From: Myxococcales bacterium
GTDB taxonomy: Bacteria > Myxococcota_A > UBA9160 > UBA4427
Direction: 5' to 3'
Length of the DNA stretch: 64,000 nt
Assembly: GCA_022563535.1 (NCBI GenBank)
Contig: JADFNE010000008.1
Coordinates: 1 to 64,000, forward strand
Positions within the stretch are counted from its first letter, which is position 1. Every line of letters starts with the position of its first letter. A program made the translations under genes and the position numbers. The notes beneath the pieces were generated by a model. That model was given only the letters and a program-made list of their open reading frames with translations, ran no database searches and was not told the DNA's origin. This document shows, in pieces, positions 1 through 64,000 of this stretch.

Positions 1-2
1 TG

Positions 3-287
3 AACGTCGAGCTTGCGGGCGCATCTCCGCAAACCGACACCCTGACTGCTCGGGGCTTCGACGGGCGAGATGGCAACGGCAACGGCTCCATTACGCTGGT
101 TGCAGGCGGTACCACGAATCGAACCACGTCACATCTGGAATTCCCGGCACTGGACGTGGTTACGTTGGTATTCGACGACGGCCTTTTGACGCCTTCGATG
201 GGTCCGGCCGGTCTTGCGACCGTCGCCACTTTGATCGCCCTGTCGGCAGGTTTCATGCTTCGAAGGCGGTTCGCTAGCGAGGCGTAG
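3..287 (+). CDS. C-terminal fragment of a secreted protein with C-terminal membrane anchor
   Basis: The first 94 codons in this frame are open from the window edge to a TAG stop. The visible part is Gly/Asn/Thr-rich, like an extracellular beta-rich domain. It ends in a three-part tail: a short motif TPSMGPAG, a hydrophobic helix of about 18 residues, then a basic cluster LRRRF. This arrangement resembles exosortase or rhombosortase-type C-terminal sorting signals, but the motif is not the classical PEP-CTERM, so surface anchoring is inference. The family of the full protein cannot be told because the N-terminus lies outside the window. A strong terminator hairpin follows 31 bases after the stop, so this is the end of a transcription unit. 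Confidence 0.7.
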   Translation, partial: NVELAGASPQTDTLTARGFDGRDGNGNGSITLVAGGTTNRTTSHLEFPALDVVTLVFDDGLLTPSMGPAGLATVATLIALSAGFMLRRRFASEA

Positions 288-317
288 ATCCCCGCAAAAC
301 GAATCACGCAGAAACAT

Positions 318-350
318 CAAGGGCACGGCCATAACACGGCCGTGCCCTTG
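318..350 (+). terminator. Rho-independent terminator
   Basis: A perfect 13-bp stem (CAAGGGCACGGCC pairing with GGCCGTGCCCTTG) encloses a 7-nt loop. It is followed by AACGTTTTGT, a short T-rich tract on the plus strand. It lies just downstream of the truncated secreted-protein gene. Confidence 0.85.
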
Positions 351-442
351 AACGTTTTGTGGCCCTGGCGATTCGCTGGGGGCCCAATGCTGTATCGTGT
401 CGAAGAGTAACCATCGATAGGGTGTCGGGGAGGTAGGTCAGA

Positions 443-922
443 ATGTTCGCGTCCAACGTGTCCAACGTGTCCAACGTAGTGAAGTCGCGGGTGCGGTTGA
501 GAGTGCGATGGAGATCCCTGGTTGGGCTCATCGCCGCATTCAGCATCGCCTCCGCTGGGTCACTGGCGGCGATGAACGCGGGCACTGATCAAGCAGAGGA
601 AGCTTCGGGCTCGGTTGTCGAGGTGGAGACCGAAAAAGTCACAGAAGCCACAGAAATCGAAGAAGTCACACAAGTCGAAGAAGTCACAGAAGTCGTGAAA
701 GTCGAACAGGTCGAAGAATTCGACTGGGAATTGGTGGGACTCTCGGTGTTCGACGCGGTTGTATTGCGACCGGTTGGTGTCGTGGCCACCCTGGGTGGCT
801 TCGCTCTTTTTGTCGTGTCAGTGCCCTTTGTGGCGCCTGCAGGGCGCATTGCAACAGCTTGGGACATCTTCGTATACGCATCCTACGACGATACCTTCGT
901 GCGGCCCCTCGGAGAGATCTAG
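443..922 (+). CDS. small membrane protein with Val/Glu-rich repeat linker
   Basis: 159-residue protein preceded by a good ribosome-binding site (GGGGAGG, about 10 bases before ATG). Residues 1-45 hold a basic stretch and a signal-like hydrophobic helix. Residues about 55-92 are a low-complexity acidic linker built from repeats of E-V-T-x-V-E. Residues about 97-159 form a hydrophobic domain with the pattern VLRPVG..ATLGG..LFVVSVPF and a terminal FVRPLGE. That last domain resembles a family of short proteins often mis-annotated as multidrug transporter, whose function is not known to me. The start also carries a 9-bp tandem repeat. Probably an inner-membrane or envelope protein; the role is unknown. 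Confidence 0.7.
   Translation: MFASNVSNVSNVVKSRVRLRVRWRSLVGLIAAFSIASAGSLAAMNAGTDQAEEASGSVVEVETEKVTEATEIEEVTQVEEVTEVVKVEQVEEFDWELVGLSVFDAVVLRPVGVVATLGGFALFVVSVPFVAPAGRIATAWDIFVYASYDDTFVRPLGEI
452..477 (+). repeat. 9-bp tandem repeat at start of CDS
   Basis: The unit TCCAACGTG occurs almost three times head to tail and encodes SNV-SNV-SNV near the N-terminus of the small membrane protein. Being a multiple of three it changes copy number without a frameshift. A second, more degenerate coding repeat based on GAAGTCACAGAAGTCGAA lies at about 627-718 in the same gene. Confidence 0.8.
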
Positions 923-943
923 TTCCACCCATCCATCGATGCC

Positions 944-3900
944 TCATTCACCCAGCAGGCGGTCGACCTGGATTCGGAGCCTTTCGAGTTGCGGATCGCG
1001 CGGAATCCTGAGCAGCACGCTTTTCGCCCGCCGCGCGAACTCCTGGCTCTTCGATCGGTTGGCGAGAAACCGAGGGTTGATTTTCGAGAGGGAATCGAGG
1101 GCTGCCAGGTGATCCCCGGCCAGGACGCTTGCTTGGGCTCGAAGCAACGTGCGGTCAGACCAGCGAGAAATCGAAATCGCCCGGTCGATGATCTCAACGG
1201 CCTCTTCCCCCAGTCGGGGTTCATCACCCGCGATGCGCCACTGCGTTTGCAGCCATGAGGCCTGGCCCGAGAGGGGGTGCTGGCGCGAAATCACAGCGAG
1301 CGCAGAGTCGAGGGTGCGCAATGTCTCCCAGTCTTCTGCGACCTCGGCGATCCAGCCGGAGACCACCGCCTGTTCTGCCCCGTAAAGGGGTAGCTGGACG
1401 AAATCCGCGGGATCGGCGCCGTGACCGATCGCGTACTTCGACAGAGCCAGTCTCGCCGAGCGTGCTTGCAGGTGCCGCGGATCTTCCTCCAACACCGATT
1501 CCAATGCTTTGCGCGCAGTCTCAGACTTGCGCACGGCTGCGTTCCTGATCGCGCCAGCAACCTCGATGTCCAGGGGGTTTTCCAGGCTCTCGGCGAGCTG
1601 CTCACTGCGCCCGTGCTTGAGCAGGCTCATCAGGTAGAAGACGTCCAGCCGATCGCGCGAAAGTGCAGGCAGCGGGTCGTGCAGACTGACCAGCTGATGG
1701 ATTCGCCCTCCGATGGCGCGGCCGAGAATCCTGGGAGTTCGAAGCTGGATGATGTTGTGATCGTCTCGATTGATCTCGGCACCCCGCGCAAGTTCACGCA
1801 CTCCTTTCTCGTCCAGGATCAGACTCGCAAGGACATCCTCGCGGGAATAGACGTTGAGGTGTCGAAAATCCTCAGGCGCTTTGGCAATCGCCTGGGCCGC
1901 GGAGTTTGGCATGTCGAAGGGAGCGTCCGAAGCGAGAAACAACACTCCAGCGCTGCCGGCCGGATTGTAAACCTGGACGTAATCGAAGACTTCGCCGAGG
2001 GTGGCGAGCAAAGTCCGAAACAGTGGCTCGTCGACAAAGTGCAGCCCAATCCACTGGACGAACACTCCTTCGGGCTCGAGGTGGTCTTGCGCGAGTTCGA
2101 AAAACTCTTGGGTATAGAGATGGGATGCGCCGGCCGACCAGGGGTGCGACGGCTGCGACACGATCGCGTCGAAGCGCTGGTCTGTCAGGATCAGGGCGTT
2201 GCGCGCGTCGTTCAGGTGCACGGTGATTCGGGGATCCTTCAAGGGATCCCGCCAGCGCAGATCGCCCAGGCTGCGATTGGCCTCGACCACTTCGGGCTCC
2301 AACTCGATCACGTCGATCTGCTCGATCAGCGACGGGACGGTCTCGAGCGCCAGGCCCCCCCCGAAGCCGACGACCAACAGCGAATTCGCCTCGGGCCGAG
2401 CCAGGCTGGGCAGCCCCCCCAGCCAGCGAGCCACCAGCCCCTGGTCCCGGGGTATTCCCGGTCGGGTTATTCGGCCTTCCGGGTTGCCGTTGGTGCGGAG
2501 GAACCATTGAACGGGAGATTCCAGCAGCAAAACCGTCGCGGCCCGTCCGACTCCCAGGTAGCGGATCGTGTCCTCCTGGTTGGCAGCACGAGCCAACGCC
2601 GAATAGCGCAGAATCTTCCAGGGTTGACCAGGGGGAAGCATCACCAATGCCACCAGACCGACCGCCCCGGCGATTTGCAGCCGCCGAGGGCGCCGATCGA
2701 CCAGGCCCCACGCGGTGGCGATCGCGAGCATCAGATTGAGGGCCACACAGGCGATCAGCGTGCCCGCATAGCCGAGGACGGGAATCACGAAGAAGCCCGC
2801 AGTGATTGCGCCCACAACCGATCCCAGGGTGTTCACAGCGTAAACCCGAGCGCTGGCGGGACCTGCGTCGGCTTCGTTCCTGGCCATCACGCGCACTGCA
2901 AATGGGAAGGTGGCACCGATCAGCGCAGCCGCTGGGAAGAGAGTCAGCGTCGATGCAACCCAGTCGACCAGCAGCTTGGAGTAGCCGCTGTGTCTCAAGC
3001 TCTCGGTCAGTGACGGGATCCAGTCCACTGCGGAAAAGGCCACCAGGGAGAGTCCAGCGATGCCAAGTTGAGCGATCGCAAAACCGCTCGCGGCTCGCTC
3101 GCGGGTTGTGCCCAGCCGTGAGGCCACCGCTGCGCCGAGGGCGATGCCAGCCAAGAAGCTGGCCAGCATGGTTGAAAATGCGTAGACGCTGCCGCCGAGC
3201 ATGTGCTCGAGCAGGCGCACCCAGAGGACTTCGTAGGTGAAGGAGACCATGCCGGAAACAAAAATCAGCGGAAGCATCCACGCCGTCTTGCCGGCAGCGG
3301 GCAGGTCGCGGGTCGGCAGAGCTCGATCGGTCGAAAGTCGGTTCCCTGCGCTGCGAGCCAGGGCCCAGGCGGCCAGAAACACCAGCCCATTGAATCCAGC
3401 CGCCACATAGATGGTCTGGCGCAGACCGAGGGTCGGGAGCAGCAGAAACGCCGCGACGATGGTTCCCACCACCGCCCCGGCCGTGTTGATCGAATAGAGC
3501 AGACCGATCTTGCTGCCGATCTCATCTTCAGTGTGCACCGAGTGGCGCACCAGCAGCGGTAGGGTCGCGCCCATCATGGCGGTCGGGACCATCAGAATTA
3601 CGAAGGAGCAAACCAGATAAAACAGGGCCGTCGAGAGTCCGCCAGTGCTCGAAAGTGCTGCCTGCCCTCCGAGCAGCGCCACATGCAGCGCCTGAGAGCC
3701 ATCAATCGCGAAGGGAACGCCCAGAGCGCTCAGCCCGACCCCCAACTCCAACAGGCCATAGGTGAGCAGCGGCCGGGTGATCCGGTGGGCAAAGCGGGCC
3801 GCAACAGCTGCTCCAGCCGCCAGGCCCGCCATGTAGGCTGCGAGCACCGTCGCCACGGCGAGATTCGAGGTCCCGAATACGAATGCGAATTCGCGGGTCC

Positions 3901-3982
3901 ACGCGGTCTGGTAGATCAGGCCCGCCAGTCCCGAAAGGAAAAAACAGACCAGGAGCAGGGAGAACGATACGTTGCGGCGCAT
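944..3982 (-). CDS. fused MFS-like / spermidine-synthase-like protein with C-terminal helical repeats (copy 1)
   Basis: 1012 residues in three parts. Residues 1 to about 460 are some 12 membrane helices of MFS type, starting with a LSGLAGLIYQTAWTREF-like first helix. Residues about 525-690 are a Rossmann-fold spermidine-synthase-like domain with a glycine-rich loop (VVGFGGGLALE), an acidic residue after strand 2 (DVIELEPE) and HLNDAR. The last 230 residues are alpha-helical and TPR-like. The catalytic Asp region of true spermidine synthases is replaced by SQPSHPW, so polyamine synthesis is unlikely; substrate unknown. It starts 12 bases after the stop of the DUF1232 gene and is probably co-transcribed with it. 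It is closely related to the protein encoded at 4749-7835. Confidence 0.85.
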   Translation of the reverse strand: MRRNVSFSLLLVCFFLSGLAGLIYQTAWTREFAFVFGTSNLAVATVLAAYMAGLAAGAAVAARFAHRITRPLLTYGLLELGVGLSALGVPFAIDGSQALHVALLGGQAALSSTGGLSTALFYLVCSFVILMVPTAMMGATLPLLVRHSVHTEDEIGSKIGLLYSINTAGAVVGTIVAAFLLLPTLGLRQTIYVAAGFNGLVFLAAWALARSAGNRLSTDRALPTRDLPAAGKTAWMLPLIFVSGMVSFTYEVLWVRLLEHMLGGSVYAFSTMLASFLAGIALGAAVASRLGTTRERAASGFAIAQLGIAGLSLVAFSAVDWIPSLTESLRHSGYSKLLVDWVASTLTLFPAAALIGATFPFAVRVMARNEADAGPASARVYAVNTLGSVVGAITAGFFVIPVLGYAGTLIACVALNLMLAIATAWGLVDRRPRRLQIAGAVGLVALVMLPPGQPWKILRYSALARAANQEDTIRYLGVGRAATVLLLESPVQWFLRTNGNPEGRITRPGIPRDQGLVARWLGGLPSLARPEANSLLVVGFGGGLALETVPSLIEQIDVIELEPEVVEANRSLGDLRWRDPLKDPRITVHLNDARNALILTDQRFDAIVSQPSHPWSAGASHLYTQEFFELAQDHLEPEGVFVQWIGLHFVDEPLFRTLLATLGEVFDYVQVYNPAGSAGVLFLASDAPFDMPNSAAQAIAKAPEDFRHLNVYSREDVLASLILDEKGVRELARGAEINRDDHNIIQLRTPRILGRAIGGRIHQLVSLHDPLPALSRDRLDVFYLMSLLKHGRSEQLAESLENPLDIEVAGAIRNAAVRKSETARKALESVLEEDPRHLQARSARLALSKYAIGHGADPADFVQLPLYGAEQAVVSGWIAEVAEDWETLRTLDSALAVISRQHPLSGQASWLQTQWRIAGDEPRLGEEAVEIIDRAISISRWSDRTLLRAQASVLAGDHLAALDSLSKINPRFLANRSKSQEFARRAKSVLLRIPRDPQLERLRIQVDRLLGE

Positions 3983-3994
3983 TCTTCGGGGTGT

Positions 3995-4576
3995 TTACCA
4001 GAGAGAGATCGGCGACTTGCGTGCGCGCGTCCGCTGAGATCGGTCTGAATCTGCGCGCCGCCGCCGGCGTCTCTGCATCCGCTGTTGAAGTTGTACCCGC
4101 CTCGCTTCCAGCCACTCCTCGCGGTTGGTGGGGCCGCCGTTGCCGGATTTGAGGATCATGTCCTTCTTCTCGCGCATACGGCAGAAATCTGAATAGGCTT
4201 CGATCTCGTGCTCGAGCTCTTGCACGACCAACTCGATCATGATCGCGTCATCGAGGAAACCGATCCCGGGGACGCAGTCGGGGATCAAATCCTTGGGGTC
4301 TGCGAAGTAGGCGAGGGCTCGCACGACTCGTTCGCGGTCCTCCCCTTCAAGGCGCCATTCCTTGTCGTTCACCATGTCGATCATCGAGCGCAGCTTTTCG
4401 GTGCGTTCGATTACGAATTCCGGGGCTTCGGTGGGGAGTTCGGCCAGTGCGGCGGTGGCGCGGGAAATCAATTCGTCGCTCGACTCGCTATCGGATCGCG
4501 ACTTGACCTCGGCCAAGATTCCTCGGAAGTAATCCAGATCCTGATCACTCAGTTCGAACGTGACTTTCAAGGGCAT
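3995..4576 (-). CDS. YkvA/DUF1232 family protein (copy 1)
   Basis: 193 residues. The centre carries the DUF1232 signature (residues about 88-120: ALAYFADPKDLIPD, then PGIGFLDDAIMIELV), typical of the YkvA family, which is membrane-associated in some members and has no proven function. The N-terminus (VTFELSDQDLDYFRG) and the C-terminal KSPISLW recur in the paralogue at 7925-8485. It is the first gene of a two-gene minus-strand unit with the MFS/SpdSyn fusion downstream. A GGGCTACGGTAGCCC hairpin (4612-4626) lies in the upstream leader. Confidence 0.85.
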   Translation of the reverse strand: MPLKVTFELSDQDLDYFRGILAEVKSRSDSESSDELISRATAALAELPTEAPEFVIERTEKLRSMIDMVNDKEWRLEGEDRERVVRALAYFADPKDLIPDCVPGIGFLDDAIMIELVVQELEHEIEAYSDFCRMREKKDMILKSGNGGPTNREEWLEARRVQLQQRMQRRRRRRADSDRSQRTRARKSPISLW

Positions 4577-4748
4577 GGCGGACGGATCTCCAATTTCGGG
4601 TTTTCGACCGTGGGCTACGGTAGCCCGGCTTTGAGTCTATCAGAGGGTCCACCATAGCGCCGTCGAACGCCACAGTGCAAAACCCGGCTTCGCGGGCTCG
4701 AGCGAAATCGATTGGAGAGTTTCAGGAGTCGGGTGAAACCTGCAGTTC

Positions 4749-7700
4749 CTAGTGGGCCGCAGGCATCGCATCGCTCTGGGCAGCGCCAGGGACTTCAGTT
4801 CTAAAACGAGTTTGCAAAATTCTATCGCGCCACTCGGCGTCTTTGCCTTCAGCGACAATGCCCCGCAATTTCAATCGGACGTGATTGCGCAGTCCCGGGT
4901 CCTTTTTTCGAGTTCCCACGAGGTTGATGCGCGCCAGGGATGCGATCGCAGCCCGCGGGTCGCCCATCGCCTCCGCCGCTCGGGAGCGCAGCAGCAACAG
5001 CCGATTCGATCGCGTAGCGCGATAGGCGACGTCGATGATCTCGATCGCATTCCGGATGTGGATGGAGTCTCCGGTTTCGATTCGCCAGTTGGCTCGGAGA
5101 AATACGGCTTCTTGGTAGAGCGCGTTGGTGGGGGAAATGGCTGCAAGTTGCTTTTCCAGAGCCTGGACTCCCTGCCAATCGCTTTTTCCACTGCGCAGCA
5201 TCGCGTCAATGAGATCTTGTTCCGCGGGGGTGGGGTCGATGTCGGGCAGTAGTTGATCGACCTCGACCCTTGTCGAGGAAGCGAAGCTGTACCGGAGCAA
5301 TTGCGCTCGAACCCTGGCATCACCCGGGTACTTCTTCAAGTATTGAATGAGTCGGGGGCGACCCGCCGATCCCCCAATTCCCAACAGTCGAAGAGTCTCG
5401 CGATCCTTCGGTTTATCGAGGCGCTTGGCCAGTTCGAAAGCGCGTTCAACCTGTTGTTGGGACTTCAGCGCCAGCGCCAACTCGACCCCATCGAGCCTGC
5501 CCTCCGCGACAAAACGTCGGAGTGGATCGTGGGTGCGAAAGGCACTGTTGACTTTGCGCTTGCTTTGGGCTTTTTCGTCTTTCGACAGTCGGCCAATCTT
5601 CGGAGACCGCATTTGGAGCAGGTTTCGATCGTCCGAAGTCAGCTCGGCATTCTGAGCAAACGCGACACTTGCTTCGGAATCCAACAGCAGATAGGTGGCG
5701 AAGTCCTCTTGCGTGTAGAGCCCCGTGCGAATCGAGATGTCGGGGTCATGCACACGAAGCGCGTCGAAATCGAGCAAGTCGGGCAGAGGAGAGTTCGAGG
5801 CGACAAAGAGAATATTTCGATAGACATGAACGTATTCGAAGTGGTCGAGCAGGGTTCCGACCATCGTCTTCAACAGGTCTACATCGACGAAGGCCCTGCC
5901 GATCCATTGAACGAGGACCCCCTGCTCGTTGAGGTGATCGGACGCCAGTCCGAAAAATTCTCCCGTATAGAGATGCGCCGCGCCCCCAGTCCACGGATGC
6001 GATGCTTGCGCTGCGATGACGTCGAACTTCTGATCACTCAGAAAGAGCGCACTGCGCGCGTCGTTGATGTGCACATGTACGCGCGGGTCTGCGAATGGGT
6101 CGATTGCTCGCCGATCTCCCAGCCAGCGATTGGCCGCGACGACTTCCTCCTCGAGTTCGATGACGTCGATTCGTTCGATGTTGAGGGGGATCTGCTCGAC
6201 CGTCACGCCTCCGCCCAGCCCGACGACCAACATCGAGCGCGCCTCCGGTCGCAACAGGGGCCCAATGGTTCCGAGCATGACTGCGGTCGCCAATTTTGTT
6301 GGAGGTTCTTCTGGCGTGGAGACCATCGACTCCGGCAGGCCGTTTGTTGAAAGCCTCCACTCGGTGGGTGAGGTCCGGGTCAGCAGGACCGTCGCGCTGC
6401 GGCCAACCTCGAAGAAGTCGACATGTCCGGCGATGGGGGCATTGCTGCGACCCAGCGGGGTAGTGCGCAGGACCTGCCAAGGCTCTCCGGGCAAGAGCAA
6501 CCCGAGCAACACGGCCGCCGCGGCGGGGATGGCCAGGAGAATTTTTTTCTGTCCAGCGAAGAACAGAGCGGCGGCCCCAATTCCCAGGTTGGCGGTGATC
6601 CCGAGCGCAATCGTGTCGCGGAAGCCGAGCTCAGGCAGCAGGATGAAAGCGGTTCCGATCGAACCCGCGATCGCCCCAACCGTGTTCCAGCTGTAGACCC
6701 GGGCGCTCGCCGGGCCGGCATCGTCGGCGTCGCGAGCCAGGATTCGCACCGCGAAGGGAAAGGTTGCGCCAATGCAGATTGCTGCGGGCAACAAGACCAT
6801 CATCGCGAGTGTGACATCGACGACAAGATGACTCGCGCCGCCCAACAGCTGGATCACCGTTCTGGCGTAATCAATCGCTGCGAAAGCGGCGCCGGTCAGC
6901 AGTGCGATACCCACCTGGGCCCAGGCGAAGAGCTTCAGTGCGCGCACCGGTGAGTTCGCGAGCCGACTCGCGCCGGCGGAGCCGATGGCGATTCCGAGCA
7001 GGAAGCTCGCCAGCATGGTTGTAAATGCATAGATGCTTCCGCCGAGCAGTTGGGAGAGCAACCTCGCCCAGAGAACCTCATAGACGAACGAGAGCGCACC
7101 GGAAAACAAGATCAGAGGCAGAATGAAGTGCATCCGGCGCGGCGCAGATCGACTCGAGACCTGTGAATCTTCGCGGCTCGGCTCCGGCGCCACCGCGACC
7201 GCTGCGCTGCGGACGAGATACGCGACGATCAGAAACACGAGCACATTGGCCGCAACCGCAACGTAGACGGTTCCGCGAATACCCAGGGTGGGCAGAAGTG
7301 CAAAGGCCGCGGTGAGCGTACCCGCTACGGCGCCCGCAGTATTGATGGCGTACAACGCGCCGATGCGTGGTCCAATCTCCGCGTCGTTGCTCACTACCTG
7401 GCGAGACAGGAGTGGCAGCGTGGCACCCATGAAGGAAGTGGGAATCATGACGATGACGAAGGTTGTCACCAGATAGAAAGTAGAGATTGCCAGGGGGTTC
7501 GTTTCGCCAAATGCACTCTGTTGCCCAAACAGCGCGATCAGCAGTTGGGTCGCGCCCCAAAGGGCCACGGGTACCAGGAGCGCTGCGATTCCGATGCCCA
7601 ATTCGAGGAACGCGTAAAGCGCCAGAGGGCGATGGGTGCTGACCGCGATGCGGCCGCCGACAGCAGCACCTCCGGCAAGTCCCGCCATGTAGGCAGCCAG

Positions 7701-7835
7701 TACCGTCGCGACCGCGAGTTCGGAGGTGCCGAAGACGAAAGAAAACTCGCGGGTCCAGGCCGTTTCGTAGATCAGGGCCGCGAAACCAGAAAGGAAGAAG
7801 CAGGCCGCAACGATGATGAAGGAGCGATCTCTCAT
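4749..7835 (-). CDS. fused MFS-like / spermidine-synthase-like protein with C-terminal helical repeats (copy 2)
   Basis: 1028 residues with the same architecture as copy 1: a polytopic N-terminal half of about 12 helices, a spermidine-synthase-like domain from about residue 530 (VVGLGGGVTVE, DVIELEEE, HINDAR), and a helical repeat tail. The first helix (FLSGFAALIYETAWTREF) is nearly the same as in copy 1, so the two arose by duplication. The position of the synthase catalytic Asp is occupied by AQASHPW. It lies 89 bases downstream of the second DUF1232 gene on the same strand. The role is unknown; an inner-membrane protein with a cytosolic nucleotide- or SAM-binding-like domain is the most that can be said. 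Confidence 0.85.
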   Translation of the reverse strand: MRDRSFIIVAACFFLSGFAALIYETAWTREFSFVFGTSELAVATVLAAYMAGLAGGAAVGGRIAVSTHRPLALYAFLELGIGIAALLVPVALWGATQLLIALFGQQSAFGETNPLAISTFYLVTTFVIVMIPTSFMGATLPLLSRQVVSNDAEIGPRIGALYAINTAGAVAGTLTAAFALLPTLGIRGTVYVAVAANVLVFLIVAYLVRSAAVAVAPEPSREDSQVSSRSAPRRMHFILPLILFSGALSFVYEVLWARLLSQLLGGSIYAFTTMLASFLLGIAIGSAGASRLANSPVRALKLFAWAQVGIALLTGAAFAAIDYARTVIQLLGGASHLVVDVTLAMMVLLPAAICIGATFPFAVRILARDADDAGPASARVYSWNTVGAIAGSIGTAFILLPELGFRDTIALGITANLGIGAAALFFAGQKKILLAIPAAAAVLLGLLLPGEPWQVLRTTPLGRSNAPIAGHVDFFEVGRSATVLLTRTSPTEWRLSTNGLPESMVSTPEEPPTKLATAVMLGTIGPLLRPEARSMLVVGLGGGVTVEQIPLNIERIDVIELEEEVVAANRWLGDRRAIDPFADPRVHVHINDARSALFLSDQKFDVIAAQASHPWTGGAAHLYTGEFFGLASDHLNEQGVLVQWIGRAFVDVDLLKTMVGTLLDHFEYVHVYRNILFVASNSPLPDLLDFDALRVHDPDISIRTGLYTQEDFATYLLLDSEASVAFAQNAELTSDDRNLLQMRSPKIGRLSKDEKAQSKRKVNSAFRTHDPLRRFVAEGRLDGVELALALKSQQQVERAFELAKRLDKPKDRETLRLLGIGGSAGRPRLIQYLKKYPGDARVRAQLLRYSFASSTRVEVDQLLPDIDPTPAEQDLIDAMLRSGKSDWQGVQALEKQLAAISPTNALYQEAVFLRANWRIETGDSIHIRNAIEIIDVAYRATRSNRLLLLRSRAAEAMGDPRAAIASLARINLVGTRKKDPGLRNHVRLKLRGIVAEGKDAEWRDRILQTRFRTEVPGAAQSDAMPAAH

Positions 7836-7924
7836 CCCGCAGCGACGATCATGATTCGCCCCAAGAAACGACTGCAGTCATGAATGGGAGCACGGGCGAT
7901 GTCGAATACCTGCATTTGCAAACG

Positions 7925-8485
7925 TTACCAAAGTCTGAATGGCGATTTGATCGAAGTTGTGCGCATGCGCTCTGTATCGCTTCGTCGTCGTCGTCTCATT
8001 CTGCGCTGAAGCGATTGCCGCCGCACTTCGAGTTTTTCGTCGTCGATCTTCTTGCCGCGTTGGCCTCGAAATGCGCAGAAGTCATCATAGGACTTGATCT
8101 CGTGCTTGAGTTCTCGGGCGACCAACTCGATCATGATCGCATCGTCGATGTATCCGATGCCGGGAATGCGATCGGGGATCAAGTCCTCTGGATCCGCGAA
8201 ATATGCCAGTGCATCCAACACCCGGGCCCGGTCACGACCTTCGAGGCGCCACTCGGTATCTCGTACCATCTCGACCAGTTTTTCGAGGGTCTTGAGGCGA
8301 ATGCGCACGAAGTCGGGCGACTCGGCCTCGATGGCCCTCTGTACCAGGGTCGAGGCGCTCTTGATCAGCTGTGCTTCGTCTTGATCACTGCGATTCGTGC
8401 GCGTGCGCTTGAGGCGTTCGCGAAAATACTTGATGTCGCGTTTCGTGAGTTCGAAGCTGACTTTGATCGAGGATTCGGTTGTCAT
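7925..8485 (-). CDS. YkvA/DUF1232 family protein (copy 2)
   Basis: 186 residues when started at the internal ATG at 8485, which aligns with the paralogue at 3995-4576; an ATG at 8590 would add 35 unlike residues and overlap the divergent methyltransferase start. The DUF1232 core is ALAYFADPEDLIPD followed by PGIGYIDDAIMIELV. The N-terminal KVSFELTKRDIKYF and the final KSPFRLW match copy 1. It pairs with the fusion protein at 4749-7835, so the order [DUF1232, MFS/SpdSyn] is conserved in both modules. The upstream region is shared with the divergent methyltransferase gene. Confidence 0.85.
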   Translation of the reverse strand: MTTESSIKVSFELTKRDIKYFRERLKRTRTNRSDQDEAQLIKSASTLVQRAIEAESPDFVRIRLKTLEKLVEMVRDTEWRLEGRDRARVLDALAYFADPEDLIPDRIPGIGYIDDAIMIELVARELKHEIKSYDDFCAFRGQRGKKIDDEKLEVRRQSLQRRMRRRRRSDTERMRTTSIKSPFRLW

Positions 8486-8515
8486 GAATGCTTGCGCCCT
8501 CCCAGGGCTTTGTGT

Positions 8516-8545
8516 TTTATGGGGCCAGACTCGGCCGCGTATAAT
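8516..8545 (+). promoter_or_regulatory. putative promoter of the methyltransferase gene
   Basis: A perfect TATAAT box lies at 8540-8545, 34 bases before the ATG. The -35 region is poor (TTTATG/TTATGG at 17-18 bp), so only the -10 is well supported. A GAAGGAAGAG ribosome-binding stretch follows between the box and the start. Confidence 0.45.
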
Positions 8546-8579
8546 AGCCAGATCAATTTGTAATAGAAGGAAGAGTTCC

Positions 8580-9365
8580 ATGAGCGTCAAACGAAGTGTC
8601 GAACAACAGTTTGGCCCCGCGGCCGAGGACTACGCATCCTTCAACTACCACGCGGCGGGGCCGGATCTCCCAGCCATGCTCGCGGCGGGAGCGCTTTCCG
8701 GCGAAGAGCGCGTGCTGGATATCGGGTCGGGGGCAGGGCACACAGCATTGTTGTTCGCGACCCAGGCCCGCGAGGTCGTGGCGTCGGATCCAACCCCGGC
8801 AATGCTCGACCAGGGCAGGCGACTGGCCGCGGAGCGAGGCCTTGCCAACGTATCGTTCGAGCTGACATCGGCAGAATCGATGCCGTTCCCGGACGCATCC
8901 TTTGACCGCGTGACTTCACGCCAAAGCGCGCACCATTACGCCAGCGTTCCCGCGGCCCTTTGCGAAGTGGCGCGGGTCCTCAAACCCGGGGGACGCTTCG
9001 TTCTGATCGACTCCTTCTCGCCCGACGACGACGAGTTCGACAGCTTCCTGAATACCATCGAGTTGCTGCGAGACTCCAGCCACGTCCGGGACTACCGCGT
9101 CTCCGAGTGGACCGAGATGTTCGCCAAGGTTGGCTTTGAGCTGCAGGAACTGGAAAGCTGGGACATCCCGCTCGAATTTGAAGATTGGGTGACTCGCTCG
9201 AGAACTCCGGACGACGACGTTGTGGCACTGCGCTCGTGTTTTGCCGAAGCTTCCGACCGAGTGCGAAAGCGCTTCAGCGTGCACGGTGAATGCGACTGGT
9301 CCGTACCCATAGGGCTCGTGGTGGGGAGTCGGGCCGACATCCCGCATTCGCGGTCGAGGCGATAG
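8580..9365 (+). CDS. class I SAM-dependent methyltransferase (UbiE-like)
   Basis: 261 residues from the ATG at 8580, which has a purine-rich ribosome-binding site (GAAGGAAGAG) and a TATAAT box upstream. Methyltransferase motif I is DIGSGAG at residues 47-53. An acidic residue D70 ends strand 2. SAESMPFPDASFD gives motif II-III, and ARVLKPGGRFVLID is the usual post-motif of Methyltransf_11/UbiE proteins. The frame is open further upstream, but the extension overlaps the divergent DUF1232 gene and lacks homology-like character. The acceptor substrate cannot be told. The gene stands alone; a palindromic element begins two bases after its stop codon. Confidence 0.9.
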   Translation: MSVKRSVEQQFGPAAEDYASFNYHAAGPDLPAMLAAGALSGEERVLDIGSGAGHTALLFATQAREVVASDPTPAMLDQGRRLAAERGLANVSFELTSAESMPFPDASFDRVTSRQSAHHYASVPAALCEVARVLKPGGRFVLIDSFSPDDDEFDSFLNTIELLRDSSHVRDYRVSEWTEMFAKVGFELQELESWDIPLEFEDWVTRSRTPDDDVVALRSCFAEASDRVRKRFSVHGECDWSVPIGLVVGSRADIPHSRSRR

Positions 9366-9366
9366 C

Positions 9367-9530
9367 TAGGAGCCTGACCCAAGACTCGTCGCGACGCCCA
9401 TGCGCCGATGCATCGCCGCTGGCTGCGTTGCGTAACCTTGCTGTAGCCAGCTACAGCTGCGATTCCGCGCCTTGCCAGCGGCGCGCCTCGACGCCTGGGC
9501 TTCCCACGAGAGTCTTGGGTCAGGCTCCTA
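9367..9530. repeat. 164-nt imperfect palindromic (REP/BIME-like) element
   Basis: Perfect 21-nt inverted arms at 9367-9387 and 9510-9530 share the core CCTGACCCAAGAC and its complement. Inside them the arms continue as an imperfect stem including CGCCGCTGGC / GCCAGCGGCG. At the centre is an 8-bp hairpin GCTGTAGC-CA-GCTACAGC (9440-9457). The whole can fold into one long hairpin. It fills the gap between the convergent methyltransferase and PilZ genes. The left arm begins TAGGAG, which contains the GGAG tetranucleotide known from some REP elements. A half copy of one arm occurs at 20425-20445, so it is a dispersed repeat. Confidence 0.8.
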
Positions 9531-9553
9531 CTTCTGGAAGCGGCGGAAGGTGG

Positions 9554-10279
9554 CTACAGAAGTTTCGCGAAGGTGGGATCGCCCAGCGCATTGTGAAGTA
9601 TTTCGGGAAACGACTCCTGGACAAATCGCACCCCACACTGCGGGACATCAGGGCTGTCCTCCCATTGACAGGACCAGACGATCTCCGCATCCAAAACGGC
9701 GCTACCCCCCGGTAGATCGCAAACCTCGATCTCGATTCGCGTCCCTGTTGCGGGGGGAGTGGATGCGACGACAAGACAGCCGCCCCGGGAAAGGTCTTTG
9801 ATGTTGACGCGACTCCATTCGTCGTCGCTTCCGGCGACACGCAGGCGAGCGCGACAGGTCACCGGGCAGCGCAGATACATTCTCGATTCAATTGCGTTCT
9901 CCCACGCAGATCCCCCGTCCAGGATGTCGATAATCGCTTCCTGGAATGGCCCCTTTAGCGGCGGACTCATGCGCATGATTTCTGCGCTGCCATCGGAGCC
10001 GATCCTGCTTCGCAGCACAGGCCACACGCTGCGAATGGCGAAGAGCTTGTTCATGCCTTCGGTCTTGCCACGGATCAACGCAGCCAGGTCGACCAACCCA
10101 ACTGCCGGAGGGTTTTGCAGGCACAGGAGCAGGAACAATTTGGGATCGCTGACGAAGCGAAATTCGAGTGAATGATCTTCGGCTATTTCGCAAAACTGCA
10201 GCGCGTAGAGTCGTTCCAGTTTCTCATCACACAGGATCAGAATCAGGCTCGAATCCTTGTCGATTTGATCGTCTTCCAC
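9554..10279 (-). CDS. PilZ-domain protein with receiver-like N-terminal region
   Basis: 241 residues when started at the GTG at 10279, which has GGAGAG four bases upstream; ATG codons further upstream (10336, 10390) give Arg/Ser-rich extensions without a clear ribosome-binding site. Residues about 10-115 look like an alpha/beta response-regulator-like fold but without a clear phospho-acceptor. Residues about 135-225 are a PilZ domain with the D162-x-S-x-G-G motif (DLSRGGC) and an Arg-rich segment just before it (RCPVTCRARLR). PilZ domains commonly bind cyclic di-GMP. It probably acts in surface or motility control, but no partner gene is adjacent. Confidence 0.75.
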   Translation of the reverse strand: MEDDQIDKDSSLILILCDEKLERLYALQFCEIAEDHSLEFRFVSDPKLFLLLCLQNPPAVGLVDLAALIRGKTEGMNKLFAIRSVWPVLRSRIGSDGSAEIMRMSPPLKGPFQEAIIDILDGGSAWENAIESRMYLRCPVTCRARLRVAGSDDEWSRVNIKDLSRGGCLVVASTPPATGTRIEIEVCDLPGGSAVLDAEIVWSCQWEDSPDVPQCGVRFVQESFPEILHNALGDPTFAKLL

Positions 10280-10454
10280 GAAACTCTCCGTGCGGCCAGG
10301 CCGAGTACGTGTCGATCCTATCGCCCAGTTCGCCATTGAGGCTGAGCGCCTTGCACTGCAGCTGCCGCGGACTACGTGCGGAAACAGCATCTGAATCCAT
10401 CTGTCCTATGCTGAGGCCTTCGGACCCTCGAGATGGGTTAGGAGAATTGGAAAC

Positions 10455-12608
10455 TTGTCGACTCGCAACTGCAGTATCCGCACTGCTCTTATTTTTTCCC
10501 TCTGTTTTTCGGTTGCGGGTTTGCTGATAGGGTGCCGCGAAGAGTCGGATCCATCACCTGTTGCACCGGTCGCGCCGCCGACGCGAGAGTCGCCAAATCT
10601 GGTGATCATTACCCTCGACACCACCAGGGCTGACGCTCTGGGTGCCTACGGTCAGTCATTCGCGACCTCGCCAAGTTTCGACCGGATGGCCAAAGAAGGC
10701 ACGCTGTTCGAAGACGTCATGACTTCGAGCCCCGAAACCGTTCCCGCCCACGCCACCATCTTCACCGGAAAATATCCGTTCGCTCACGGAGTGAGGGGCA
10801 ACGCGGGCTACGTCCTTTCAGATGATCATCTCACCCTGGCCGAGGTCCTGAAATCCGCTGGCTATGTGACCGGGGCAGAGGTCGCGGCGATCGTCATGCG
10901 GGAAGAAACCCAGATCAGTCAGGGCTACTCGACGGTGCGAGGTCCCCACAGTGAAGGGGCGCGATTGAAGTCTCTGTTTCGCGAACGCGACGGGGAGATC
11001 AAGGCCGAGGTCACCATGGTGCGGGATGGTTCCGACATCACCGACAGCGGCATCCGATTCGTGCGCCAGCATCGAAATGACAAGTTCTTCCTTTGGCTTC
11101 ACTACTTTGACGCACACGCACCCTACCAGGCACCTCCTCCATTCAGCGTAGAGATATCCGATAGTCCCTACCACGCGGAAGTGGCATACCAAGATTCTCA
11201 GATGGGACGCTTCATAGAGGAATTGGAGAAACTCGGGTTGCGCGACAACACGCTCGTGATCGTGACGGCCGATCACGGCGAAGGTCTGCTCGAGCACGGC
11301 GAACGCACGCATAGCTACTTTATCTACGACACAACGATGCGCATTCCCATGATTTTCTGGGGCCTTCCGGAAGTGTCCGGCGGCAAGCGGATCGAGTCCC
11401 TCGTGCGCAGCGTGGACATTGCCCCGACTGCTCTCGATCTCCTCAGGCTCTATCCGCTGGACGACATCGACGGGGTGTCGCTTGCACCGTTGCTGGGCGA
11501 AGCGCATTCGGCTCTCGATCTCACGGCGTATGGAGAAGCGAGCCGCGTCGTGTCGACGTTCAATATTTCGCCACTGCGTTTCGTTCGGGAGGGGCGCTGG
11601 AAGTACATTCACAAGGTCAATCCCGAACTCTACGATGTCAAAACAGACCCCGATGAACTCAATAATCGGATCGCCGCCGAGCCCGATGTTGCGGCACGAC
11701 TCCACGCGAAACTCGAATTGATTCTCGGCGCAGCGCCTGCAAAGAGCATGGCTTCCGTCGATGAACTGACGCACCAGGTGGAATTGCAGCTTCGGGCCCT
11801 GGGCTATGTCGAGGTCGCGGGTGGCAAGTCGTTCGCGAGTGAAGGCGAATCCCTCGAAGTATTTGGCGAGGATCCGACGACAAAAACTGAAGACATGGAT
11901 CTCATCGCTTTTGCAGTTGGGGCCATCGTCGCAAAGAAGTTCGAAGCTGCACTCGAGTGGGCCGAGCCGTTTTTGCGGCGAAATCCCGACAGTTCTCTGG
12001 CGACGAACCTTCTGAGCGAGAGTTATGAAGGTGCCGAGCGATGGACTGACGCAATTCCCCTGCTGCGTCGAAGCCTGGAGTTCAATCCCCAGGATCTCCG
12101 TATAAAAGAAAGGATGGTGACCGCACTCGCGGCCGAAGGCAGGAACCAGGATGCGATCGCCGAATTATTCATCCTGAATCTGGAGCGTGTATGTCACGAA
12201 GAGACGGTCAGCATGCTCAATCGATTGCTTCACGTCGAGCGGAGATTCGAGGAGCAACGGGACGTGATCAGTGCTGCCGTTTCGGACTGTCCTGAGATTT
12301 CGAGCAACGTCAACAACTATGCCTGGCTCCTCGCCACAATTCCCGACCCGGGCTTGCGCGACGGTGCCAAGGCAGTTGGATTGATACGGCAGGCAATCGC
12401 GAACCTCGGAAAGCGCGACCCCGCTTATCTCGACACCTTGGCCGCTGCCCTGGCGGAACAGGGTCGATTCGAAGAGGCGATCCAGATCGAGACAGAGGTC
12501 ATCGAGAAATTGAAGGCGGCCGGTGCATCGAGCGCGGTCGTGCGAGATTTTGAAAATAATCGCGACAGCTATCGATCCGAATTGCCAATGAGAGATCCAC
12601 CGGTCTGA
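10455..12608 (+). CDS. sulfatase-like lipoprotein with C-terminal TPR domain
   Basis: 717 residues, with a TTG start 12 bases after a TAGGAGA ribosome-binding site. A lipoprotein signal peptide ends at LIGC (Cys27). The alkaline-phosphatase/sulfatase fold follows: metal-site LDTTRAD (Asp55), a nucleophile loop SPETVPAHATIFTG and TADHGEGLLEHG. The nucleophile position holds Thr95 instead of the Cys or Ser that is converted to formylglycine in true sulfatases, so arylsulfatase activity is doubtful; a Thr-dependent phospho-transferase or hydrolase is an alternative. After an ALGYVE motif at about residue 455 the last 250 residues form TPR-like helices. It is likely periplasmic and membrane-tethered. 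Two related proteins lie at 47939-50971. Confidence 0.85.
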   Translation: MSTRNCSIRTALIFSLCFSVAGLLIGCREESDPSPVAPVAPPTRESPNLVIITLDTTRADALGAYGQSFATSPSFDRMAKEGTLFEDVMTSSPETVPAHATIFTGKYPFAHGVRGNAGYVLSDDHLTLAEVLKSAGYVTGAEVAAIVMREETQISQGYSTVRGPHSEGARLKSLFRERDGEIKAEVTMVRDGSDITDSGIRFVRQHRNDKFFLWLHYFDAHAPYQAPPPFSVEISDSPYHAEVAYQDSQMGRFIEELEKLGLRDNTLVIVTADHGEGLLEHGERTHSYFIYDTTMRIPMIFWGLPEVSGGKRIESLVRSVDIAPTALDLLRLYPLDDIDGVSLAPLLGEAHSALDLTAYGEASRVVSTFNISPLRFVREGRWKYIHKVNPELYDVKTDPDELNNRIAAEPDVAARLHAKLELILGAAPAKSMASVDELTHQVELQLRALGYVEVAGGKSFASEGESLEVFGEDPTTKTEDMDLIAFAVGAIVAKKFEAALEWAEPFLRRNPDSSLATNLLSESYEGAERWTDAIPLLRRSLEFNPQDLRIKERMVTALAAEGRNQDAIAELFILNLERVCHEETVSMLNRLLHVERRFEEQRDVISAAVSDCPEISSNVNNYAWLLATIPDPGLRDGAKAVGLIRQAIANLGKRDPAYLDTLAAALAEQGRFEEAIQIETEVIEKLKAAGASSAVVRDFENNRDSYRSELPMRDPPV

Positions 12609-12634
12609 GCTGAATCGCGTGATTCAGCTCAGAC
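12603..12634. terminator. bidirectional terminator-like hairpin between convergent genes
   Basis: A perfect 14-bp stem (GTCTGAGCTGAATC / GATTCAGCTCAGAC) with a GCGT loop. It includes the TGA stop of the sulfatase-like gene and lies 9 bases before the stop of the convergent scramblase-family gene. There is no T tract on either side, so it may act as a blocking or RNA-stabilising hairpin rather than a classical terminator. Confidence 0.6.
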
Positions 12635-12643
12635 GGGCCACTC

Positions 12644-13282
12644 TCAGATGAGTCCATCGTTCGCTTGATTATTCTCGAAGAAGTCGAAGTCGATGCTGAT
12701 CGCCGCGGAGAAGATCACTCTTCGCTGTTGCTCCGACCATTGACCTTGCATGAAGTCGATCAAGAACGTATCCGCATCGGTAAAAATTTCGCGCAGGGCT
12801 CCACCCCAACGTTTGGTGATGCTGGCCTCTCCGATTCCACTGGTGCTTACGACGGGAAACGTCCAAATTTTCCAGAGGGGGCCCTTGATCCGAGCGAAGA
12901 GAATTCCGGCTTCGTCATATAGATCGTATTTTCGGTAGAGCAATCCAAAGCGTCGCTGAACGCGTCCGAGGGTTCGCCCCGTTGGATCCTGAATCTCCAT
13001 GTTCGAAAAGAGGAAAAAGAACGACCGCATCAACTTGAGCGCGAGTCCTCCGTTCGAGTCGAATACGCCGATTTCGAAGGGCCGATGGGAACGCAAGAAA
13101 GACCGCGCCAAGAAATCGGCGATCCCGCCAGACTTCTCAACCACCGTGCCAACTTCGTTCTGGTGGACATCCAAGATCGTGTACTGGTTCTTGGTTTCCC
13201 AATCGATCATGATCTCCGTCCATTCTTTGCGTTGCCGGACGAAGAGTTGTGGGTGATCTGCAAAAATCGCTGAGTCGCTCAT
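12644..13282 (-). CDS. phospholipid scramblase-family (LURP-one-related) protein
   Basis: 212 residues. The sequence shows the 12-stranded barrel pattern of the scramblase/Tubby-C family: a start of LFVRQRKEWTEIMIDWETKNQY, internal repeats of x-G-x-x-L-G-x-V-x-R-R-F (GRTLGRVQRRFGLLYRKY), and a hydrophobic C-terminal strand-helix ending AISIDFDFFE. Bacterial members are commonly annotated as scramblases without proof of lipid flipping. No signal peptide is seen, so it is likely cytosolic or bound to the inner face of the membrane. It converges on the sulfatase-like gene; the shared hairpin at 12603-12634 separates them. Confidence 0.75.
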   Translation of the reverse strand: MSDSAIFADHPQLFVRQRKEWTEIMIDWETKNQYTILDVHQNEVGTVVEKSGGIADFLARSFLRSHRPFEIGVFDSNGGLALKLMRSFFFLFSNMEIQDPTGRTLGRVQRRFGLLYRKYDLYDEAGILFARIKGPLWKIWTFPVVSTSGIGEASITKRWGGALREIFTDADTFLIDFMQGQWSEQQRRVIFSAAISIDFDFFENNQANDGLI

Positions 13283-13457
13283 CGCGTTTCAGCATGCCAC
13301 CCGAAGTTCGTCGAGGCAAGGCCAGCAGAAACGCTCCAATGGTCGGAATTAAATCCACCGAATTGACGTGGATCTAGCCCCCCGCTGGATCTACCTTTTG
13401 GAAACGGGTCCTGGAGCTCCGAAGCCGCGACGATCAATGGTGCTGGGAGAAAAATGA

Positions 13458-15848
13458 ATGCCGGACAATGAGCGGTGGCCCTTTGCGGGGCTGCGAGTCG
13501 TAGATCTCGCGACGGAAATTGCCGGACCGTATGCGACGAAGCTCCTGGTCGACGCGGGCGCGAACGTAATCAAGGTGGAGTCACCCCAGGGCGATCCGTT
13601 GCGCCGCTGGTCAGCGTCGGGAGCTGAACTCGCCGCTGGCGACGACGGCCCCTTGTTCGAATTTTTGAACGCTTCGAAGCGCAGTGTCGTCATTGATCTC
13701 GATACGGTGGAGGGCAGGGCGGCCCTGCTCGACCTGGCGGCGACGGCGGACCTCCTGATCGAAAGTTTTGCACCCGGTACCCTGGATGAACTTGGGCTTT
13801 CGCTCGCTGTTCTTCAGCAACGCAACCCGGGGCTCTCGCTGGTTTCGATCACTCCCTTTGGCCAGACTGGCCCCTGGCGCGACAGGCCCAGCAGCGAATT
13901 TACGCTGCAGGCTGCGGTCGGCTCGACGGATTACCGAGGCCTTCCCGGTCGCAAGCCGGTGGCAACGGGAGGGCGACTCGGCGAATGGGTGGTCGGAGCC
14001 TACGCTGCGGTGGGGGGATTGTGCGCATGGCTTTCGGCCGGAAAGACTGGCGCAGGTCAATACGTTGACGTGTCGAGTTTCGAAGCCCTGGTGTTGTCGA
14101 TGACGGTTTATCACGACCTGAACGGCCAGTGGACCCAGGGTCGATTGCCGCGGGGTATCGATCTTCCGTCGATCGAGCCGGCCAAGGACGGCTGGGTGGG
14201 GTTTTGCACGATCACGGGTCAGCAGTGGGTCGACTTCTGCGCCATGATCGGCCAACAAGAAATGGCCGAAGATCGCTCCTACCTCGATGGGCATCATCGG
14301 ATGGAACATCTTGATTTCATTCAGAATATCGTCCACAGCTGGACCCGAGAACGGACTGTAGACGAAATTGTCGAGTTGGCGACAATGCTGCGTGTGCCGG
14401 TGGCACCCGTCGGCAACGGACGCACTCTGCCCGATGTCGATCACTTCGCCGCGCGAGGAACGTTTCGGAAAAACGAGAAGGGCGTAGTGCAGCCGCGACC
14501 GCCTTACCTGTTCGAGAAGAGTGAGCTGCGCCCCCCCGGACCCTCGCCCTCGCTGGGGCAACACACACAAGAAGTGCTCGACGAAGTCGCCGGGTACGAG
14601 GGTGAGTTTGCAGAGCGTACGGCTGGCACCCCGCTTCCCCTCGATGGACTGCGCGTGCTCGACCTGACGACCTTTTGGGCTGGACCGCTTTGCACGTGCT
14701 TGTTGTCAGACATGGGTGCCGATGTGCTCAAGGTCGAATCCATTCAGCGCCCCGACGGCATGCGCTTTGCCGGTGCCCGACCCGTCGAGCAGATGTGGGA
14801 ATGGTCGGCGGTCTTCGCCGGCGCCAATACGGGCAAACGCGGTGTCACCCTCCAGTTCGACAGTCCGGAAGGTCTGTCGTTGTTGAAGCAGTTGATTGAA
14901 AAAGCGGACATCGTGATCGAAAACTTCTCTGCGCGGGTGATGGAAAACTTTGGCCTCGGCTGGGAAGCGGTGCGCGAGATCAATCCCGAGATCATCATGG
15001 TGCGTATGCCCGCGTTCGGGCTCGACGGTCCGTGGCGGGATCGTCCCGGGTTCGCGATGACGATTGAACAGGCGAGTGGGTTGGCCTGGTTGACGGGCTA
15101 TGAAGATCTCCCACTGGTAATCCGCGGGGTGTGCGATCCGGTGGGCGGCATGCATGCGGTCATTGCGCTGTTGGCGGCTCTGGAACATCGGAAGCGAACC
15201 GGTGAGGGACAGTTGATCGAGGTCCCCCTGGTCGAGGTTGCACTGAATCTCGCGGCAGAGCAGGTGATCGAGTACTCGGCGTTTGGCGAAGTTCTTTGCC
15301 GCGACGAAAATCGTTCACCGGCAGCTGCGCCCCAGGGCGTCTACTCGTGCGCGAACGGTGCTGAACTTGCCCTTTCGATCTCAACCGACGAGCAGTGGAA
15401 GGCACTTTGCGCATTGATGGGCGATGCAGCGCTGAGCGCTGATGCATCGCTCGAGGATCGGGCGGGTCGCCGGAAGGAACACGATCGAATCGACGAGAAA
15501 TTGGAGCTGTGGCTGGCCGAACAATCGATCGATCGAGTGGTCGAGCAGTTGCTCGACGCGGGTGTGCCGGCTTCTCCACTCATCAACGGCCACCAGTTGA
15601 TGCCCAATCCGCAACTCTTGCACCGCGAGTTCTTTCAGAACATGCAGCATCCAACTACCGGAGATACTCGCTATCCGGGCTTCCCGATGAATTTTTCAAT
15701 TCTGGGAAAACAGCTCCACAGCGCACCGCCTCCGACCCTCGGTCAAAACAATGACCAGATGTTGAAGGAAGAACTGGGCCTGTCTGATGAAGAGGTCGAA
15801 GTTCTTCGAGAAAAGAAGGTCATCGGCGAACGTCCGACCTTCATGTAG
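13458..15848 (+). CDS. tandem-domain CaiB/BaiF (family III) CoA-transferase
   Basis: 796 residues made of two complete family III CoA-transferase domains in one chain: about 8-385 (LRVVDLATEIAGPYATKLL) and about 395-790 (LRVLDLTTFWAGPLCTCLL). These enzymes move CoA between carboxylic acids through an enzyme-anchored Asp thioester and normally act as interlocked homodimers of about 400-residue chains. In the second domain the catalytic Asp is at 560 (VCDPVGGMHA). In the first domain the aligned residue is Glu176 (RLGEWVVGAY). The gene is flanked by unrelated genes, so the acyl substrate is not indicated by context. It probably serves degradation of a carboxylic acid or steroid-like compound. 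Confidence 0.9.
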   Translation: MPDNERWPFAGLRVVDLATEIAGPYATKLLVDAGANVIKVESPQGDPLRRWSASGAELAAGDDGPLFEFLNASKRSVVIDLDTVEGRAALLDLAATADLLIESFAPGTLDELGLSLAVLQQRNPGLSLVSITPFGQTGPWRDRPSSEFTLQAAVGSTDYRGLPGRKPVATGGRLGEWVVGAYAAVGGLCAWLSAGKTGAGQYVDVSSFEALVLSMTVYHDLNGQWTQGRLPRGIDLPSIEPAKDGWVGFCTITGQQWVDFCAMIGQQEMAEDRSYLDGHHRMEHLDFIQNIVHSWTRERTVDEIVELATMLRVPVAPVGNGRTLPDVDHFAARGTFRKNEKGVVQPRPPYLFEKSELRPPGPSPSLGQHTQEVLDEVAGYEGEFAERTAGTPLPLDGLRVLDLTTFWAGPLCTCLLSDMGADVLKVESIQRPDGMRFAGARPVEQMWEWSAVFAGANTGKRGVTLQFDSPEGLSLLKQLIEKADIVIENFSARVMENFGLGWEAVREINPEIIMVRMPAFGLDGPWRDRPGFAMTIEQASGLAWLTGYEDLPLVIRGVCDPVGGMHAVIALLAALEHRKRTGEGQLIEVPLVEVALNLAAEQVIEYSAFGEVLCRDENRSPAAAPQGVYSCANGAELALSISTDEQWKALCALMGDAALSADASLEDRAGRRKEHDRIDEKLELWLAEQSIDRVVEQLLDAGVPASPLINGHQLMPNPQLLHREFFQNMQHPTTGDTRYPGFPMNFSILGKQLHSAPPPTLGQNNDQMLKEELGLSDEEVEVLREKKVIGERPTFM

Positions 15849-16161
15849 CCACCCATGTAGTGATGACCCTGTAGCGTTGCCGCCCAGGCCTCTAGGCTTG
15901 ACGAGAATCAGCGATCGTGAGACCCTGAGCGAAGGACCTTGAAGATCGAGAGCACCGAAATGCACACCTCACCCAACGAAATCCCCAGCCCATCGAGAAA
16001 GGTAAGGGGCCCATTCAAACCACTGGGTGAGGGATGTCTCGAGGGCAGCTTGCATGGGGGAGTATGCTAACGCGTGAATCTCGGCTCGCGAGGGCATCCA
16101 GTAGATCGTGTTGGCGGGGCTGATTGGCGGATACCGCAGTTCAATTGCCTACCATGTCGCA
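15849..16161. other. 313-bp intergenic stretch
   Basis: No convincing coding frame. It contains a 9-bp inverted repeat, CCTCACCCA at 15967-15975 and TGGGTGAGG at 16024-16032, with a 48-base spacer that itself has C-rich and G-rich blocks. This could be a structured leader for the downstream DoxX gene, or a terminator region of the CoA-transferase gene. No clear promoter was found. Confidence 0.4.
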
Positions 16162-16578
16162 ATGCTGAATCTGCCCGAGAGTATTGCGAAACGAATCGGC
16201 CTTTTTGGCTTGGCGGTTTTATTCCCCGGAATGGGCGCACTCCATTTTGCCAGCACCGATTCGTTTATTGCTACCATGCCCGCCTACCTGCCACTCCAAC
16301 TCGAATTGGTCTATCTGAGTGGAATGTTCGAGATCGCTTTCGGCATTGGCGTATTGGTGCCGAGATTGAGGCGACACGCGGGATACGGCCTGGTGCTGCT
16401 TTTGATCGCCGTGTTCCCGGCGAACGTCAACATGGCCTTGCATCCCGATCAATTCCTCGCCGACGGCGTTTCAGCTGCCGCCCTCTACGGGAGGCTTCCG
16501 TTCCAGCTTCTCCTTATCTACTGGGCTATCTGGGCGACCCGGCCCGACCCGGTGGAGTCGCTTGACCGGATGTGTTAG
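16162..16578 (+). CDS. DoxX-family membrane protein
   Basis: 138 residues from the ATG at 16162; the frame is open upstream but without hydrophobic or conserved sequence. Four membrane helices are visible. The pattern PGMGALHFASTDSFI..MPAYLPL, then LVYLSGMFEIAFGIGVLVPRLRR and LLIAVFPANVNMAL, is typical of the DoxX group related to the small subunit of thiosulfate:quinone oxidoreductase and to MauE-like proteins. Many such stand-alone proteins have no assigned function. A small lipoprotein gene follows after 10 bases, suggesting a two-gene unit. Confidence 0.8.
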   Translation: MLNLPESIAKRIGLFGLAVLFPGMGALHFASTDSFIATMPAYLPLQLELVYLSGMFEIAFGIGVLVPRLRRHAGYGLVLLLIAVFPANVNMALHPDQFLADGVSAAALYGRLPFQLLLIYWAIWATRPDPVESLDRMC

Positions 16579-16588
16579 TGAATCGACC

Positions 16589-16876
16589 ATGGGATTTTCG
16601 GAAGTTTCCACCAACAGTCCGCGTCTGTATCCCGTTCGAGCCTGGCTCGCGAGCTTGATCTTGATGTTGGCTTGGGGCGGCTGCTCGGCGGAGCCGACCA
16701 AATCGCAGTACGTCAGCTCGGTCGTCGCGGTGGAATGTGCCGAGGGCAACGGGTCAGAGCGTCGCGAATGCAGGATCGAGGTCATCAAGCGCTTCCTCGA
16801 CGTGTCCCTCGAAGAGATGAAGGCGCAGTATCCGAAGCCAGATCCGCCCTTGCGGCCGGGTTGCTCGCTTTGGTAA
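16589..16876 (+). CDS. small lipoprotein of unknown function
   Basis: 95 residues from the ATG at 16589; a TTG at 16562 in the same frame would overlap the DoxX gene. A hydrophobic signal helix ends in a lipobox-like WGGC (Cys at about residue 34). The mature part of about 60 residues is charged and has two further Cys residues plus a near-terminal Cys (RPGCSLW), so a disulphide is possible. I do not recognise the family. It lies directly behind the DoxX-family gene and converges on the GMC oxidoreductase unit. Confidence 0.6.
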   Translation: MGFSEVSTNSPRLYPVRAWLASLILMLAWGGCSAEPTKSQYVSSVVAVECAEGNGSERRECRIEVIKRFLDVSLEEMKAQYPKPDPPLRPGCSLW

Positions 16877-16922
16877 ATCGAACGTTGCTATCGACTCGTC
16901 CCACCACCTGCTATCCAGCTTG

Positions 16923-17360
16923 CTAGGTCGAAATTTCGAATGGGTTGTAGCAAGAGGAAACGTACGGGTCGTAGTACGCGACATAGTGCAACGTCCGGCT
17001 CTCATCGGCTCCGTTCTGAAAGAAGTCGGTTGACGCAAGGAAGCGTGTGAAGGGCGCTGGACTCGTCTTTGGGTTCCACGGTCCCTGATGACGAGTCAGG
17101 TCTCTCGCAAATACCTCGATCACTCTGGGCTCGATTGACAAGTATGAGAAGTGTTGGCGGAGCGCGAGGTCGAGCAATCGCGTGGGCGGCTGGGAGCTGG
17201 CCGAAGCATCGTCGTCACTCCCTGTCTCTGGCCCGCAACCTCCGGCGAGCAGCCCTCCGCCCACGACGCCAAGCCATTGAAGCAGGCGACGGCGGGTCCA
17301 GTTCAGGGTTCTGCGATTTTTCATCATTTCTCGAGTCCGCCAGAAGTCTTTGGACGTCAT
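16923..17360 (-). CDS. Tat-exported small partner protein of GMC oxidoreductase
   Basis: 145 residues. The N-terminus has a twin-arginine type signal (TRRRLLQWLG) followed by a hydrophobic stretch and a lipobox-like AGGC, so export by Tat and lipid anchoring are likely. The mature part ends YYDPYVSSCYNPF, a pattern I associate with small proteins encoded next to GMC oxidoreductases, comparable in role to gluconate 2-dehydrogenase subunit 3. Its start overlaps the stop of the GMC gene by 4 bases (ATGA type), which points to translational coupling and a complex of the two. Confidence 0.7.
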   Translation of the reverse strand: MTSKDFWRTREMMKNRRTLNWTRRRLLQWLGVVGGGLLAGGCGPETGSDDDASASSQPPTRLLDLALRQHFSYLSIEPRVIEVFARDLTRHQGPWNPKTSPAPFTRFLASTDFFQNGADESRTLHYVAYYDPYVSSCYNPFEIST

Positions 17361-18784
17361 TGAATGAGGTGATCCGCTGCCCAGAGCGATAGCGCTGAGA
17401 GTGTGAGCGTGGGATTCGCCGGGGATGAGGTTGGGAACGCGCTGCCCCCGAGCACCAACAGGTTGCGCACTCGGTGGTGAATCAAGTATCGGTCTACCAC
17501 GCTCAGTAGAGGATCGTCCCCCATCACCACCGTGCCGAGCACGTGGGCATCGGTCTCCACGAAGTCTTTGGCGATGATCACGTCCTCGACGGGAAGTTTA
17601 CCCATGAGGATCGGAAGCTCTCGCTCGAGGGTGGCCAGCGCTTTGTCGGTATCCGAGTTTTTCTTTTTGAACGTAACCGCAGGTCGAGTCGGATCTTCGC
17701 TCGCCAATTCCACGCGATTTTCCCGCCGCGGGTATTGTTCGACGATGCACATGAGTTTTAGCAAATGGCGCCACTTTCCCCGTTCGTTGCGCAGGCGCGG
17801 CACGTTCCAGGTTTCGATCAGGATCGCGGGACTCTCTTTGCGCCAGGGACCGTCGTAGAGCATGTAGCCATGGCCGGTAATGCTCGAGCCACCCTGGAAA
17901 TTGTCTACGCCGTCGAGCAATACGCTGACCTTGATCGAAGTCTGTTCGTGAAGATTGCGACCGAGTTCGGGATGTTCGAGCCCAGACCGTTTCAATATGT
18001 GCGGGTTGAAGATCGCACTGGCGCCAAGAGCCACCAGTTCGCCACGGGCCATGTGTTCGCGCCCGTTGCGCAAGTATTGAACGCCGGTTGCCAAACCATT
18101 TTGGGTGTCGACGCGCTGTACCAGCGCGTTCGTTTCGAGCTGAACTCTCTGGTCGAGATAGACGTGCCGCATTGAGTTTTCAATCGTGAACTTGGAATCG
18201 ATCGGGCAGAGCTGACAGACCCCGCTGTTACAGCATTGGGGACGTTTGCCCGGGACGTTTCGCGAGGGACGGGCGGTGGGTTGGGCGTAGAAGGATCCGG
18301 GGAAAGCGCGCTTCAGCAGCTTGTCGGGATCGCTCATGCGATGCGCCGGAAGCGGGTAGGGGCGACTGCGGGGGAAAGGAGAATCGTCGCTCGGCCCGGC
18401 AACGGACATCAGCTCTTCCGCCTGACAGTAAGATTCTTCGAGGTCGTCGTATCCAATTGGCCAATCCTTGGCCACGGCGTAGGTAGACCTGAGCCTGAAG
18501 TCGTTTGGTAGCAATCGCGGAGTGCAGGCCCACCAACAGTTCGACCCCCCGCCGAAGGCACGTTGGACAATCCACGGCTTCTCTGGGGTGCGGTTGATGA
18601 AGGTATCTCGCGCCAGTTTTTCGAGGCCCTGGGGATGAGCGAGTTGCCACGCGTGCGGAAGTCGTCGACCAGCTTCCAGCACCAGAACTCGCGCTGTGGG
18701 GTCCAAGCCCTCGAGCAGACGATGCAGGAAAAACGACGAGGCAAACCCGGTTCCAACGACAATGGCATCATATGGGTCCGCCAT
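17357..18784 (-). CDS. GMC-family FAD-dependent oxidoreductase
   Basis: 475 residues. The FAD-binding N-terminus is IVVGTGFASSFF, a G-x-G-x-x-S form of the usual G-x-G-x-x-G loop, with LVLEAGR closing strand 2. A Cys-rich segment (CCNSGVCQLCPIDSKFT, residues about 200-218) is typical of the gluconate/choline-dehydrogenase branch of GMC proteins. The C-terminal catalytic pair is His414 (ETDAHVLGT) and Asn457 (SSPANPTLTLSAL). The substrate is probably an alcohol or sugar-like compound. It is encoded with a Tat-exported small protein that overlaps it by 4 bases, so a periplasm-facing complex is likely although this chain lacks its own signal. Confidence 0.85.
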   Translation of the reverse strand: MADPYDAIVVGTGFASSFFLHRLLEGLDPTARVLVLEAGRRLPHAWQLAHPQGLEKLARDTFINRTPEKPWIVQRAFGGGSNCWWACTPRLLPNDFRLRSTYAVAKDWPIGYDDLEESYCQAEELMSVAGPSDDSPFPRSRPYPLPAHRMSDPDKLLKRAFPGSFYAQPTARPSRNVPGKRPQCCNSGVCQLCPIDSKFTIENSMRHVYLDQRVQLETNALVQRVDTQNGLATGVQYLRNGREHMARGELVALGASAIFNPHILKRSGLEHPELGRNLHEQTSIKVSVLLDGVDNFQGGSSITGHGYMLYDGPWRKESPAILIETWNVPRLRNERGKWRHLLKLMCIVEQYPRRENRVELASEDPTRPAVTFKKKNSDTDKALATLERELPILMGKLPVEDVIIAKDFVETDAHVLGTVVMGDDPLLSVVDRYLIHHRVRNLLVLGGSAFPTSSPANPTLTLSALSLWAADHLIQ

Positions 18785-18878
18785 AATTCAACCTCGTGCT
18801 TCGGATCAGGTTCGCGTCGAGCTTCCGATTCTCCGATGCAACGCTAACATACAGCGCTGTTTGCCACGGAGACTTTTG

Positions 18879-19733
18879 ATGAGTGCCCCAGCACCTGCCG
18901 CCGACCGCGTTCTGTTGTTTCCAATGGAGTTGTTGTCGAAGGTATTGTTGCCAATGAAACTGTTGCCCAAGGCAGTGGTGCAATCAGCATGGATGCTCAT
19001 CTTGCTGGCATGCGTGATCGCTGCGGGCGGTTGTGCGACCCGATCTGAAGCCGATCCCTGGGAAGGCTTCAATCGCGGGACATTCGCCTTCAACGAGGCC
19101 GTGGACGTTTACGCATTCGAGCCCGCGGCAACGGTCTGGGATTTCGTCCTTCCCGATTTCGTCGAAAAGGGGATCGGGAACCTGTTCGACCATGTCAACC
19201 AACCCGTCGTTCTGGTTCACAACCTCCTGCAGGGCAAACCCGCCGCCGCCGGAGTGGATTTTGTGCGGTTCATTGCAAATACGATTTTCGGTTTCGGAGG
19301 GATTGTAGACGTTGCTTCCATGGAAGGCGTGCCCGAGAACGATGAAGACTGGGGACAGACCCTGGCCGTCTGGGGTGTTGCGTCGGGGCCGTACCTGGAA
19401 CTTCCTTTCCTCGGACCTTCAACGCCTCGCTCGGCCATTGGATTGGTCGCAGACGCCTTTAGCTCGCCCTATTCGTACTTCATTCCCTTCTGGTCCAGTG
19501 CGACAATCACTGGAACGGAGCTGCTCAATTCGCGCGCCAAAGTTCTCGATCAGATGGCACGGGAGCGCCGGGACGCATTCGACTGGTATGTCTTTCGCCG
19601 CGACGCGTATTTGCAGAACCTGAAGAGCAAGGTGAATGATGGAGCCGGGTTGGAACCCGTGGACGAAGAGGAACTCTATTACTACGATGATTTCGAAGAC
19701 TCAGACGACGAGGACGTCAATGGTGGAACCTGA
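18879..19733 (+). CDS. mlaA: MlaA/VacJ outer-membrane lipoprotein
   Basis: 284 residues from the ATG at 18879, which has an ACGGAG ribosome-binding site; upstream codons in this frame look like the antisense of the GMC gene. A long hydrophobic N-terminus ends in AAGGC, the lipobox. After it comes the MlaA signature DPWEGFNRGTFAFNEAVD, then PVVLVHNLLQGKP and WGVASGPYLELPFLGPSTPR. MlaA removes mislocalised phospholipid from the outer leaflet of the outer membrane and passes it to MlaC. The C-terminus is very acidic (DDFEDSDDEDV). The signal region contains a 30-bp direct repeat. It overlaps the mlaC start by 14 bases. Confidence 0.92.
   Translation: MSAPAPAADRVLLFPMELLSKVLLPMKLLPKAVVQSAWMLILLACVIAAGGCATRSEADPWEGFNRGTFAFNEAVDVYAFEPAATVWDFVLPDFVEKGIGNLFDHVNQPVVLVHNLLQGKPAAAGVDFVRFIANTIFGFGGIVDVASMEGVPENDEDWGQTLAVWGVASGPYLELPFLGPSTPRSAIGLVADAFSSPYSYFIPFWSSATITGTELLNSRAKVLDQMARERRDAFDWYVFRRDAYLQNLKSKVNDGAGLEPVDEEELYYYDDFEDSDDEDVNGGT
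18915..18974 (+). repeat. 30-bp direct repeat within mlaA signal region
   Basis: Two adjacent 30-bp units (18915-18944 and 18945-18974) match at 23 of 30 positions and encode LLFPMELLSKV and LLPMKLLPKAV. This lengthens the part of the protein ahead of the signal helix, which is unusual for an MlaA signal peptide. Confidence 0.7.
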
Positions 19734-20427
19734 TCTCCGACACAATCGAATTGCAGGACTGATTCTCGTCGTGCTGACCGCCACGGTGCTCGAGGCTTTT
19801 CCGTCGCGCGCAGCAGGGCCAGCTTCCGTACCTGACCCGTCACTGGCTCCGGCGCTTGATCCCGCGCTTGATCCCGCACTGGATCCAAAGACAACAGCCG
19901 CCCACGGACTTGTGACTGAGATCATCGACCTCGTTATCGCGGAACTATCGAATGAGGAGGTCGAGCAACCAGCCAAGGTCAAGGCCATCGAGTTGATCGT
20001 GTTCAACAATTTTGATTTTCGCACGATCTCACGCCTGGTCCTCGCGCGAAACTACAAGCGATTTTCGAAGGACCAGCGGCGGGACTTCGAAGAACAATTC
20101 AAACACTATCTTTCGCGATTCTATGGCTCGCGGCTGGTTGGTTACGCGGACGAATCGGTCGAAGTCAGAGGTGCACGTCTCGAGAAGCGCGGGGACGTTA
20201 CGGTCACGACCCGGGTCGTCGGGGGCGACGTCGACGGGATCGAGATGAACTACCGCGTTCGCAACCGCAACGACACCTGGAAAATCATCGACGTGACGAT
20301 CGAGGGGGTCAGCACCGTTTCGAATTTCCGTTCGCAATTCAGGGAAATCATTCGCCAGGGCGGACCCGACGAACTGCTGAACATGCTGCGACAGAAAGCG
20401 TCCGAAGACGCTGCTGCGGACTCCTAG
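19720..20427 (+). CDS. mlaC: MlaC/Ttg2D-like periplasmic phospholipid-binding protein
   Basis: 235 residues from the ATG at 19720, preceded by GAGGA and overlapping the end of mlaA. A signal peptide (LILVVLTATVLEAFPSRAA) is followed by a Pro/Ala/Asp repeat linker and then the MlaC fold: FDFRTISRLVLARNYKRFSKDQRRDFEEQF, YADESVEV, and a NDTWKIIDVTIEGVS-like C-terminal strand pair. MlaC carries phospholipid between MlaA and the inner-membrane MlaFEDB complex. No mlaF, mlaE, mlaD or mlaB is next to it, so that complex must be encoded elsewhere or replaced. Confidence 0.9.
   Translation: MVEPDLRHNRIAGLILVVLTATVLEAFPSRAAGPASVPDPSLAPALDPALDPALDPKTTAAHGLVTEIIDLVIAELSNEEVEQPAKVKAIELIVFNNFDFRTISRLVLARNYKRFSKDQRRDFEEQFKHYLSRFYGSRLVGYADESVEVRGARLEKRGDVTVTTRVVGGDVDGIEMNYRVRNRNDTWKIIDVTIEGVSTVSNFRSQFREIIRQGGPDELLNMLRQKASEDAAADS
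19852..19887 (+). repeat. 12-bp tandem repeat in mlaC linker
   Basis: Three head-to-tail units (GCGCTTGATCCC twice, then GCACTGGATCCA) encode the A-L-D-P repeat linker between the signal peptide and the MlaC fold. Copy-number change would alter linker length by four residues without a frameshift. Confidence 0.75.
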
Positions 20428-20445
20428 AACCCTGACCCAAGACGC
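20425..20445 (+). repeat. solo half copy of the 9367-9530 palindromic element
   Basis: 18 of 21 positions match the left arm of the long palindrome at 9367-9387, including the core CCTGACCCAAGAC. The copy starts at the TAG stop codon of mlaC and ends at the stop of the convergent asd gene, so it fills the entire gap. No matching second arm is seen nearby. Confidence 0.6.
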
Positions 20446-21561
20446 CTAGCTCTCGCGAAGGATGCCCAGCATCCTCCGGAGAGGTTCAGCTGCCCCCCAG
20501 AGCAATTGGTCGCCCACGCTGAACGCGCCGAGGTATTCGGGGCCCATCCGAAGCTTTCGCACCCGACCGATTGGAATCGTCAAGCTACCCGTCACCGCGG
20601 CCGGCGTGAGCTTCTCCCGCGTGGCATTCACTTCGTTCGGAATGAGTGAAACCCAGTCGTTTGCCTCGGCCAGCGCGCTCTCGATTTCATCCAGCGGAAC
20701 ATCCGAATTGAGTTTGACAGTAAACGCTTGACTGTGACAGCGCATGGCGCCGACTCGCACACAAATGCCGTCGATCGGAATCGCGGGGTCGCTGCCGAGA
20801 ATTTTATTGCCCTCGGCGTGAGCCTTCCACTCTTCGAGTGTCGAACCTTCTTCCATGGGAGCGTCGATCCATGGGATCAGACTCCCCGCCAGGGGGACAC
20901 CGAATATCTCGGTGGGGTAGCTGTCGCCGCCCATCACGGTTCCGAATCGTTTGTCGATATCGAGGGCGCTCGCCGCCGGATCTGACTGTAATTCTGCACA
21001 CCCGTTGCTGAGGGCGTGTATCTGGTTCATCAACTCGATCATTCCCTTGGCGCCGGCTCCGGATGCAGACTGGTAAGTCATGGCGGTTATCCACTCCACC
21101 CAGCCGTTGCGGAACAAGCCGTCGAGGCCCATCAGCATGAGACTCACCGTGCAGTTTCCGCCGATGTAGTTCTTGATGCCCTTCTCGATTCCGCGATCGA
21201 TCACAGAACGATTCACCGGGTCGAGAATGATCACGCTGTCGTCGTCCATTCTCTTGGTGCGCGCGGCGTCGATCCAATAACCCTCCCAGCCGTTGCGCCT
21301 TAGCTGAGGCAAGACTTGTTTTGTGTAGTCGCTTCCCTGACAGCTGACGATTGCATCGTGGCGCGCCAGGACTGCTATATCGTAGGCGTCGGCGAGCGGG
21401 GGTGCGTCGCACCCGACGTCCGGGGCCGGTTTCCCTACCTGAGAAGTCGAGTAGAAGCGCGGCACAATGCCCGCGAAGTCGCCTTCGGCGCGCATTCGCT
21501 CGAGCAAGACCGAGCCGACCATTCCCCGCCAACCCACAAATCCGATGTCTGCAATGTCCAT
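20446..21561 (-). CDS. asd: aspartate-semialdehyde dehydrogenase
   Basis: 371 residues, the usual length. The NADP-binding start is IGFVGWRGMVGSVLLERM. The active-site Cys137 lies in GGNCTVSLMLMGL, and the substrate-binding segments MTYQSASGAGAKGM and VRVGAMRCHSQAFTVKL are present. This is the enterobacterial-type Asd. It reduces aspartyl phosphate to aspartate semialdehyde, the branch point to lysine/diaminopimelate, threonine and methionine. It stands alone and converges on mlaC with an 18-base gap. Confidence 0.95.
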   Translation of the reverse strand: MDIADIGFVGWRGMVGSVLLERMRAEGDFAGIVPRFYSTSQVGKPAPDVGCDAPPLADAYDIAVLARHDAIVSCQGSDYTKQVLPQLRRNGWEGYWIDAARTKRMDDDSVIILDPVNRSVIDRGIEKGIKNYIGGNCTVSLMLMGLDGLFRNGWVEWITAMTYQSASGAGAKGMIELMNQIHALSNGCAELQSDPAASALDIDKRFGTVMGGDSYPTEIFGVPLAGSLIPWIDAPMEEGSTLEEWKAHAEGNKILGSDPAIPIDGICVRVGAMRCHSQAFTVKLNSDVPLDEIESALAEANDWVSLIPNEVNATREKLTPAAVTGSLTIPIGRVRKLRMGPEYLGAFSVGDQLLWGAAEPLRRMLGILRES

Positions 21562-21611
21562 GTTGCCCGATTCGTTAGCAAAAACGGGAAGCTAGCGCTA
21601 TTTGATCGAAC

Positions 21612-21653
21612 CCTGTCCTGGCCGAATGATGTCGGTGGCCCCCTCAGGACAGG
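21612..21653. repeat. 9-bp inverted repeat upstream of GT-C-like gene
   Basis: CCTGTCCTG (21612-21620) and CAGGACAGG (21645-21653) are exact inverted copies with a 24-base spacer, in the intergenic region between asd and the divergent membrane-protein gene. It ends 18 bases before the start codon. It could be an operator or a leader hairpin; nothing more supports either. Confidence 0.35.
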
Positions 21654-21671
21654 AGCCGGTAAGATACCCAC

Positions 21672-23231
21672 ATGCACGCGGCGATTCGAATCGGCGCCCC
21701 CGCCGCGCTCCGCTCTGCCAGTTTCGCCCTGGCTTCCCTGCTCTTCGTGTGGCTCTGGTCCGACTATCGCGACTACTGGCTCGACGACGCGTTCATCACC
21801 TTTCGCTATTCGCGTAATCTGGGCGCTGGATTTGGCGCGGTCTACAACCTGGGCGAGCGCGTCGAGGGTTACACCTCGTTTCTCTGGATGTTGCTCGCAG
21901 GATTGCCCCTGCGACTGGCGGCGGGTTCGTCGGGCCTCGCGGCCATCAAGCTCTTTAGCCTGATCGCCTCGCTCTGGATCCTGTATCGAGTCTGGACATT
22001 TCCGAGCCCCACGGGTTCAGCCCGTCGCTTCTGGGTGCTGGTGTTGGCCACGCAGCCGGTTTTCATTCTCAACTGCGGCGACGGAATGGAAACGCCACTG
22101 TTCATGGTCTTGATGCTCGAGTGCACCCTCGCTTTTCAACGCGATCCCGACCGACAGAGTGGCACCCGCGTCGGACTGTTCGCGGCTGCGATGGTTCTGA
22201 CTCGACCGGAATCCCTGCCACTGCTGATCGCGCTCCCCGCGTTGATGGTCTTCGCCCACCGGGGTGAAACCGGACGGCGCCAGGATATTCGCGACTGGAT
22301 GCGCGCCTTCCTGTTGGCGGGTCTAATCCCGGTTCTTTGCCATGAAGTCTGGCGCTGGAGCTACTACGGCTATCCACTTCCGAATACCTACTACGCCAAG
22401 GCCACGGGAGCGCAACTCGTGCGGCTGGCCGATGGGGCCCGGGACGTGGGTCGCTTTCTGTTCGACAATCCGTGGCGAGCCCCGGTCGCAATCTGGATCG
22501 CGCTCGGCCTTGCGGGCCTGGGCAGCCACCGGCTGATGTCACGCGCGAACCCGAGGGTGGTGCGCTTCACCCTGGTGTTGTGGCTGATGCTGATTTTTCG
22601 ACTTGGCTTCGATCTCTGGTCGGGCAGCGACACCATGGGTCGCCATCGTTTTCTCGCACCCTTGCTCGTACCGTTGATGATCCTCGCCGATGAGGGAACC
22701 AGGGGCATGTGGCGTGGAACCGGGCGAGTAGCGGTTGTCGCACTCATGGTGCTGTCGCTCTACTTCAACGTGACGGGGCACTGGAATCACGAGGCGTCGG
22801 CGGGCCGGTACCGTGCGGGACTCAAAGCGGCGCACATGGCACTGGGAGATTGGCTGCGCGAGAAGTACCCGGCCGATACTGTGCTGGCCATTGGCGACGC
22901 GGGGGCGGTCCCCTACTTCAGCGAGTTGACGACGATTGACCTGTGGGGGTTGAATGAAGCGAAGATCGCCCGCATGCCCGGCGAGTACGGTCAGAAAAAA
23001 TCGATGCCGGACTATGTTTTCGGACGTGAGCCCGGGGTTGTGGTGCTCTGGAACCGGCTTCCCTTTCTCGACGGAGAGAAGGGGCGCGTGTTCGGAGGCC
23101 GCGAACTCGATTCACAGTTGGCTGCCCATCCCGCTTTCGCTCGGGACTATCGATTCGTTCGAGAGTTCGTTTTCCGCCGCCACGCACCGCAGATCCCGGG
23201 CTACTACCTCGACGTCTTCACACGAAAGTGA
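21672..23231 (+). CDS. polytopic GT-C-like membrane protein (AftB/DUF2029-like)
   Basis: 519 residues with about 9-11 membrane helices. Shortly after the first helix comes the acidic loop YWLDDAFITFRYSRNL followed by GLGERVEGYTSFLW-like sequence, the pattern of GT-C glycosyltransferases that use polyprenyl-phosphate sugars; mycobacterial AftB has a similar DDAY/FISFRY...EGYTNFLW loop. The C-terminal 150 residues are a soluble domain with DAGAVPYFSELTTIDLWGLNEAKIA, also usual for this group. Transfer of a sugar to an envelope polymer is inferred; donor and acceptor are unknown. Confidence 0.75.
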   Translation: MHAAIRIGAPAALRSASFALASLLFVWLWSDYRDYWLDDAFITFRYSRNLGAGFGAVYNLGERVEGYTSFLWMLLAGLPLRLAAGSSGLAAIKLFSLIASLWILYRVWTFPSPTGSARRFWVLVLATQPVFILNCGDGMETPLFMVLMLECTLAFQRDPDRQSGTRVGLFAAAMVLTRPESLPLLIALPALMVFAHRGETGRRQDIRDWMRAFLLAGLIPVLCHEVWRWSYYGYPLPNTYYAKATGAQLVRLADGARDVGRFLFDNPWRAPVAIWIALGLAGLGSHRLMSRANPRVVRFTLVLWLMLIFRLGFDLWSGSDTMGRHRFLAPLLVPLMILADEGTRGMWRGTGRVAVVALMVLSLYFNVTGHWNHEASAGRYRAGLKAAHMALGDWLREKYPADTVLAIGDAGAVPYFSELTTIDLWGLNEAKIARMPGEYGQKKSMPDYVFGREPGVVVLWNRLPFLDGEKGRVFGGRELDSQLAAHPAFARDYRFVREFVFRRHAPQIPGYYLDVFTRK

Positions 23232-23460
23232 GTGTTGCGCCCCATGTGGTTGCTTTCAGTAGTGGGACTGTTTCGCCGCGCGGCACACATGAAGCGACTC
23301 GTCTCCATCGGATCTCTGGGACGAATCTCCGACACGCGTGCGAATTGGTCGCCAAAATATCCGGTTGAATACCGAGGGTATCTCTCGGGAGAAGGGGACA
23401 TACTCTCTCACGAAAGGTCAGGCGGGACCGGGAATTACTCGAATTGACACTACGCTGGCC

Positions 23461-24999
23461 ATGAATCACGATTCGAATTCCTGGGAATCTACGGAGGTTG
23501 CGGTGCAAGGCACAATCCTGGTCGTCGACGACGAATTGGCCATTTGCACAATGTTGGTGCGAGAGTTTCGCAACTGCGGGTTGGAGTGCCAGTACGCCAC
23601 AAACCCGGAGACCGGCCTTGAGCTGCTCAAGAGCCAGAACTTCGATCTCGTGATCACGGACCTGCGGATGCCGGGGATGGACGGCCTCGAATTTCTGAGT
23701 CGAGCCAAGCGCATCCGTCCAACCTGTGAAATTGTCATGATCACTGCGTATGCCACCGTGGCAACGGCGCGTGAAGCACTCAAGCGTGGCGCGGTCGATT
23801 ACCTCACCAAGCCATTTTCGGTTGCTGATGAATTGCGTCCGCTGGTGCGCAGGGTTCTCGAAGAGCGAACGTTGGACGCGATCGAACCTGTTGCGGTGGC
23901 TACGGCTACCGAGCCAACGCCGCCCAGTCCCGATCGAGCCATTGATAGTGTCGTGGCGAGCGGTAAATCAATGAGAAGGGTTGTCGAGCGTGCTCGGCGT
24001 GTCGCTGCATCCGAAGCGTCCGTGTTACTGCAGGGGGAGTCGGGGACTGGTAAGGAAGTCATCGCGAATTTGATTCACAGCCTGTCGCCTCGACGTGACA
24101 AGCCCTTCGTCAAGATCAACTGCGCCGCCCTCCCCGAAGGATTGCTCGAGAGCGAATTTTTCGGCTATGCGAAGGGTGCATTTACCGGAGCCGCAGGAAG
24201 TCGCATCGGGCTCTTTCAGGTGGCGCACGGCGGGACGTTGATGCTGGACGAGATCGGCGAACTCTCGATGAGTTTTCAACCCAAATTGCTCCGAGTCCTA
24301 CAAGAGGGAGAGTTTCATCGCATCGGCGACTCGTTGCGTCCGGTGACCGTCGATGTCCGCATCATTGCTGCGACCAATCGCGATCTGAAAGCTGCAATGG
24401 AGGCCGGCATGTTCCGGAGCGATCTCTATTATCGGCTCAATGTCGTGCCCATCGAGTTGCCGCCCCTGCGCGAACACATCGAAGACCTCGGACCGCTGGT
24501 AGACCACTTCACCAAATTGTTGGGCAAAGGGCGCAAACTGGATTTCAACGACGAAGCCCTGGAGTTGTTGAAGTGTTATCCCTGGCCGGGGAATACGCGA
24601 GAACTCGCAAACGCCGTGGAGTACGCCCTGGTGATGAGCGAGGGGCCCCAGGCGTGCATTGACGATCTTCCCGTTGCGATTCAAGACTATTCCCAGATGC
24701 ACAACGATTCTTCAATTGCATCCGGTGACGCATCCAACACCCTCGAAGCGATCGAAAAGCGAAGCATTCTGCAAGCCATGGAAAAACAGGAATTCAATCG
24801 CACTCGAGCGGCACGGCTACTGGGTGTAACGCGACGAACCTTGGGCTACCGAATCGCCAAGTACGGCCTGGGCGACGAACTCGAGCAACGGTCTCTGCAA
24901 CCCCCCTCACCAAAGCGCGCAGCCATGGCGAGAACCAGACCGGCCCCGCATCTATCTCCGGGCTTCTCTCGAGGGCACGGGCTAAGCGGCGAGAATTAG
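23461..24999 (+). CDS. sigma-54-dependent response regulator (NtrC family)
   Basis: 512 residues from the ATG at 23461, where homology begins. A receiver domain (VVDDE, phospho-acceptor Asp67 in DLVITDLRMPG, ITAYA, TKPF) is followed by a sigma-54 AAA+ domain with Walker A GESGTGKE (192-199), GAFTGA (239-244, the sigma-54 contact loop) and Walker B LMLDEIGEL (Asp263). A Fis-type helix-turn-helix follows (NRTRAARLLGVTRRTLGYRI). The last 40 residues are a Pro/Arg-rich tail beyond the usual end. No histidine kinase gene is adjacent, so the sensor must be encoded elsewhere. Confidence 0.95.
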   Translation: MNHDSNSWESTEVAVQGTILVVDDELAICTMLVREFRNCGLECQYATNPETGLELLKSQNFDLVITDLRMPGMDGLEFLSRAKRIRPTCEIVMITAYATVATAREALKRGAVDYLTKPFSVADELRPLVRRVLEERTLDAIEPVAVATATEPTPPSPDRAIDSVVASGKSMRRVVERARRVAASEASVLLQGESGTGKEVIANLIHSLSPRRDKPFVKINCAALPEGLLESEFFGYAKGAFTGAAGSRIGLFQVAHGGTLMLDEIGELSMSFQPKLLRVLQEGEFHRIGDSLRPVTVDVRIIAATNRDLKAAMEAGMFRSDLYYRLNVVPIELPPLREHIEDLGPLVDHFTKLLGKGRKLDFNDEALELLKCYPWPGNTRELANAVEYALVMSEGPQACIDDLPVAIQDYSQMHNDSSIASGDASNTLEAIEKRSILQAMEKQEFNRTRAARLLGVTRRTLGYRIAKYGLGDELEQRSLQPPSPKRAAMARTRPAPHLSPGFSRGHGLSGEN

Positions 25000-25094
25000 C
25001 TGGCGGGTGTTTCGAGGGGTTGGGGGGCATCCTTGTACCGGGCTTGGTTGCCCGTTGGGCGGTTAGGGAAAAGGGCCGGTTTGGTAGTGCGGAC

Positions 25095-25127
25095 GGGTTG
25101 GGCTTTGGCGAGAGGGCTGGGTGGGGG
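25095..25127 (+). other. G-run cluster downstream of RAYT gene
   Basis: Five runs of three or more G occur in 33 bases (GGGTTGGG, then GGG, GGG and GGGGG with short loops), which could form a G-quadruplex on the plus strand. It is 8 bases beyond the stop of the minus-strand RAYT gene. Confidence 0.45.
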
Positions 25128-25134
25128 AGAGTTC

Positions 25135-25752
25135 TTAGCCAGGTATTGCGGAGAGGTCGATTAGGCCGCATCTGCGCCATCCGTCAAACTGGCTGCCCGA
25201 AGAGGCTTCATCGATCTTCACTGGCGGCGCATGGCCGTTCCGCTGTTTGAAGTGCTTCCGAATGTTGAGGAGCACGTAGCGAAGCGCGTTGCGCACCTGC
25301 TGGGGCGACGTGAGAAGCTGAACGTGATAACGGCCTGCGATCACCTGACCGGTGCGCTTGAAGACACGATTCACCGCCAATGCAAACCGAGCAGCAATCG
25401 ACTTCATGCCCCGGGAGAGGGCATCCTGAGACTCGGCCTCGACGATCATGTGAAGATGATTGTGCTGGATGGAATACTCAACCAACCGGAAATCGCCGCG
25501 CTCACACCCCTGGGCGAATGTCTCCCGCACTTCCATCACGAGCGATCGTTGCCGAAGGTTCGAGAGTCCCTTTACAACACGCAACGTCACATGAGCGGGA
25601 GTGAGTTTATTGAAATTAGTTCGCTGTCGATGAGGCACCTGGCCCCGCCCAACCCGCTTGGCCCCTGCCCCTTTGCGCGGCCCGCCATGCCCAGAGGTCA
25701 TGCGCTTCTGCAAGACATAGTCAGCGAGTTCGAGCTGCTTGATTACTGCCAT
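25135..25752 (-). CDS. REP-associated tyrosine transposase (RAYT, IS200/Y1 family)
   Basis: 205 residues. The fold of the IS200-like Y1 transposases is shown by HVTLRVVKGLSNLR, the metal-binding HUH pair in EYSIQHNHLHMIVEA (His-x-His), and RYHVQLLTSPQQVRNALRYVLLN. The Y1 nucleophile is probably a Tyr in the latter part. The Gly/Lys/Arg-rich GGPRKGAGAKR after an N-terminal extension is usual for RAYT proteins, which act on chromosomal REP palindromes rather than on a flanking IS. An internal ATG at 25701 just before that segment is an alternative start. It is flanked by non-coding G/C-skewed DNA with no inverted repeats, so it is a single-copy domesticated-type gene. Confidence 0.85.
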   Translation of the reverse strand: MAVIKQLELADYVLQKRMTSGHGGPRKGAGAKRVGRGQVPHRQRTNFNKLTPAHVTLRVVKGLSNLRQRSLVMEVRETFAQGCERGDFRLVEYSIQHNHLHMIVEAESQDALSRGMKSIAARFALAVNRVFKRTGQVIAGRYHVQLLTSPQQVRNALRYVLLNIRKHFKQRNGHAPPVKIDEASSGSQFDGWRRCGLIDLSAIPG

Positions 25753-25758
25753 GCCTTG

Positions 25759-25787
25759 ACTATAGCAGGGACCATCGCCCTTATCAA
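25759..25787 (-). promoter_or_regulatory. near-consensus sigma-70 promoter for RAYT gene
   Basis: On the minus strand TTGATA (25782-25787) and TATAGT (25759-25764) are separated by exactly 17 bp, close to the sigma-70 consensus. The -10 box ends 6 bases before the ATG at 25752, so the message would start at or near the start codon, giving a leaderless transcript; alternatively translation starts at the ATG at 25701. Confidence 0.6.
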
Positions 25788-25881
25788 CCCAATAATGCGT
25801 CAGATAAACAACATAAACACAACCACAACTCGTAAACTTTCATTCACCCACTGTCCGCGCCACCGCCACGCCCCGCACTAA

Positions 25882-25909
25882 CCCATCACCCCCCAACCTC
25901 CCTTCCCCT
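25882..25909 (-). other. C-run cluster (G-quadruplex-capable on minus strand) upstream of RAYT
   Basis: Runs CCC, CCCCCC, CCC and CCCC with short spacers give four G runs on the minus strand. The surrounding stretch 25753-26003 has no gene and is strikingly pyrimidine/A-rich on the plus strand, unlike the rest of the window. Confidence 0.4.
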
Positions 25910-26003
25910 CATCGCCCAAATGGCAACAAGCTCAATAAAGCAAGACCTCCGAGCCTTATCCCCAAAGTCCCGCAACAACAACAACCCATCCCCGATCCCC
26001 CCA

Positions 26004-26105
26004 CTACTCATCCGATCCGCTGAGGAGCTTCACATAGCAAAAAGCAAGCAGCCCGCAGACCGCAGCAATCGATCCCAACATGAAAATCCAACCAGCGACA
26101 GTCAT
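26004..26105 (-). CDS. 33-aa NSS transporter small subunit (MetS-like)
   Basis: 33-residue single-helix membrane peptide. It begins MTVAGWIFMLGS, has one hydrophobic helix (about residues 4-25), then a short charged tail (KLLSGSDE). A strong ribosome-binding site GGGAGG sits about 8 bases before the ATG, and the gene starts 12 bases after the stop of the sodium:neurotransmitter-symporter-family gene. Some bacterial NSS transporters, such as MetP of Corynebacterium, need a tiny second subunit (MetS) encoded directly downstream. Position, size and topology fit this; the sequence assignment is inference. Confidence 0.7.
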   Translation of the reverse strand: MTVAGWIFMLGSIAAVCGLLAFCYVKLLSGSDE

Positions 26106-26117
26106 GCCTTTTCCTCC

Positions 26118-27746
26118 CTAACTCGCAGCCGAGTCTTGTTGATCCCAACGCTTGCCGGCGATCCTCACCAGCACCAGGAACAGGATGAAGACAGCGACGA
26201 TTATGCCGACGGCCATCAGTGGGACGCCGCCTTTTTTCAGGTTTTCGATGTAGTCGGGGAGATTGTCTCTGCACCAGAATACGAAGATTGTGAGCAGGTA
26301 GACCGGAGAGACGTACTTGATGACGAAGCCGAAAATCTTGGGCAGTTGTAGTTGGGCTCCGCGATGAGCTTCCTCGATTCCTTTGTCGACTCCGAGAACC
26401 CAGCCAAACAAAATCACTTGAAGCGTTGCAAGTACGAAGATCAAGGCGGTGCCGGCCCAGAAGTCCATGGTGTCGAGGGCGGCGAGTCCTTCGCTGAAGT
26501 AGATCACGAACAAGGAGCCGGCGCCGGTCAGTGCGCCCAGCAGGGTCACCGATGCCTTGCGGCCGATGTTGAGTCCCTCTTCGAGGAATGCGATGCCCGG
26601 CTGCAACATGGACAAGCTGCTGGTGATTGCCGCGAGAAACAGCATGAAGAACCAGAGGAAACCGAAGAATGCTCCGCCGGACATGTGGACGAAGACTACC
26701 GGCAGCGCGTTGAAGCCAAGGCCGAAGGTGGAGCCGCTGGCCCCCGCTGCGCCGAGAAAGATGAACGCGGCTGGAATCGTGATCAATCCGCCCAGGCATA
26801 CCTCGAAGAACTCGTTGGTGGATGACGCGGTCAGGCCGGAGAGCACCACGTCTTTGTCCCGGCCGAGATAGCTCGCGTAGTTGATGATGATGCCGAAACC
26901 GACGGACAAGCTGAAAAAGATCTGTCCCGTGGCCGCAAGCCAGATCCCGGGATCCGCCAGGCCCCCGAGCCACGACGCGGCGTTTCCCGACGCCTTCGGG
27001 TTCCACATGAAGCCCAGGCCGTTGAGCACGTTCTGGTCGGGAAGTTCGGGGTTGGGCGTCCCCAGGGTCAGCACGCGAATCAATACGATCACCGCGCAGA
27101 CCGCCATCAGCGGCACCGCGATCTTGCAAAAAGATTCGATCCCCTTCGAGACGCCGCGGTAGATCAGCGCAAAGTTGATGGCAAAGACGAACCCCCAGAG
27201 CAGGAAGCCAGTGTCGATTGCACCGTCGTAAATCAGGCCGTTGCCCCCAATGCCGACGAAGTCACCGAAGAAGGCGGCACTTTGCTCTGCGTAGGCTCCC
27301 GGGTCGCTGCCCAGATCGATCGCACCCGTCAGGTAGGCGATCGCATAGCCGAGGCACCAGGATTCGATGACGACGTAGTACATGTAGATGATGATGGGAA
27401 TCAAGACCCCGAGCGCGCCCATGTAGCGCCAACTGCGCGAGCCGGCGATCTTGCCGTAGATCGCGGGACTCGAATGAAAGCCTGCGCGTCCACCCATCCG
27501 ACCCATGGTCCATTCGGCCCAGCAGATCGGAATGCCCAGCAGCAGGAAGGCGATGAAATAGGGGATCATGAAGGCGCCGCCGCCGTTGGCGGCCGCCTGG
27601 CCCGGGAAGCGCAAAAAGTTCCCGAGACCGATCGCCGATCCTGCGACAGCCAGGATCACGCCGACGCGGCTAGTCCACTGATCACGTCCAATCGAGGTTT
27701 GAGAACCCCCAGTCGAATCGGACTGGGTCGAAGCGTCTTTCTGCAT
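26118..27746 (-). CDS. sodium-dependent transporter, NSS/SNF family
   Basis: 542 residues with 12 membrane helices. The first helix carries the NSS signature ([36 protein letters not shown]), with the residues around the two sodium sites ([11 protein letters not shown]) intact. Members of this family import amino acids with sodium. A GGAGGGGGGG ribosome-binding site precedes the ATG. A 33-aa single-helix gene follows at 26004-26105 and may be its small subunit. It is divergent from the metallophosphoesterase gene across a 73-base region that holds a palindrome. Confidence 0.9.
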
Positions 27747-27775
27747 CTGCTAGAGCCCCCCCTCCATGCGCGATA

Positions 27776-27792
27776 CATTGCGTAACGTAATG
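27776..27792. promoter_or_regulatory. 17-bp near-palindrome in divergent intergenic region
   Basis: CATTGCGTAACGTAATG reads as CATT-CGT-ACG-AATG on both strands with mismatches only at three positions, one of them the centre. It lies between the NSS transporter and metallophosphoesterase genes, a position suitable for a dimeric regulator. The regulator is not known. Confidence 0.4.
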
Positions 27793-27819
27793 ATATTGTG
27801 GCACTTGTTCAACGCTTAA

Positions 27820-28956
27820 GTGAAAGGATGTGAGCTGGCTAGATCACGACCCGTTCTCTCCGGGTTTCTTCGCACCGTCGCCGCGCTGCTTTTAGCGCTT
27901 TCGATCTACCTCGCGATCGGCGTGATCGCGCAGGGCTGGCCCTCCCATCGAGAGCACAATGCGGTGGCATCTTTTTTGGCCGTGGGCGACACGGGCAAGG
28001 TGCATCGTCCGTTTGCGTCGTTGCTCGAAGGTCAGGTGGCGGTGGGCAACGATCTTGCCCTTGAAGATCGGGCCCATCCCGTCGATGCAATGCTCTTGCT
28101 CGGCGACAATTTTTACATGTGGGGTCTGATCGAAGCGGAACTGGTGGATCGCATCGACCAGAACCTCGCCTACCCGTACTGTCGCTTTGTCGAACTCGAG
28201 GGGCCGCGATCGGCCGAGATCGCGACTCATTGTTCGAGTTCGTCCCAACGAACTCGCGTGCTTCCCATCTACGCAATGCTCGGAAATCACGATCTGGTAA
28301 GCAGCGGAAGTCCAGCTCTGCAACGTGACACAATTCCCGAGTTCATTTCCAATTGGTCTCTTTCAACTGATCTCGCGGTCAACCGGGAGCTCGATGGAGG
28401 CCTGAGTCTCATCATGTTCAATTCGGAGGCCCATGTTCGGAACGCGGCGAACCGCACGGCCCTGGCGAACGCTTTGAAGGCGGCGAAGGGCCCCTGGCGA
28501 GTGCTCGCCGCCCACAGGCCAATTATCATCGATGAAGAGGGAGGCGCGCCAAAGCCTGGCGATCCGAGGTTCGAGTTTCAGCAGTGGGTTCAGAGCGCGA
28601 TCGAAGAATCCGGGGTTCGCGTGCATCTCTACCTTTCCGGTCATCACCACAGTCTGCAGATTCTCGCAGGAGGTGGGGAACTGGGTCCCGACCTGCACGT
28701 CGTGGTGGGAAGCGGTGCGCGTTATCGAAAGATTCTCGCCGCACATCCCCAGCGACACTATCAGGCGGAACGGTTGGGCTTCGTCCGGGTGGACGTCGTC
28801 GGCGATGGCGCAGATGGAAACCGCGCGGGGCGGCTCGTCGTCTCGCTCTTCCAATCCCCCACCATTCCGCTGTTACGCTTCGGCGCTCCCAAGCCTGCCG
28901 CGCGCTGGTCGGTTGGGCCCGCAGGTGATCTGGTTCAAGAGGACGCTGCACCCTAA
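27820..28956 (+). CDS. metallophosphoesterase, tartrate-resistant acid phosphatase-like
   Basis: 378 residues with a GTG start at 27820; no in-frame ATG precedes the first catalytic motif. A hydrophobic signal or anchor helix spans residues about 12-38. The calcineurin-like metal motifs appear in order: GDTG (Asp57), GDNFY (95-99), GNHD (155-158), AHRP and SGHHH. This order and the GDNFY form fit purple/tartrate-resistant acid phosphatases, which are exported phosphomonoesterases. The protein is probably periplasmic and membrane-anchored. It is divergent from the NSS transporter gene. Confidence 0.85.
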   Translation: MKGCELARSRPVLSGFLRTVAALLLALSIYLAIGVIAQGWPSHREHNAVASFLAVGDTGKVHRPFASLLEGQVAVGNDLALEDRAHPVDAMLLLGDNFYMWGLIEAELVDRIDQNLAYPYCRFVELEGPRSAEIATHCSSSSQRTRVLPIYAMLGNHDLVSSGSPALQRDTIPEFISNWSLSTDLAVNRELDGGLSLIMFNSEAHVRNAANRTALANALKAAKGPWRVLAAHRPIIIDEEGGAPKPGDPRFEFQQWVQSAIEESGVRVHLYLSGHHHSLQILAGGGELGPDLHVVVGSGARYRKILAAHPQRHYQAERLGFVRVDVVGDGADGNRAGRLVVSLFQSPTIPLLRFGAPKPAARWSVGPAGDLVQEDAAP

Positions 28957-29162
28957 GCGAGCAGGGAACCCAAGCCGTTTCGCCCAATCACGTCGCGCCT
29001 GGGATTCGCCCAGAGAATTCGCGGATCTAGTGCCCCTGGTTGCTTGCGACCTGCGGTCTAAAGATATCGGCGGCTCGGCCCGAAGATAGAAAGAGATGTC
29101 GGGTCGGCAATCGTGCGCGATCCGCTGCCAGTGCACTCCAGCAAATCAAGAGTGATCCAAAC

Positions 29163-29735
29163 ATGCTGAACGCATCAAAGATCGCGATCAGAAAAGCGCT
29201 TGGCGTCGAGTTTCCAATGCTCGAAGGCATGCTGATCGAGTTCGAAAACGCCCAGGAGATGCGCAAGTGGTTTGGCTGGGACAACGAGCCGCGACTCGCG
29301 GGCGAACGCCTCCGAGATCTCGTCGCTGCCCCGCTCGGGGACACTTTCCGGGACCCTCTTTGCGACTATTCCACCCACCCGCTCGAAATGGACTTTCGCG
29401 TTTTACACGACGCCGAAGTGGTGTACGGAATGACGGCCAATCTGGGGGGCGCCGCCGCATTCGAGATTGGCAAGAGCTTTGTCGAGGGCGATGGCGAGGG
29501 AGACCACAACGCCGAGTCGATCTACGACGAAACTCTCGAGGCCCTTTCGGCCGCCGAAGCGGGTGACTACATCCTCTGGCACGAATTCGATCTCGCACTG
29601 GCCGGGAGTCACAACTACATCTATGAAGTCTGTGTGGGATTAGAGGAACTCTTCCGATCTCGCCTGCTGCAGGGGAATATCTATCACCTGCGTGACTCCT
29701 GGGTTGGGCTCTACCGCGTGCCTTCGCTGGAGTAA
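29163..29735 (+). CDS. protein of unknown function
   Basis: 190 residues from the ATG at 29163; the frame is open to 29040 but the extra part looks non-coding. I do not recognise the family. The protein is acidic, without signal peptide or membrane helix, and shows segments KALGVEFPMLEGMLIEFENA, a cluster of Asp/Glu around EGDGEGDHNAESIYDETLEAL, and an aromatic-rich C-terminus (NYIYEVCVGLEELF..., SWVGLYRVP). The codon pattern is like its neighbours, so it is probably a real gene. An AsmA-like gene follows 109 bases downstream on the same strand. Confidence 0.6.
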   Translation: MLNASKIAIRKALGVEFPMLEGMLIEFENAQEMRKWFGWDNEPRLAGERLRDLVAAPLGDTFRDPLCDYSTHPLEMDFRVLHDAEVVYGMTANLGGAAAFEIGKSFVEGDGEGDHNAESIYDETLEALSAAEAGDYILWHEFDLALAGSHNYIYEVCVGLEELFRSRLLQGNIYHLRDSWVGLYRVPSLE

Positions 29736-29844
29736 GGCTCCGTCTGGAGACAACTCCACAGCCACAATAATCGATTGAGACCGTTCGCTCGTGTACCTTT
29801 TCGGACCTCGCAAGTCTTCGGATGGATGATGGGGGAGTGATCGA

Positions 29845-31512
29845 ATGCGGAAATTGTTCGCTTTGACGGCCTCGCTGATCGTCGTGGTGGCTGTGCTCGC
29901 GGCAATCGCCGCGGCCAATCTGAATTCGTACTTGTTTGACAACAAGGATTGGATCGCCGAGCAAGTCGAAGAATCCCTCAATCGGCCGGTACAGTTCGAC
30001 TCGGTTGGTCTTTCGTTTCGTCGTGGACTCGCAGTCGAGATCCTCGGCTTTCGAGTGGGCGAGGACGAACGCTTCGGCGAAGATGATTTTCTCACGATTG
30101 GTCGCACCTTTGTGCGAGTCGCCCTGTGGCCGGCGTTGTTCGGAAGAGTCGAGGTCAGCAAGATTTCTCTGGGCGATGTCTCGCTGACGGTGATCCAGAC
30201 CGAAATGGGACTGAGCACCGACAGCCTGGGTGCCACGCCCGCAGGTGCTTCCGCGGATCAACCCGCACAGACGGAATCCGCCCCCGCTTCTTCCGCCAGC
30301 ACAGATGTTGACGCCATCACGATCGCGATGGCCGAAATCCGTTCGGGACGTCTTCGCTATATCGACAAGACCGGCGATGCGGATCGCGAAGTGGTGATCG
30401 ATCAGCTCGATTTTTGGACCACGGATGTCGCACCTGGGCGTCCGATCCAATTTCAGCTTACCGGGGAAATGTTGGGTGCGGGCGACACCAACCTGCGAAT
30501 CCATGGCCAGTTCGGTCCGCTCGCTGAAAGCGACAGCGATGAAACTCCCATCGACATCCGTTTTTCCCTCGACCCAGTCGATGCAGGCGCACTCCTGGCC
30601 CTGGCTGGATCGTCACAGGCCATGGATCCGAAACTTGCCCTTGCTGGCAGTACGCTGAAGTTCTCGGGAAGTGTGTCGGGAAGTCTGGAAGATCCGAACT
30701 TGAAACTCGTACTCGATGCCTTCGGCGGGACCGTTGAGATTGAAGGCGGCTGGGGTCGCGACGGTCGGCTCGATCTCGAAACCGTGGTGTCCAACATCGA
30801 ACTCGGCGAGCTGACGCGCAGCCTCGCAGAGCCGAACACCCCACTGCTCGACGGAAGCTTGAGCATGCGTCTTACCGTCACGGGAATCGGCGAGACCTGG
30901 TCGGAACTCGAGCCGGGGCTCGAGGGGCTGGGCACGGGCCAGATCGACTCCGGGATCCTCCACGACATCAACTTGTTCGAAGAAGCGGTTGCCGGCTTGA
31001 CGGGGGTTCCCGGGCTGTCTGGAAAACTACCCGAGAAGATTTACAAGAAGTACCCCGAGCTGTTCAGCTCGGGTGACACGGAGTTCGATCGAATGGACGC
31101 CAAGCTCGAGGTGCGAGAGGGCAGGGTGCAGATCCTCGGTATCCAGCTCGAAGCAAAGGACTATGGACTGCGGGGCTGGGGCAGCCTCTCTCTTGCGGGG
31201 GATCTCGACCTCTCAACGCGAATCGTATTGTCTGCAGCTCTGACTTCCGACTTGATCGACAAGGTCCGCCTCCTGAAACATTTGCGCGGCGACGACGGAC
31301 GGATCGAGATTCCGGTCCGAATCAGTGGCATGCTGCCGGATGTGTCCGCCAAACCCGACAGCGACGCGATCGCAAAGCAACTCGGGGCTGGGGCCGCCGA
31401 CAAATTGGCCAAGAAGTCCTTCAAGAAGCTGATGAAGAAAGCTAAGAAGAAGGGCGATGCCACGGAGAGCACGGATACCGGGCGCGAGCTGTTGGAGCGA
31501 CTGCTTCGTTAG
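29845..31512 (+). CDS. AsmA-like protein
   Basis: 555 residues. One N-terminal membrane helix (about 5-25) is followed by an AsmA-type start: a chorein-like amphipathic region LNSYLFDNKDWIAEQVEESLNRPVQFDSVGLSF and repeated beta-strand segments, with an Ala/Ser/Pro-rich insert at about 130-155. AsmA-family proteins span the periplasm as beta grooves and several move phospholipid to the outer membrane. The C-terminus is a Lys-rich stretch (KKSFKKLMKKAKKKG) in place of a second anchor. It stands between an unknown gene and a small membrane-protein gene on the opposite strand. Confidence 0.8.
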   Translation: MRKLFALTASLIVVVAVLAAIAAANLNSYLFDNKDWIAEQVEESLNRPVQFDSVGLSFRRGLAVEILGFRVGEDERFGEDDFLTIGRTFVRVALWPALFGRVEVSKISLGDVSLTVIQTEMGLSTDSLGATPAGASADQPAQTESAPASSASTDVDAITIAMAEIRSGRLRYIDKTGDADREVVIDQLDFWTTDVAPGRPIQFQLTGEMLGAGDTNLRIHGQFGPLAESDSDETPIDIRFSLDPVDAGALLALAGSSQAMDPKLALAGSTLKFSGSVSGSLEDPNLKLVLDAFGGTVEIEGGWGRDGRLDLETVVSNIELGELTRSLAEPNTPLLDGSLSMRLTVTGIGETWSELEPGLEGLGTGQIDSGILHDINLFEEAVAGLTGVPGLSGKLPEKIYKKYPELFSSGDTEFDRMDAKLEVREGRVQILGIQLEAKDYGLRGWGSLSLAGDLDLSTRIVLSAALTSDLIDKVRLLKHLRGDDGRIEIPVRISGMLPDVSAKPDSDAIAKQLGAGAADKLAKKSFKKLMKKAKKKGDATESTDTGRELLERLLR

Positions 31513-31524
31513 CCGATGCAGTGC

Positions 31525-31710
31525 CTACTTCAGCAGGTTCTCGATGAAGGCCAGGCAGACTGCCAGTGCTGACACGAGCCAGAGCACGGTAGGGCCGGCG
31601 GTGAGGGCTACCGTGCCCCGTCCAGGCACTTCATCTCCGGGCTCGGAGAGGCCGATCAATACGGGAACACCGATCAGGGCGATCAACAGCAGCAGGCATA
31701 CCGGGGGCAT
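31525..31710 (-). CDS. small two-helix membrane protein
   Basis: 61 residues if started at the ATG at 31710; the frame continues to 31782 without hydrophobic sequence. Two membrane helices (PPVCLLLLIALIGVPVLIGL and TVLWLVSALAVCLAFIENLL) are joined by an acidic loop. The family is not recognised. It lies behind the HDOD gene on the same strand. It may be real because both helices are clean, but no ribosome-binding site is convincing. Confidence 0.4.
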   Translation of the reverse strand: MPPVCLLLLIALIGVPVLIGLSEPGDEVPGRGTVALTAGPTVLWLVSALAVCLAFIENLLK

Positions 31711-31817
31711 GCGGGGCAGGTTAACCCAGACGGTCCCCGGGTCTAGCCGTTGGACACCTTTTGGAGCGTGGTCTCGGTGCAAGTCGCCATGACATCTGTG
31801 CGGGAGAGCAGAGTGAA

Positions 31818-32690
31818 TTACTGTTCGGAAAAGATGGATCGAACGGTGTCCGATACGTAGGACAGGAACTCCTGCTGCTCCATCAGATAGAAAGTGATGT
31901 CGGGATAACCGATCGAATTGATCTTTGACATCAACTCCGGCGGGATCTCTTCTACCCAGGCACGCTCGCTATGGCCGGCATCTGGCGCTGCCAGCCGCAG
32001 GTCACGACAAATGCGATCGGCGGCGAAGACGATGCCAGCGAGTAGTGGGTCTTCGGCGTGCTGGCACTCCAGATGATGCGCTACCGCGTCCACCACATCC
32101 TCCGCCATGTTCCAGCGACGAAGCACTTCGGCGGCGACTTCAGAATGCGGCAACCCGAACTCATCCATCAGTCCGACCTCGTAGGAGATCTCTGCCTTGC
32201 GTGCGTTCTCGATGGCGCGTGCGTACCGCCGGGTGTGATTGATCGCGAGGTACGCCTCTCCGAGCGAATGCACCAGACCGGCAATGTAGGCCGTCTCTGG
32301 CTTCGAATATCCGACATCCCCGGCGAGGTGTTGAGCGGAGAGCGCGGTACCCAGTCCGATGGTCCAGAAGCCTTGGACACTCAATGGTTCTGGCAGCTCA
32401 GGTAGCATGTCGAGAATGGCTACCGAAAAGGCGAGGTTTCGAATCCCTTTCACCCCCACCCGCATGATCGCATCATGCAGCGATTCCATGGGCATCTGTC
32501 CGGAGTAAATGGGGGATCTGACGAGCCGGTAGATACGTGCGGTCAGCAAGGCGTCCTGGGAGATCAGTCCGGCGATCTCGGCGAGTCCGGCATTGCTGTC
32601 GCCGAGCTGATTGATGACCTGCTGCGCGATCGCGGGAATCGTGGGGAAAGAATCGAGATCTTCGAGAAGTTCTTCGAGTGTGCTCATCAT
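31818..32690 (-). CDS. HDOD-domain protein
   Basis: 290 residues. The HDOD fold is shown by FPTIPAIAQQVINQLGD, ISQDALLTARIYRLVRSP, and VKGIRNLAFSVAILDML in the first half, then VGYSKPETAYIAGLVHSLGEAYLA and LPHSEVAAEVLRRW. The metal-binding His-Asp residues of true HD phosphohydrolases are not conserved, as usual for HDOD proteins, which act in signal transduction and are often linked to cyclic di-GMP or two-component pathways. Its ribosome-binding site AGGAG overlaps the stop of the 62-aa ORF just upstream, so the two are translationally coupled behind amt. Confidence 0.85.
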   Translation of the reverse strand: MMSTLEELLEDLDSFPTIPAIAQQVINQLGDSNAGLAEIAGLISQDALLTARIYRLVRSPIYSGQMPMESLHDAIMRVGVKGIRNLAFSVAILDMLPELPEPLSVQGFWTIGLGTALSAQHLAGDVGYSKPETAYIAGLVHSLGEAYLAINHTRRYARAIENARKAEISYEVGLMDEFGLPHSEVAAEVLRRWNMAEDVVDAVAHHLECQHAEDPLLAGIVFAADRICRDLRLAAPDAGHSERAWVEEIPPELMSKINSIGYPDITFYLMEQQEFLSYVSDTVRSIFSEQ

Positions 32691-32696
32691 CCGCTC

Positions 32697-32885
32697 CTAG
32701 GCATTCATCGCCTTGATGGCTCGCAGCGCCTCGAGCACAGCAACCGGTTTGCCTCCCGAGAGAAACTGAACGCCATTGCTATTGATGATGTCGATGCGTT
32801 CGACCACTCCGCGACTCAACCAATCGTCGAGACTGCACATGTTGTGACCATCCCCTACCTTGATCAGGACCTGATCGATCACCAT
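32697..32885 (-). CDS. 62-aa protein of unknown function, coupled to HDOD gene
   Basis: A 62-residue ORF between amt and the HDOD gene on the same strand. Its TAG stop overlaps the AGGAG ribosome-binding site of the HDOD gene and the gap is only 6 bases. There is no signal peptide or membrane helix; the sequence alternates short beta-like stretches (QVLIKVGDG, VERIDIINSNGVQFL) with a helix at the end (VAVLEALRAIKAM). I do not recognise the family. The tight spacing argues it is a real gene and may modulate the HDOD protein. Confidence 0.55.
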   Translation of the reverse strand: MVIDQVLIKVGDGHNMCSLDDWLSRGVVERIDIINSNGVQFLSGGKPVAVLEALRAIKAMNA

Positions 32886-32947
32886 GTTTTGATACCCGAA
32901 TCCTCAGTCATTTCAGCGCAATTGAAAGTCGGCTCGATCGAATCGTT

Positions 32948-34300
32948 TTACATGAGATCGCTGAGATCATCTGCGGACAGTTTCTCTTGTGCAGCCTTGG
33001 GCGGCTCTCCACCGATGTGGATGCCCGCATACTCTTCCTCGAAGGACACGCGCAGACCCACGAACTTGCGGAGCGTTGCAAACATGATGTAGGCAGCCCC
33101 CATGCTCCACGCGACGCAGACAACAATCCCGATGACCTGGACACCGAGCTGAACCAGCCGTGGATGTGCGAGCATGTCGGCGTTTCCAAACAGCGCGACG
33201 CACAGGATGCCGAACGCTCCGCAGAACCCGTGAACCGGGATCGCACCCACCGGGTCGTCCAGCTGCCAGCGTTTGATGACCAGATCGAAGCTGAGGTTGT
33301 GCACGACGCCAGCGAGCATTCCGATGACCGCCGCGACGAGAGGCGTAACCAGGTGACAGCAAGCGGTGATCGCCACCAGGCCGCCTAGGATCGAGCCCAG
33401 AAATTTTTCGTTGATGTTTGCCTTGTTCTGAAAGAACCAGCAATGAGCGAAGCCGGCAAGTCCGGCAAATGCCGCAGCGATGTTGGTGACGACGATGATT
33501 CGGGGTACCGCGTCGTTGAAGGCAAGCTCGCTGCCTCCGTTGAACCCGATCCAGCCGAACCAGAGAATGATCACGCCGAGTCCGGCGAACGGGAAGCTGT
33601 GAGCTTTCAACTCGACCAAGTTGCCGTCGGCATCGTAACGCCCGAGGCGTGGCCCAAGCATCATGACGCCCACGGCCGCAACCCCTGCGCCAACCATATG
33701 AACGACACTCGACCCGGCAAAGTCGATGAACCCGAGTCCGGCGAGCCATGGTGTGTTGTCAGCGATAAATCCGCTGCCCCAGACCCAGTGTCCGAAGACC
33801 GGGTAGATGACCAGGCCCATGATGAGAGAAACGAGCAGGTAGGTTACGAAACCCGTTCGCTCGGACATGGCACCGGAGACGATCGTCAGCGCCGTACCGG
33901 CGAACACGAGTTGGAAGAAGAAGAACGTGTAGCCGAGTCCGTTGCCTTCGACTCCCTCCAATGCCCAGAGCGAGCTGCCGATGAAACCACCGATGTCGGT
34001 GCCGAACATCAGCCCAAAACCTACCAGGAAGAACCCGGCAGAAGCCATGATCCAGTCCACCAGGTTCTTCATCGCCACCGCCGTCACACTCTTGGATTGA
34101 ACGGCGCCGACCTCGAAGCAGAGAAAGCCAGCTTGCATGAAGAAAACCAGGGCTGCGCAGACAAGCAACCAAAGGTGATCGATCAGTGGCGGACCCACGT
34201 CTGCCTCCTGGGCGAGTGCAGGGGAAGCGATCAGGACGATGAACGCGACGAGCGAGCTGAAGCTCAATGCGTGATTGGATCGAAGCGGATGGGTGCGCAT
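32948..34300 (-). CDS. amt: ammonium transporter
   Basis: 450 residues from the ATG at 34300 (a start at 34348 would add 16 residues). A signal peptide ends ASPALA, as in many Amt proteins, followed by 11 helices. The signature DFAGSSVVHMVGAGVAAVG holds the first pore His and IPVHGFCGAFGILC the second. The C-terminal tail LRVSFEEEYAGIHIGGE is the cytosolic regulatory segment. It conducts ammonium across the inner membrane. No glnK is next to it; instead a 62-aa ORF and an HDOD gene follow, and NAD-glutamate dehydrogenase is encoded upstream on the same strand. Confidence 0.95.
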   Translation of the reverse strand: MRTHPLRSNHALSFSSLVAFIVLIASPALAQEADVGPPLIDHLWLLVCAALVFFMQAGFLCFEVGAVQSKSVTAVAMKNLVDWIMASAGFFLVGFGLMFGTDIGGFIGSSLWALEGVEGNGLGYTFFFFQLVFAGTALTIVSGAMSERTGFVTYLLVSLIMGLVIYPVFGHWVWGSGFIADNTPWLAGLGFIDFAGSSVVHMVGAGVAAVGVMMLGPRLGRYDADGNLVELKAHSFPFAGLGVIILWFGWIGFNGGSELAFNDAVPRIIVVTNIAAAFAGLAGFAHCWFFQNKANINEKFLGSILGGLVAITACCHLVTPLVAAVIGMLAGVVHNLSFDLVIKRWQLDDPVGAIPVHGFCGAFGILCVALFGNADMLAHPRLVQLGVQVIGIVVCVAWSMGAAYIMFATLRKFVGLRVSFEEEYAGIHIGGEPPKAAQEKLSADDLSDLM

Positions 34301-34541
34301 AGCGGTGCTCCAATCAGAAGATCTGGTGTGCCTGATTTCCTTTCTCATCGGTGGATTGCAATGTGGCTTGAACTTCTATCGGTTGTTTTGGAGGTATGAA
34401 CTGGTGCGCAGATGAGAAACTGCAGATGACGTCTCGGGTGTTCCGCGCGACGGAGTCGATGTTTTCAGGTCGGATAGGTAAAACACTCGACCTTCAGCTG
34501 AGGAATAAGCCGGGAGCCCAACCTGGAATGGGGGCGCTTGT

Positions 34542-37500
34542 TCAGCCTTGGTGGGATGCAGTCTGGGCCCAGTCGAGCAGTTCGCGAAGGGCGACTGAGC
34601 ACATGGGGAGATCGAGGGAGTCCCCGCTGTGGAGGTCGGTGAGCATTGCGTTCCAGCGTTGCGCCGAAGGTGAATGCCGCTCCAGCCAGCGGCCGATAAC
34701 CTCCGTCGGGTCTTCGCCCACCTCCATGAAACGCAGGATGCTCACGGTGAGCGCGCGCTCCTGCCAGTCGAGGTCGTCGAGACAGTTTTCTCGGGAAAGT
34801 GCCTGCCAGTGGTCGTCGACCCGTAGCTGGGCGATCTGGACGCGGAACCATTGCAGGTCGAGGCGCTCGCCCAACTGGAAATAGACGCCGGCGGCTACCT
34901 CGGGATCGGCCCCGGTGCTTCCCGCGGCCTCGATCAATGCGAAGCAAGAGTGGAGGTTGGGTGCGTGGGCGAGAAAAGATGCGAGCGAATCTGGGACGCC
35001 CGCAGCTCGGACTTTCTTCTTGCGCTCTGTCCACTCGGCCAAAGGTTGTCCAGTGAGTCGTTCGGGAAGGGTTTCGGTGATTCTTCGAATCCCCTCGGAG
35101 AAGTGTTCGATTTCGACCGAGGGGCGCAGGGCACCGCGTCGGTTGCGCAACAGCCAACGGCAGCACCTGCGCGCGAGGCCCATGATTTCGCCCATCAGCC
35201 AGACTTGAACATAGGTCGAGGTGGTGGCGCCCAACCGCTCGACTTCTTCGAAGCGCGCCTCGAGGTCAAAAATCTCTCGGGTCGCGACGTAGGCCTTGGC
35301 GATTTCCGCAGAGCTGGCGCCGGTCGATTCACGCATGCGGTAGACAAAGGTAAAGCCCATCCGGTTGACGATCTCGTTGGCGATCTGCGTCGCGATGATC
35401 TCTCGCTTGAGCCGATGGGTGTAGATCTCCTCCGAGAAGCGTTCGTTGAGCTCCTGCGGGAAGGCCGATTCGACCGCGGTCACGATGATCTCGTCATTCG
35501 AGATCTCGTCACAGCAGAACTCCTCTTTCAAGATTGCCTTGGTGTACGAGACAAGCAGGCTGATCTCGGGACGGGTAAGAGATTTGCCAGCCGCTTTTCG
35601 CTCGACGAGCTCGTCGTCTTCGGGGATGAATTCGATCTCGCGATCGAGCAACCCAGCATCGCTCAGGGCTGAGATGTAACGGCGATGTTCGCCCATGCGC
35701 CGGGTGGACTGGGTCTCGGCCACGCTGATCGCTTGCACTTGGCGGAATGAATCCCGCAGCACCATCTGCGAGACGGACTGGGCGGTGTCTTCGAGGATTT
35801 GCCGACGCTGCTTCTCCGTCAATTCACCCCGGGCGAGGGCCTCGCCGAGCAAGATCTTGACGTTGACCTCGTGGTCGGAGCAATTGACACCCGCCGCATT
35901 GTCGATGAAGTCCGTGTTCGCGCGACCCCCAGCCAAACAGTATTCGATGCGGCCCAGTTGGGTGATGCCGAGATTGCCTCCCTCACACAGCACTCGGCAC
36001 TGAAGTTGGCTGGCGTCGATTCGCAGTGCGTCATTGGCTTTGTCCCTGACTTCTGCGTGGGTCTCGCGTTCCGCTTTGATGTACGTGCCAATGCCGCCGT
36101 TGAATATGAGGTCCACCGGCGCCTTGAGGAGCGCCGAGATGAGCCCATTGGGGTCGAGTACGGTTTCTTCGATATTGAAACGCGCGCGCACTTCGGGGGA
36201 TATCGCGATGGACTTTGCGCTTCGGGAGTAGACGCCACCGCCCTCGGAGATGATCGTTGCATCGTAGTCTGACCAGGCCGATCGATCGAGCGCGAACAGA
36301 CGCTTGCGTTCCTCGAAGCTCTCGAGTGGCTTCGGGTTCGGATCGATGAAGATGTGTGCGTGGTTGAACGCAGCGACGAGCTTGAGTTTGTCCGAAAGCA
36401 GCATCCCGTTGCCAAAGACGTCTCCCGACATGTCGCCGATGCCGACTACGCTGATGGAATCTTTCTGGACATCGATGCTCATCTCTTGGAAGTGCTGCTG
36501 CACCGAGACCCAGGCGCCGCGTGCGGTGATGCCCATTTTCTTGTGGTCGTAACCGATGCTGCCACCCGCGGCGAAGCCATCTCCCAACCAAAAATTGTAT
36601 TGTTCTGCGATTTCGTTGGCGATGTCCGAGAACTTCGCGGTTCCCTTGTCGGCCGCTACGACGAGATAGGGGTCGGGTTGATCCCGGTGAGCGACGCCCG
36701 GGGGCGAGACAATTTCGCCGTTGACGTAGTTGTCCGTAACATCGAGCAGACCCTGAATGAACTGGCGATAGCAGGCGACCCCTTCTTGCTGGATCGCGTC
36801 TCGGCTCTGGCCGTTGGTAGCCCGCCTGGTGATGAACCCGCCCTTGGCGCCGACCGGTACGATAACGGCATTCTTGACTTGCTGTGCCTTGACCAGTCCC
36901 AGAATTTCGGTGCGATAGTCTTCCTGGCGATCGGACCAGCGGATCCCACCCCGAGCAACACGGCCCCAGCGCAGATGAACGCCCTCGGTGCGGGCAGAGT
37001 GGACGAAGATCTCGAATCGCGGAAGCGGCTTGGGCAGGTCGGGAATCGATCGCGGCGCGAGTTTGAATGAGAGCCAGGCCTTCGGGTTTCCGGCCGAATC
37101 ACGTTGATAGAAGTTGGTGCGCAGCGTGTTTTTGATCAAGGTTACGTAGCGACGGATGATGCGGTCTTCGTCCAGACTCTCGACGGTCTCTAGATCGTCG
37201 TTTATTCGCGCTTCCATACGCTCGCGCTCGCTGTCGCCCCCCTTTTGGCCGTACTGCCTGGGATCGAAGTGGGCGTGAAACAGCGCGACGAGATCCTCCG
37301 CCACGTTGAGGTGACGCGAGAGGGTTTGGGCGATGTACTGAATGCTGAAGGGGAAGCCCGTCTGCTTCATGTAGCGCGCATAGGTGCGCAGGATGGTGGC
37401 TTCCCGCCAGCCCAGATGAGTTCCCAGGATCAGCCGGTTGAATCCGTCGCTGTCCGCCCGTCCCAGCCAGATGTTCCGGAACGCCTCGGGAAAGCTGTCC

Positions 37501-39413
37501 TTTACGTAGTGGAGGTCGACGCTGTCGGCGAAGACATACTCGAGCTCGAAGTCGTGTATCCAAATCTTGCGACCGTTTCGTCGGGTAATGGGGTAGGGGT
37601 GCTCCCCGATCACTCGGACGCCGAGGTTCTCCAGGATTGGGATGACGTCGGACAGGGTGACGATGTTGTCCAGCTGAAACAACTTGAAACGCAGACGGTT
37701 CTCCGGGTCTTCGATTTCCCGAGAGAAGCTCATGCCAATATCTGGTCCCTGTTCGAGGCCGATGATGGTCTGGACGTCGCGCACTGCGACGCGAGCGTCG
37801 AAATCTTCGATGTAGCCGGCAGGGAAGCCGGAGGCGAATTCGCGTGCAAGGCTTGCGCCCTTTTCGGCTCCGAGAGAAGTCGTCAAGGCTTCTTCGAATC
37901 GCTGCTCCCAGGTCTTCGCGGCCTCGACGATGCGTCGCTCGACCGACTTCCTGTCGAAGTCGACCTCCACCATGGGATCGACGCGTAGGACGAAGTGAGT
38001 GCGGGCCAGCACCGAGTCTGAGAAGTAGGTCGTGAATTCGACCTCGTCGGACCCCAGCGCCTCACAAAGGATGTCGCTCATCTTGAGGCGAAGTTCGGTG
38101 TGATAAAGGTCGCGCGGTACGTAGACGATGCAGGAATAATAGCGACCGTAGTCGTCTCTACGCACGAACAACCGCACCTGTTTGCGCTCGTGAAGTCGAG
38201 TGATTCCGGTTGCGATCTTTGCCAGGGTAGAAACACCGATCTGGAACAGTTCATCCCGGGGGTAGCTCTCGAGAACGTGTTCGAGATAGCGACCTTGATG
38301 GCGATTCGGCTGCACGTGCTCCTGGGCCATCACCGCTTCGAGCTTGCGCCGGACGACGGGAATTCGAAACGGGCTCTGGGTATAGGCCCTCGAGGTAAAG
38401 AGCCCGAGGAAGCGAGTCTCCCGCGCAACCTGGCCGTCCTCATCGAACTGTTTGACGGTGACATAGTCTGAATAGACGCTGCGATGCACGGTCGACCGCA
38501 CCGAAGACTTTGCGAAGCCCAACAAGCGAGGTTCCAGCCACAAGCTCGCCGCTCGTGGATTCATCTCATGCAGGAACTCGATCGACTTGCGACGTTGATG
38601 TTTTTTGAGCAACCCCAGGCGACGCTCAGTGTCCTCGCGAATCGCGCGCCCACCGCTTTCCATCGTACTCACGACTTCGGTGACCCCGAGGAACGTGAAG
38701 TGATCGTCGAGCATCCAGGCGATGAACGCTCGGGACTCTTCGATATCCGCCGGTGGGATGCAATCGGGAGGTGATTTTTCCAGATCTTCGAGAAGCTTGC
38801 GGGCCCTCGAGCGCATGGTGTCGAAGTCTTCTACCGCAAGTGATACGTCGGCGATGACCGAGTCGAGATCCTGAGCGATGGCTTCGAAATCTGAAATCGA
38901 AGAATGTCGATGGATCTCCAGATAGATCAACGCTTCGCGGGGCGCGATTCGTTCCCGATTGATATCAGTACTGGGGTCCGGACCCCAGAAATCGACGAGC
39001 TCGAACTGCGTATTGCGCTCGACCTCGAACACGCTGCTGTGCAGCATGTTGATTGGAATGTTGCGTCGGTCGAGGGCCAGCCGAAGTGAGTCCATCAGAA
39101 AGGGCATGTCGCAGGCAAAGACCGCGACGATGGTGTAGTCCGAAGTCCAGCCATGTTCTTCGAGGGTGGGGTTGAACACCTGGACTCGAGGCTTGGATCG
39201 ATCGAGTTTCTGGAACTGATTCCAGAAGAAGTACGTGCTCGCATAGATGTCGCGCAGGTTCGCCGCTTCGAGTTCCTCGAGAGGAAAGGACTCGAAGAAG
39301 AGGCGACTAAATACGGTCATCCGGCGGGCTGGCTCGAAATCGAGACGTTCCTGGATCTCCGCATTGAGCTGGGCGAAGAAGGCCTCGTAGTTTTCGCAAT
39401 GGACCAGCGTCAT
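34542..39413 (-). CDS. gdhB: NAD-specific glutamate dehydrogenase (180-kDa type)
   Basis: 1623 residues, the usual length for the large bacterial L-GDH. The N-terminal third holds ACT-like regulatory regions (PFLMDSLRLAL...). The catalytic part shows GGIRWSDRQEDYRTEILGLVKAQQVKNAVIVPVGAKGGF (glutamate-binding lysines), and the nucleotide-binding part follows with GIGDMSGDVFGNGMLLS and VFNGGIGTYIKAERE-like sequence. It oxidises glutamate to 2-oxoglutarate and ammonium with NAD and serves mainly amino-acid catabolism. It is the first gene of the minus-strand nitrogen cluster and is 241 bases upstream of amt, probably with a separate promoter. Confidence 0.95.
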   Translation of the reverse strand: MTLVHCENYEAFFAQLNAEIQERLDFEPARRMTVFSRLFFESFPLEELEAANLRDIYASTYFFWNQFQKLDRSKPRVQVFNPTLEEHGWTSDYTIVAVFACDMPFLMDSLRLALDRRNIPINMLHSSVFEVERNTQFELVDFWGPDPSTDINRERIAPREALIYLEIHRHSSISDFEAIAQDLDSVIADVSLAVEDFDTMRSRARKLLEDLEKSPPDCIPPADIEESRAFIAWMLDDHFTFLGVTEVVSTMESGGRAIREDTERRLGLLKKHQRRKSIEFLHEMNPRAASLWLEPRLLGFAKSSVRSTVHRSVYSDYVTVKQFDEDGQVARETRFLGLFTSRAYTQSPFRIPVVRRKLEAVMAQEHVQPNRHQGRYLEHVLESYPRDELFQIGVSTLAKIATGITRLHERKQVRLFVRRDDYGRYYSCIVYVPRDLYHTELRLKMSDILCEALGSDEVEFTTYFSDSVLARTHFVLRVDPMVEVDFDRKSVERRIVEAAKTWEQRFEEALTTSLGAEKGASLAREFASGFPAGYIEDFDARVAVRDVQTIIGLEQGPDIGMSFSREIEDPENRLRFKLFQLDNIVTLSDVIPILENLGVRVIGEHPYPITRRNGRKIWIHDFELEYVFADSVDLHYVKDSFPEAFRNIWLGRADSDGFNRLILGTHLGWREATILRTYARYMKQTGFPFSIQYIAQTLSRHLNVAEDLVALFHAHFDPRQYGQKGGDSERERMEARINDDLETVESLDEDRIIRRYVTLIKNTLRTNFYQRDSAGNPKAWLSFKLAPRSIPDLPKPLPRFEIFVHSARTEGVHLRWGRVARGGIRWSDRQEDYRTEILGLVKAQQVKNAVIVPVGAKGGFITRRATNGQSRDAIQQEGVACYRQFIQGLLDVTDNYVNGEIVSPPGVAHRDQPDPYLVVAADKGTAKFSDIANEIAEQYNFWLGDGFAAGGSIGYDHKKMGITARGAWVSVQQHFQEMSIDVQKDSISVVGIGDMSGDVFGNGMLLSDKLKLVAAFNHAHIFIDPNPKPLESFEERKRLFALDRSAWSDYDATIISEGGGVYSRSAKSIAISPEVRARFNIEETVLDPNGLISALLKAPVDLIFNGGIGTYIKAERETHAEVRDKANDALRIDASQLQCRVLCEGGNLGITQLGRIEYCLAGGRANTDFIDNAAGVNCSDHEVNVKILLGEALARGELTEKQRRQILEDTAQSVSQMVLRDSFRQVQAISVAETQSTRRMGEHRRYISALSDAGLLDREIEFIPEDDELVERKAAGKSLTRPEISLLVSYTKAILKEEFCCDEISNDEIIVTAVESAFPQELNERFSEEIYTHRLKREIIATQIANEIVNRMGFTFVYRMRESTGASSAEIAKAYVATREIFDLEARFEEVERLGATTSTYVQVWLMGEIMGLARRCCRWLLRNRRGALRPSVEIEHFSEGIRRITETLPERLTGQPLAEWTERKKKVRAAGVPDSLASFLAHAPNLHSCFALIEAAGSTGADPEVAAGVYFQLGERLDLQWFRVQIAQLRVDDHWQALSRENCLDDLDWQERALTVSILRFMEVGEDPTEVIGRWLERHSPSAQRWNAMLTDLHSGDSLDLPMCSVALRELLDWAQTASHQG

Positions 39414-39573
39414 TCAGGCCTCGTCCGACTGGGGATACAGCCGGTTCTCGTACGGATCGGAAGACCGGAGGTCGAGGTTGAGCCCCGGAATGAAGGCTTG
39501 ATTCGGGCAATAGGCCCGGGTTTCGGGGAGGCTGGAGATTGACGTAGGGCGAACCCCAGATACCGTGTCCCCC

Positions 39574-41523
39574 ATGACGTTGCGACGCCTCGGATTCGCT
39601 GCGGCGGTGGTCCTGCTGGCGGTCGCCGCGCTGTGGAGTGCCCGCCGCGAGATCACTCATGCGCTGCTGGTCGAGCGCGCCCGGGCGCTGGGCCTTTCGG
39701 AGTTCAGCGTCGACGTGACCTCGTTGAATTTTGGCCACGCGACCCTGGCCAATTTACGCGTCGATGCCCGGTCGCCAGCCCCATCCCTCGAGATCTCCGG
39801 AATCGAGCTGAGCTATTCGCCGGACTCATTGCTTCGGCAGAGGCTTTCCCGGGTGGACGTGGATGTATTGCACTTGCGGGCGGATCTTCGCGACGACGCG
39901 TTCGGGTCGACATTCTCGCAGGACTCGGACGGGAGCCTCGCCGAATTTCATCCCTTCGATTCGTTGAACGTCGGCTCAGCTCAGCTGACGCTGCAGAGCG
40001 AGAACAACGGCAAGATTCGCCTGTCAGGGGATCTGCACAGCCGTCTGGAGAAGGACGCAGCCATTGAATTCGATCTCGCTTTCGAGCTTCGCGTCGAGCG
40101 GCCGGAGGTTGTTCTACGGACGCAGGTCGAGGGGAAGTTCACGAGAGACTCGTTGCTCGAAATGACCCTCGCGCCTTTTGGCCTGAACGGTCGCATCGGC
40201 GAGAGTCGAGACGCCATGGCCTTCGAATTCGAAACTCCAGTCGTCGCGGTTCGGCTCGATGCGAGTGACACCGATGCGCCGCCACAGTTGCAAGTATACG
40301 CTGGGGGCGGGCGACTCAACTTTCCCACCGAGTTCATCTCGTTCGAAGAGCTGGGTTTTTTCCTGGACATCGACGCAGAGGAGCGACTACCCACCAGCGT
40401 CTTCGCTCTGGGTCGCATTGTCGATCGGGCCACCCCGCGGCGCTTTGGCCCGCTCAAAGCCCACGGGCGGGTTGTCCCGGAGTCCGACGGTCGCTTGCGC
40501 ATCGATCTCCATCTGGGCGACGTCGATGGACTGATGCGGATGCGGCTCGATGGATGGCATGCGATGGCGACGGGAGACGGGTCGCTCGCGTTTGCCCTCG
40601 AACCTTCGACGCTCGATGAAATCGGCGCCCGGTTGCCCGATCTGTTTCCCGCTCTCAACGGTGTGGTTTCCAATCTCACCGGACAATTAGAGTTGGAGGG
40701 CGTATCCCATTGGAAAGCCGACGCGTTGGATTTGGAGTTCACCATTCACTTGCGCGATCTCGGAATGACGACCGATCTGGGGGAACTTTCGGGGGTGAAT
40801 GCGAGCATCTCACTCGTTGGCCCCACGCCATTCTACATGCCCGAGGTTCAGCGAGTTACGGTCGAGCGGTTCTCTGCGGGAGTCGATCTCTTGAACGCGA
40901 TCATCGACTTTCGACTGCGTCGCGATGGAACTGTCGAGATTCCCCGGCTTCAATGGGATTTCGCCGAGGGCATTGCCCGTACCCATGGTGTCTACGATCC
41001 CCAATCCACCCAGCAAGCGTTTACCGTGGAAGCCGTTGACGTCGATCTCCGAGCCCTCATCGAGCTCATCAATCTCGACGGATTGAGTGGAGAAGGGACC
41101 CTCGACGGTGTGTTTCCGATCTATATCGACGACGGCGTGATCGAACTGCGGGGTGCAACGCTCACCAGCGATCCGAAAGGCGGCTGGCTGCGCTATCGGC
41201 CAACCGGGGCAGCGTCCGCGGTCACAGCCAGTAACGAGCATCTGAACCAGTTGGCCGAGATTCTCGAGAACTTTAATTTTGAATCGATCGTCATATCGTT
41301 GAATGGAAATGTGCTGGGCGACGTCCAAGTTGCAATTCAGCTCAAGGGGGCCAATCCCGACTATCACGATGGCTTTCCCATTGAGTTGAACACGAAAGTC
41401 GAGTCGCAGTTTGGAGATCTGATTCGAAGCGGGACGGCAGCCTTTCGCTTCGCGACCCAGGCAACCCAAGCGCTGGAAAAATCTTTGCGCCGCGGGGGTC
41501 ATGAAACCGCGGAGGCGAGGTGA
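39574..41523 (+). CDS. ydbH: YdbH-family intermembrane lipid-transport protein
   Basis: 649 residues from the ATG at 39574 (a GTG at 39565 is possible). One N-terminal membrane helix (LRRLGFAAAVVLLAVAALWSA) is followed by a long beta-rich body of AsmA/YdbH type; the C-terminal half has FTVEAVDVDLRALIELINLDGLSGEGTLDGVFPI, a recognisable YdbH segment. In E. coli YdbH bridges the periplasm with YhdP and TamB and carries phospholipid to the outer membrane together with the lipoprotein YnbE. Here ynbE-like and ydbL-like genes follow directly, confirming the assignment. Confidence 0.85.
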   Translation: MTLRRLGFAAAVVLLAVAALWSARREITHALLVERARALGLSEFSVDVTSLNFGHATLANLRVDARSPAPSLEISGIELSYSPDSLLRQRLSRVDVDVLHLRADLRDDAFGSTFSQDSDGSLAEFHPFDSLNVGSAQLTLQSENNGKIRLSGDLHSRLEKDAAIEFDLAFELRVERPEVVLRTQVEGKFTRDSLLEMTLAPFGLNGRIGESRDAMAFEFETPVVAVRLDASDTDAPPQLQVYAGGGRLNFPTEFISFEELGFFLDIDAEERLPTSVFALGRIVDRATPRRFGPLKAHGRVVPESDGRLRIDLHLGDVDGLMRMRLDGWHAMATGDGSLAFALEPSTLDEIGARLPDLFPALNGVVSNLTGQLELEGVSHWKADALDLEFTIHLRDLGMTTDLGELSGVNASISLVGPTPFYMPEVQRVTVERFSAGVDLLNAIIDFRLRRDGTVEIPRLQWDFAEGIARTHGVYDPQSTQQAFTVEAVDVDLRALIELINLDGLSGEGTLDGVFPIYIDDGVIELRGATLTSDPKGGWLRYRPTGAASAVTASNEHLNQLAEILENFNFESIVISLNGNVLGDVQVAIQLKGANPDYHDGFPIELNTKVESQFGDLIRSGTAAFRFATQATQALEKSLRRGGHETAEAR

Positions 41524-41584
41524 ACGCTGGACGTGTCCGAACCGGATGTGTAGGATTCGCGGGGAAACAAGGGGGTGGGGAGCA

Positions 41585-41791
41585 ATGATGCGAGTATCGA
41601 TTCAACTCAGCGGACTAATCGCAGTCTCGTGTTTGCAGCTGAGCGCGGTGGGCTGCACCCCCACGATCGCGATCAAGGCACCCAAGGAGCCGATCGTCAT
41701 CAACATGAACATCAAAATCGAACACGAGATCACAATGGAAGTAAATCGCGATCTCGAAGCCATGATCGAAGAGGAAAAGGATATTTTCTAG
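41585..41791 (+). CDS. ynbE: YnbE-family outer-membrane lipoprotein
   Basis: 68 residues from the first of two tandem ATG codons; the frame extends upstream without meaningful sequence. Signal peptide with a lipobox-like VGC, then the YnbE signature CTPTIAIKAPKEPIVINMNIKIEHEI. In E. coli YnbE is an amyloid-like lipoprotein that stacks on YdbH. It is 61 bases after ydbH, and its TAG stop is immediately followed by the start of ydbL. Confidence 0.85.
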   Translation: MMRVSIQLSGLIAVSCLQLSAVGCTPTIAIKAPKEPIVINMNIKIEHEITMEVNRDLEAMIEEEKDIF

Positions 41792-42160
41792 ATGATGTCG
41801 ACAAGTCAAAACCTGAATCTGCGGATTGGACTCTTGATCGCGTTGGTCATGGGTATTGTGATCGGCGGGCCGCTTTCGGCCTCGGCCCAGCAGATGCTTC
41901 TCGACGCAAAGGCGGCGGAGCAGGTGGGCGAAAAGCTCGACGGATTTCTTGCTGTGGTTGATCAGAACGCGCCGGCCAAGGTCAAGAAGCTGGTCGTGGA
42001 CACGAATAATTTGCGCATGGAGCGGTACAAGCAGGTCGCGAAGAAGCGTGGATCAACATTGGACAGTGTCGGTAAGCAGGCGGCGGCAATCCTCTTCAAG
42101 CGCGCCACCCCGGGACAACTGTTACAAACCGCCGACGGGAAATGGAAGAAGAAGGATTAA
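41792..42160 (+). CDS. ydbL: YdbL/DUF1318-family periplasmic protein
   Basis: 122 residues starting at the base after the ynbE stop. A signal peptide ends SASA, and the mature part (LDAKAAEQVGEKLDGFL ... VDTNNLRMERYKQVAKKRG) is the DUF1318 pattern. In E. coli YdbL limits assembly of YdbH with YnbE. Gene order ydbH-ynbE-ydbL is as in enterobacteria. Confidence 0.85.
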   Translation: MMSTSQNLNLRIGLLIALVMGIVIGGPLSASAQQMLLDAKAAEQVGEKLDGFLAVVDQNAPAKVKKLVVDTNNLRMERYKQVAKKRGSTLDSVGKQAAAILFKRATPGQLLQTADGKWKKKD

Positions 42161-42218
42161 TTTCTCGGGACTGCCCGCTACGCCAGGTTCGCCTCGTCGT
42201 TCCAATCCGGCATAATAT

Positions 42219-42248
42219 TTGACAGGTCACCCGCATCCTGCGCAAAAT
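42219..42248 (+). promoter_or_regulatory. putative promoter of third MFS/SpdSyn-like gene
   Basis: A consensus -35 TTGACA (42219-42224) is 18 bp before CAAAAT (4 of 6 to TATAAT). This 174-base gap is visibly richer in A+T than its surroundings. It would give a leader of about 80 bases before the gene at 42335. Confidence 0.35.
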
Positions 42249-42334
42249 CCAAAGCGCAGCTAATTTTCCCATACATGTGCCATATTTAAGTTCTTGTCCA
42301 GACCCTTTGGTCCCATCGCAATGAAGGATATTCG

Positions 42335-45300
42335 ATGACCAGACTTGTAGCGCTAGTCCTCACCGCGATGACGGGTTTTAGTGGTTTGGTCTACGAAGTC
42401 GCCTGGCAGAAGTATCTGGCGACCCTCCTGGGTTCGCAAAGCGAGGCGACTGCCGCAGTCTTGGCGATTTTTCTCGGCGGCTTGTCAATTGGCTATTGGC
42501 TGTTCGGGTTGTTGACCCGCCACCTCATCGTCGCCGCAAGAAAAGCAAAGCAAGCTCCACGGCTGTTGTTTGTCTACGGGATTTTGGAAACCAGCATTGG
42601 GATCTATATCATCGCCTTTCCGTGGCTTTTTGAACTGATTCAAGCTCTCTCCTTCGCGATCCCGCACGGTGCGAGCGGATTCGGATTCGCGATCGATGTT
42701 CTGCTCACCATCGTGCTCATTGGTCCGGCTTCGGTGCTGATGGGAGGCACCATACCGATCCTCACCCAGGCGCTCGCCAAGAGTCTCGAGGATGCCACTC
42801 GCTTTCATGCCTTTGTCTATGCGTTCAATACCGCGGGCGCTTTCGTCGGCGCCCTTGCCGCGGGCTTCTACCTGATTCCGACCCTCGGGCTCATCAATGT
42901 CATGTTGTCCATGGGGGTAATCAACCTGAGTGCCGGTGCTGTGTTCATGCTGATCGGGCGCACAGGAGGCCAAGTTGTTTCACTAGCGGTCCCCGCGCCG
43001 GAAACGGATCCGGCAGATCGAACGACTGGCGCCAGTCCCAACGAGGGTCTCCGCACCTACCTTGCGGTCTCCATGTTGACCGGCTTCTCCATGATGGCGA
43101 TTCAAACGACAGCCATTCGGATTGCGGGTCTTTCATTTGGATCGTCGCAATTCACATTTTCCATGGTGGTTGCCGTTTTCGTTCTTTGCATTGCCCTTGG
43201 GAGCTTCGCGGTCTCTTCACTCAATCAAATTCCCAAGTGGCTCGTCGTGAGCAACCAATGGGTACTTTGCGGTCTGTTTGCGCTGCTGTATTTCCAGGCA
43301 GCTTACGCGCCCTACTGGGTCCATGTGCTTCGTTCGATCTTTCGAGACTCCGAACTGGCATTTATTCCGTACTACGCAGCCGGCTTTCTTTCTGTATTGC
43401 TGATGATCGGCGTTCCCGTCCTCCTTTCGGGGGCGGTTCTTCCATTGCTGTTTCACATGGTGCGGCGCGAGGCCGAGCATCTGGGAGATGCTGCTGGCAA
43501 CCTGTACAGCTGGAATACCATTGGCTCGCTCGTGGGAGCGCTGCTCGGGGGGTACGTGCTCTTCTTCTGGTTCGACATGCATCAGATCTACCGCATGTCG
43601 GTCGCGGCACTCGGTATTGCGGCGGTCTTGCTCACGGTCCATGTCTATGGCTGGCGCCCACTCTCCGGCGCATTGCTGATCGGCTGCCTGCTCATCGGAC
43701 TTGTCGCTACGCCAAAATGGGATGATCGCATTCTCTACTTGGGTCTGTTCCGAGCCCGTGAGGCCCTACCTGGATCAGGTATGGGGGTTGCAAAGTTCAT
43801 CGAACTCAATCCATATATCGATCAGATCAACTCCGTATTTCGCACCGACGATCCCATTGGTTCGGTCGAAGCGAGAGAAGTAAAACTCGAAAGTGGCGGA
43901 TCGTCTCTCTCGATTTACGTGAACGGAAAATCTGACGGAAACTCCTTCAAGGATTACCCGACCATGAGCCTTCTCGCGTCGCTCCCTGCGTTGTTTGCAG
44001 AAAAAGCGGAACGCGGCTTTATCATCGGCTGGGGAACCGGCGTAACGGCCGGTGAGCTTGCTTCCCTGAAAACGATGGAGCACATAGATGTCGCTGAGAT
44101 TTCTCCTGGAGTGATTCAGGCCGCGCCGTATTTTGACTTCGCCTCCATGAACGCATCGAACAATCCCAAGATTCATGTGATCCAAAGTGATGCGTATCGC
44201 GCATTGATGCGGTCCGAAGGAAGCTATGACGTCATCATTTCGGAGCCGAGCAATCCCTGGGTGACAGGTGTTGAGATGCTATTCAGCCGAGATTTTCTTG
44301 AAGTGGCCAAAGGCAGGTTGAGCCCAGGTGGGGTCTATTGCCAGTGGCTTCAAGAATACGAGACCAACACAGAGGCCATTGAGATTGTCTTTCGCACCTA
44401 TGCAGCTGTTTTTGATCATGTCGCGGTCTGGCGCAGCAAATCACCAGACTTGTTACTGATCGGTTTCAATGACAAGGGCAACGCCCTTGATCACTATCGC
44501 CTGGAAGAACGGGCACGCAGACCCGATTTCAAAGCCTCTCTCGAGCGAGCGGGTATTCATAGTTTCCCCGAACTTCTCGCTCATGAGGTCCTTCCCCTTG
44601 GCGTGATTCACGCGATCGCCGATGAGGGACCCATTCAGACCCTGTACCACCCGATCCTCAATTACGTCGCGGGGCGCGCCTTCTTTCGAGGTCAGACTGG
44701 CCAGCTCCCCTTCAGCGGTCACCGAAACGCAGCCGAAATTGGGCGCAAGAACTCGCTATTGCGCCTCTACGCTCGACGCTACGGGGGAAGCGTTCCCGAT
44801 GAGGATCGTGGCCGCATGATCACCGAAGCGTGCCGGGCGCACGGCATCATCTGTACTTCGATGCTGGCCGAGTGGATGCATGAGGCGCCGGATTCCGGCG
44901 CAATGCGACGAACCCGCCAGCGGGTAGAGGAACTCATTGAGATCCAGCGCGGGCAAATCAGCGAAAAGAACACTGAGATGCCTATCTACAAGAACGCCAA
45001 CGTGATGAAGACTCTCTTCGAGACAGACGCAACATCGATCATCGCGCCAGACAGCCGACCCTACAGAAAACTGGTTTCGCTCGCGCGCGCGAAGCGGGCG
45101 AGCAGGGAGTTTGAAAAATATTATTTCCACGCAAGTTCGTTCAGCGCGGAGGCACTTGATTCCGTGTGGTCGAGATGCACCGAAACTATGCCCACTCGCG
45201 AATCGTGTCGCGCGCGCACCGACGTCGGCGACGACATTGCTCGAATCGAACAATGTCTGAAGACCCCAAGCCAGAATCGCGGTTGCCTGGAGGGCCGAAG

Positions 45301-45358
45301 ACAAGCGGCATTGATCTCTGGGTTGCAGAGCGAAAAAGAAGTCTCGCGCTTGCGCTGA
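42335..45358 (+). CDS. fused MFS-like / spermidine-synthase-like protein (copy 3, divergent)
   Basis: 1007 residues with the same layout as the pair at 944-7835 but only distantly similar. An N-terminal half of about 12-14 helices begins GFSGLVYEVAWQKYLATLLG. A spermidine-synthase-like domain follows from about residue 560 (FIIGWGTGVTAGEL, HIDVAEISPGV, VIQSDAY) with SEPSNPW in place of the catalytic Asp motif, and a charged helical tail ends in a Cys-bearing segment. No DUF1232 gene is next to it. The last 300 codons look slightly less G+C-rich than neighbours. The role is unknown. Confidence 0.85.
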   Translation: MTRLVALVLTAMTGFSGLVYEVAWQKYLATLLGSQSEATAAVLAIFLGGLSIGYWLFGLLTRHLIVAARKAKQAPRLLFVYGILETSIGIYIIAFPWLFELIQALSFAIPHGASGFGFAIDVLLTIVLIGPASVLMGGTIPILTQALAKSLEDATRFHAFVYAFNTAGAFVGALAAGFYLIPTLGLINVMLSMGVINLSAGAVFMLIGRTGGQVVSLAVPAPETDPADRTTGASPNEGLRTYLAVSMLTGFSMMAIQTTAIRIAGLSFGSSQFTFSMVVAVFVLCIALGSFAVSSLNQIPKWLVVSNQWVLCGLFALLYFQAAYAPYWVHVLRSIFRDSELAFIPYYAAGFLSVLLMIGVPVLLSGAVLPLLFHMVRREAEHLGDAAGNLYSWNTIGSLVGALLGGYVLFFWFDMHQIYRMSVAALGIAAVLLTVHVYGWRPLSGALLIGCLLIGLVATPKWDDRILYLGLFRAREALPGSGMGVAKFIELNPYIDQINSVFRTDDPIGSVEAREVKLESGGSSLSIYVNGKSDGNSFKDYPTMSLLASLPALFAEKAERGFIIGWGTGVTAGELASLKTMEHIDVAEISPGVIQAAPYFDFASMNASNNPKIHVIQSDAYRALMRSEGSYDVIISEPSNPWVTGVEMLFSRDFLEVAKGRLSPGGVYCQWLQEYETNTEAIEIVFRTYAAVFDHVAVWRSKSPDLLLIGFNDKGNALDHYRLEERARRPDFKASLERAGIHSFPELLAHEVLPLGVIHAIADEGPIQTLYHPILNYVAGRAFFRGQTGQLPFSGHRNAAEIGRKNSLLRLYARRYGGSVPDEDRGRMITEACRAHGIICTSMLAEWMHEAPDSGAMRRTRQRVEELIEIQRGQISEKNTEMPIYKNANVMKTLFETDATSIIAPDSRPYRKLVSLARAKRASREFEKYYFHASSFSAEALDSVWSRCTETMPTRESCRARTDVGDDIARIEQCLKTPSQNRGCLEGRRQAALISGLQSEKEVSRLR

Positions 45359-45529
45359 GCTGGTGAGCGAAAAATGGAATGAAGAAAGAACAAGTTTTCT
45401 GTACCGACCGTCACGGCATTTTCGCAGCGCCACTTCTACATTCGCTGGGGTAGCTCTATGTCGAAAAGCGGTTGAGGCAGCAGTCCTCACCCTGTGATCG
45501 AAGTCGTTTTCCGATAGACTGCTCTCTTC

Positions 45530-46705
45530 ATGCGAATAGCCTACACGGAAAATCAGGTCACGCTGCGCGACGAACTCCGCAGCTACTTCGCCGACCTCAT
45601 TTCACCCGAAATTCGCGAGCGCCTCGGTGCGCTCGAGGGCGGCAGTCTGTACAAGCAGGTGATCAAGCAGATGGGCGGCGACGGCTGGCTCGGAGTCGGT
45701 TGGCCAAAGGAGTTCGGTGGCCTGGGCAAGACCTGGGTCGAGCAGCAAATCTGGTTCGATGAGGCGCGTCGCGCCGGGGCTCCACTCCCATTTGTCACCA
45801 TCAACACCGTCGGACCCGCGTTGATGCAGTTGGGCAGCGAAGCGCAGAAGAAGCGATTCTTGCCGGGCATCCTCCGCGGCGATATCCATTTTGCCATCGG
45901 CTACACCGAACCGGAGGCGGGTACCGATCTCGCATCGCTCACAACCTCTGCGGTGCTCGAGGGTGATCACTACGTGATCAACGGAACCAAGAGTTTCACC
46001 AGCAGTGCAGAGGATGCCGACTACATCTGGCTGGCGTGCCGCACCGATCCTGCCGCCCCGAAACACAAAGGCATCTCGATCCTGATCGTCGACACCAGGC
46101 TCGAGGGATTTTCAACCAGTCCAATTCACATCATCAACGGTGGTCGTACCTATATGACCTACTACGAAAACGTTCGGGTTCCGGCGGAGATGGTTGTCGG
46201 CGAGGTGAACGGCGGCTGGAAGTTGATCACGTTACAACTCAATCACGAGCGAGTCGGGATTGCTGCGTTTTCCAACGGCGCCATTCGACTGCTCGACGAG
46301 GTGATTGAGTGGGCCAAGGCAACCGAGGACGCGCCGGGCAGCCGGGTGGCCGACAATGCCTGGGTTCAGATGGCGCTGGGCCAGGCGTATTCACTGCTCG
46401 AAGCGATGAAAGTTACCAATTGGAAAATGGCGTGGATGTTGGAGGCGGGCGATCCCGACCCCGCGCAATCCTCGGCCGCAAAAATTCTCGCGACCGAGTA
46501 CGTGATCGAAGTGTTGCGACTCCTGCTCGAAATTCTGGGTAGCGCCGGGACCCTCAAGCAAGGTTCTCCGGGGGCGATCTTGCAGGGTCATGTCGAGCAC
46601 GAGGTTCGCCTCGCCACGATCAATACTTTTGGCGGCGGTGTCAACGAAATTCAGCGAGAGTTGGTGGCAACGCTCGGGCTGGGAATGCCCCGAGCCCCAC
46701 GTTGA
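45530..46705 (+). CDS. acyl-CoA dehydrogenase (larger subunit of a pair)
   Basis: 391 residues. Acyl-CoA dehydrogenase fold with the flavin-site sequence GYTEPEAGTDLASLTTSA, the beta-domain ITNGTKSFTSSAEDADYIWLACRT-like stretch, and the C-terminal NTFGGGVNEIQRELVATLGLG typical of the steroid/acyl side-chain branch. These enzymes use FAD to form the alpha,beta double bond of acyl-CoA thioesters. The next gene, 86 bases downstream, encodes a second, more divergent acyl-CoA dehydrogenase; such adjacent pairs form alpha2beta2 heterotetramers in mycobacteria (FadE26-27 type). The substrate is not indicated. Confidence 0.9.
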   Translation: MRIAYTENQVTLRDELRSYFADLISPEIRERLGALEGGSLYKQVIKQMGGDGWLGVGWPKEFGGLGKTWVEQQIWFDEARRAGAPLPFVTINTVGPALMQLGSEAQKKRFLPGILRGDIHFAIGYTEPEAGTDLASLTTSAVLEGDHYVINGTKSFTSSAEDADYIWLACRTDPAAPKHKGISILIVDTRLEGFSTSPIHIINGGRTYMTYYENVRVPAEMVVGEVNGGWKLITLQLNHERVGIAAFSNGAIRLLDEVIEWAKATEDAPGSRVADNAWVQMALGQAYSLLEAMKVTNWKMAWMLEAGDPDPAQSSAAKILATEYVIEVLRLLLEILGSAGTLKQGSPGAILQGHVEHEVRLATINTFGGGVNEIQRELVATLGLGMPRAPR

Positions 46706-46791
46706 TCGCGTCTCTCCTGGATTGAACAGCCAAGCAGGGATCTCCAGCGCAGCGCAATTTCAAAGTTCGAGGGAGATCCTCGGGAGTCGAG

Positions 46792-47928
46792 ATGGATTTT
46801 TCAGTCAGCGAAGATCAACAGCTCGTGCAAGAGCTGGCCGCGCAGATATTCGGCGACTGCTGCAACCATGAGCGCTCGCGCAAGCTCGAAGACGCCGGCG
46901 CCTGGTTGGACGAAGAGCTGTGGGGAAAATTGCTGGCCGCGAACCTCACGGCCCTCAGCGTGCCGGAAGAGCTCGGCGGAAGTGGTTTGGGGTTGATCGA
47001 GAACGTGCTGGTGCTTCGGGAAGTGGGTCGAAGCTGCGCCCCGGCGCCGCTATTCGAAACATTGATCCTCGGGACCATGCCACTGGTCGAATTTGGCAGC
47101 GACGAACAACGCAAGCGCTGGCTTGCTCCCGTCGTTGATTCGGGTGCGATCCTGACGGCGGCTCTCAGCGAGCCGGGGAAATCCAACCCCGCGCGCCCTC
47201 GCTTGCGCGCCACGCCCAGCGGTTCGGGCTGGCGACTCGACGGCGAGAAGATCTGCGTGCCTGCCGCCGCCAAGGCAAGTTGCATCCTGGTCCCCGCATC
47301 CATTGGAGAAGATAAAGTCGGCGTCTTCCTGGTCGCCCCTGACAGCCCGGGGCTCGAAATTCAGGAACAGAAATCGATCAACTGGCAGCTTCAGGGGATG
47401 CTCGAGTTTTCGGGTGTCGAGGTCTCCGCCGAAGCATTGCTGGGCGACGAAGACAGCGGCGCCGCGATCATCGATTGGATGTTGGAACGCGCACGACTCG
47501 GGGTTGCGGCGATGATGCTCGGTGTTGGCGAAGAGGCGCTCAAGCGAACAGCGGCATATCTCTCGGATCGAAAGCAGTTCGGGCGCCAGATTGGAAGTTT
47601 TCAGGCTACCCAGATGCGCTGTGCAGATGCCTATGTCGATCTCGAAGGCATGCAGTCGACCTTGTGGCAAGCCGTCTGGCGGGTCGACGCGGGGCTGCGT
47701 GCGGGGGCGGAGGTGGGCGCGGCCAAGTGGTGGGCGTCTCGGGCGGGAGACCGCATCGTCCACAGTGCACAGCATCTACACGCCGGAATTGGTTCGGACA
47801 TTGACTACCCGATCCATCGCTACTTTCTTTGGGCGCAGCAACTCACAAACATGTTCGGCGGACCCACGCAACAGCTGGCGGAGATCGGTGCGATGCTGGT
47901 GAGCGACGACCTCTGCCCGTCGCTCTAA
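46792..47928 (+). CDS. acyl-CoA dehydrogenase-like protein (second subunit of a pair)
   Basis: 378 residues, preceded by a GGGAG ribosome-binding sequence. Acyl-CoA dehydrogenase fold: MDFSVSEDQQLVQELAAQIF at the start, SVPEELGGSGLGLIENVLVLREVG, then the C-terminal QQLTNMFGGPTQQLAEIGAML. The middle FAD loop (TAALSEPGKSNPARP) lacks the usual E-P-x-A-G-S/T-D pattern, so this chain may be the partner subunit without a full flavin site. It pairs with the gene at 45530-46705. It converges on a sulfatase-like gene 10 bases away. Confidence 0.9.
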   Translation: MDFSVSEDQQLVQELAAQIFGDCCNHERSRKLEDAGAWLDEELWGKLLAANLTALSVPEELGGSGLGLIENVLVLREVGRSCAPAPLFETLILGTMPLVEFGSDEQRKRWLAPVVDSGAILTAALSEPGKSNPARPRLRATPSGSGWRLDGEKICVPAAAKASCILVPASIGEDKVGVFLVAPDSPGLEIQEQKSINWQLQGMLEFSGVEVSAEALLGDEDSGAAIIDWMLERARLGVAAMMLGVGEEALKRTAAYLSDRKQFGRQIGSFQATQMRCADAYVDLEGMQSTLWQAVWRVDAGLRAGAEVGAAKWWASRAGDRIVHSAQHLHAGIGSDIDYPIHRYFLWAQQLTNMFGGPTQQLAEIGAMLVSDDLCPSL

Positions 47929-47938
47929 CCGAGATCGA

Positions 47939-49492
47939 TCATTCTACATAGCCGAGCGCGCGCAACGCCCGAAGTTCGTCCGATGTACGGCCGGGTGCGA
48001 CTTTGGGGGCAAGCAGTCGCTGACCGTTCAATACGCTTTCCGGGACGCCCGCCGGATCTGGATCCGTCTCGAACCAGTCGAGTAGCCGGTTTGCCTTGGC
48101 TCCAAAGCGCCATGCCTCAGGTCGCTGCTCGCCGGGATCGCGCGCGAGGTCGAAGTACCCCCTGGCCACGACCTTTCCCTCCCGATCGACGCTGGCGAAC
48201 CATTTGTCACTTCCGCTCACCAATGCGCGGTGATGCCAATAGACCCATTGATCTCCCTTGGCGGCATAGCCACTGGCCTCGAGAGATATCGAGTCTTCGG
48301 GGCGGCGTTTCGAAAGCTGGATTCCGTCGAAGGTCTTGTCGTCTTCGGGGCTCGGGTATCCCACCAGCGCAAGCAGCGTAGGTGTCAAATCCACCAGCGA
48401 AACTGGAACATCGATCTGATCGGCTTTTCCGCCGGGCGTTCGGATCATCAGCGGAACTCGCATGATCGAGTTCCAGACCTGGTGGCCGTGATTGAAGTAG
48501 ACGTCGTGTTCGATCAAATTTTCGCCGTGATCCGCGGTGAAGACAACAATGCTCGAATCGCTCAGACCCAACTCGTCGTAGGCACTCAACAGGCGCCCGA
48601 TCTCGGCATCTGCGTAGGCGATCTCTTCATCGTAGCGATCGATGTACTCCGCCCCGTCGTCGACTCCCGCTAGACGTTGGTAGGAGATGATGCGTTCGGA
48701 ATCGATCGGCTGCGGCACCAGATGTTGGAAGTCTTTAATGGGCGAGTCGACCGGAGGTCGATAGGGGCCATGGGGGTCGATGTAGTGGACCCAGAGCAGG
48801 TGTGGTCGCTCGGGGTCTCGAAGCTCTCGCAGCCACTTGATTGCCGCGTCGCTGGTACGCGAGGCGCGCCGTTCGTAGACATCGAGGCTCTGCTCTCGCT
48901 CGTCTACGAAGTCGTCGTAGTGACCAAAGCGGGTGGAGAGGCCGATCGCCTCCCGGGTAAGCACGACGTTCGAAACCACCGCCGCGGTCTGGTATCCCGC
49001 GGCCGAGAGGTAGTCCGAGAGGAGATGAATTTTGGCGGGGATTCTCTGGTAGAACATCCGCACCCGATGCCGTGCGGGAAGCAGTCCCGACAACATACTG
49101 ATGACGCTGGGCGAAGTGTTGGCTTCGGCGCTGTAGGCCGCACGATAGACCGTAGCGTCGGCGAAATAGCGATCGATCGACGGCGTCGTATTGCGCGGGT
49201 AGCCGAAAAGGGAAAGGTGGTCGGAGCGCAGGGTATCCACGCTGATGAGGAGGATGCTCGGTGTGGAGGCCAGTTCGACCCTGGGAAGCGGCCTGGCGCG
49301 AGACGCTTCGAGGGGAGCGGGGGGTGGCGTCGAACCCAATGGAGGATCGCCCTCGCCGCAATTTACTAGACCCAAGCCCAGGCACGCGAGCGCGGTCACC
49401 GCTGCAGAGACCCCGTGTCGACCGATTGTGGCCGCGATCGTCGTTCGAATCGAGATGATGAATTGGTTCTGCATACGCCGCCCGCCTATCAT
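47939..49492 (-). CDS. sulfatase-like lipoprotein (2)
   Basis: 517 residues from the ATG at 49492 (49474 is an alternative). A signal peptide ends LVNC (Cys45). The alkaline-phosphatase/sulfatase fold shows LISVDTLRSDHLSLFGYPRN (metal Asp86), a nucleophile loop NTSPSVISMLSG with Thr126 where sulfatases have Cys or Ser, and TADHGENLIEHD. The last residues are LRALRALGYVE, the same C-terminal motif that the TPR-fused protein at 10455 carries before its repeats. It probably acts in the periplasm on a phosphate- or sulfate-ester of an envelope polymer. It is divergent from a related gene across 51 bases. Confidence 0.85.
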   Translation of the reverse strand: MIGGRRMQNQFIISIRTTIAATIGRHGVSAAVTALACLGLGLVNCGEGDPPLGSTPPPAPLEASRARPLPRVELASTPSILLISVDTLRSDHLSLFGYPRNTTPSIDRYFADATVYRAAYSAEANTSPSVISMLSGLLPARHRVRMFYQRIPAKIHLLSDYLSAAGYQTAAVVSNVVLTREAIGLSTRFGHYDDFVDEREQSLDVYERRASRTSDAAIKWLRELRDPERPHLLWVHYIDPHGPYRPPVDSPIKDFQHLVPQPIDSERIISYQRLAGVDDGAEYIDRYDEEIAYADAEIGRLLSAYDELGLSDSSIVVFTADHGENLIEHDVYFNHGHQVWNSIMRVPLMIRTPGGKADQIDVPVSLVDLTPTLLALVGYPSPEDDKTFDGIQLSKRRPEDSISLEASGYAAKGDQWVYWHHRALVSGSDKWFASVDREGKVVARGYFDLARDPGEQRPEAWRFGAKANRLLDWFETDPDPAGVPESVLNGQRLLAPKVAPGRTSDELRALRALGYVE

Positions 49493-49543
49493 AGCCAGAT
49501 CCCGATCGGGCCCACGGATTTAGAGACTGCGACTGAGGAGTTC

Positions 49544-50971
49544 ATGCCCAATCAAGCCATCCCATCCGGGTATGCGGCGATCGCCGCGCTCGGGCTGATG
49601 TCGGTCGTGATCGGGGTAGTGGGTTGCGCCCCGGAACCCAGGCCGAGCATCGTTCTGATCACCGTCGACACCCTGCGAGCTGATGCCCTCGACCCCTACC
49701 GGCCCGCTGCGGCCGGGCCGGGTACGCCGCGACTATCGCAGTTGGCGACCGAATCGACGCTCTTCGAGCGCGCAGTGGCGCCGATGTCTCTCACGCGTCC
49801 GTCTCACTTTTCGATTTTTACCGGGCGCTATCCCCGGGAACACGGCGTGGTGAACAACCAGATCGCATTGCCCGAATCGGAGCAGACGATCGCGGAGATC
49901 TTGCAGAGCGAGGGATATCACACCGGCGCGTTCGTCGGGGTCAACCTGCTGGGAAAGAGTTCGGGAGCGCTGCAAGGATTCGAGAGTTCTGCCGCGCCGG
50001 AAGCGGTGCTGGAATGGTCGGCGCCCCAGGTCGTCGCCCGGGCGGGGGACTGGCTCGAATCACTGCCCGAAGCAGCGCCGTTCTTCTTGTGGGTTCACCT
50101 GTTCGATCCACATCAACCCTACGATCCGCCCGAAGCGTTTCGTCGACACCTCGACCCCGCGCTTGCCGACCAGCTGCCCGCCCTGGGATGGACCGAGTTG
50201 CTGCAGATCGCAAAGCAGAATGCTGGCCACATTTCGGCGCAAATCGTTGAACACGGCAAGGCGCTGTATCGGGGGGAGGTGGCTGCGGTCGATGCATCGA
50301 TCGGCGAGTTGCTCGACAAGCTGGACGCGCTGCGACCGCGCGATCGCACCATGGTCGTCTTTACGGCGGATCACGGGGAGTGCTTCGAAAATGGAATCTA
50401 CTTCGAACACTCGGAATGTCTATTGGAAGGGGGGATCCGGGTTCCCCTGATCGTTCGCTATCCGCAACAATTTGGCGCAGGCTTGCGGGTATCGAACCTG
50501 GTGAGCAATACGGACATCGCCCCCACGATCCTGCGAGCGGTGGGGCTGGAGGTGCCCGCTTCGATGTCGGTTGCGCCGCTACAGGAAAGCGAGCGTGCGC
50601 GCGACCGATTCGTGCTGTTGCAGAATCCGCTTCACGCAAAGGGGGTACTGCCCGCGCGGCTTCATCGTCAGGTCGTGATTCGGCGAATCGCTGGGGAACC
50701 CGTGGAGGCGTTCGATCCCGGCGTCCAGAAAGTCGGAATCGTTTCGGGAGATTGGAAGTACTTGCGCAGCAATACGTCCGAAGAACTCTACGCGAGTGGG
50801 GTACTGCCCAGCGCCGAGAAGAACGTCGGCCTGCGCAACCCCTCGGTTTGCGCTTCCATGAGCGCGCTCCTCGATCGCGCCCTCGAGAGCCATCCCCTCG
50901 AGTTGATTGCGACCGGTGAGATCAATCCCGAGTTGCTCCAATCACTTCGAGCGCTGGGATATGTGGAGTAG
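49544..50971 (+). CDS. sulfatase-like lipoprotein (3)
   Basis: 475 residues from the ATG at 49544, with GAGGAG three bases upstream. A signal peptide ends VVGC (Cys28). The fold shows LITVDTLRADALDPYRP (metal Asp42), a nucleophile loop SLTRPSHFSIFTG with Thr84 where the sulfatase nucleophile would be, and TADHGECFENG. It ends LLQSLRALGYVE, as its divergent neighbour does. The next gene starts 7 bases after its stop and encodes a polytopic protein, so the two are likely co-transcribed. Confidence 0.85.
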   Translation: MPNQAIPSGYAAIAALGLMSVVIGVVGCAPEPRPSIVLITVDTLRADALDPYRPAAAGPGTPRLSQLATESTLFERAVAPMSLTRPSHFSIFTGRYPREHGVVNNQIALPESEQTIAEILQSEGYHTGAFVGVNLLGKSSGALQGFESSAAPEAVLEWSAPQVVARAGDWLESLPEAAPFFLWVHLFDPHQPYDPPEAFRRHLDPALADQLPALGWTELLQIAKQNAGHISAQIVEHGKALYRGEVAAVDASIGELLDKLDALRPRDRTMVVFTADHGECFENGIYFEHSECLLEGGIRVPLIVRYPQQFGAGLRVSNLVSNTDIAPTILRAVGLEVPASMSVAPLQESERARDRFVLLQNPLHAKGVLPARLHRQVVIRRIAGEPVEAFDPGVQKVGIVSGDWKYLRSNTSEELYASGVLPSAEKNVGLRNPSVCASMSALLDRALESHPLELIATGEINPELLQSLRALGYVE

Positions 50972-50978
50972 CCCGGGG

Positions 50979-52817
50979 ATGTCCGAGTCGACGCGCAGCC
51001 TTCGCTCTGCCCTGCCACCCCTGGTATTGGTTGCCTTTGCAACCGGCTACGTCTTTTTTGTCGGCGGCGCCTCGGGCCGCATCATGCAGAGCTTTCACGG
51101 GCTGCATCACAGCGCCTACGTCTACCAGATCGTTCACGGGATCGTTCCGCCGACCAACCCTTCGAGCCTCGAAGCGCCCGCGAATTTTTACTGGGTCTGG
51201 CACGCATGGCTCGCACTCGGCGTGCGGATGTTCGACGTCACGCCCTTTGAAATGAGTCTTGTGAGCAATGCGTTGGGTCTTTCGGGTTTTCTCTGTGCGC
51301 TTTGGCTGGCGACCGGCGAATACACGCGGAATATCTGGCTGCGACTGGCGGTGTGTGGAGTTCCGTTTTTCATCTTGAACCCCCTCGGTCTGGTCCAGTT
51401 TGCAGTGCGGCTGGCCGGTGTTTGGCTGCCCGAAATCTTCCGAGCGGATCCAGAGATCTCGACCGGGCTCTTCGAGCACCTCTTGTTGATCGCGCGTCAT
51501 CATTCGTTGCTCCAGCTCGGGGACCAAAACCTGGTTTCGCTATTCCCCAGGCTCGGTATTTTTGAAACTGCAGCCTTGAGTGATCGCGCCGGGCATCTGA
51601 TCAACAAATTCTTGAACTTCAACAGTTTCCCTCTCGCGCTCGCCTTCTTCGCGGCGGGGCAGTGGCTCTTGGCGAACGCTCGCATGCAGCCCCGCACGCG
51701 AGCGCTGATGCTCGGCACTGCGACCTTTGGCATGGCGGTCCTGAGCCCGCTGCCCGCGATCGCGTTTGGGCTCACAGTCGCAGCATTTGCTGTGGTTGAA
51801 GGCTTCTCGCTGTTGGCGACCCGACGTGAGTCGAAGCTTCCGCCGACCCGGGCACAGCTGTGGTCGTTCGGCGCTCCCATCCTCGGAAGTGGAGTTGGCG
51901 TCTTGCTCGCAATGCCGCTGCTGGTTCCAGTGGCGTCGGCGTATCAAGGCAGGGTCCTGGTGCTCTTGCCGGGCAGTGGTTTTTTGGCCCACGCCGTCTT
52001 GCTCGGCTGGGCGTTGGTCCCGATGTTTTTCTTGTTGATGTTCGCTGGCTTCAGGTTCTCGCACCTCGTGCCTTCGGCGCGGGTGCACGCGCTCAGTGCG
52101 CTTCTCTACGGCGTCGCGGCCCTGGCTTTGGTGGCGCCGGTCACCGATCCCAACGAATACAAGTTCGTGCTCTTGTCCGCGTATCCTGCGGCGCTGCTGC
52201 TATTGGCGCTTTTATCGACATCTGTTTCGCGCGACGCGACCCAGCGGAGATGTCCTTTACCCACGACCGCGGGGGCAACCCTGGTGCTGGGATTCATGGG
52301 CGCGCTCTCGTTGTCCGTCATGGCACTTGTTTACGCCGCATCCCCCTGGTCGGCGTCGGAGCCATACGTGCTGCGGGGAACCACGACCGAGATCCGGCCG
52401 AACGACGATTCGAAGAGCCGCAATCTCGACGCAGCCTACGCTTGGCTGCGAACCTCTACACCCAAGACCGCGCACGTCTTTGCCGCTGCGGTGGCGAAGG
52501 ACGATTCCCGGCTCCCGGTGATCGCCCAACGTCGGGTCGTAGCCCAACTGGGGTCGCCGTTTACCCGCGCAATTCCTCATCACGAAGAGTTGCTCGCCGT
52601 CAATCGGGCACTGCTACGCGGCTTGGCGAACTGTGAATTTGGCGGGTCTCTGGTTCGGGATCTTCTGGCCTTACCCGTGCGCTGGCCCGACGAACTCTAC
52701 GCACTGGTGGAAGCGAGGCCCGGCACTGTCGAGTGCAACGGCGCGGCAGCCGCGGGCTTCGAGCTGGCGTACTCGAATCCGTCGTTTGCCGTGTATCGCG
52801 TCCGGCACTTTTTTTAG
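50979..52817 (+). CDS. polytopic membrane protein, GT-C-like
   Basis: 612 residues from the ATG at 50979; a start at 50961 inside the preceding gene is also possible. About 11-12 hydrophobic helices and a soluble C-terminal part of 130 residues. The first loop has QSFHGLHHSAYVYQIVHGIVPP and EAPANFYWVWHAW, the position of the acidic loop in GT-C glycosyltransferases, though with His instead of paired Asp. The family is not recognised with certainty. It follows the sulfatase-like lipoprotein gene after 7 bases and its stop overlaps that of the convergent universal stress gene. Confidence 0.7.
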   Translation: MSESTRSLRSALPPLVLVAFATGYVFFVGGASGRIMQSFHGLHHSAYVYQIVHGIVPPTNPSSLEAPANFYWVWHAWLALGVRMFDVTPFEMSLVSNALGLSGFLCALWLATGEYTRNIWLRLAVCGVPFFILNPLGLVQFAVRLAGVWLPEIFRADPEISTGLFEHLLLIARHHSLLQLGDQNLVSLFPRLGIFETAALSDRAGHLINKFLNFNSFPLALAFFAAGQWLLANARMQPRTRALMLGTATFGMAVLSPLPAIAFGLTVAAFAVVEGFSLLATRRESKLPPTRAQLWSFGAPILGSGVGVLLAMPLLVPVASAYQGRVLVLLPGSGFLAHAVLLGWALVPMFFLLMFAGFRFSHLVPSARVHALSALLYGVAALALVAPVTDPNEYKFVLLSAYPAALLLLALLSTSVSRDATQRRCPLPTTAGATLVLGFMGALSLSVMALVYAASPWSASEPYVLRGTTTEIRPNDDSKSRNLDAAYAWLRTSTPKTAHVFAAAVAKDDSRLPVIAQRRVVAQLGSPFTRAIPHHEELLAVNRALLRGLANCEFGGSLVRDLLALPVRWPDELYALVEARPGTVECNGAAAAGFELAYSNPSFAVYRVRHFF

Positions 52818-53266
52818 TGCTGGATGTCCTGTGGTTTGATGGTCAGAACCGAACACGGGGCGTGTCGAACCGTGCGTTCGGTCACGCTGCCGAGGAAGAT
52901 ATGGCGCAGGCGACCCGTTCCGCGGGATCCCATCACAATCAGATCCGCGTGAATGGCCTCGGCCAGGTTCGAGATTCCGGGGTCTGCGCGGTCCGACAAG
53001 AGATGCCCCTCGCAGTAGAGTCCCGCGCTTTTGCCCTGCTCGACGACTTCCGTGAGCCGGTTCTGGGCGGCCTCGCGGGTCTGTTGAATAAAGTCTTCGG
53101 GGACGGGTATTTCGTAGGGGCTCACCATTGGGGCGACGTACTCAACGGCATGGCAGATATGAAGTTCTGCGTGTGACTCTTGCGCCAGCGCGACGGCGCT
53201 TTCGAAAGCATGGCGAGCGGTCTCTGAAAAATCGGTAGGCACTACGATTCGCGTAAAGGAGGTCAT
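52814..53266 (-). CDS. universal stress protein (UspA family)
   Basis: 150 residues. The fold shows RIVVPTDFSETARHAFESAVALA, ELHICHAVEYV, and the ATP-binding C-terminus VMGSRGTGRLRHIFLGSVTERTVRHAPCSVL (G-x2-G-x9-G-S/T). Family members bind ATP and are induced under stress. Its stop codon overlaps by 3 bases that of the convergent polytopic gene. The upstream gene encodes a beta-barrel protein on the same strand. Confidence 0.9.
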   Translation of the reverse strand: MTSFTRIVVPTDFSETARHAFESAVALAQESHAELHICHAVEYVAPMVSPYEIPVPEDFIQQTREAAQNRLTEVVEQGKSAGLYCEGHLLSDRADPGISNLAEAIHADLIVMGSRGTGRLRHIFLGSVTERTVRHAPCSVLTIKPQDIQH

Positions 53267-53304
53267 GAGACAATTCCTTCTTCAAATCATTCCCAGAAAC
53301 TGTA

Positions 53305-53889
53305 CTAGAAATGATAGAGAAAGCCGATTCCCAGTGAAACGTAATCGAGGTCCTTGACGTCTCCTACGGTCCAGAGCTGGGTGACTTCCAGCGAAACTGC
53401 AATGTGCGCGGTGTAGTAGAGGTCCACGCCCGCTCCCAATCGGAAACCCCAATCAGCATTGCTGGACCCGAATGAGCTACCGGGATCACGTTGTTTGACG
53501 GCTGTCGCGACGATTCCCATTCCCCCCAAGGCATAGGGTTGGATGCGACCCGGGAGTGGGTACACCCGAGTGTTGGCGAAGACACTGATGACCCCGACAT
53601 CGGTTTTATCGTTCGGAAAGAAATCGTCGATCACTTCGAGGGCGAGTTCGAGGGACACCCACTGGCTGGTGCGTGTCCCCACACGCAGATTGAATCCGAA
53701 GGCGTTCTCCGCACCGGCATCCCGGTTTGTACTGGGCCAGCCCTCGATTGCACGGACTCCCGAAAAGCTGACGTACAGCCCGCTGCTGGGAAAGTCCGAA
53801 GCGCCCCCTTCGTCGTCGTCCTGTGCGACTGCAGTCGAGCCGATCGAGGTGAGGAGCAGCCCCAGTAGCAGTATTCGTAGCGCGCGCAT
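53305..53889 (-). CDS. outer-membrane beta-barrel protein (OmpA/OmpW-like)
   Basis: 194 residues from the ATG at 53889, which has GGGGATCGG just before it; an ATG at 53949 would add a basic segment ahead of the signal peptide. A signal peptide ends TAVA, and the mature protein alternates strands with aromatic residues and ends in VSLGIGFLYHF, with the terminal Phe needed for barrel assembly. It belongs to the general outer-membrane beta-barrel group of eight strands; the ligand is unknown. It lies just upstream of the universal stress gene on the same strand. Confidence 0.8.
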   Translation of the reverse strand: MRALRILLLGLLLTSIGSTAVAQDDDEGGASDFPSSGLYVSFSGVRAIEGWPSTNRDAGAENAFGFNLRVGTRTSQWVSLELALEVIDDFFPNDKTDVGVISVFANTRVYPLPGRIQPYALGGMGIVATAVKQRDPGSSFGSSNADWGFRLGAGVDLYYTAHIAVSLEVTQLWTVGDVKDLDYVSLGIGFLYHF

Positions 53890-53970
53890 CCGATCCCCTT
53901 TTGCGGCTTCCGCCTGCGAACTGTATCGACGTGCGGCTAACCCTACCATTCCGAGGAGATGAAAGGACTG

Positions 53971-54597
53971 TTAAAGGGTGCCTTCGCAACACAGCAGTCG
54001 CTTCACGTAGTCCTGGATTCGCCTCACCAGGAGGTCGGCAGAGCCGTTTTCCTCGCGCTCGAGCCAATCTGCGAGTTGTACCTGATACACCGCGGACACC
54101 ATCTTGACCAGCAGTTCAGGGTCGCCCTTTTCAAACACGCCCTCGTCGATCCCGCGCTGAATCGTCTTGGCCTGTTCGCTCATGTTGACGTGCCATCCGT
54201 CCGGATCGGTGCCCGGGACACGTTCGGGTCGGATCGCCCAGGCATTTCCTTCGCGCAGGTGAATGCGAAGGAAATGTGGGTTGGCGACCAGATATTCGAC
54301 GCTGACGCGAACCCGATTCATGGTGACTTCGAGGGGCGTGCCTTCGGATACCGCGTCGGTACGGGCCATCACTTCGCTGATGCGCAGGGCGCGAATGGCG
54401 TCAAATAGTTCGAGTTTGCCGTTGAAGGTGGCATAGAGGGTCTTGAGGGAAATCCCGGCCTCGAGGGCGACTTCGCTCATCTTCGCGTCCGCAAAGCCCT
54501 TGTCGGCAAATACCACCTCGGCGGCCTCCGTGATGACCTGGCGATACATCTCCCGGCGCGCTTGGCGAATTCGATTTCTGGTCTGCGTTTTGGCCAT
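53971..54597 (-). CDS. TetR-family transcriptional regulator
   Basis: 208 residues. The N-terminal helix-turn-helix is EAAEVVFADKGFADAKMSEVALEAGISLKTLYATFNGK, as in TetR proteins; the C-terminal ligand-binding part is helical and includes LREGNAWAIRPERV. The effector is unknown. The start codon follows a 226-base gene-free stretch that holds A+T-rich sequence and a strong inverted repeat, where the promoter and operator probably lie. Confidence 0.88.
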   Translation of the reverse strand: MAKTQTRNRIRQARREMYRQVITEAAEVVFADKGFADAKMSEVALEAGISLKTLYATFNGKLELFDAIRALRISEVMARTDAVSEGTPLEVTMNRVRVSVEYLVANPHFLRIHLREGNAWAIRPERVPGTDPDGWHVNMSEQAKTIQRGIDEGVFEKGDPELLVKMVSAVYQVQLADWLEREENGSADLLVRRIQDYVKRLLCCEGTL

Positions 54598-54823
54598 TGT
54601 CCCTGTCGCCGTGTGTGCCCCGGGGCGGGCGGTAGGGCCCCCGGCTTTGGCTTACGCCAAATAATCGCGTCTTACTAAAAGAAAACCTAGTGTTTATTAA
54701 AGATAATTAGTATTATCCAACCAATTCGCCCGCCCGCTCCAGCTTATAAGTCCGATGCGATGCCCACATGAACTACTGGAGCGGGCGGGCGACATCTTCT
54801 TTCGCGTTCTCTGCGAAGACTCC
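54598..54823. other. gene-free stretch between TetR and Lrp genes
   Basis: No coding frame is seen. It contains a small hairpin TTTGGC-TTAC-GCCAAA (54646-54661), an A+T-rich block (54670-54720) suitable for the TetR promoter, and a 17-bp inverted repeat (54726-54792, listed separately). Confidence 0.45.
54726..54792. repeat. 17-bp perfect inverted repeat with 33-nt loop
   Basis: TCGCCCGCCCGCTCCAG (54726-54742) and CTGGAGCGGGCGGGCGA (54776-54792) are exact inverted copies. The loop begins with the palindrome CTTATAAG. It lies 31 bases downstream of the Lrp gene stop; there is no T run after either arm. It could be a terminator for the Lrp gene, a long-loop regulatory RNA hairpin, or a small non-autonomous mobile element. 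Confidence 0.7.
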
Positions 54824-55306
54824 CTAGCTCGAACCCAGGTCGAACAACGGCAGCTCGGTCGTGTGTTTGAGTTGGCTCAGTACAATCTGTGAATGCACCT
54901 CGCGCACCGTAGGCAGCTGTAGCAGGTGATTGCGCAGAAAGTTCTCGTAGCTGCGAATGTCGCGGGTTACGACCTGCAGCAGGTAGTCGACCTCGCCAGT
55001 CATCACGTAACAGGCCACAACCTCGTCATGTTCTTCGATCGCCGCTTCGAATTCGGGCAGGGACTGCCTGCCATGGGCCGAGAGCTTGACGCTGGCGAAT
55101 ACCGTGACCTCGAGACCGAGCCGCTCTCGATCCAGGATGGCGACACGTCGGCTGATCACACCGGCCTTCTCCAGCCGGCGAATGCGCCGCCAGCAGGGCG
55201 ACATCGAGAGCCCCACCTGGGTGGCCAGATCGGCGGTCGAGAGGCTCGCGTCGCGCTGCAGCTGTTCGAGAATTGCGCGATCGATCTTATCAATCTTGAT
55301 AGGCAT
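54824..55306 (-). CDS. Lrp/AsnC-family transcriptional regulator
   Basis: 160 residues from the ATG at 55306, where the family begins (KIDRAILEQLQRDASLSTADLATQVGLS); the longer frame reads through the control region. Winged helix at residues about 3-60 with the recognition helix SPCWRRIRRLEKAGVI. The C-terminal RAM domain (VVACYVMTGEVDYLLQVVTRDIRSYENFL) binds amino acids or 2-oxo acids. It is divergent from the 2-oxoacid:ferredoxin oxidoreductase gene and probably controls it; a dyad lies between them. Confidence 0.92.
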   Translation of the reverse strand: MPIKIDKIDRAILEQLQRDASLSTADLATQVGLSMSPCWRRIRRLEKAGVISRRVAILDRERLGLEVTVFASVKLSAHGRQSLPEFEAAIEEHDEVVACYVMTGEVDYLLQVVTRDIRSYENFLRNHLLQLPTVREVHSQIVLSQLKHTTELPLFDLGSS

Positions 55307-55311
55307 AATAT

Positions 55312-55336
55312 TTCCAATTTCGGCAAAATATTGGAA
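55312..55336. promoter_or_regulatory. Lrp-type operator dyad between divergent genes
   Basis: TTCCAAT and ATTGGAA are exact inverted copies with 11 bases between them, in an A+T-rich stretch just upstream of the Lrp gene and 140 bases before the oxidoreductase start. Lrp-family regulators commonly bind A+T-rich dyads of about this length and control themselves and the divergent gene. Confidence 0.5.
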
Positions 55337-55476
55337 TAAACTTACACAATATGAGGATAAATGGGGGAGATTGCAATGACTTTTCTGGATGATTGGGGCA
55401 CTTTTATTCCGATACAAGAAGTTGTTTTTCAGCTGCGAAACGAGCGGTCTCGGAGGGGATTTCGGGAGGTTCGGCG

Positions 55477-58400
55477 ATGGAAAAGCGAGAGAATCCGGGG
55501 CGTAACCCCAATCCCATCGAGCTCGATGACAAGTACACCCTCGAAAGTGGGTCGATCTACCTGAGCGGAATTCAGGCACTGGTCCGGCTCCCCTTGATGC
55601 AGGCCGCCCGGGATGCCGCCGCAAACTTCAATACCGCTGGTTTCATCTCGGGGTATCGCGGCTCTCCCCTCGGTGGACTCGATCAACAGCTCTGGCGGGC
55701 CAAGTCCCTGCTCAGCGAAAGACAGATCCGATTCCAGCCCGGTCTGAACGAAGAACTCGCGGCCACCGCAGTTTGGGGCAGTCAGCAAGTGGGGCTGCAT
55801 CCCGGTGCGCGCTACGACGGGGTTTTCGGCATGTGGTACGGCAAGGCCCCGGGCGTCGATCGCGCCTGCGACGCACTGCGCCACGCGAATGCCGCCGGAA
55901 CCGCACCGTTGGGCGGCGTGCTCGCAATCGCTGGGGATGACCACGCGTGCAAGTCGTCGTCGTATCCGACCCAGAGCGAATACGCGATGATGCATCTCGA
56001 GATTCCGGTGCTCAATCCGTCCTGCATTCAAGATGTGCTCGACTATGGCCTCTACGGTTGGGCGCTCTCGCGCTACTCCGGGACCTGGGTCAGCTTGATC
56101 GCACTGACGGACGTGATGGACAGTTCGGCCGTTGTGCAGGTCGGGCCGGAGCGCGTTCAGATTCGACACGCGAAAGACTTCACCATTCCCGAGCTTGGGG
56201 TTCACATTCGCAACAACGATGTGCCCCTCGAGCAGGAGGCGCGGATGCGCGAAGCCAAGCTTCCGGCGGTGCTGGCTTTTGCCCGGGCGAATGATTTGAA
56301 TCGGGTGGTGATCGAAACGCCGAAGCCGCGCCTCACGATCGTGACGACTGGCAAGGCGTACACCGACACTCGGCAGGCTTTTGCCGACCTCGGAATCGAC
56401 GAGCGGATGGCAGCGGATATGGGCATTCGCCTGATCAAGGTCGGGATGCCCTGGCCCCTGGATCCGGTGACGATGCGCAGTTTCTGTGCGGGAAGTGAAA
56501 AGCTGTTGGTGATCGAAGAAAAACGCCCGTTGATGGAGGCGCAGTTGCGAGACGCGCTCTATGGGTTGCCCGATTCGCAGCGTCCGCGGATCGTGGGTAA
56601 GCGCGACGAACACGGGATGCCGTTGCTCTCCGAAATCGGCGAGCTCAGTTCGATCGAAATCGCCCGTGCGATCGCCCTGCAATTGCCCGCTGGTGTTTCG
56701 ACAGAATGTGTCGATAACTACGTTGCACAACTGACCGCCGGCGAGGCCATTCAACTCTCCGCGCCGAGCGAAGTCGAGCGCATCCCCTTCTTTTGTTCCG
56801 GATGCCCACACAATCGCTCCACCGTTCTGCCCGAGGGCAGCCGTGCGCTGGTGGGGATTGGCTGTCACTACATGGTGAAGTGGATGGACCGCGATTCGGA
56901 CCACTTCTCGCAAATGGGTGGTGAAGGTGCCGCCTGGATCGGTCAGCAGGACTTCACCGACGAGCCCCACATCTTTGCCAACCTGGGTGACGGGACTTAT
57001 CTCCACTCCGGCATCTTGGCGATTCGCGCTGCGGTCGCGGCCAAAGTGTCGATGACCTACAAGCTCTTGTACAACGATGCCGTCGCGATGACCGGGGGCC
57101 AGTCCCTCGATGGCTCCCTCGACGTTCCCCAGATCACACGCCAACTGGCGGCGGAGGGCGTGTCGGAGATTGTCGTCGTGTCGGAGAATCCTGAGCGGTT
57201 CGAGGGCGAAGTGGGGCTCGAGCCCGGGATCCTCGTCGAACCGCGCGAGCAACTCGACGCCGTGCAAAAACGGCTGCGCGAGCAACCGGGCGTTTCGGTC
57301 TTGATCTACGACCAGGGCTGCGCGGCAGAAAAACGTCGCAAACGAAAGCGCGGACTGCTCGACGATCCAAAGCGACGCGTATTCATCAACGAGCGCGTGT
57401 GCGAGGGGTGCAGCGACTGCAGCGTGCAGTCCAATTGCCTTTCGGTCGAGCCCGTCGAAACTGAGTTCGGCGCCAAGCGGCGGATCAACCAGTCTTCCTG
57501 CAACAAGGACTTCACCTGTCTCGAAGGCTCGTGTCCCGCACTCGTGCAGGTTCACGGCGGAGCGATTCGCAAGCGACTGCCCGCAGATCTGGGCTTTGCC
57601 CTCGATGACCTGCCCGCGCCCCCAATCGCCCTGAACGCTCCGGCCGAAGGCTCCGTGTACAACATCGTCTTCGCCGGCATCGGCGGCACCGGGGTCACGA
57701 CGGCCGCCGCACTGCTCGGGATGGCGGCTCACCTTGAAGGTCGCGCGAGCGGCGTTCTCGATATGACCGGGCTCGCCCAGAAGGGCGGGGCGGTCGTTTC
57801 TCACCTTCGCATCGCAGACCACCCGAACGATATTCACGGCTCCCGGGTGAGCGGGCGCTCCACCGATCTTCTGCTCGGTTGCGACTCGGTCGTCGCCGGG
57901 AGCGAGGCTGTCCTGAGTACCTTGCACCGACAGCGTACGCGCTCTGTGATGAATACCCACGTGACGCCGACGGCGGCGTCGGTGGGATGGGTGATGGAAG
58001 ACACCGACCTCGATCGGCACCTCGCGTTGGTGAGCAGCGTGAGCAGTCGACGCTTCGACGTTGATGCGACGCAGTTTGCGGAAGCCGCTCTGGGTGATTC
58101 CATCGGCAGCAATCTGTTGTTGCTCGGACACGCATTTCAGTTGGGCCTGATTCCCTTGCATCTCGAATCGATCGAGCGTGCGATTGATCTCAATGGTGTT
58201 GCGACCGAGATGAACCGCCGGGCTTTCGCCCTGGGGCGCCTTTCGGCCCACGACCCGAAGTTGCTCGACGAGTTGTGCGCGGGCGAGTTCTCTCCGGGTT
58301 GGGGTTCGGACACGGGGATTAGCTTCGAAGCCTTCGTCTCCCGCCGCGAGGAAGATCTCGTGGTGTATCAGAATGTGGCCTATGCGGCGCGCTACCGGTC

Positions 58401-58959
58401 GTGGGTCGACCTGGCGGTTCTGGCCGAGCGCGAGCGAGGGGACGGGAGCAAGCGGTTCTCCGAGGCCGTGGCGCGATATGGATACAAGTTGATGGCGTAC
58501 AAAGACGAGTACGAGGTCGCGCGGCTGTACTCGGACGGCGGATTCCTCGAGCGCGTGAAGGCAGAGTTCGAGGGGGATCTCCGAATCGAACTGCAATTGG
58601 CGCCGCCATTGTTTGCGCGGCGGGATCCGGAAACTGGGCGCTTGCGCAAGCGCTCGGTGGGGTCGTGGATGCTGTGGCTGATGGGGGGTCTGGCCAGGTT
58701 GAAGTTCTTGCGCGGAACGCCCTTCGACATCTTTGCCCGGCTGCCCGAGCGACGCCTGGAACGTCAGCTTGTCGCCGAATACGAGTCTGTCGTCAAAGAA
58801 CTTTCGGAGAGACTCTCGGCTGCCAACTACGAGCTTGCGGTTCGCATGGCGAGCTTGCCCGACAAAATTCGGGGTTACGACCGCATCAAGCTCGCGAGTG
58901 CCGAAACGGTGGCCATCGAAGGGGAAGCCCTGATGGAAAGAATTCGGGAAACTGCCTGA
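55477..58959 (+). CDS. single-chain indolepyruvate:ferredoxin oxidoreductase-type enzyme
   Basis: 1160 residues from the ATG at 55477 with GGGAGG upstream; the longer frame reads through the control region. Domains in order: thiamine-pyrophosphate Pyr domain (GLNEELAAT), TPP-binding domain at about 430-570 (GDGTYLHSGILA... ending YNDAVAMTGGQ), a ferredoxin-like Cys cluster at about 640-690 (CEGCSDCSVQSNC, then CNKDFTCLEGSC), and the gamma domain at about 726-910 (FAGIGGTGVTTAAALLG). This fused form decarboxylates aryl- or branched-chain 2-oxo acids to acyl-CoA and reduces ferredoxin. Divergent Lrp gene suggests control by amino acids. Confidence 0.9.
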   Translation: MEKRENPGRNPNPIELDDKYTLESGSIYLSGIQALVRLPLMQAARDAAANFNTAGFISGYRGSPLGGLDQQLWRAKSLLSERQIRFQPGLNEELAATAVWGSQQVGLHPGARYDGVFGMWYGKAPGVDRACDALRHANAAGTAPLGGVLAIAGDDHACKSSSYPTQSEYAMMHLEIPVLNPSCIQDVLDYGLYGWALSRYSGTWVSLIALTDVMDSSAVVQVGPERVQIRHAKDFTIPELGVHIRNNDVPLEQEARMREAKLPAVLAFARANDLNRVVIETPKPRLTIVTTGKAYTDTRQAFADLGIDERMAADMGIRLIKVGMPWPLDPVTMRSFCAGSEKLLVIEEKRPLMEAQLRDALYGLPDSQRPRIVGKRDEHGMPLLSEIGELSSIEIARAIALQLPAGVSTECVDNYVAQLTAGEAIQLSAPSEVERIPFFCSGCPHNRSTVLPEGSRALVGIGCHYMVKWMDRDSDHFSQMGGEGAAWIGQQDFTDEPHIFANLGDGTYLHSGILAIRAAVAAKVSMTYKLLYNDAVAMTGGQSLDGSLDVPQITRQLAAEGVSEIVVVSENPERFEGEVGLEPGILVEPREQLDAVQKRLREQPGVSVLIYDQGCAAEKRRKRKRGLLDDPKRRVFINERVCEGCSDCSVQSNCLSVEPVETEFGAKRRINQSSCNKDFTCLEGSCPALVQVHGGAIRKRLPADLGFALDDLPAPPIALNAPAEGSVYNIVFAGIGGTGVTTAAALLGMAAHLEGRASGVLDMTGLAQKGGAVVSHLRIADHPNDIHGSRVSGRSTDLLLGCDSVVAGSEAVLSTLHRQRTRSVMNTHVTPTAASVGWVMEDTDLDRHLALVSSVSSRRFDVDATQFAEAALGDSIGSNLLLLGHAFQLGLIPLHLESIERAIDLNGVATEMNRRAFALGRLSAHDPKLLDELCAGEFSPGWGSDTGISFEAFVSRREEDLVVYQNVAYAARYRSWVDLAVLAERERGDGSKRFSEAVARYGYKLMAYKDEYEVARLYSDGGFLERVKAEFEGDLRIELQLAPPLFARRDPETGRLRKRSVGSWMLWLMGGLARLKFLRGTPFDIFARLPERRLERQLVAEYESVVKELSERLSAANYELAVRMASLPDKIRGYDRIKLASAETVAIEGEALMERIRETA

Positions 58960-59008
58960 TTCGCTGCAGAGTCCTTCCCCCGCAGAGCTGTCCTATTCTT
59001 CTCGCGCC

Positions 59009-60250
59009 GTGATTCGAAGGTATTCTGTAGGCGCTGCCATCAATTTCATTCTGCTTCCCCTCGCGTTCGCGATCGGTCTGATCGCGTGCGCTTCCGGTGC
59101 CCAAGCCCATACCAAGAGCATCTCCTATTCGAGCTGGCACTTCGGGCCTGAGGGCGCGAGTGTGCGTGTGCGCATTACGCGGCTCGAACTGACGCGACTC
59201 GGGCTGGGGGTCGAGATGGATGCGGACGAAGCCCGGATCGCGAACTATCTCCGGAGTCGGCTCCAGTTGTTTTCGGCGGGGCAAGCCTGCAAGGCCCAGA
59301 CTCCGATTCGGATGAGGGCGCCCGAAGGTTGGATGCATTTCGAATGGCGTCTGGTTTGCGACGTTGCCGGCGAGCAGAGAATCCAAAGCGCGATCTTGCT
59401 CGCCGAAGCTCCGAGTCATCTCCACTTTGCGCGAGTTCACGCCAGTGGGTTCGCGACCCGGGAGCGCGTGCTGAGCGAGCGCGATCCGAGTTGGAATCTG
59501 GAACCCTTGTCCGGCAGCGGAGCTTCAGGGCCTGTGGGCACCTCAATCTCGGGCTATCTCGCAATTGGCGTCGAACACATTTTGTCCGGTTGGGATCATC
59601 TAGCCTTTGTCTTTGCGCTGCTGTTGCTCGCCGGAAGCGTGGGAGAAGTCGCGCGACTCGTGACCGGCTTCACCCTGGCGCACAGCGTCACCCTGGCGCT
59701 GGCTGTGCTGGGAATCCTCAACCCGGAAACAGCGCCGATCGAAGCCCTGATCGGGTTTTCGGTTGCCCTCGTGGCCACCGAGAACGCGTGGTTGTTGGCC
59801 GGCGGCGGTTGGTCCATTCCACTGGTCGCGGTCAGCGGGCTGCTGTTGATGGCCGGGTTCGCGTTTTTTGGCATTGGGCTCGTGTCCTGGCTGACGTTGC
59901 TGGGCATCTCGATCTTTGCGGCCTGTCATTTTGGATTGCTTGCGACGGTTCGAAATCCGCGCCTGTTGCGGGTCGCGGTGGCCTTCGCGTTTGGCTTGAT
60001 CCACGGCTTTGGATTTGCGGGAATCCTGCGAGAGATGTCCCTGCCCAGCGACAGGCTGGTTCAGGCGCTGTTCGGCTTCAATCTCGGTGTCGAACTCGGC
60101 CAGCTCGCAATCGTGCTGTTGGTCTGGCCCGCGCTCCACGCCCTCGCGCGGTGGAACGGGGGACGCTTGCACACACGGCTGGCCGAGCTTGGCTCGGCGG
60201 CGATCTGCGGACTCGGGGTCTTTTGGTTTGTGACGCGAAGCTTTGCTTGA
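59009..60250 (+). CDS. HupE/UreJ-2 family membrane protein
   Basis: 413 residues, GTG start. A signal peptide ends AQA and a soluble N-terminal domain of about 160 residues follows. The C-terminal half is the HupE/UreJ-2 membrane domain: [44 protein letters not shown] and [10 protein letters not shown] with several His and Asp residues that could bind metal. Family members with this domain are often annotated as hydrogenase/urease-linked nickel proteins, but no such genes are nearby, so metal transport is only a guess. It lies 49 bases behind the oxidoreductase gene. Confidence 0.85.
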
Positions 60251-60282
60251 ACTCGAGCGCCGAATCACCCAGCATATCGCCC

Positions 60283-60918
60283 ATGTCTTTTCTGAGTAGA
60301 ACCCCCGCGCTGCCGACCCCCGAACAAGCGTTGAAGGGACGCGACGAACCCATGCCCGTGCACGGAGTTCACGCGGTCAACGGCAACCCGACGCTGCCTC
60401 CCTTCGAGGGGATGGAGCAAATCATTTTCGGTATGGGATGCTTTTGGGGCGCGGAACGCATGTTCTGGCAGGCCGACGGAGTGCACACGACCGCAGTGGG
60501 TTACGCGGCGGGACTGACCCCCAACCCAACTTACGAGGAAGTCTGTAGCGGCAGGACCGGGCACAATGAAGTCGTGTTGGTGGCCTTCGATGCGCAGAAG
60601 ACGAGCCTCGAAACGCTGCTCGCGATTTTTTGGGAGGGTCACGACCCGACCCAGGGAATGCGCCAGGGCAACGACACGGGCACCCAGTACCGGTCGGGGA
60701 TCTATGCGACATCCGAGGTGCAGAAGCGGGCGGCCGAGAACAGCCGCGACGTTTTCCAGGCCCTCTTGAGCGATGCAGGCCAGGGAGCCATTACCACCGA
60801 AATCCTCGACGCACCCGAGTTCTTCTACGCCGAGGACTACCACCAGCAGTATCTAGCCAAAAATCCGAACGGCTATTGCGGGTTGGGGGGCACGGGCTTT
60901 TCATATCCCGTTTCGTAG
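60283..60918 (+). CDS. msrA: peptide-methionine (S)-S-oxide reductase
   Basis: 211 residues from the ATG at 60283; the frame runs upstream through the HupE gene but that is not part of the protein. The catalytic Cys is in [10 protein letters not shown], followed by [28 protein letters not shown], the QYRSGIYA substrate segment and a C-terminal recycling Cys ([10 protein letters not shown]). It repairs methionine-S-sulfoxide in proteins. The first 45 residues are longer than in short MsrA proteins. No msrB is adjacent. Confidence 0.95.
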
Positions 60919-60933
60919 CCGAGCGTAACTCGG
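60919..60933. terminator. short hairpin between convergent genes
   Basis: CCGAG-CGTAA-CTCGG forms a 5-bp stem in the 15 bases between the msrA stop and the stop of the convergent polytopic gene. No T run follows, so termination is uncertain. Confidence 0.3.
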
Positions 60934-62505
60934 TCACCAGAAATAGTGATTGCTATCGAGATGTGCACGGACCGACGCTTCGAGGTTTTGGTAGCCCTCG
61001 GCGCTGAGCTTGGATTCCAATCGCCGCAAGGGAACGGGGACGATGCCCCGCTCGCGATAGCGAATGAAGTCTCGATTGAACACGGCCGTGTTCGTGCTGC
61101 GAAAATAATTTCCCTGTTCGGCATCGCTGCGATCCATCAGCTGGAACTGTTGACGAAGTCGGAAGAAGGTGTGGAACTCGAGTCGATTGACGAGAGTCTG
61201 CGCATACGTCGATGCCAGGATCAGGCTCGCTAGCACAAGGCTGGCGATGGCTCGTCGCGGACCGCTCTTTGCGTTCCGCAGCCCGTCGACCACCGCCACT
61301 GCGGGCAGCGACAACACCGGCAGAGCAAAAAGCAGGTAGCGCGGTCCATAGCTGGCTTCGGCTGTCCAATAGGTGTAGCTGCTGTAGATGAAGAACATCG
61401 AGGCAAAGCATGACCAGGCGAGCAGCAACTCGGCGTGATTGCGCTTCCACATCCGTGGAATTCCGAGCAGGGCGACCGCGAGCAGTGGGAAGTGAATGAA
61501 AATGCTGTAGCGCGGGGCAAAGAGATAAGCGGGGATCGATTCTGCGAGGCTCGCGCCAAACAGGTTTGTTTCGCGCTCGTAGCCCGTGTTGAACGGCGCG
61601 CCGAACTTGAGATTGTTCACCCAAAAGACGATTGCGCCCAGGGCCAACAGGGGCACGACGCCGTAGCAAAAATATGTCTTTGCGTTGCTGCGCAGATCTG
61701 AAATGACGTGGGCCGCGACATTGGAACGGCCGTCCCAGCCGATCAACACGAGCGCAATTCCAAGCACTCCGATCAACGGAGCAAAAGCGAGTTTCACGAG
61801 ACAGAGTGCTGAAAGCGAAACGACGCACCACAGTAGATCTCGCGCGCCACCCACGGTTTCGCTGCCCGACCGGCGAGCGAAGCGCAGCAAAAACAACATT
61901 GCAGTGGAAAAGAGCAGGACCTGGTAAATCTGCGACGACTGCGCGCGGGTGTAGTTCCACAGATAGGTCGAATACAGGCAAGCCAGGACGAATGACGAGG
62001 CCGTGAGCCCACTCTCGGTGTAGAGCCGCGCGAGTCGGTAGAGCACGAGCGCGAGCAGTCCGCTGAGCAGGAGATTGAAACCGTTCAAGAGCAGCAGCCG
62101 ACGCTTGATCTGGTAGGGGCCCGAATTCTCGCCGAAAATTTTGGAGGGCTCTGACATCTCGCTTTGGCCGAGCACAAAGCGTTCGAATGCCAGGGGCAGG
62201 GCGTAGACGAGGGTGTTGCCAATTCCGTACTTCGAGTACCAATACCCCGTGTTCGAGTTGAAGACGAAGTAGGGCGCGTTTGCTGTAACGCTTTCGGCCA
62301 CGCTCGGGCGAACCACCAGGCGTCCTTGATAGACGAGGGATTCGGCCTCCATCTCCCATGCGTTGACGTCGCCGTCGTAGCGGAACGCGGGCATCGAGAG
62401 AAAGCCAATCGCAAAGACGAGGCCCAGCAGGCCAAAGAGCCATGGATCCCGTTCAGGTCCTGCGTGCGCTCGAGCTTGTGGGAGAGCCGAACCCGTTGCT
62501 GCCAT
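60934..62505 (-). CDS. polytopic membrane protein, GT-C-like
   Basis: 523 residues, about 11 membrane helices. The first periplasmic loop carries FRYDGDVNAWEMEAESLV, an acidic loop in the position of the GT-C catalytic Asp/Glu, and later YWYSKYGIGNTLVYALP. A conserved YGPRYLLFALPVLSLPAV stretch is common in bacterial family-39-like or arabinosyl-type proteins. The sugar and acceptor are unknown. It follows the TonB receptor gene on the same strand after 77 bases that contain a weak hairpin with a T run. Confidence 0.7.
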   Translation of the reverse strand: MAATGSALPQARAHAGPERDPWLFGLLGLVFAIGFLSMPAFRYDGDVNAWEMEAESLVYQGRLVVRPSVAESVTANAPYFVFNSNTGYWYSKYGIGNTLVYALPLAFERFVLGQSEMSEPSKIFGENSGPYQIKRRLLLLNGFNLLLSGLLALVLYRLARLYTESGLTASSFVLACLYSTYLWNYTRAQSSQIYQVLLFSTAMLFLLRFARRSGSETVGGARDLLWCVVSLSALCLVKLAFAPLIGVLGIALVLIGWDGRSNVAAHVISDLRSNAKTYFCYGVVPLLALGAIVFWVNNLKFGAPFNTGYERETNLFGASLAESIPAYLFAPRYSIFIHFPLLAVALLGIPRMWKRNHAELLLAWSCFASMFFIYSSYTYWTAEASYGPRYLLFALPVLSLPAVAVVDGLRNAKSGPRRAIASLVLASLILASTYAQTLVNRLEFHTFFRLRQQFQLMDRSDAEQGNYFRSTNTAVFNRDFIRYRERGIVPVPLRRLESKLSAEGYQNLEASVRAHLDSNHYFW

Positions 62506-62527
62506 GGCGTGATGCTAGCAGCCCGAC

Positions 62528-62546
62528 AAAAAAGGCTTCGGTTGCC
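62528..62546 (-). terminator. weak hairpin plus T run after receptor gene
   Basis: On the minus strand GGCAACCGAAGCC is followed directly by TTTTTT. The stem is only 3-4 pairs, so this is a weak candidate for terminating the TonB receptor transcript. Confidence 0.25.
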
Positions 62547-62582
62547 ACGCGCGATTCTTCGACCCGTTCCCTGCTGCGCTTA

Positions 62583-64000
62583 CTAGAAATTCAGAACGAT
62601 TTTGGTGTAGAAGGCGCGCGGGATTTTGGTACCGGAAATGAAGAGTTCCGAGTTCCACTCGTCGTGCCCGGCGTCGAACAGATTCTCCACCGTGAACGAA
62701 ACCTCGACGTTTTCGCTCGGCCGCCAAGCGGTGCGCAGGTCGAAACGGTGGTACCCAGCGACCTTTTGTTTACCAACCATTGCGACTTTGCTTACATACC
62801 AATAGGCGGTGTCGAACTCGACGTCGTAGGGGAAGTTCATGTGTGAGCGCAGGCCTATGGTGTGGTGAGATTCCGTGCGGCCTCTGTCCTGTTCTTCGTC
62901 TCTGCCGATCGGGTTTCCTTCTCCGTCCAATAGATTGCCGATGTGGTTTCCCGCATCGCGATCCGCATCTACATCGATGTAGCTGTAGGTTGCGTCGATC
63001 CACCACTTCTTCACGATTGCATGATCCTCGAGTACTTGAACCCGGGCGAAGAACTCAAAACCCCAGGCAACGCCGCTGCCGTGGTTCGTGTAGATGCGAT
63101 TGATTACGGTGATTGGGACGGTTCCGGTCATCGCCGCGGAAAGATTGACTGGGACGCTGGCAACGTCGGAAATATTCAGATCGTTGTAGTCATTGTAGTA
63201 CGCAGCCAGGTCCAGATGGATCCAATCAGTTGGCTGCAATCGAACGCCTGCTTCGTAGGCCATCAGGTTTTCCGCCTCGAGGTTGCGGGTTCCCGAGTTC
63301 TGGGTTGCGATAAATCGGGAATCGCCCAACAAGGGGTTTTCGACAATATTGATTGTGCTGGCGTCGTCGCGAGCGCGACTTGGGGTGTGCACCGCTCTCG
63401 ACACCGATCCCCAGACGGTCATCGTTTCATTGGGAATGAAAGCGAACCGGAGGCTGGGTTGGATTTCGAAACCAGACATGTCGTTGTCTTCGAGCTTGGT
63501 TCCCAAGGTGAATCGGAGCTTGTCTTCCCAAGTACGCGCTTCAGCCTGGACAAAGCCGCTGAGTAAATCGAAGTTTCTGCTGGGTGGGGTAATCGTCAAG
63601 ACATCGAAGAGCCCCAACGAGGGAACCGGTGTGAAGGCTGCTGGATTCGATGTCTGTGAACTGTCACTGCGATGCCGGTACTCTCCGCCCCAAACGAGAT
63701 CGAGCCAGGGAAACGGAGCGATCTGGTGCTTGAGTTCGAGGTCGAAGGTATCGAGTTCATAATTCAGGATGTTGGAGTTTCGATCAGTTCGGTCGTAGTA
63801 GAACTGTACCGATGCGTTATGAGTGTCCGAAAACTTGTGTGTGTAGCGGCTGAGCAAGTTTCCGCCTCCAAGCTTGAAGCTGCCCTCGGAACCCGCCACG
63901 GTGCCGTCATCGGATCCTTTGTACAGATCGCCTTGTAGGGTGAATTCGCCGGATTTGCCAACCTTGGCATCCAGTCGAAAACCCGTGCGAACCTGATCCC
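62583..64000 (-). CDS. TonB-dependent receptor, C-terminal part
   Basis: The frame is open to the window edge; about 472 residues are visible. They hold the C-terminal barrel of a TonB-dependent receptor: alternating strand pattern, WGSVSRAVHTPSRARDDAS, NLEAENLMAYEAGVRLQPTDWIHLDLAAYYNDYNDL, GSGVAWGFEF, FTVENLFDAGHDEW and a C-terminal Phe (VLNF). The plug domain and signal peptide lie outside the window, so the ligand (siderophore, cobalamin or carbohydrate) cannot be judged. It is upstream of a GT-C-like gene on the same strand. Confidence 0.9.
   Translation of the reverse strand, partial: DQVRTGFRLDAKVGKSGEFTLQGDLYKGSDDGTVAGSEGSFKLGGGNLLSRYTHKFSDTHNASVQFYYDRTDRNSNILNYELDTFDLELKHQIAPFPWLDLVWGGEYRHRSDSSQTSNPAAFTPVPSLGLFDVLTITPPSRNFDLLSGFVQAEARTWEDKLRFTLGTKLEDNDMSGFEIQPSLRFAFIPNETMTVWGSVSRAVHTPSRARDDASTINIVENPLLGDSRFIATQNSGTRNLEAENLMAYEAGVRLQPTDWIHLDLAAYYNDYNDLNISDVASVPVNLSAAMTGTVPITVINRIYTNHGSGVAWGFEFFARVQVLEDHAIVKKWWIDATYSYIDVDADRDAGNHIGNLLDGEGNPIGRDEEQDRGRTESHHTIGLRSHMNFPYDVEFDTAYWYVSKVAMVGKQKVAGYHRFDLRTAWRPSENVEVSFTVENLFDAGHDEWNSELFISGTKIPRAFYTKIVLNF

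Follow-up and report, generated by a model that had tools for sequence, protein, structure and literature searches.

A conserved DUF1232–MFS/spermidine-synthase-like gene pair of narrow distribution, found twice at one locus of a Myxococcales genome

At the start of a contig from a Myxococcales bacterium, two small genes for DUF1232 proteins alternate with two large genes for proteins in which an MFS-like transporter is fused to a spermidine-synthase-like domain. This raises the question of whether a two-gene module was duplicated in place, and whether the two kinds of protein work together. We analyzed a window comprising the first 64,000 nucleotides of contig C8, which is 96 kb long and belongs to a 4.63-Mb draft genome with a completeness of 97.9%. 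Below, D denotes the DUF1232 protein and F the fused MFS/spermidine-synthase-like protein with its helical tail. We find that the pairing of D and F is genuine and conserved but narrowly distributed, and that the locus shows no tandem duplication, with a function that we can only infer.

Layout of the locus and properties of its proteins

The list of open reading frames places the genes on the minus strand in the transcription order D2, F2, D1, F1, that is, as two D-F pairs arranged head to tail (Table 1). Both D proteins pass the PF06803 gathering cut-off (23 bits), and both F proteins pass the cut-off of NF037959, the NCBIfam family of fused MFS/spermidine synthases (40 bits), so that the four genes and two same-order pairs described in the first-pass annotation are confirmed by open reading frames and profile scores alike. 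The ATG start of D2 is backed by congener loci (L048, L050, and L053), while an upstream TTG, which would extend the gene to position 8590, is a less likely start. A promoter scan of positions 1 to 9600 returned no sigma-70-like sites and is uninformative.

Table 1. Features of the D-F locus (positions in the window)
Feature	Position	Strand	Description
c43	443..922	+	Neighbor of F1 (cluster c43), conserved beside F1 in congeners (L049, L051, L052)
F1	944..3982	-	1012 aa; ORF, NF037959 136.7 bits, PF01564, PF07690; MFS-like (~12 TM) + spermidine-synthase-like (~residues 472-690) + C-terminal helical/TPR-like region
D1-F1 gap	3983..3994	-	12 bp, operon-like spacing
D1	3995..4576	-	193 aa; DUF1232, all-helical; PF06803 39.9 bits
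F2-D1 gap	4577..4748	-	172 bp, junction of both pairs; ~10-17 kb of other genes here in congeners
F2	4749..7835	-	1028 aa; fused MFS/spermidine-synthase-like; NF037959 128.2 bits
D2-F2 gap	7836..7924	-	89 bp
D2	7925..8485	-	186 aa from ATG; DUF1232; PF06803 39.6 bits

Several features surround the four genes. The c43 gene encodes a Glu/Val/Thr-rich segment with 9-bp-spaced repeats at positions 631 to 720, and it adjoins, here as in the congeners, a gene at 3 to 287 that ends in a hydrophobic-plus-arginine tail. A perfect 21-bp inverted repeat (GAGTCTTGGGTCAGGCTCCTA) occupies positions 9367 to 9387 and 9510 to 9530, next to D2, on the side where the relatives have a different gene order. With 2 mismatches allowed, its 20-mer has 13 copies in the genome, many of them closely spaced and inverted (reversed control, 0 copies), which resembles a repeat of the REP type or of a mobile element. 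Further along, a gene at 10455 to 12608 encodes a sulfatase-type protein with a TPR region at its C-terminus.

D1 and D2 are 46% identical over 192 aa and share with other members the core DxIPDxxPxxGxxDDAI (alignment A1) and a conserved, Arg-rich C-terminal helix, followed in many members by a KSPxxLW tail (D1 ends in KSPISLW). We found no hydrophobic segments in D, and the AlphaFold2 model of D1 consists of seven helices (pLDDT 84, pTM 0.79); D is a soluble family, predicted to be all-helical, that also exists independently of F. Neither the sequence search nor the fold search of the PDB gave a match for D (all E values of the fold search above 0.7), and the literature searched held no characterized DUF1232 member, with mentions of DUF1232 confined to work on plant RING proteins and those of YkvA to passing remarks. 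A second type of DUF1232 paralogue (L012:6397-6957, L088-L107) lies order-wide between genes for a GCS2 glutamate-cysteine ligase and a response regulator; the genes that follow encode an uncharacterized protein of 551 aa, a thioredoxin-reductase-like protein, and a PAS/HisKA/receiver protein.

F consists of about 12 hydrophobic segments, an aminopropyltransferase-fold domain, and a helical tail; F1 and F2 are 45% identical over 990 aa, and F1 was modeled by AlphaFold2 with a pLDDT of 87. Compared with 1uir and other structures, the synthase domain matches the aminopropyltransferase fold (Foldseek E of ~1e-8, target TM score of ~0.7). F1 and F2 nevertheless score 55.5 and 59.7 of the 249.55 bits set for the SpeE equivalog TIGR00417, and 68.6 and 73 of the 260 bits set for the spermidine synthase model PRK00811. 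Residues E88, D158, and D161 of the Thermus thermophilus enzyme (1uir) correspond to G542, Q610, and H613 in F1, and the catalytic DxxDP motif reads QPSHP or QASHP in all 17 aligned clade members (QPSHPW in F1 and F2), so that neither the DxxDP aspartates nor the acid of the GGGD/EG loop is present in F. The acids replaced in F are catalytic or substrate binding in aminopropyltransferases. The nucleotide-pocket acids E560 and D592 (F1 numbering) are invariant (alignment A2). As judged from these alignments, F keeps the aminopropyltransferase fold and the nucleotide-pocket acids while having lost the catalytic and amine-binding ones, and without the catalytic acids F is unlikely to make spermidine; on catalytic residues, we reject polyamine synthesis by F. 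An outgroup paralogue (L013) has DPIHP at the QPSHP position. A third, distant MFS/spermidine-synthase fusion is encoded in the window at 42335 to 45358 (~30% identity to F1), and several more distant F paralogues are found on other contigs of the genome. A defense-system reading finds no support in PADLOC, which returned no complete set of genes, with a 36-bit match of the F1 synthase domain to mad2 as the only hit and none for D1, D2, or F2.

Separate histories of the two pairs

The similarity between D1 and D2 and between F1 and F2 is far beyond chance but marks an old split; at the DNA level, the alignment of the two modules gives matches that are 64 to 73% identical. The three other genomes of the genus (G001, G002, and G003) all keep both D-F pairs in the same orientation, with the pairs lying 14 to 20 kb apart: at 18.7 and 36.6 kb on contig C67 of G001, at 17.7 and 37.9 kb on C48 of G002, and at 26.1 and 12.1 kb on C28 of G003. 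The orthology of the D1-F1 pair is fixed by the c43 neighbor, which is kept beside F1 in the congeners. In the F tree, the window's F1 groups with its G001 counterpart, while the F1s of G002 and G003 fall outside this group, and since the separated order is seen on both sides of this split within the genus, it is the likelier ancestral state.

F1 and F2 are not sister genes. F1 is closer to the F proteins of G058, a member of another family (58% identity), and of G006 (53%) than to F2 (47% in the same search). A single clade made up of the F1s and F2s of the genus is rejected (AU test, P = 0.012 under a mixture model and P = 0.0019 under LG+G4), as is a clade of F2 with the F of g10, the second genus in which the pair occurs (P = 0.0004). 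The D tree, built on ~185 columns, is weak, with one clade of D1 and D2 being borderline (P = 0.056) and a clade of D1, D2, and the g10 D being rejected (P = 0.004).

In the congeners, D1-F1 follows an acyltransferase gene and D2-F2 follows a TonB2-type operon (L048, L050, and L053). At the window locus, no TonB2-type gene set (DUF3450, TtpC-like ExbB, ExbB, ExbD, TonB, and TPR) lies beside D1 or D2. The window's genome holds three DUF3450-ExbB-TonB operons on contigs C28, C36, and C45 (DUF3450 identity of 54 to 61%), and for the acyltransferase only a 32% match and a short fragment. With operon and acyltransferase missing from the locus, the genes on both sides of D2-F2 appear to have been lost or moved while the pair stayed, an absence that is read from a draft assembly and that fits loss rather than proving it.

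The tandem appearance is therefore a secondary juxtaposition, in which two separate loci with different histories were brought together in this genome once the genes lying between them in relatives had been lost or moved, and a recent tandem duplication is rejected by the spacing in the congeners and by the trees. The tandem duplication of the module proposed in the first-pass annotation is accordingly set aside. Its further expectation, that a wrong guess would show in duplicates occurring separately with unrelated neighbors, is borne out as far as the tandem arrangement goes. It is not borne out for the two pairs, which are physically linked and kept as pairs throughout the genus.

Reach of the pairing and the TonB2-type operon beside D

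We fetched 54 D loci from the class, not counting the window, some of them on contigs too short to tell what lies beside D. F is found directly beside D and on the same strand at 13 of these loci, all in two genera of one family, with D followed by F in g1, the genus of the window (six loci), and F followed by D in g10 (seven loci: L060, L069, L071, L073, and L075-L077). Elsewhere in the class, no F directly adjoins D among these loci; in G035, F lies 5.6 kb from D with a TonB operon in between. Among 80 D homologues from public collections, mostly gammaproteobacterial, F lies beside D in a single case (L139, from UBA4427 of the same family). The conserved pairing suggested earlier thus holds within the genus (G001 to G003) and recurs in a second one with the two genes swapped in order, but a search for DUF1232 genes beside such fusions does not extend it beyond two genera of one family. 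In Gammaproteobacteria, the neighbors of D vary by lineage, with no F, no TonB2 operon, and no conserved partner. After the F-D pair of g10 (L076:9332-13908 and other loci), we observe FabH-, FabF-, and lipid-desaturase-like genes, and a link of that pair to membrane lipids is possible.

Across 61 genomes, 29 encode both proteins, 5 only D, 15 only F, and 12 neither. Since there are genomes with D and without F, as well as the reverse, neither protein needs the other, and the two do not form an obligate two-part system. Three distinct F lineages nevertheless stand beside a same-strand D, which points to a functional tie, barring repeated loss of a single ancient pair. Such a single ancient pairing with many losses is the less parsimonious history, although it keeps some likelihood because the D tree is weak.

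With respect to the other neighbors of D, the TonB2-type operon, of a kind that energizes uptake through the outer membrane, is the most widespread in the order, whereas F stands beside D in only two genera. By Pfam, this operon encodes DUF3450/TtpB, a long TtpC-like ExbB, ExbB, ExbD, TonB, and a TPR/TtpD protein. D directly adjoins its genes at 13 of the 54 loci, in three families, in several orientations, and in nine genera by hand count (g1, for D2 only, g3, g5, g18, g31, g32, g33, g37, and g40). At loci where D lies downstream of the operon and shares its strand, 18 to ~355 bp separate the two (18 to 100 bp among L050, L053, L057, L083, and L084). In g10, the operon is found ~7 kb from D, with F in between. 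The literature that we searched holds no report of a link between D and TonB2-type operons. In the congener operon beside D2 (L048:3746-6313), the genes are unusually arranged, in that ExbD does not precede TonB but comes behind the TPR gene.

Weighing the readings and comparison with known systems

The reading that we prefer, at roughly even odds (a probability of about 0.5), is that D is an optional membrane-side accessory, that F is a transporter or sensor making no polyamine, and that the two pairs go back to distinct loci, each with its own history. D would lie at the cytosolic face of the inner membrane by way of its Arg-rich C-terminal helix and would dock, as an accessory or regulator, on polytopic membrane complexes. 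In two genera the complex would be F; elsewhere it may be TtpC/ExbB. The proposed docking is argued from charge and gene order, the fold of D having no solved match. F would transport or sense a ligand, and its cytosolic domain may bind SAM or a related nucleotide, or may modify a substrate other than putrescine. More speculatively, this type of D could be an undescribed membrane-side accessory of TtpBCD complexes that was reused by a noncatalytic F fusion in two genera, in which case one small adaptor would serve two kinds of envelope machine.

A related and possible, if less probable, explanation takes D as an accessory of TonB2-type (TtpBCD) energization, with F recruited in two genera to the same uptake or envelope process. 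The adjoining operon in nine genera, at times a short distance upstream of D on the same strand, and the nearby operon of g10 agree with this, but the remaining genera of the class and, L139 excepted, the 80 public homologues have no such operon near D, and the window's own D genes do without one. It is rather doubtful that D and F are simply unrelated genes that came together by chance and stayed unmoved in two genera. The side-by-side arrangement in just two genera could be neutral, each gene also occurs alone, and gammaproteobacterial D neighbors vary widely; yet chance has to account for three F lineages beside a same-strand D and for two pairs that survived the rearrangements around them in the genus, and a rough estimate, which assumes ~2 F-clade genes among ~4500, predicts far less than one such event.

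Duplication of the D-F module in place in this lineage, followed by divergence of proteins that work together, is unlikely. Order, strand, and the 45 to 46% identity of both members would suit it, but not the distance between the pairs in three congeners, the failure of F1 and F2 to form one clade, or the closer kinship of F1 to the F proteins of G058 and G006. Less likely still, to the point of being very improbable, is that F combines an active aminopropyltransferase with a polyamine transporter in one protein, with D regulating polyamine synthesis or export: the fold and the NCBIfam family of F suggest it, whereas the low SpeE equivalog scores (55 to 60 of 249 bits) and the catalytic acids missing from every aligned clade member speak against it.

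DUF1232 is a widespread family without a known role, and the link to the TonB2 operon, together with the F pairing, provides a first testable context for both. Furthermore, MFS/spermidine-synthase fusions often take their name from an activity that is at odds with their sequence, which calls for caution with spermidine synthase annotations.

When set beside known families, D1 and D2 carry the D-x-I-P-D...G-x-x-D-D core of DUF1232 (PF06803, YkvA-like) but, at 186 to 193 aa, are longer than the 37-residue model, with an extra conserved N-terminal part, the Arg-rich helix, and the KSPxxLW tail. F1 and F2 resemble the NF037959 family in having a transmembrane region and a spermidine-synthase-like domain and differ from it in QPSHPW in place of DxxDP and in an extra C-terminal helical region of ~250 aa. 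The Vibrio TonB2 system comprises TtpB2 (DUF3450), TtpC2, and TtpD2 (TPR), with TtpB2 and TtpD2 being essential for iron transport (PMC6957404). The operon adjoining D in nine genera has the same gene content, although the Vibrio operon has six genes and no DUF1232 (PMC6957404), and the D genes of the window are not beside such an operon. A survey of PspA-CesT/Tir operons described a fusion of a 7TM transporter-like and a spermine/spermidine-synthase-like protein, for which its authors suggested a part in membrane dynamics (PMC11237479). The partners there are PspA, CesT/Tir, DUF350, and DUF4178, and DUF1232 is not named in that work (PMC11237479). Like F, that fusion is a membrane-fused spermidine-synthase-like protein encoded with membrane-linked partners, and despite the different partners, the membrane-dynamics proposal would agree in general terms with the idea that D and F act at the membrane.
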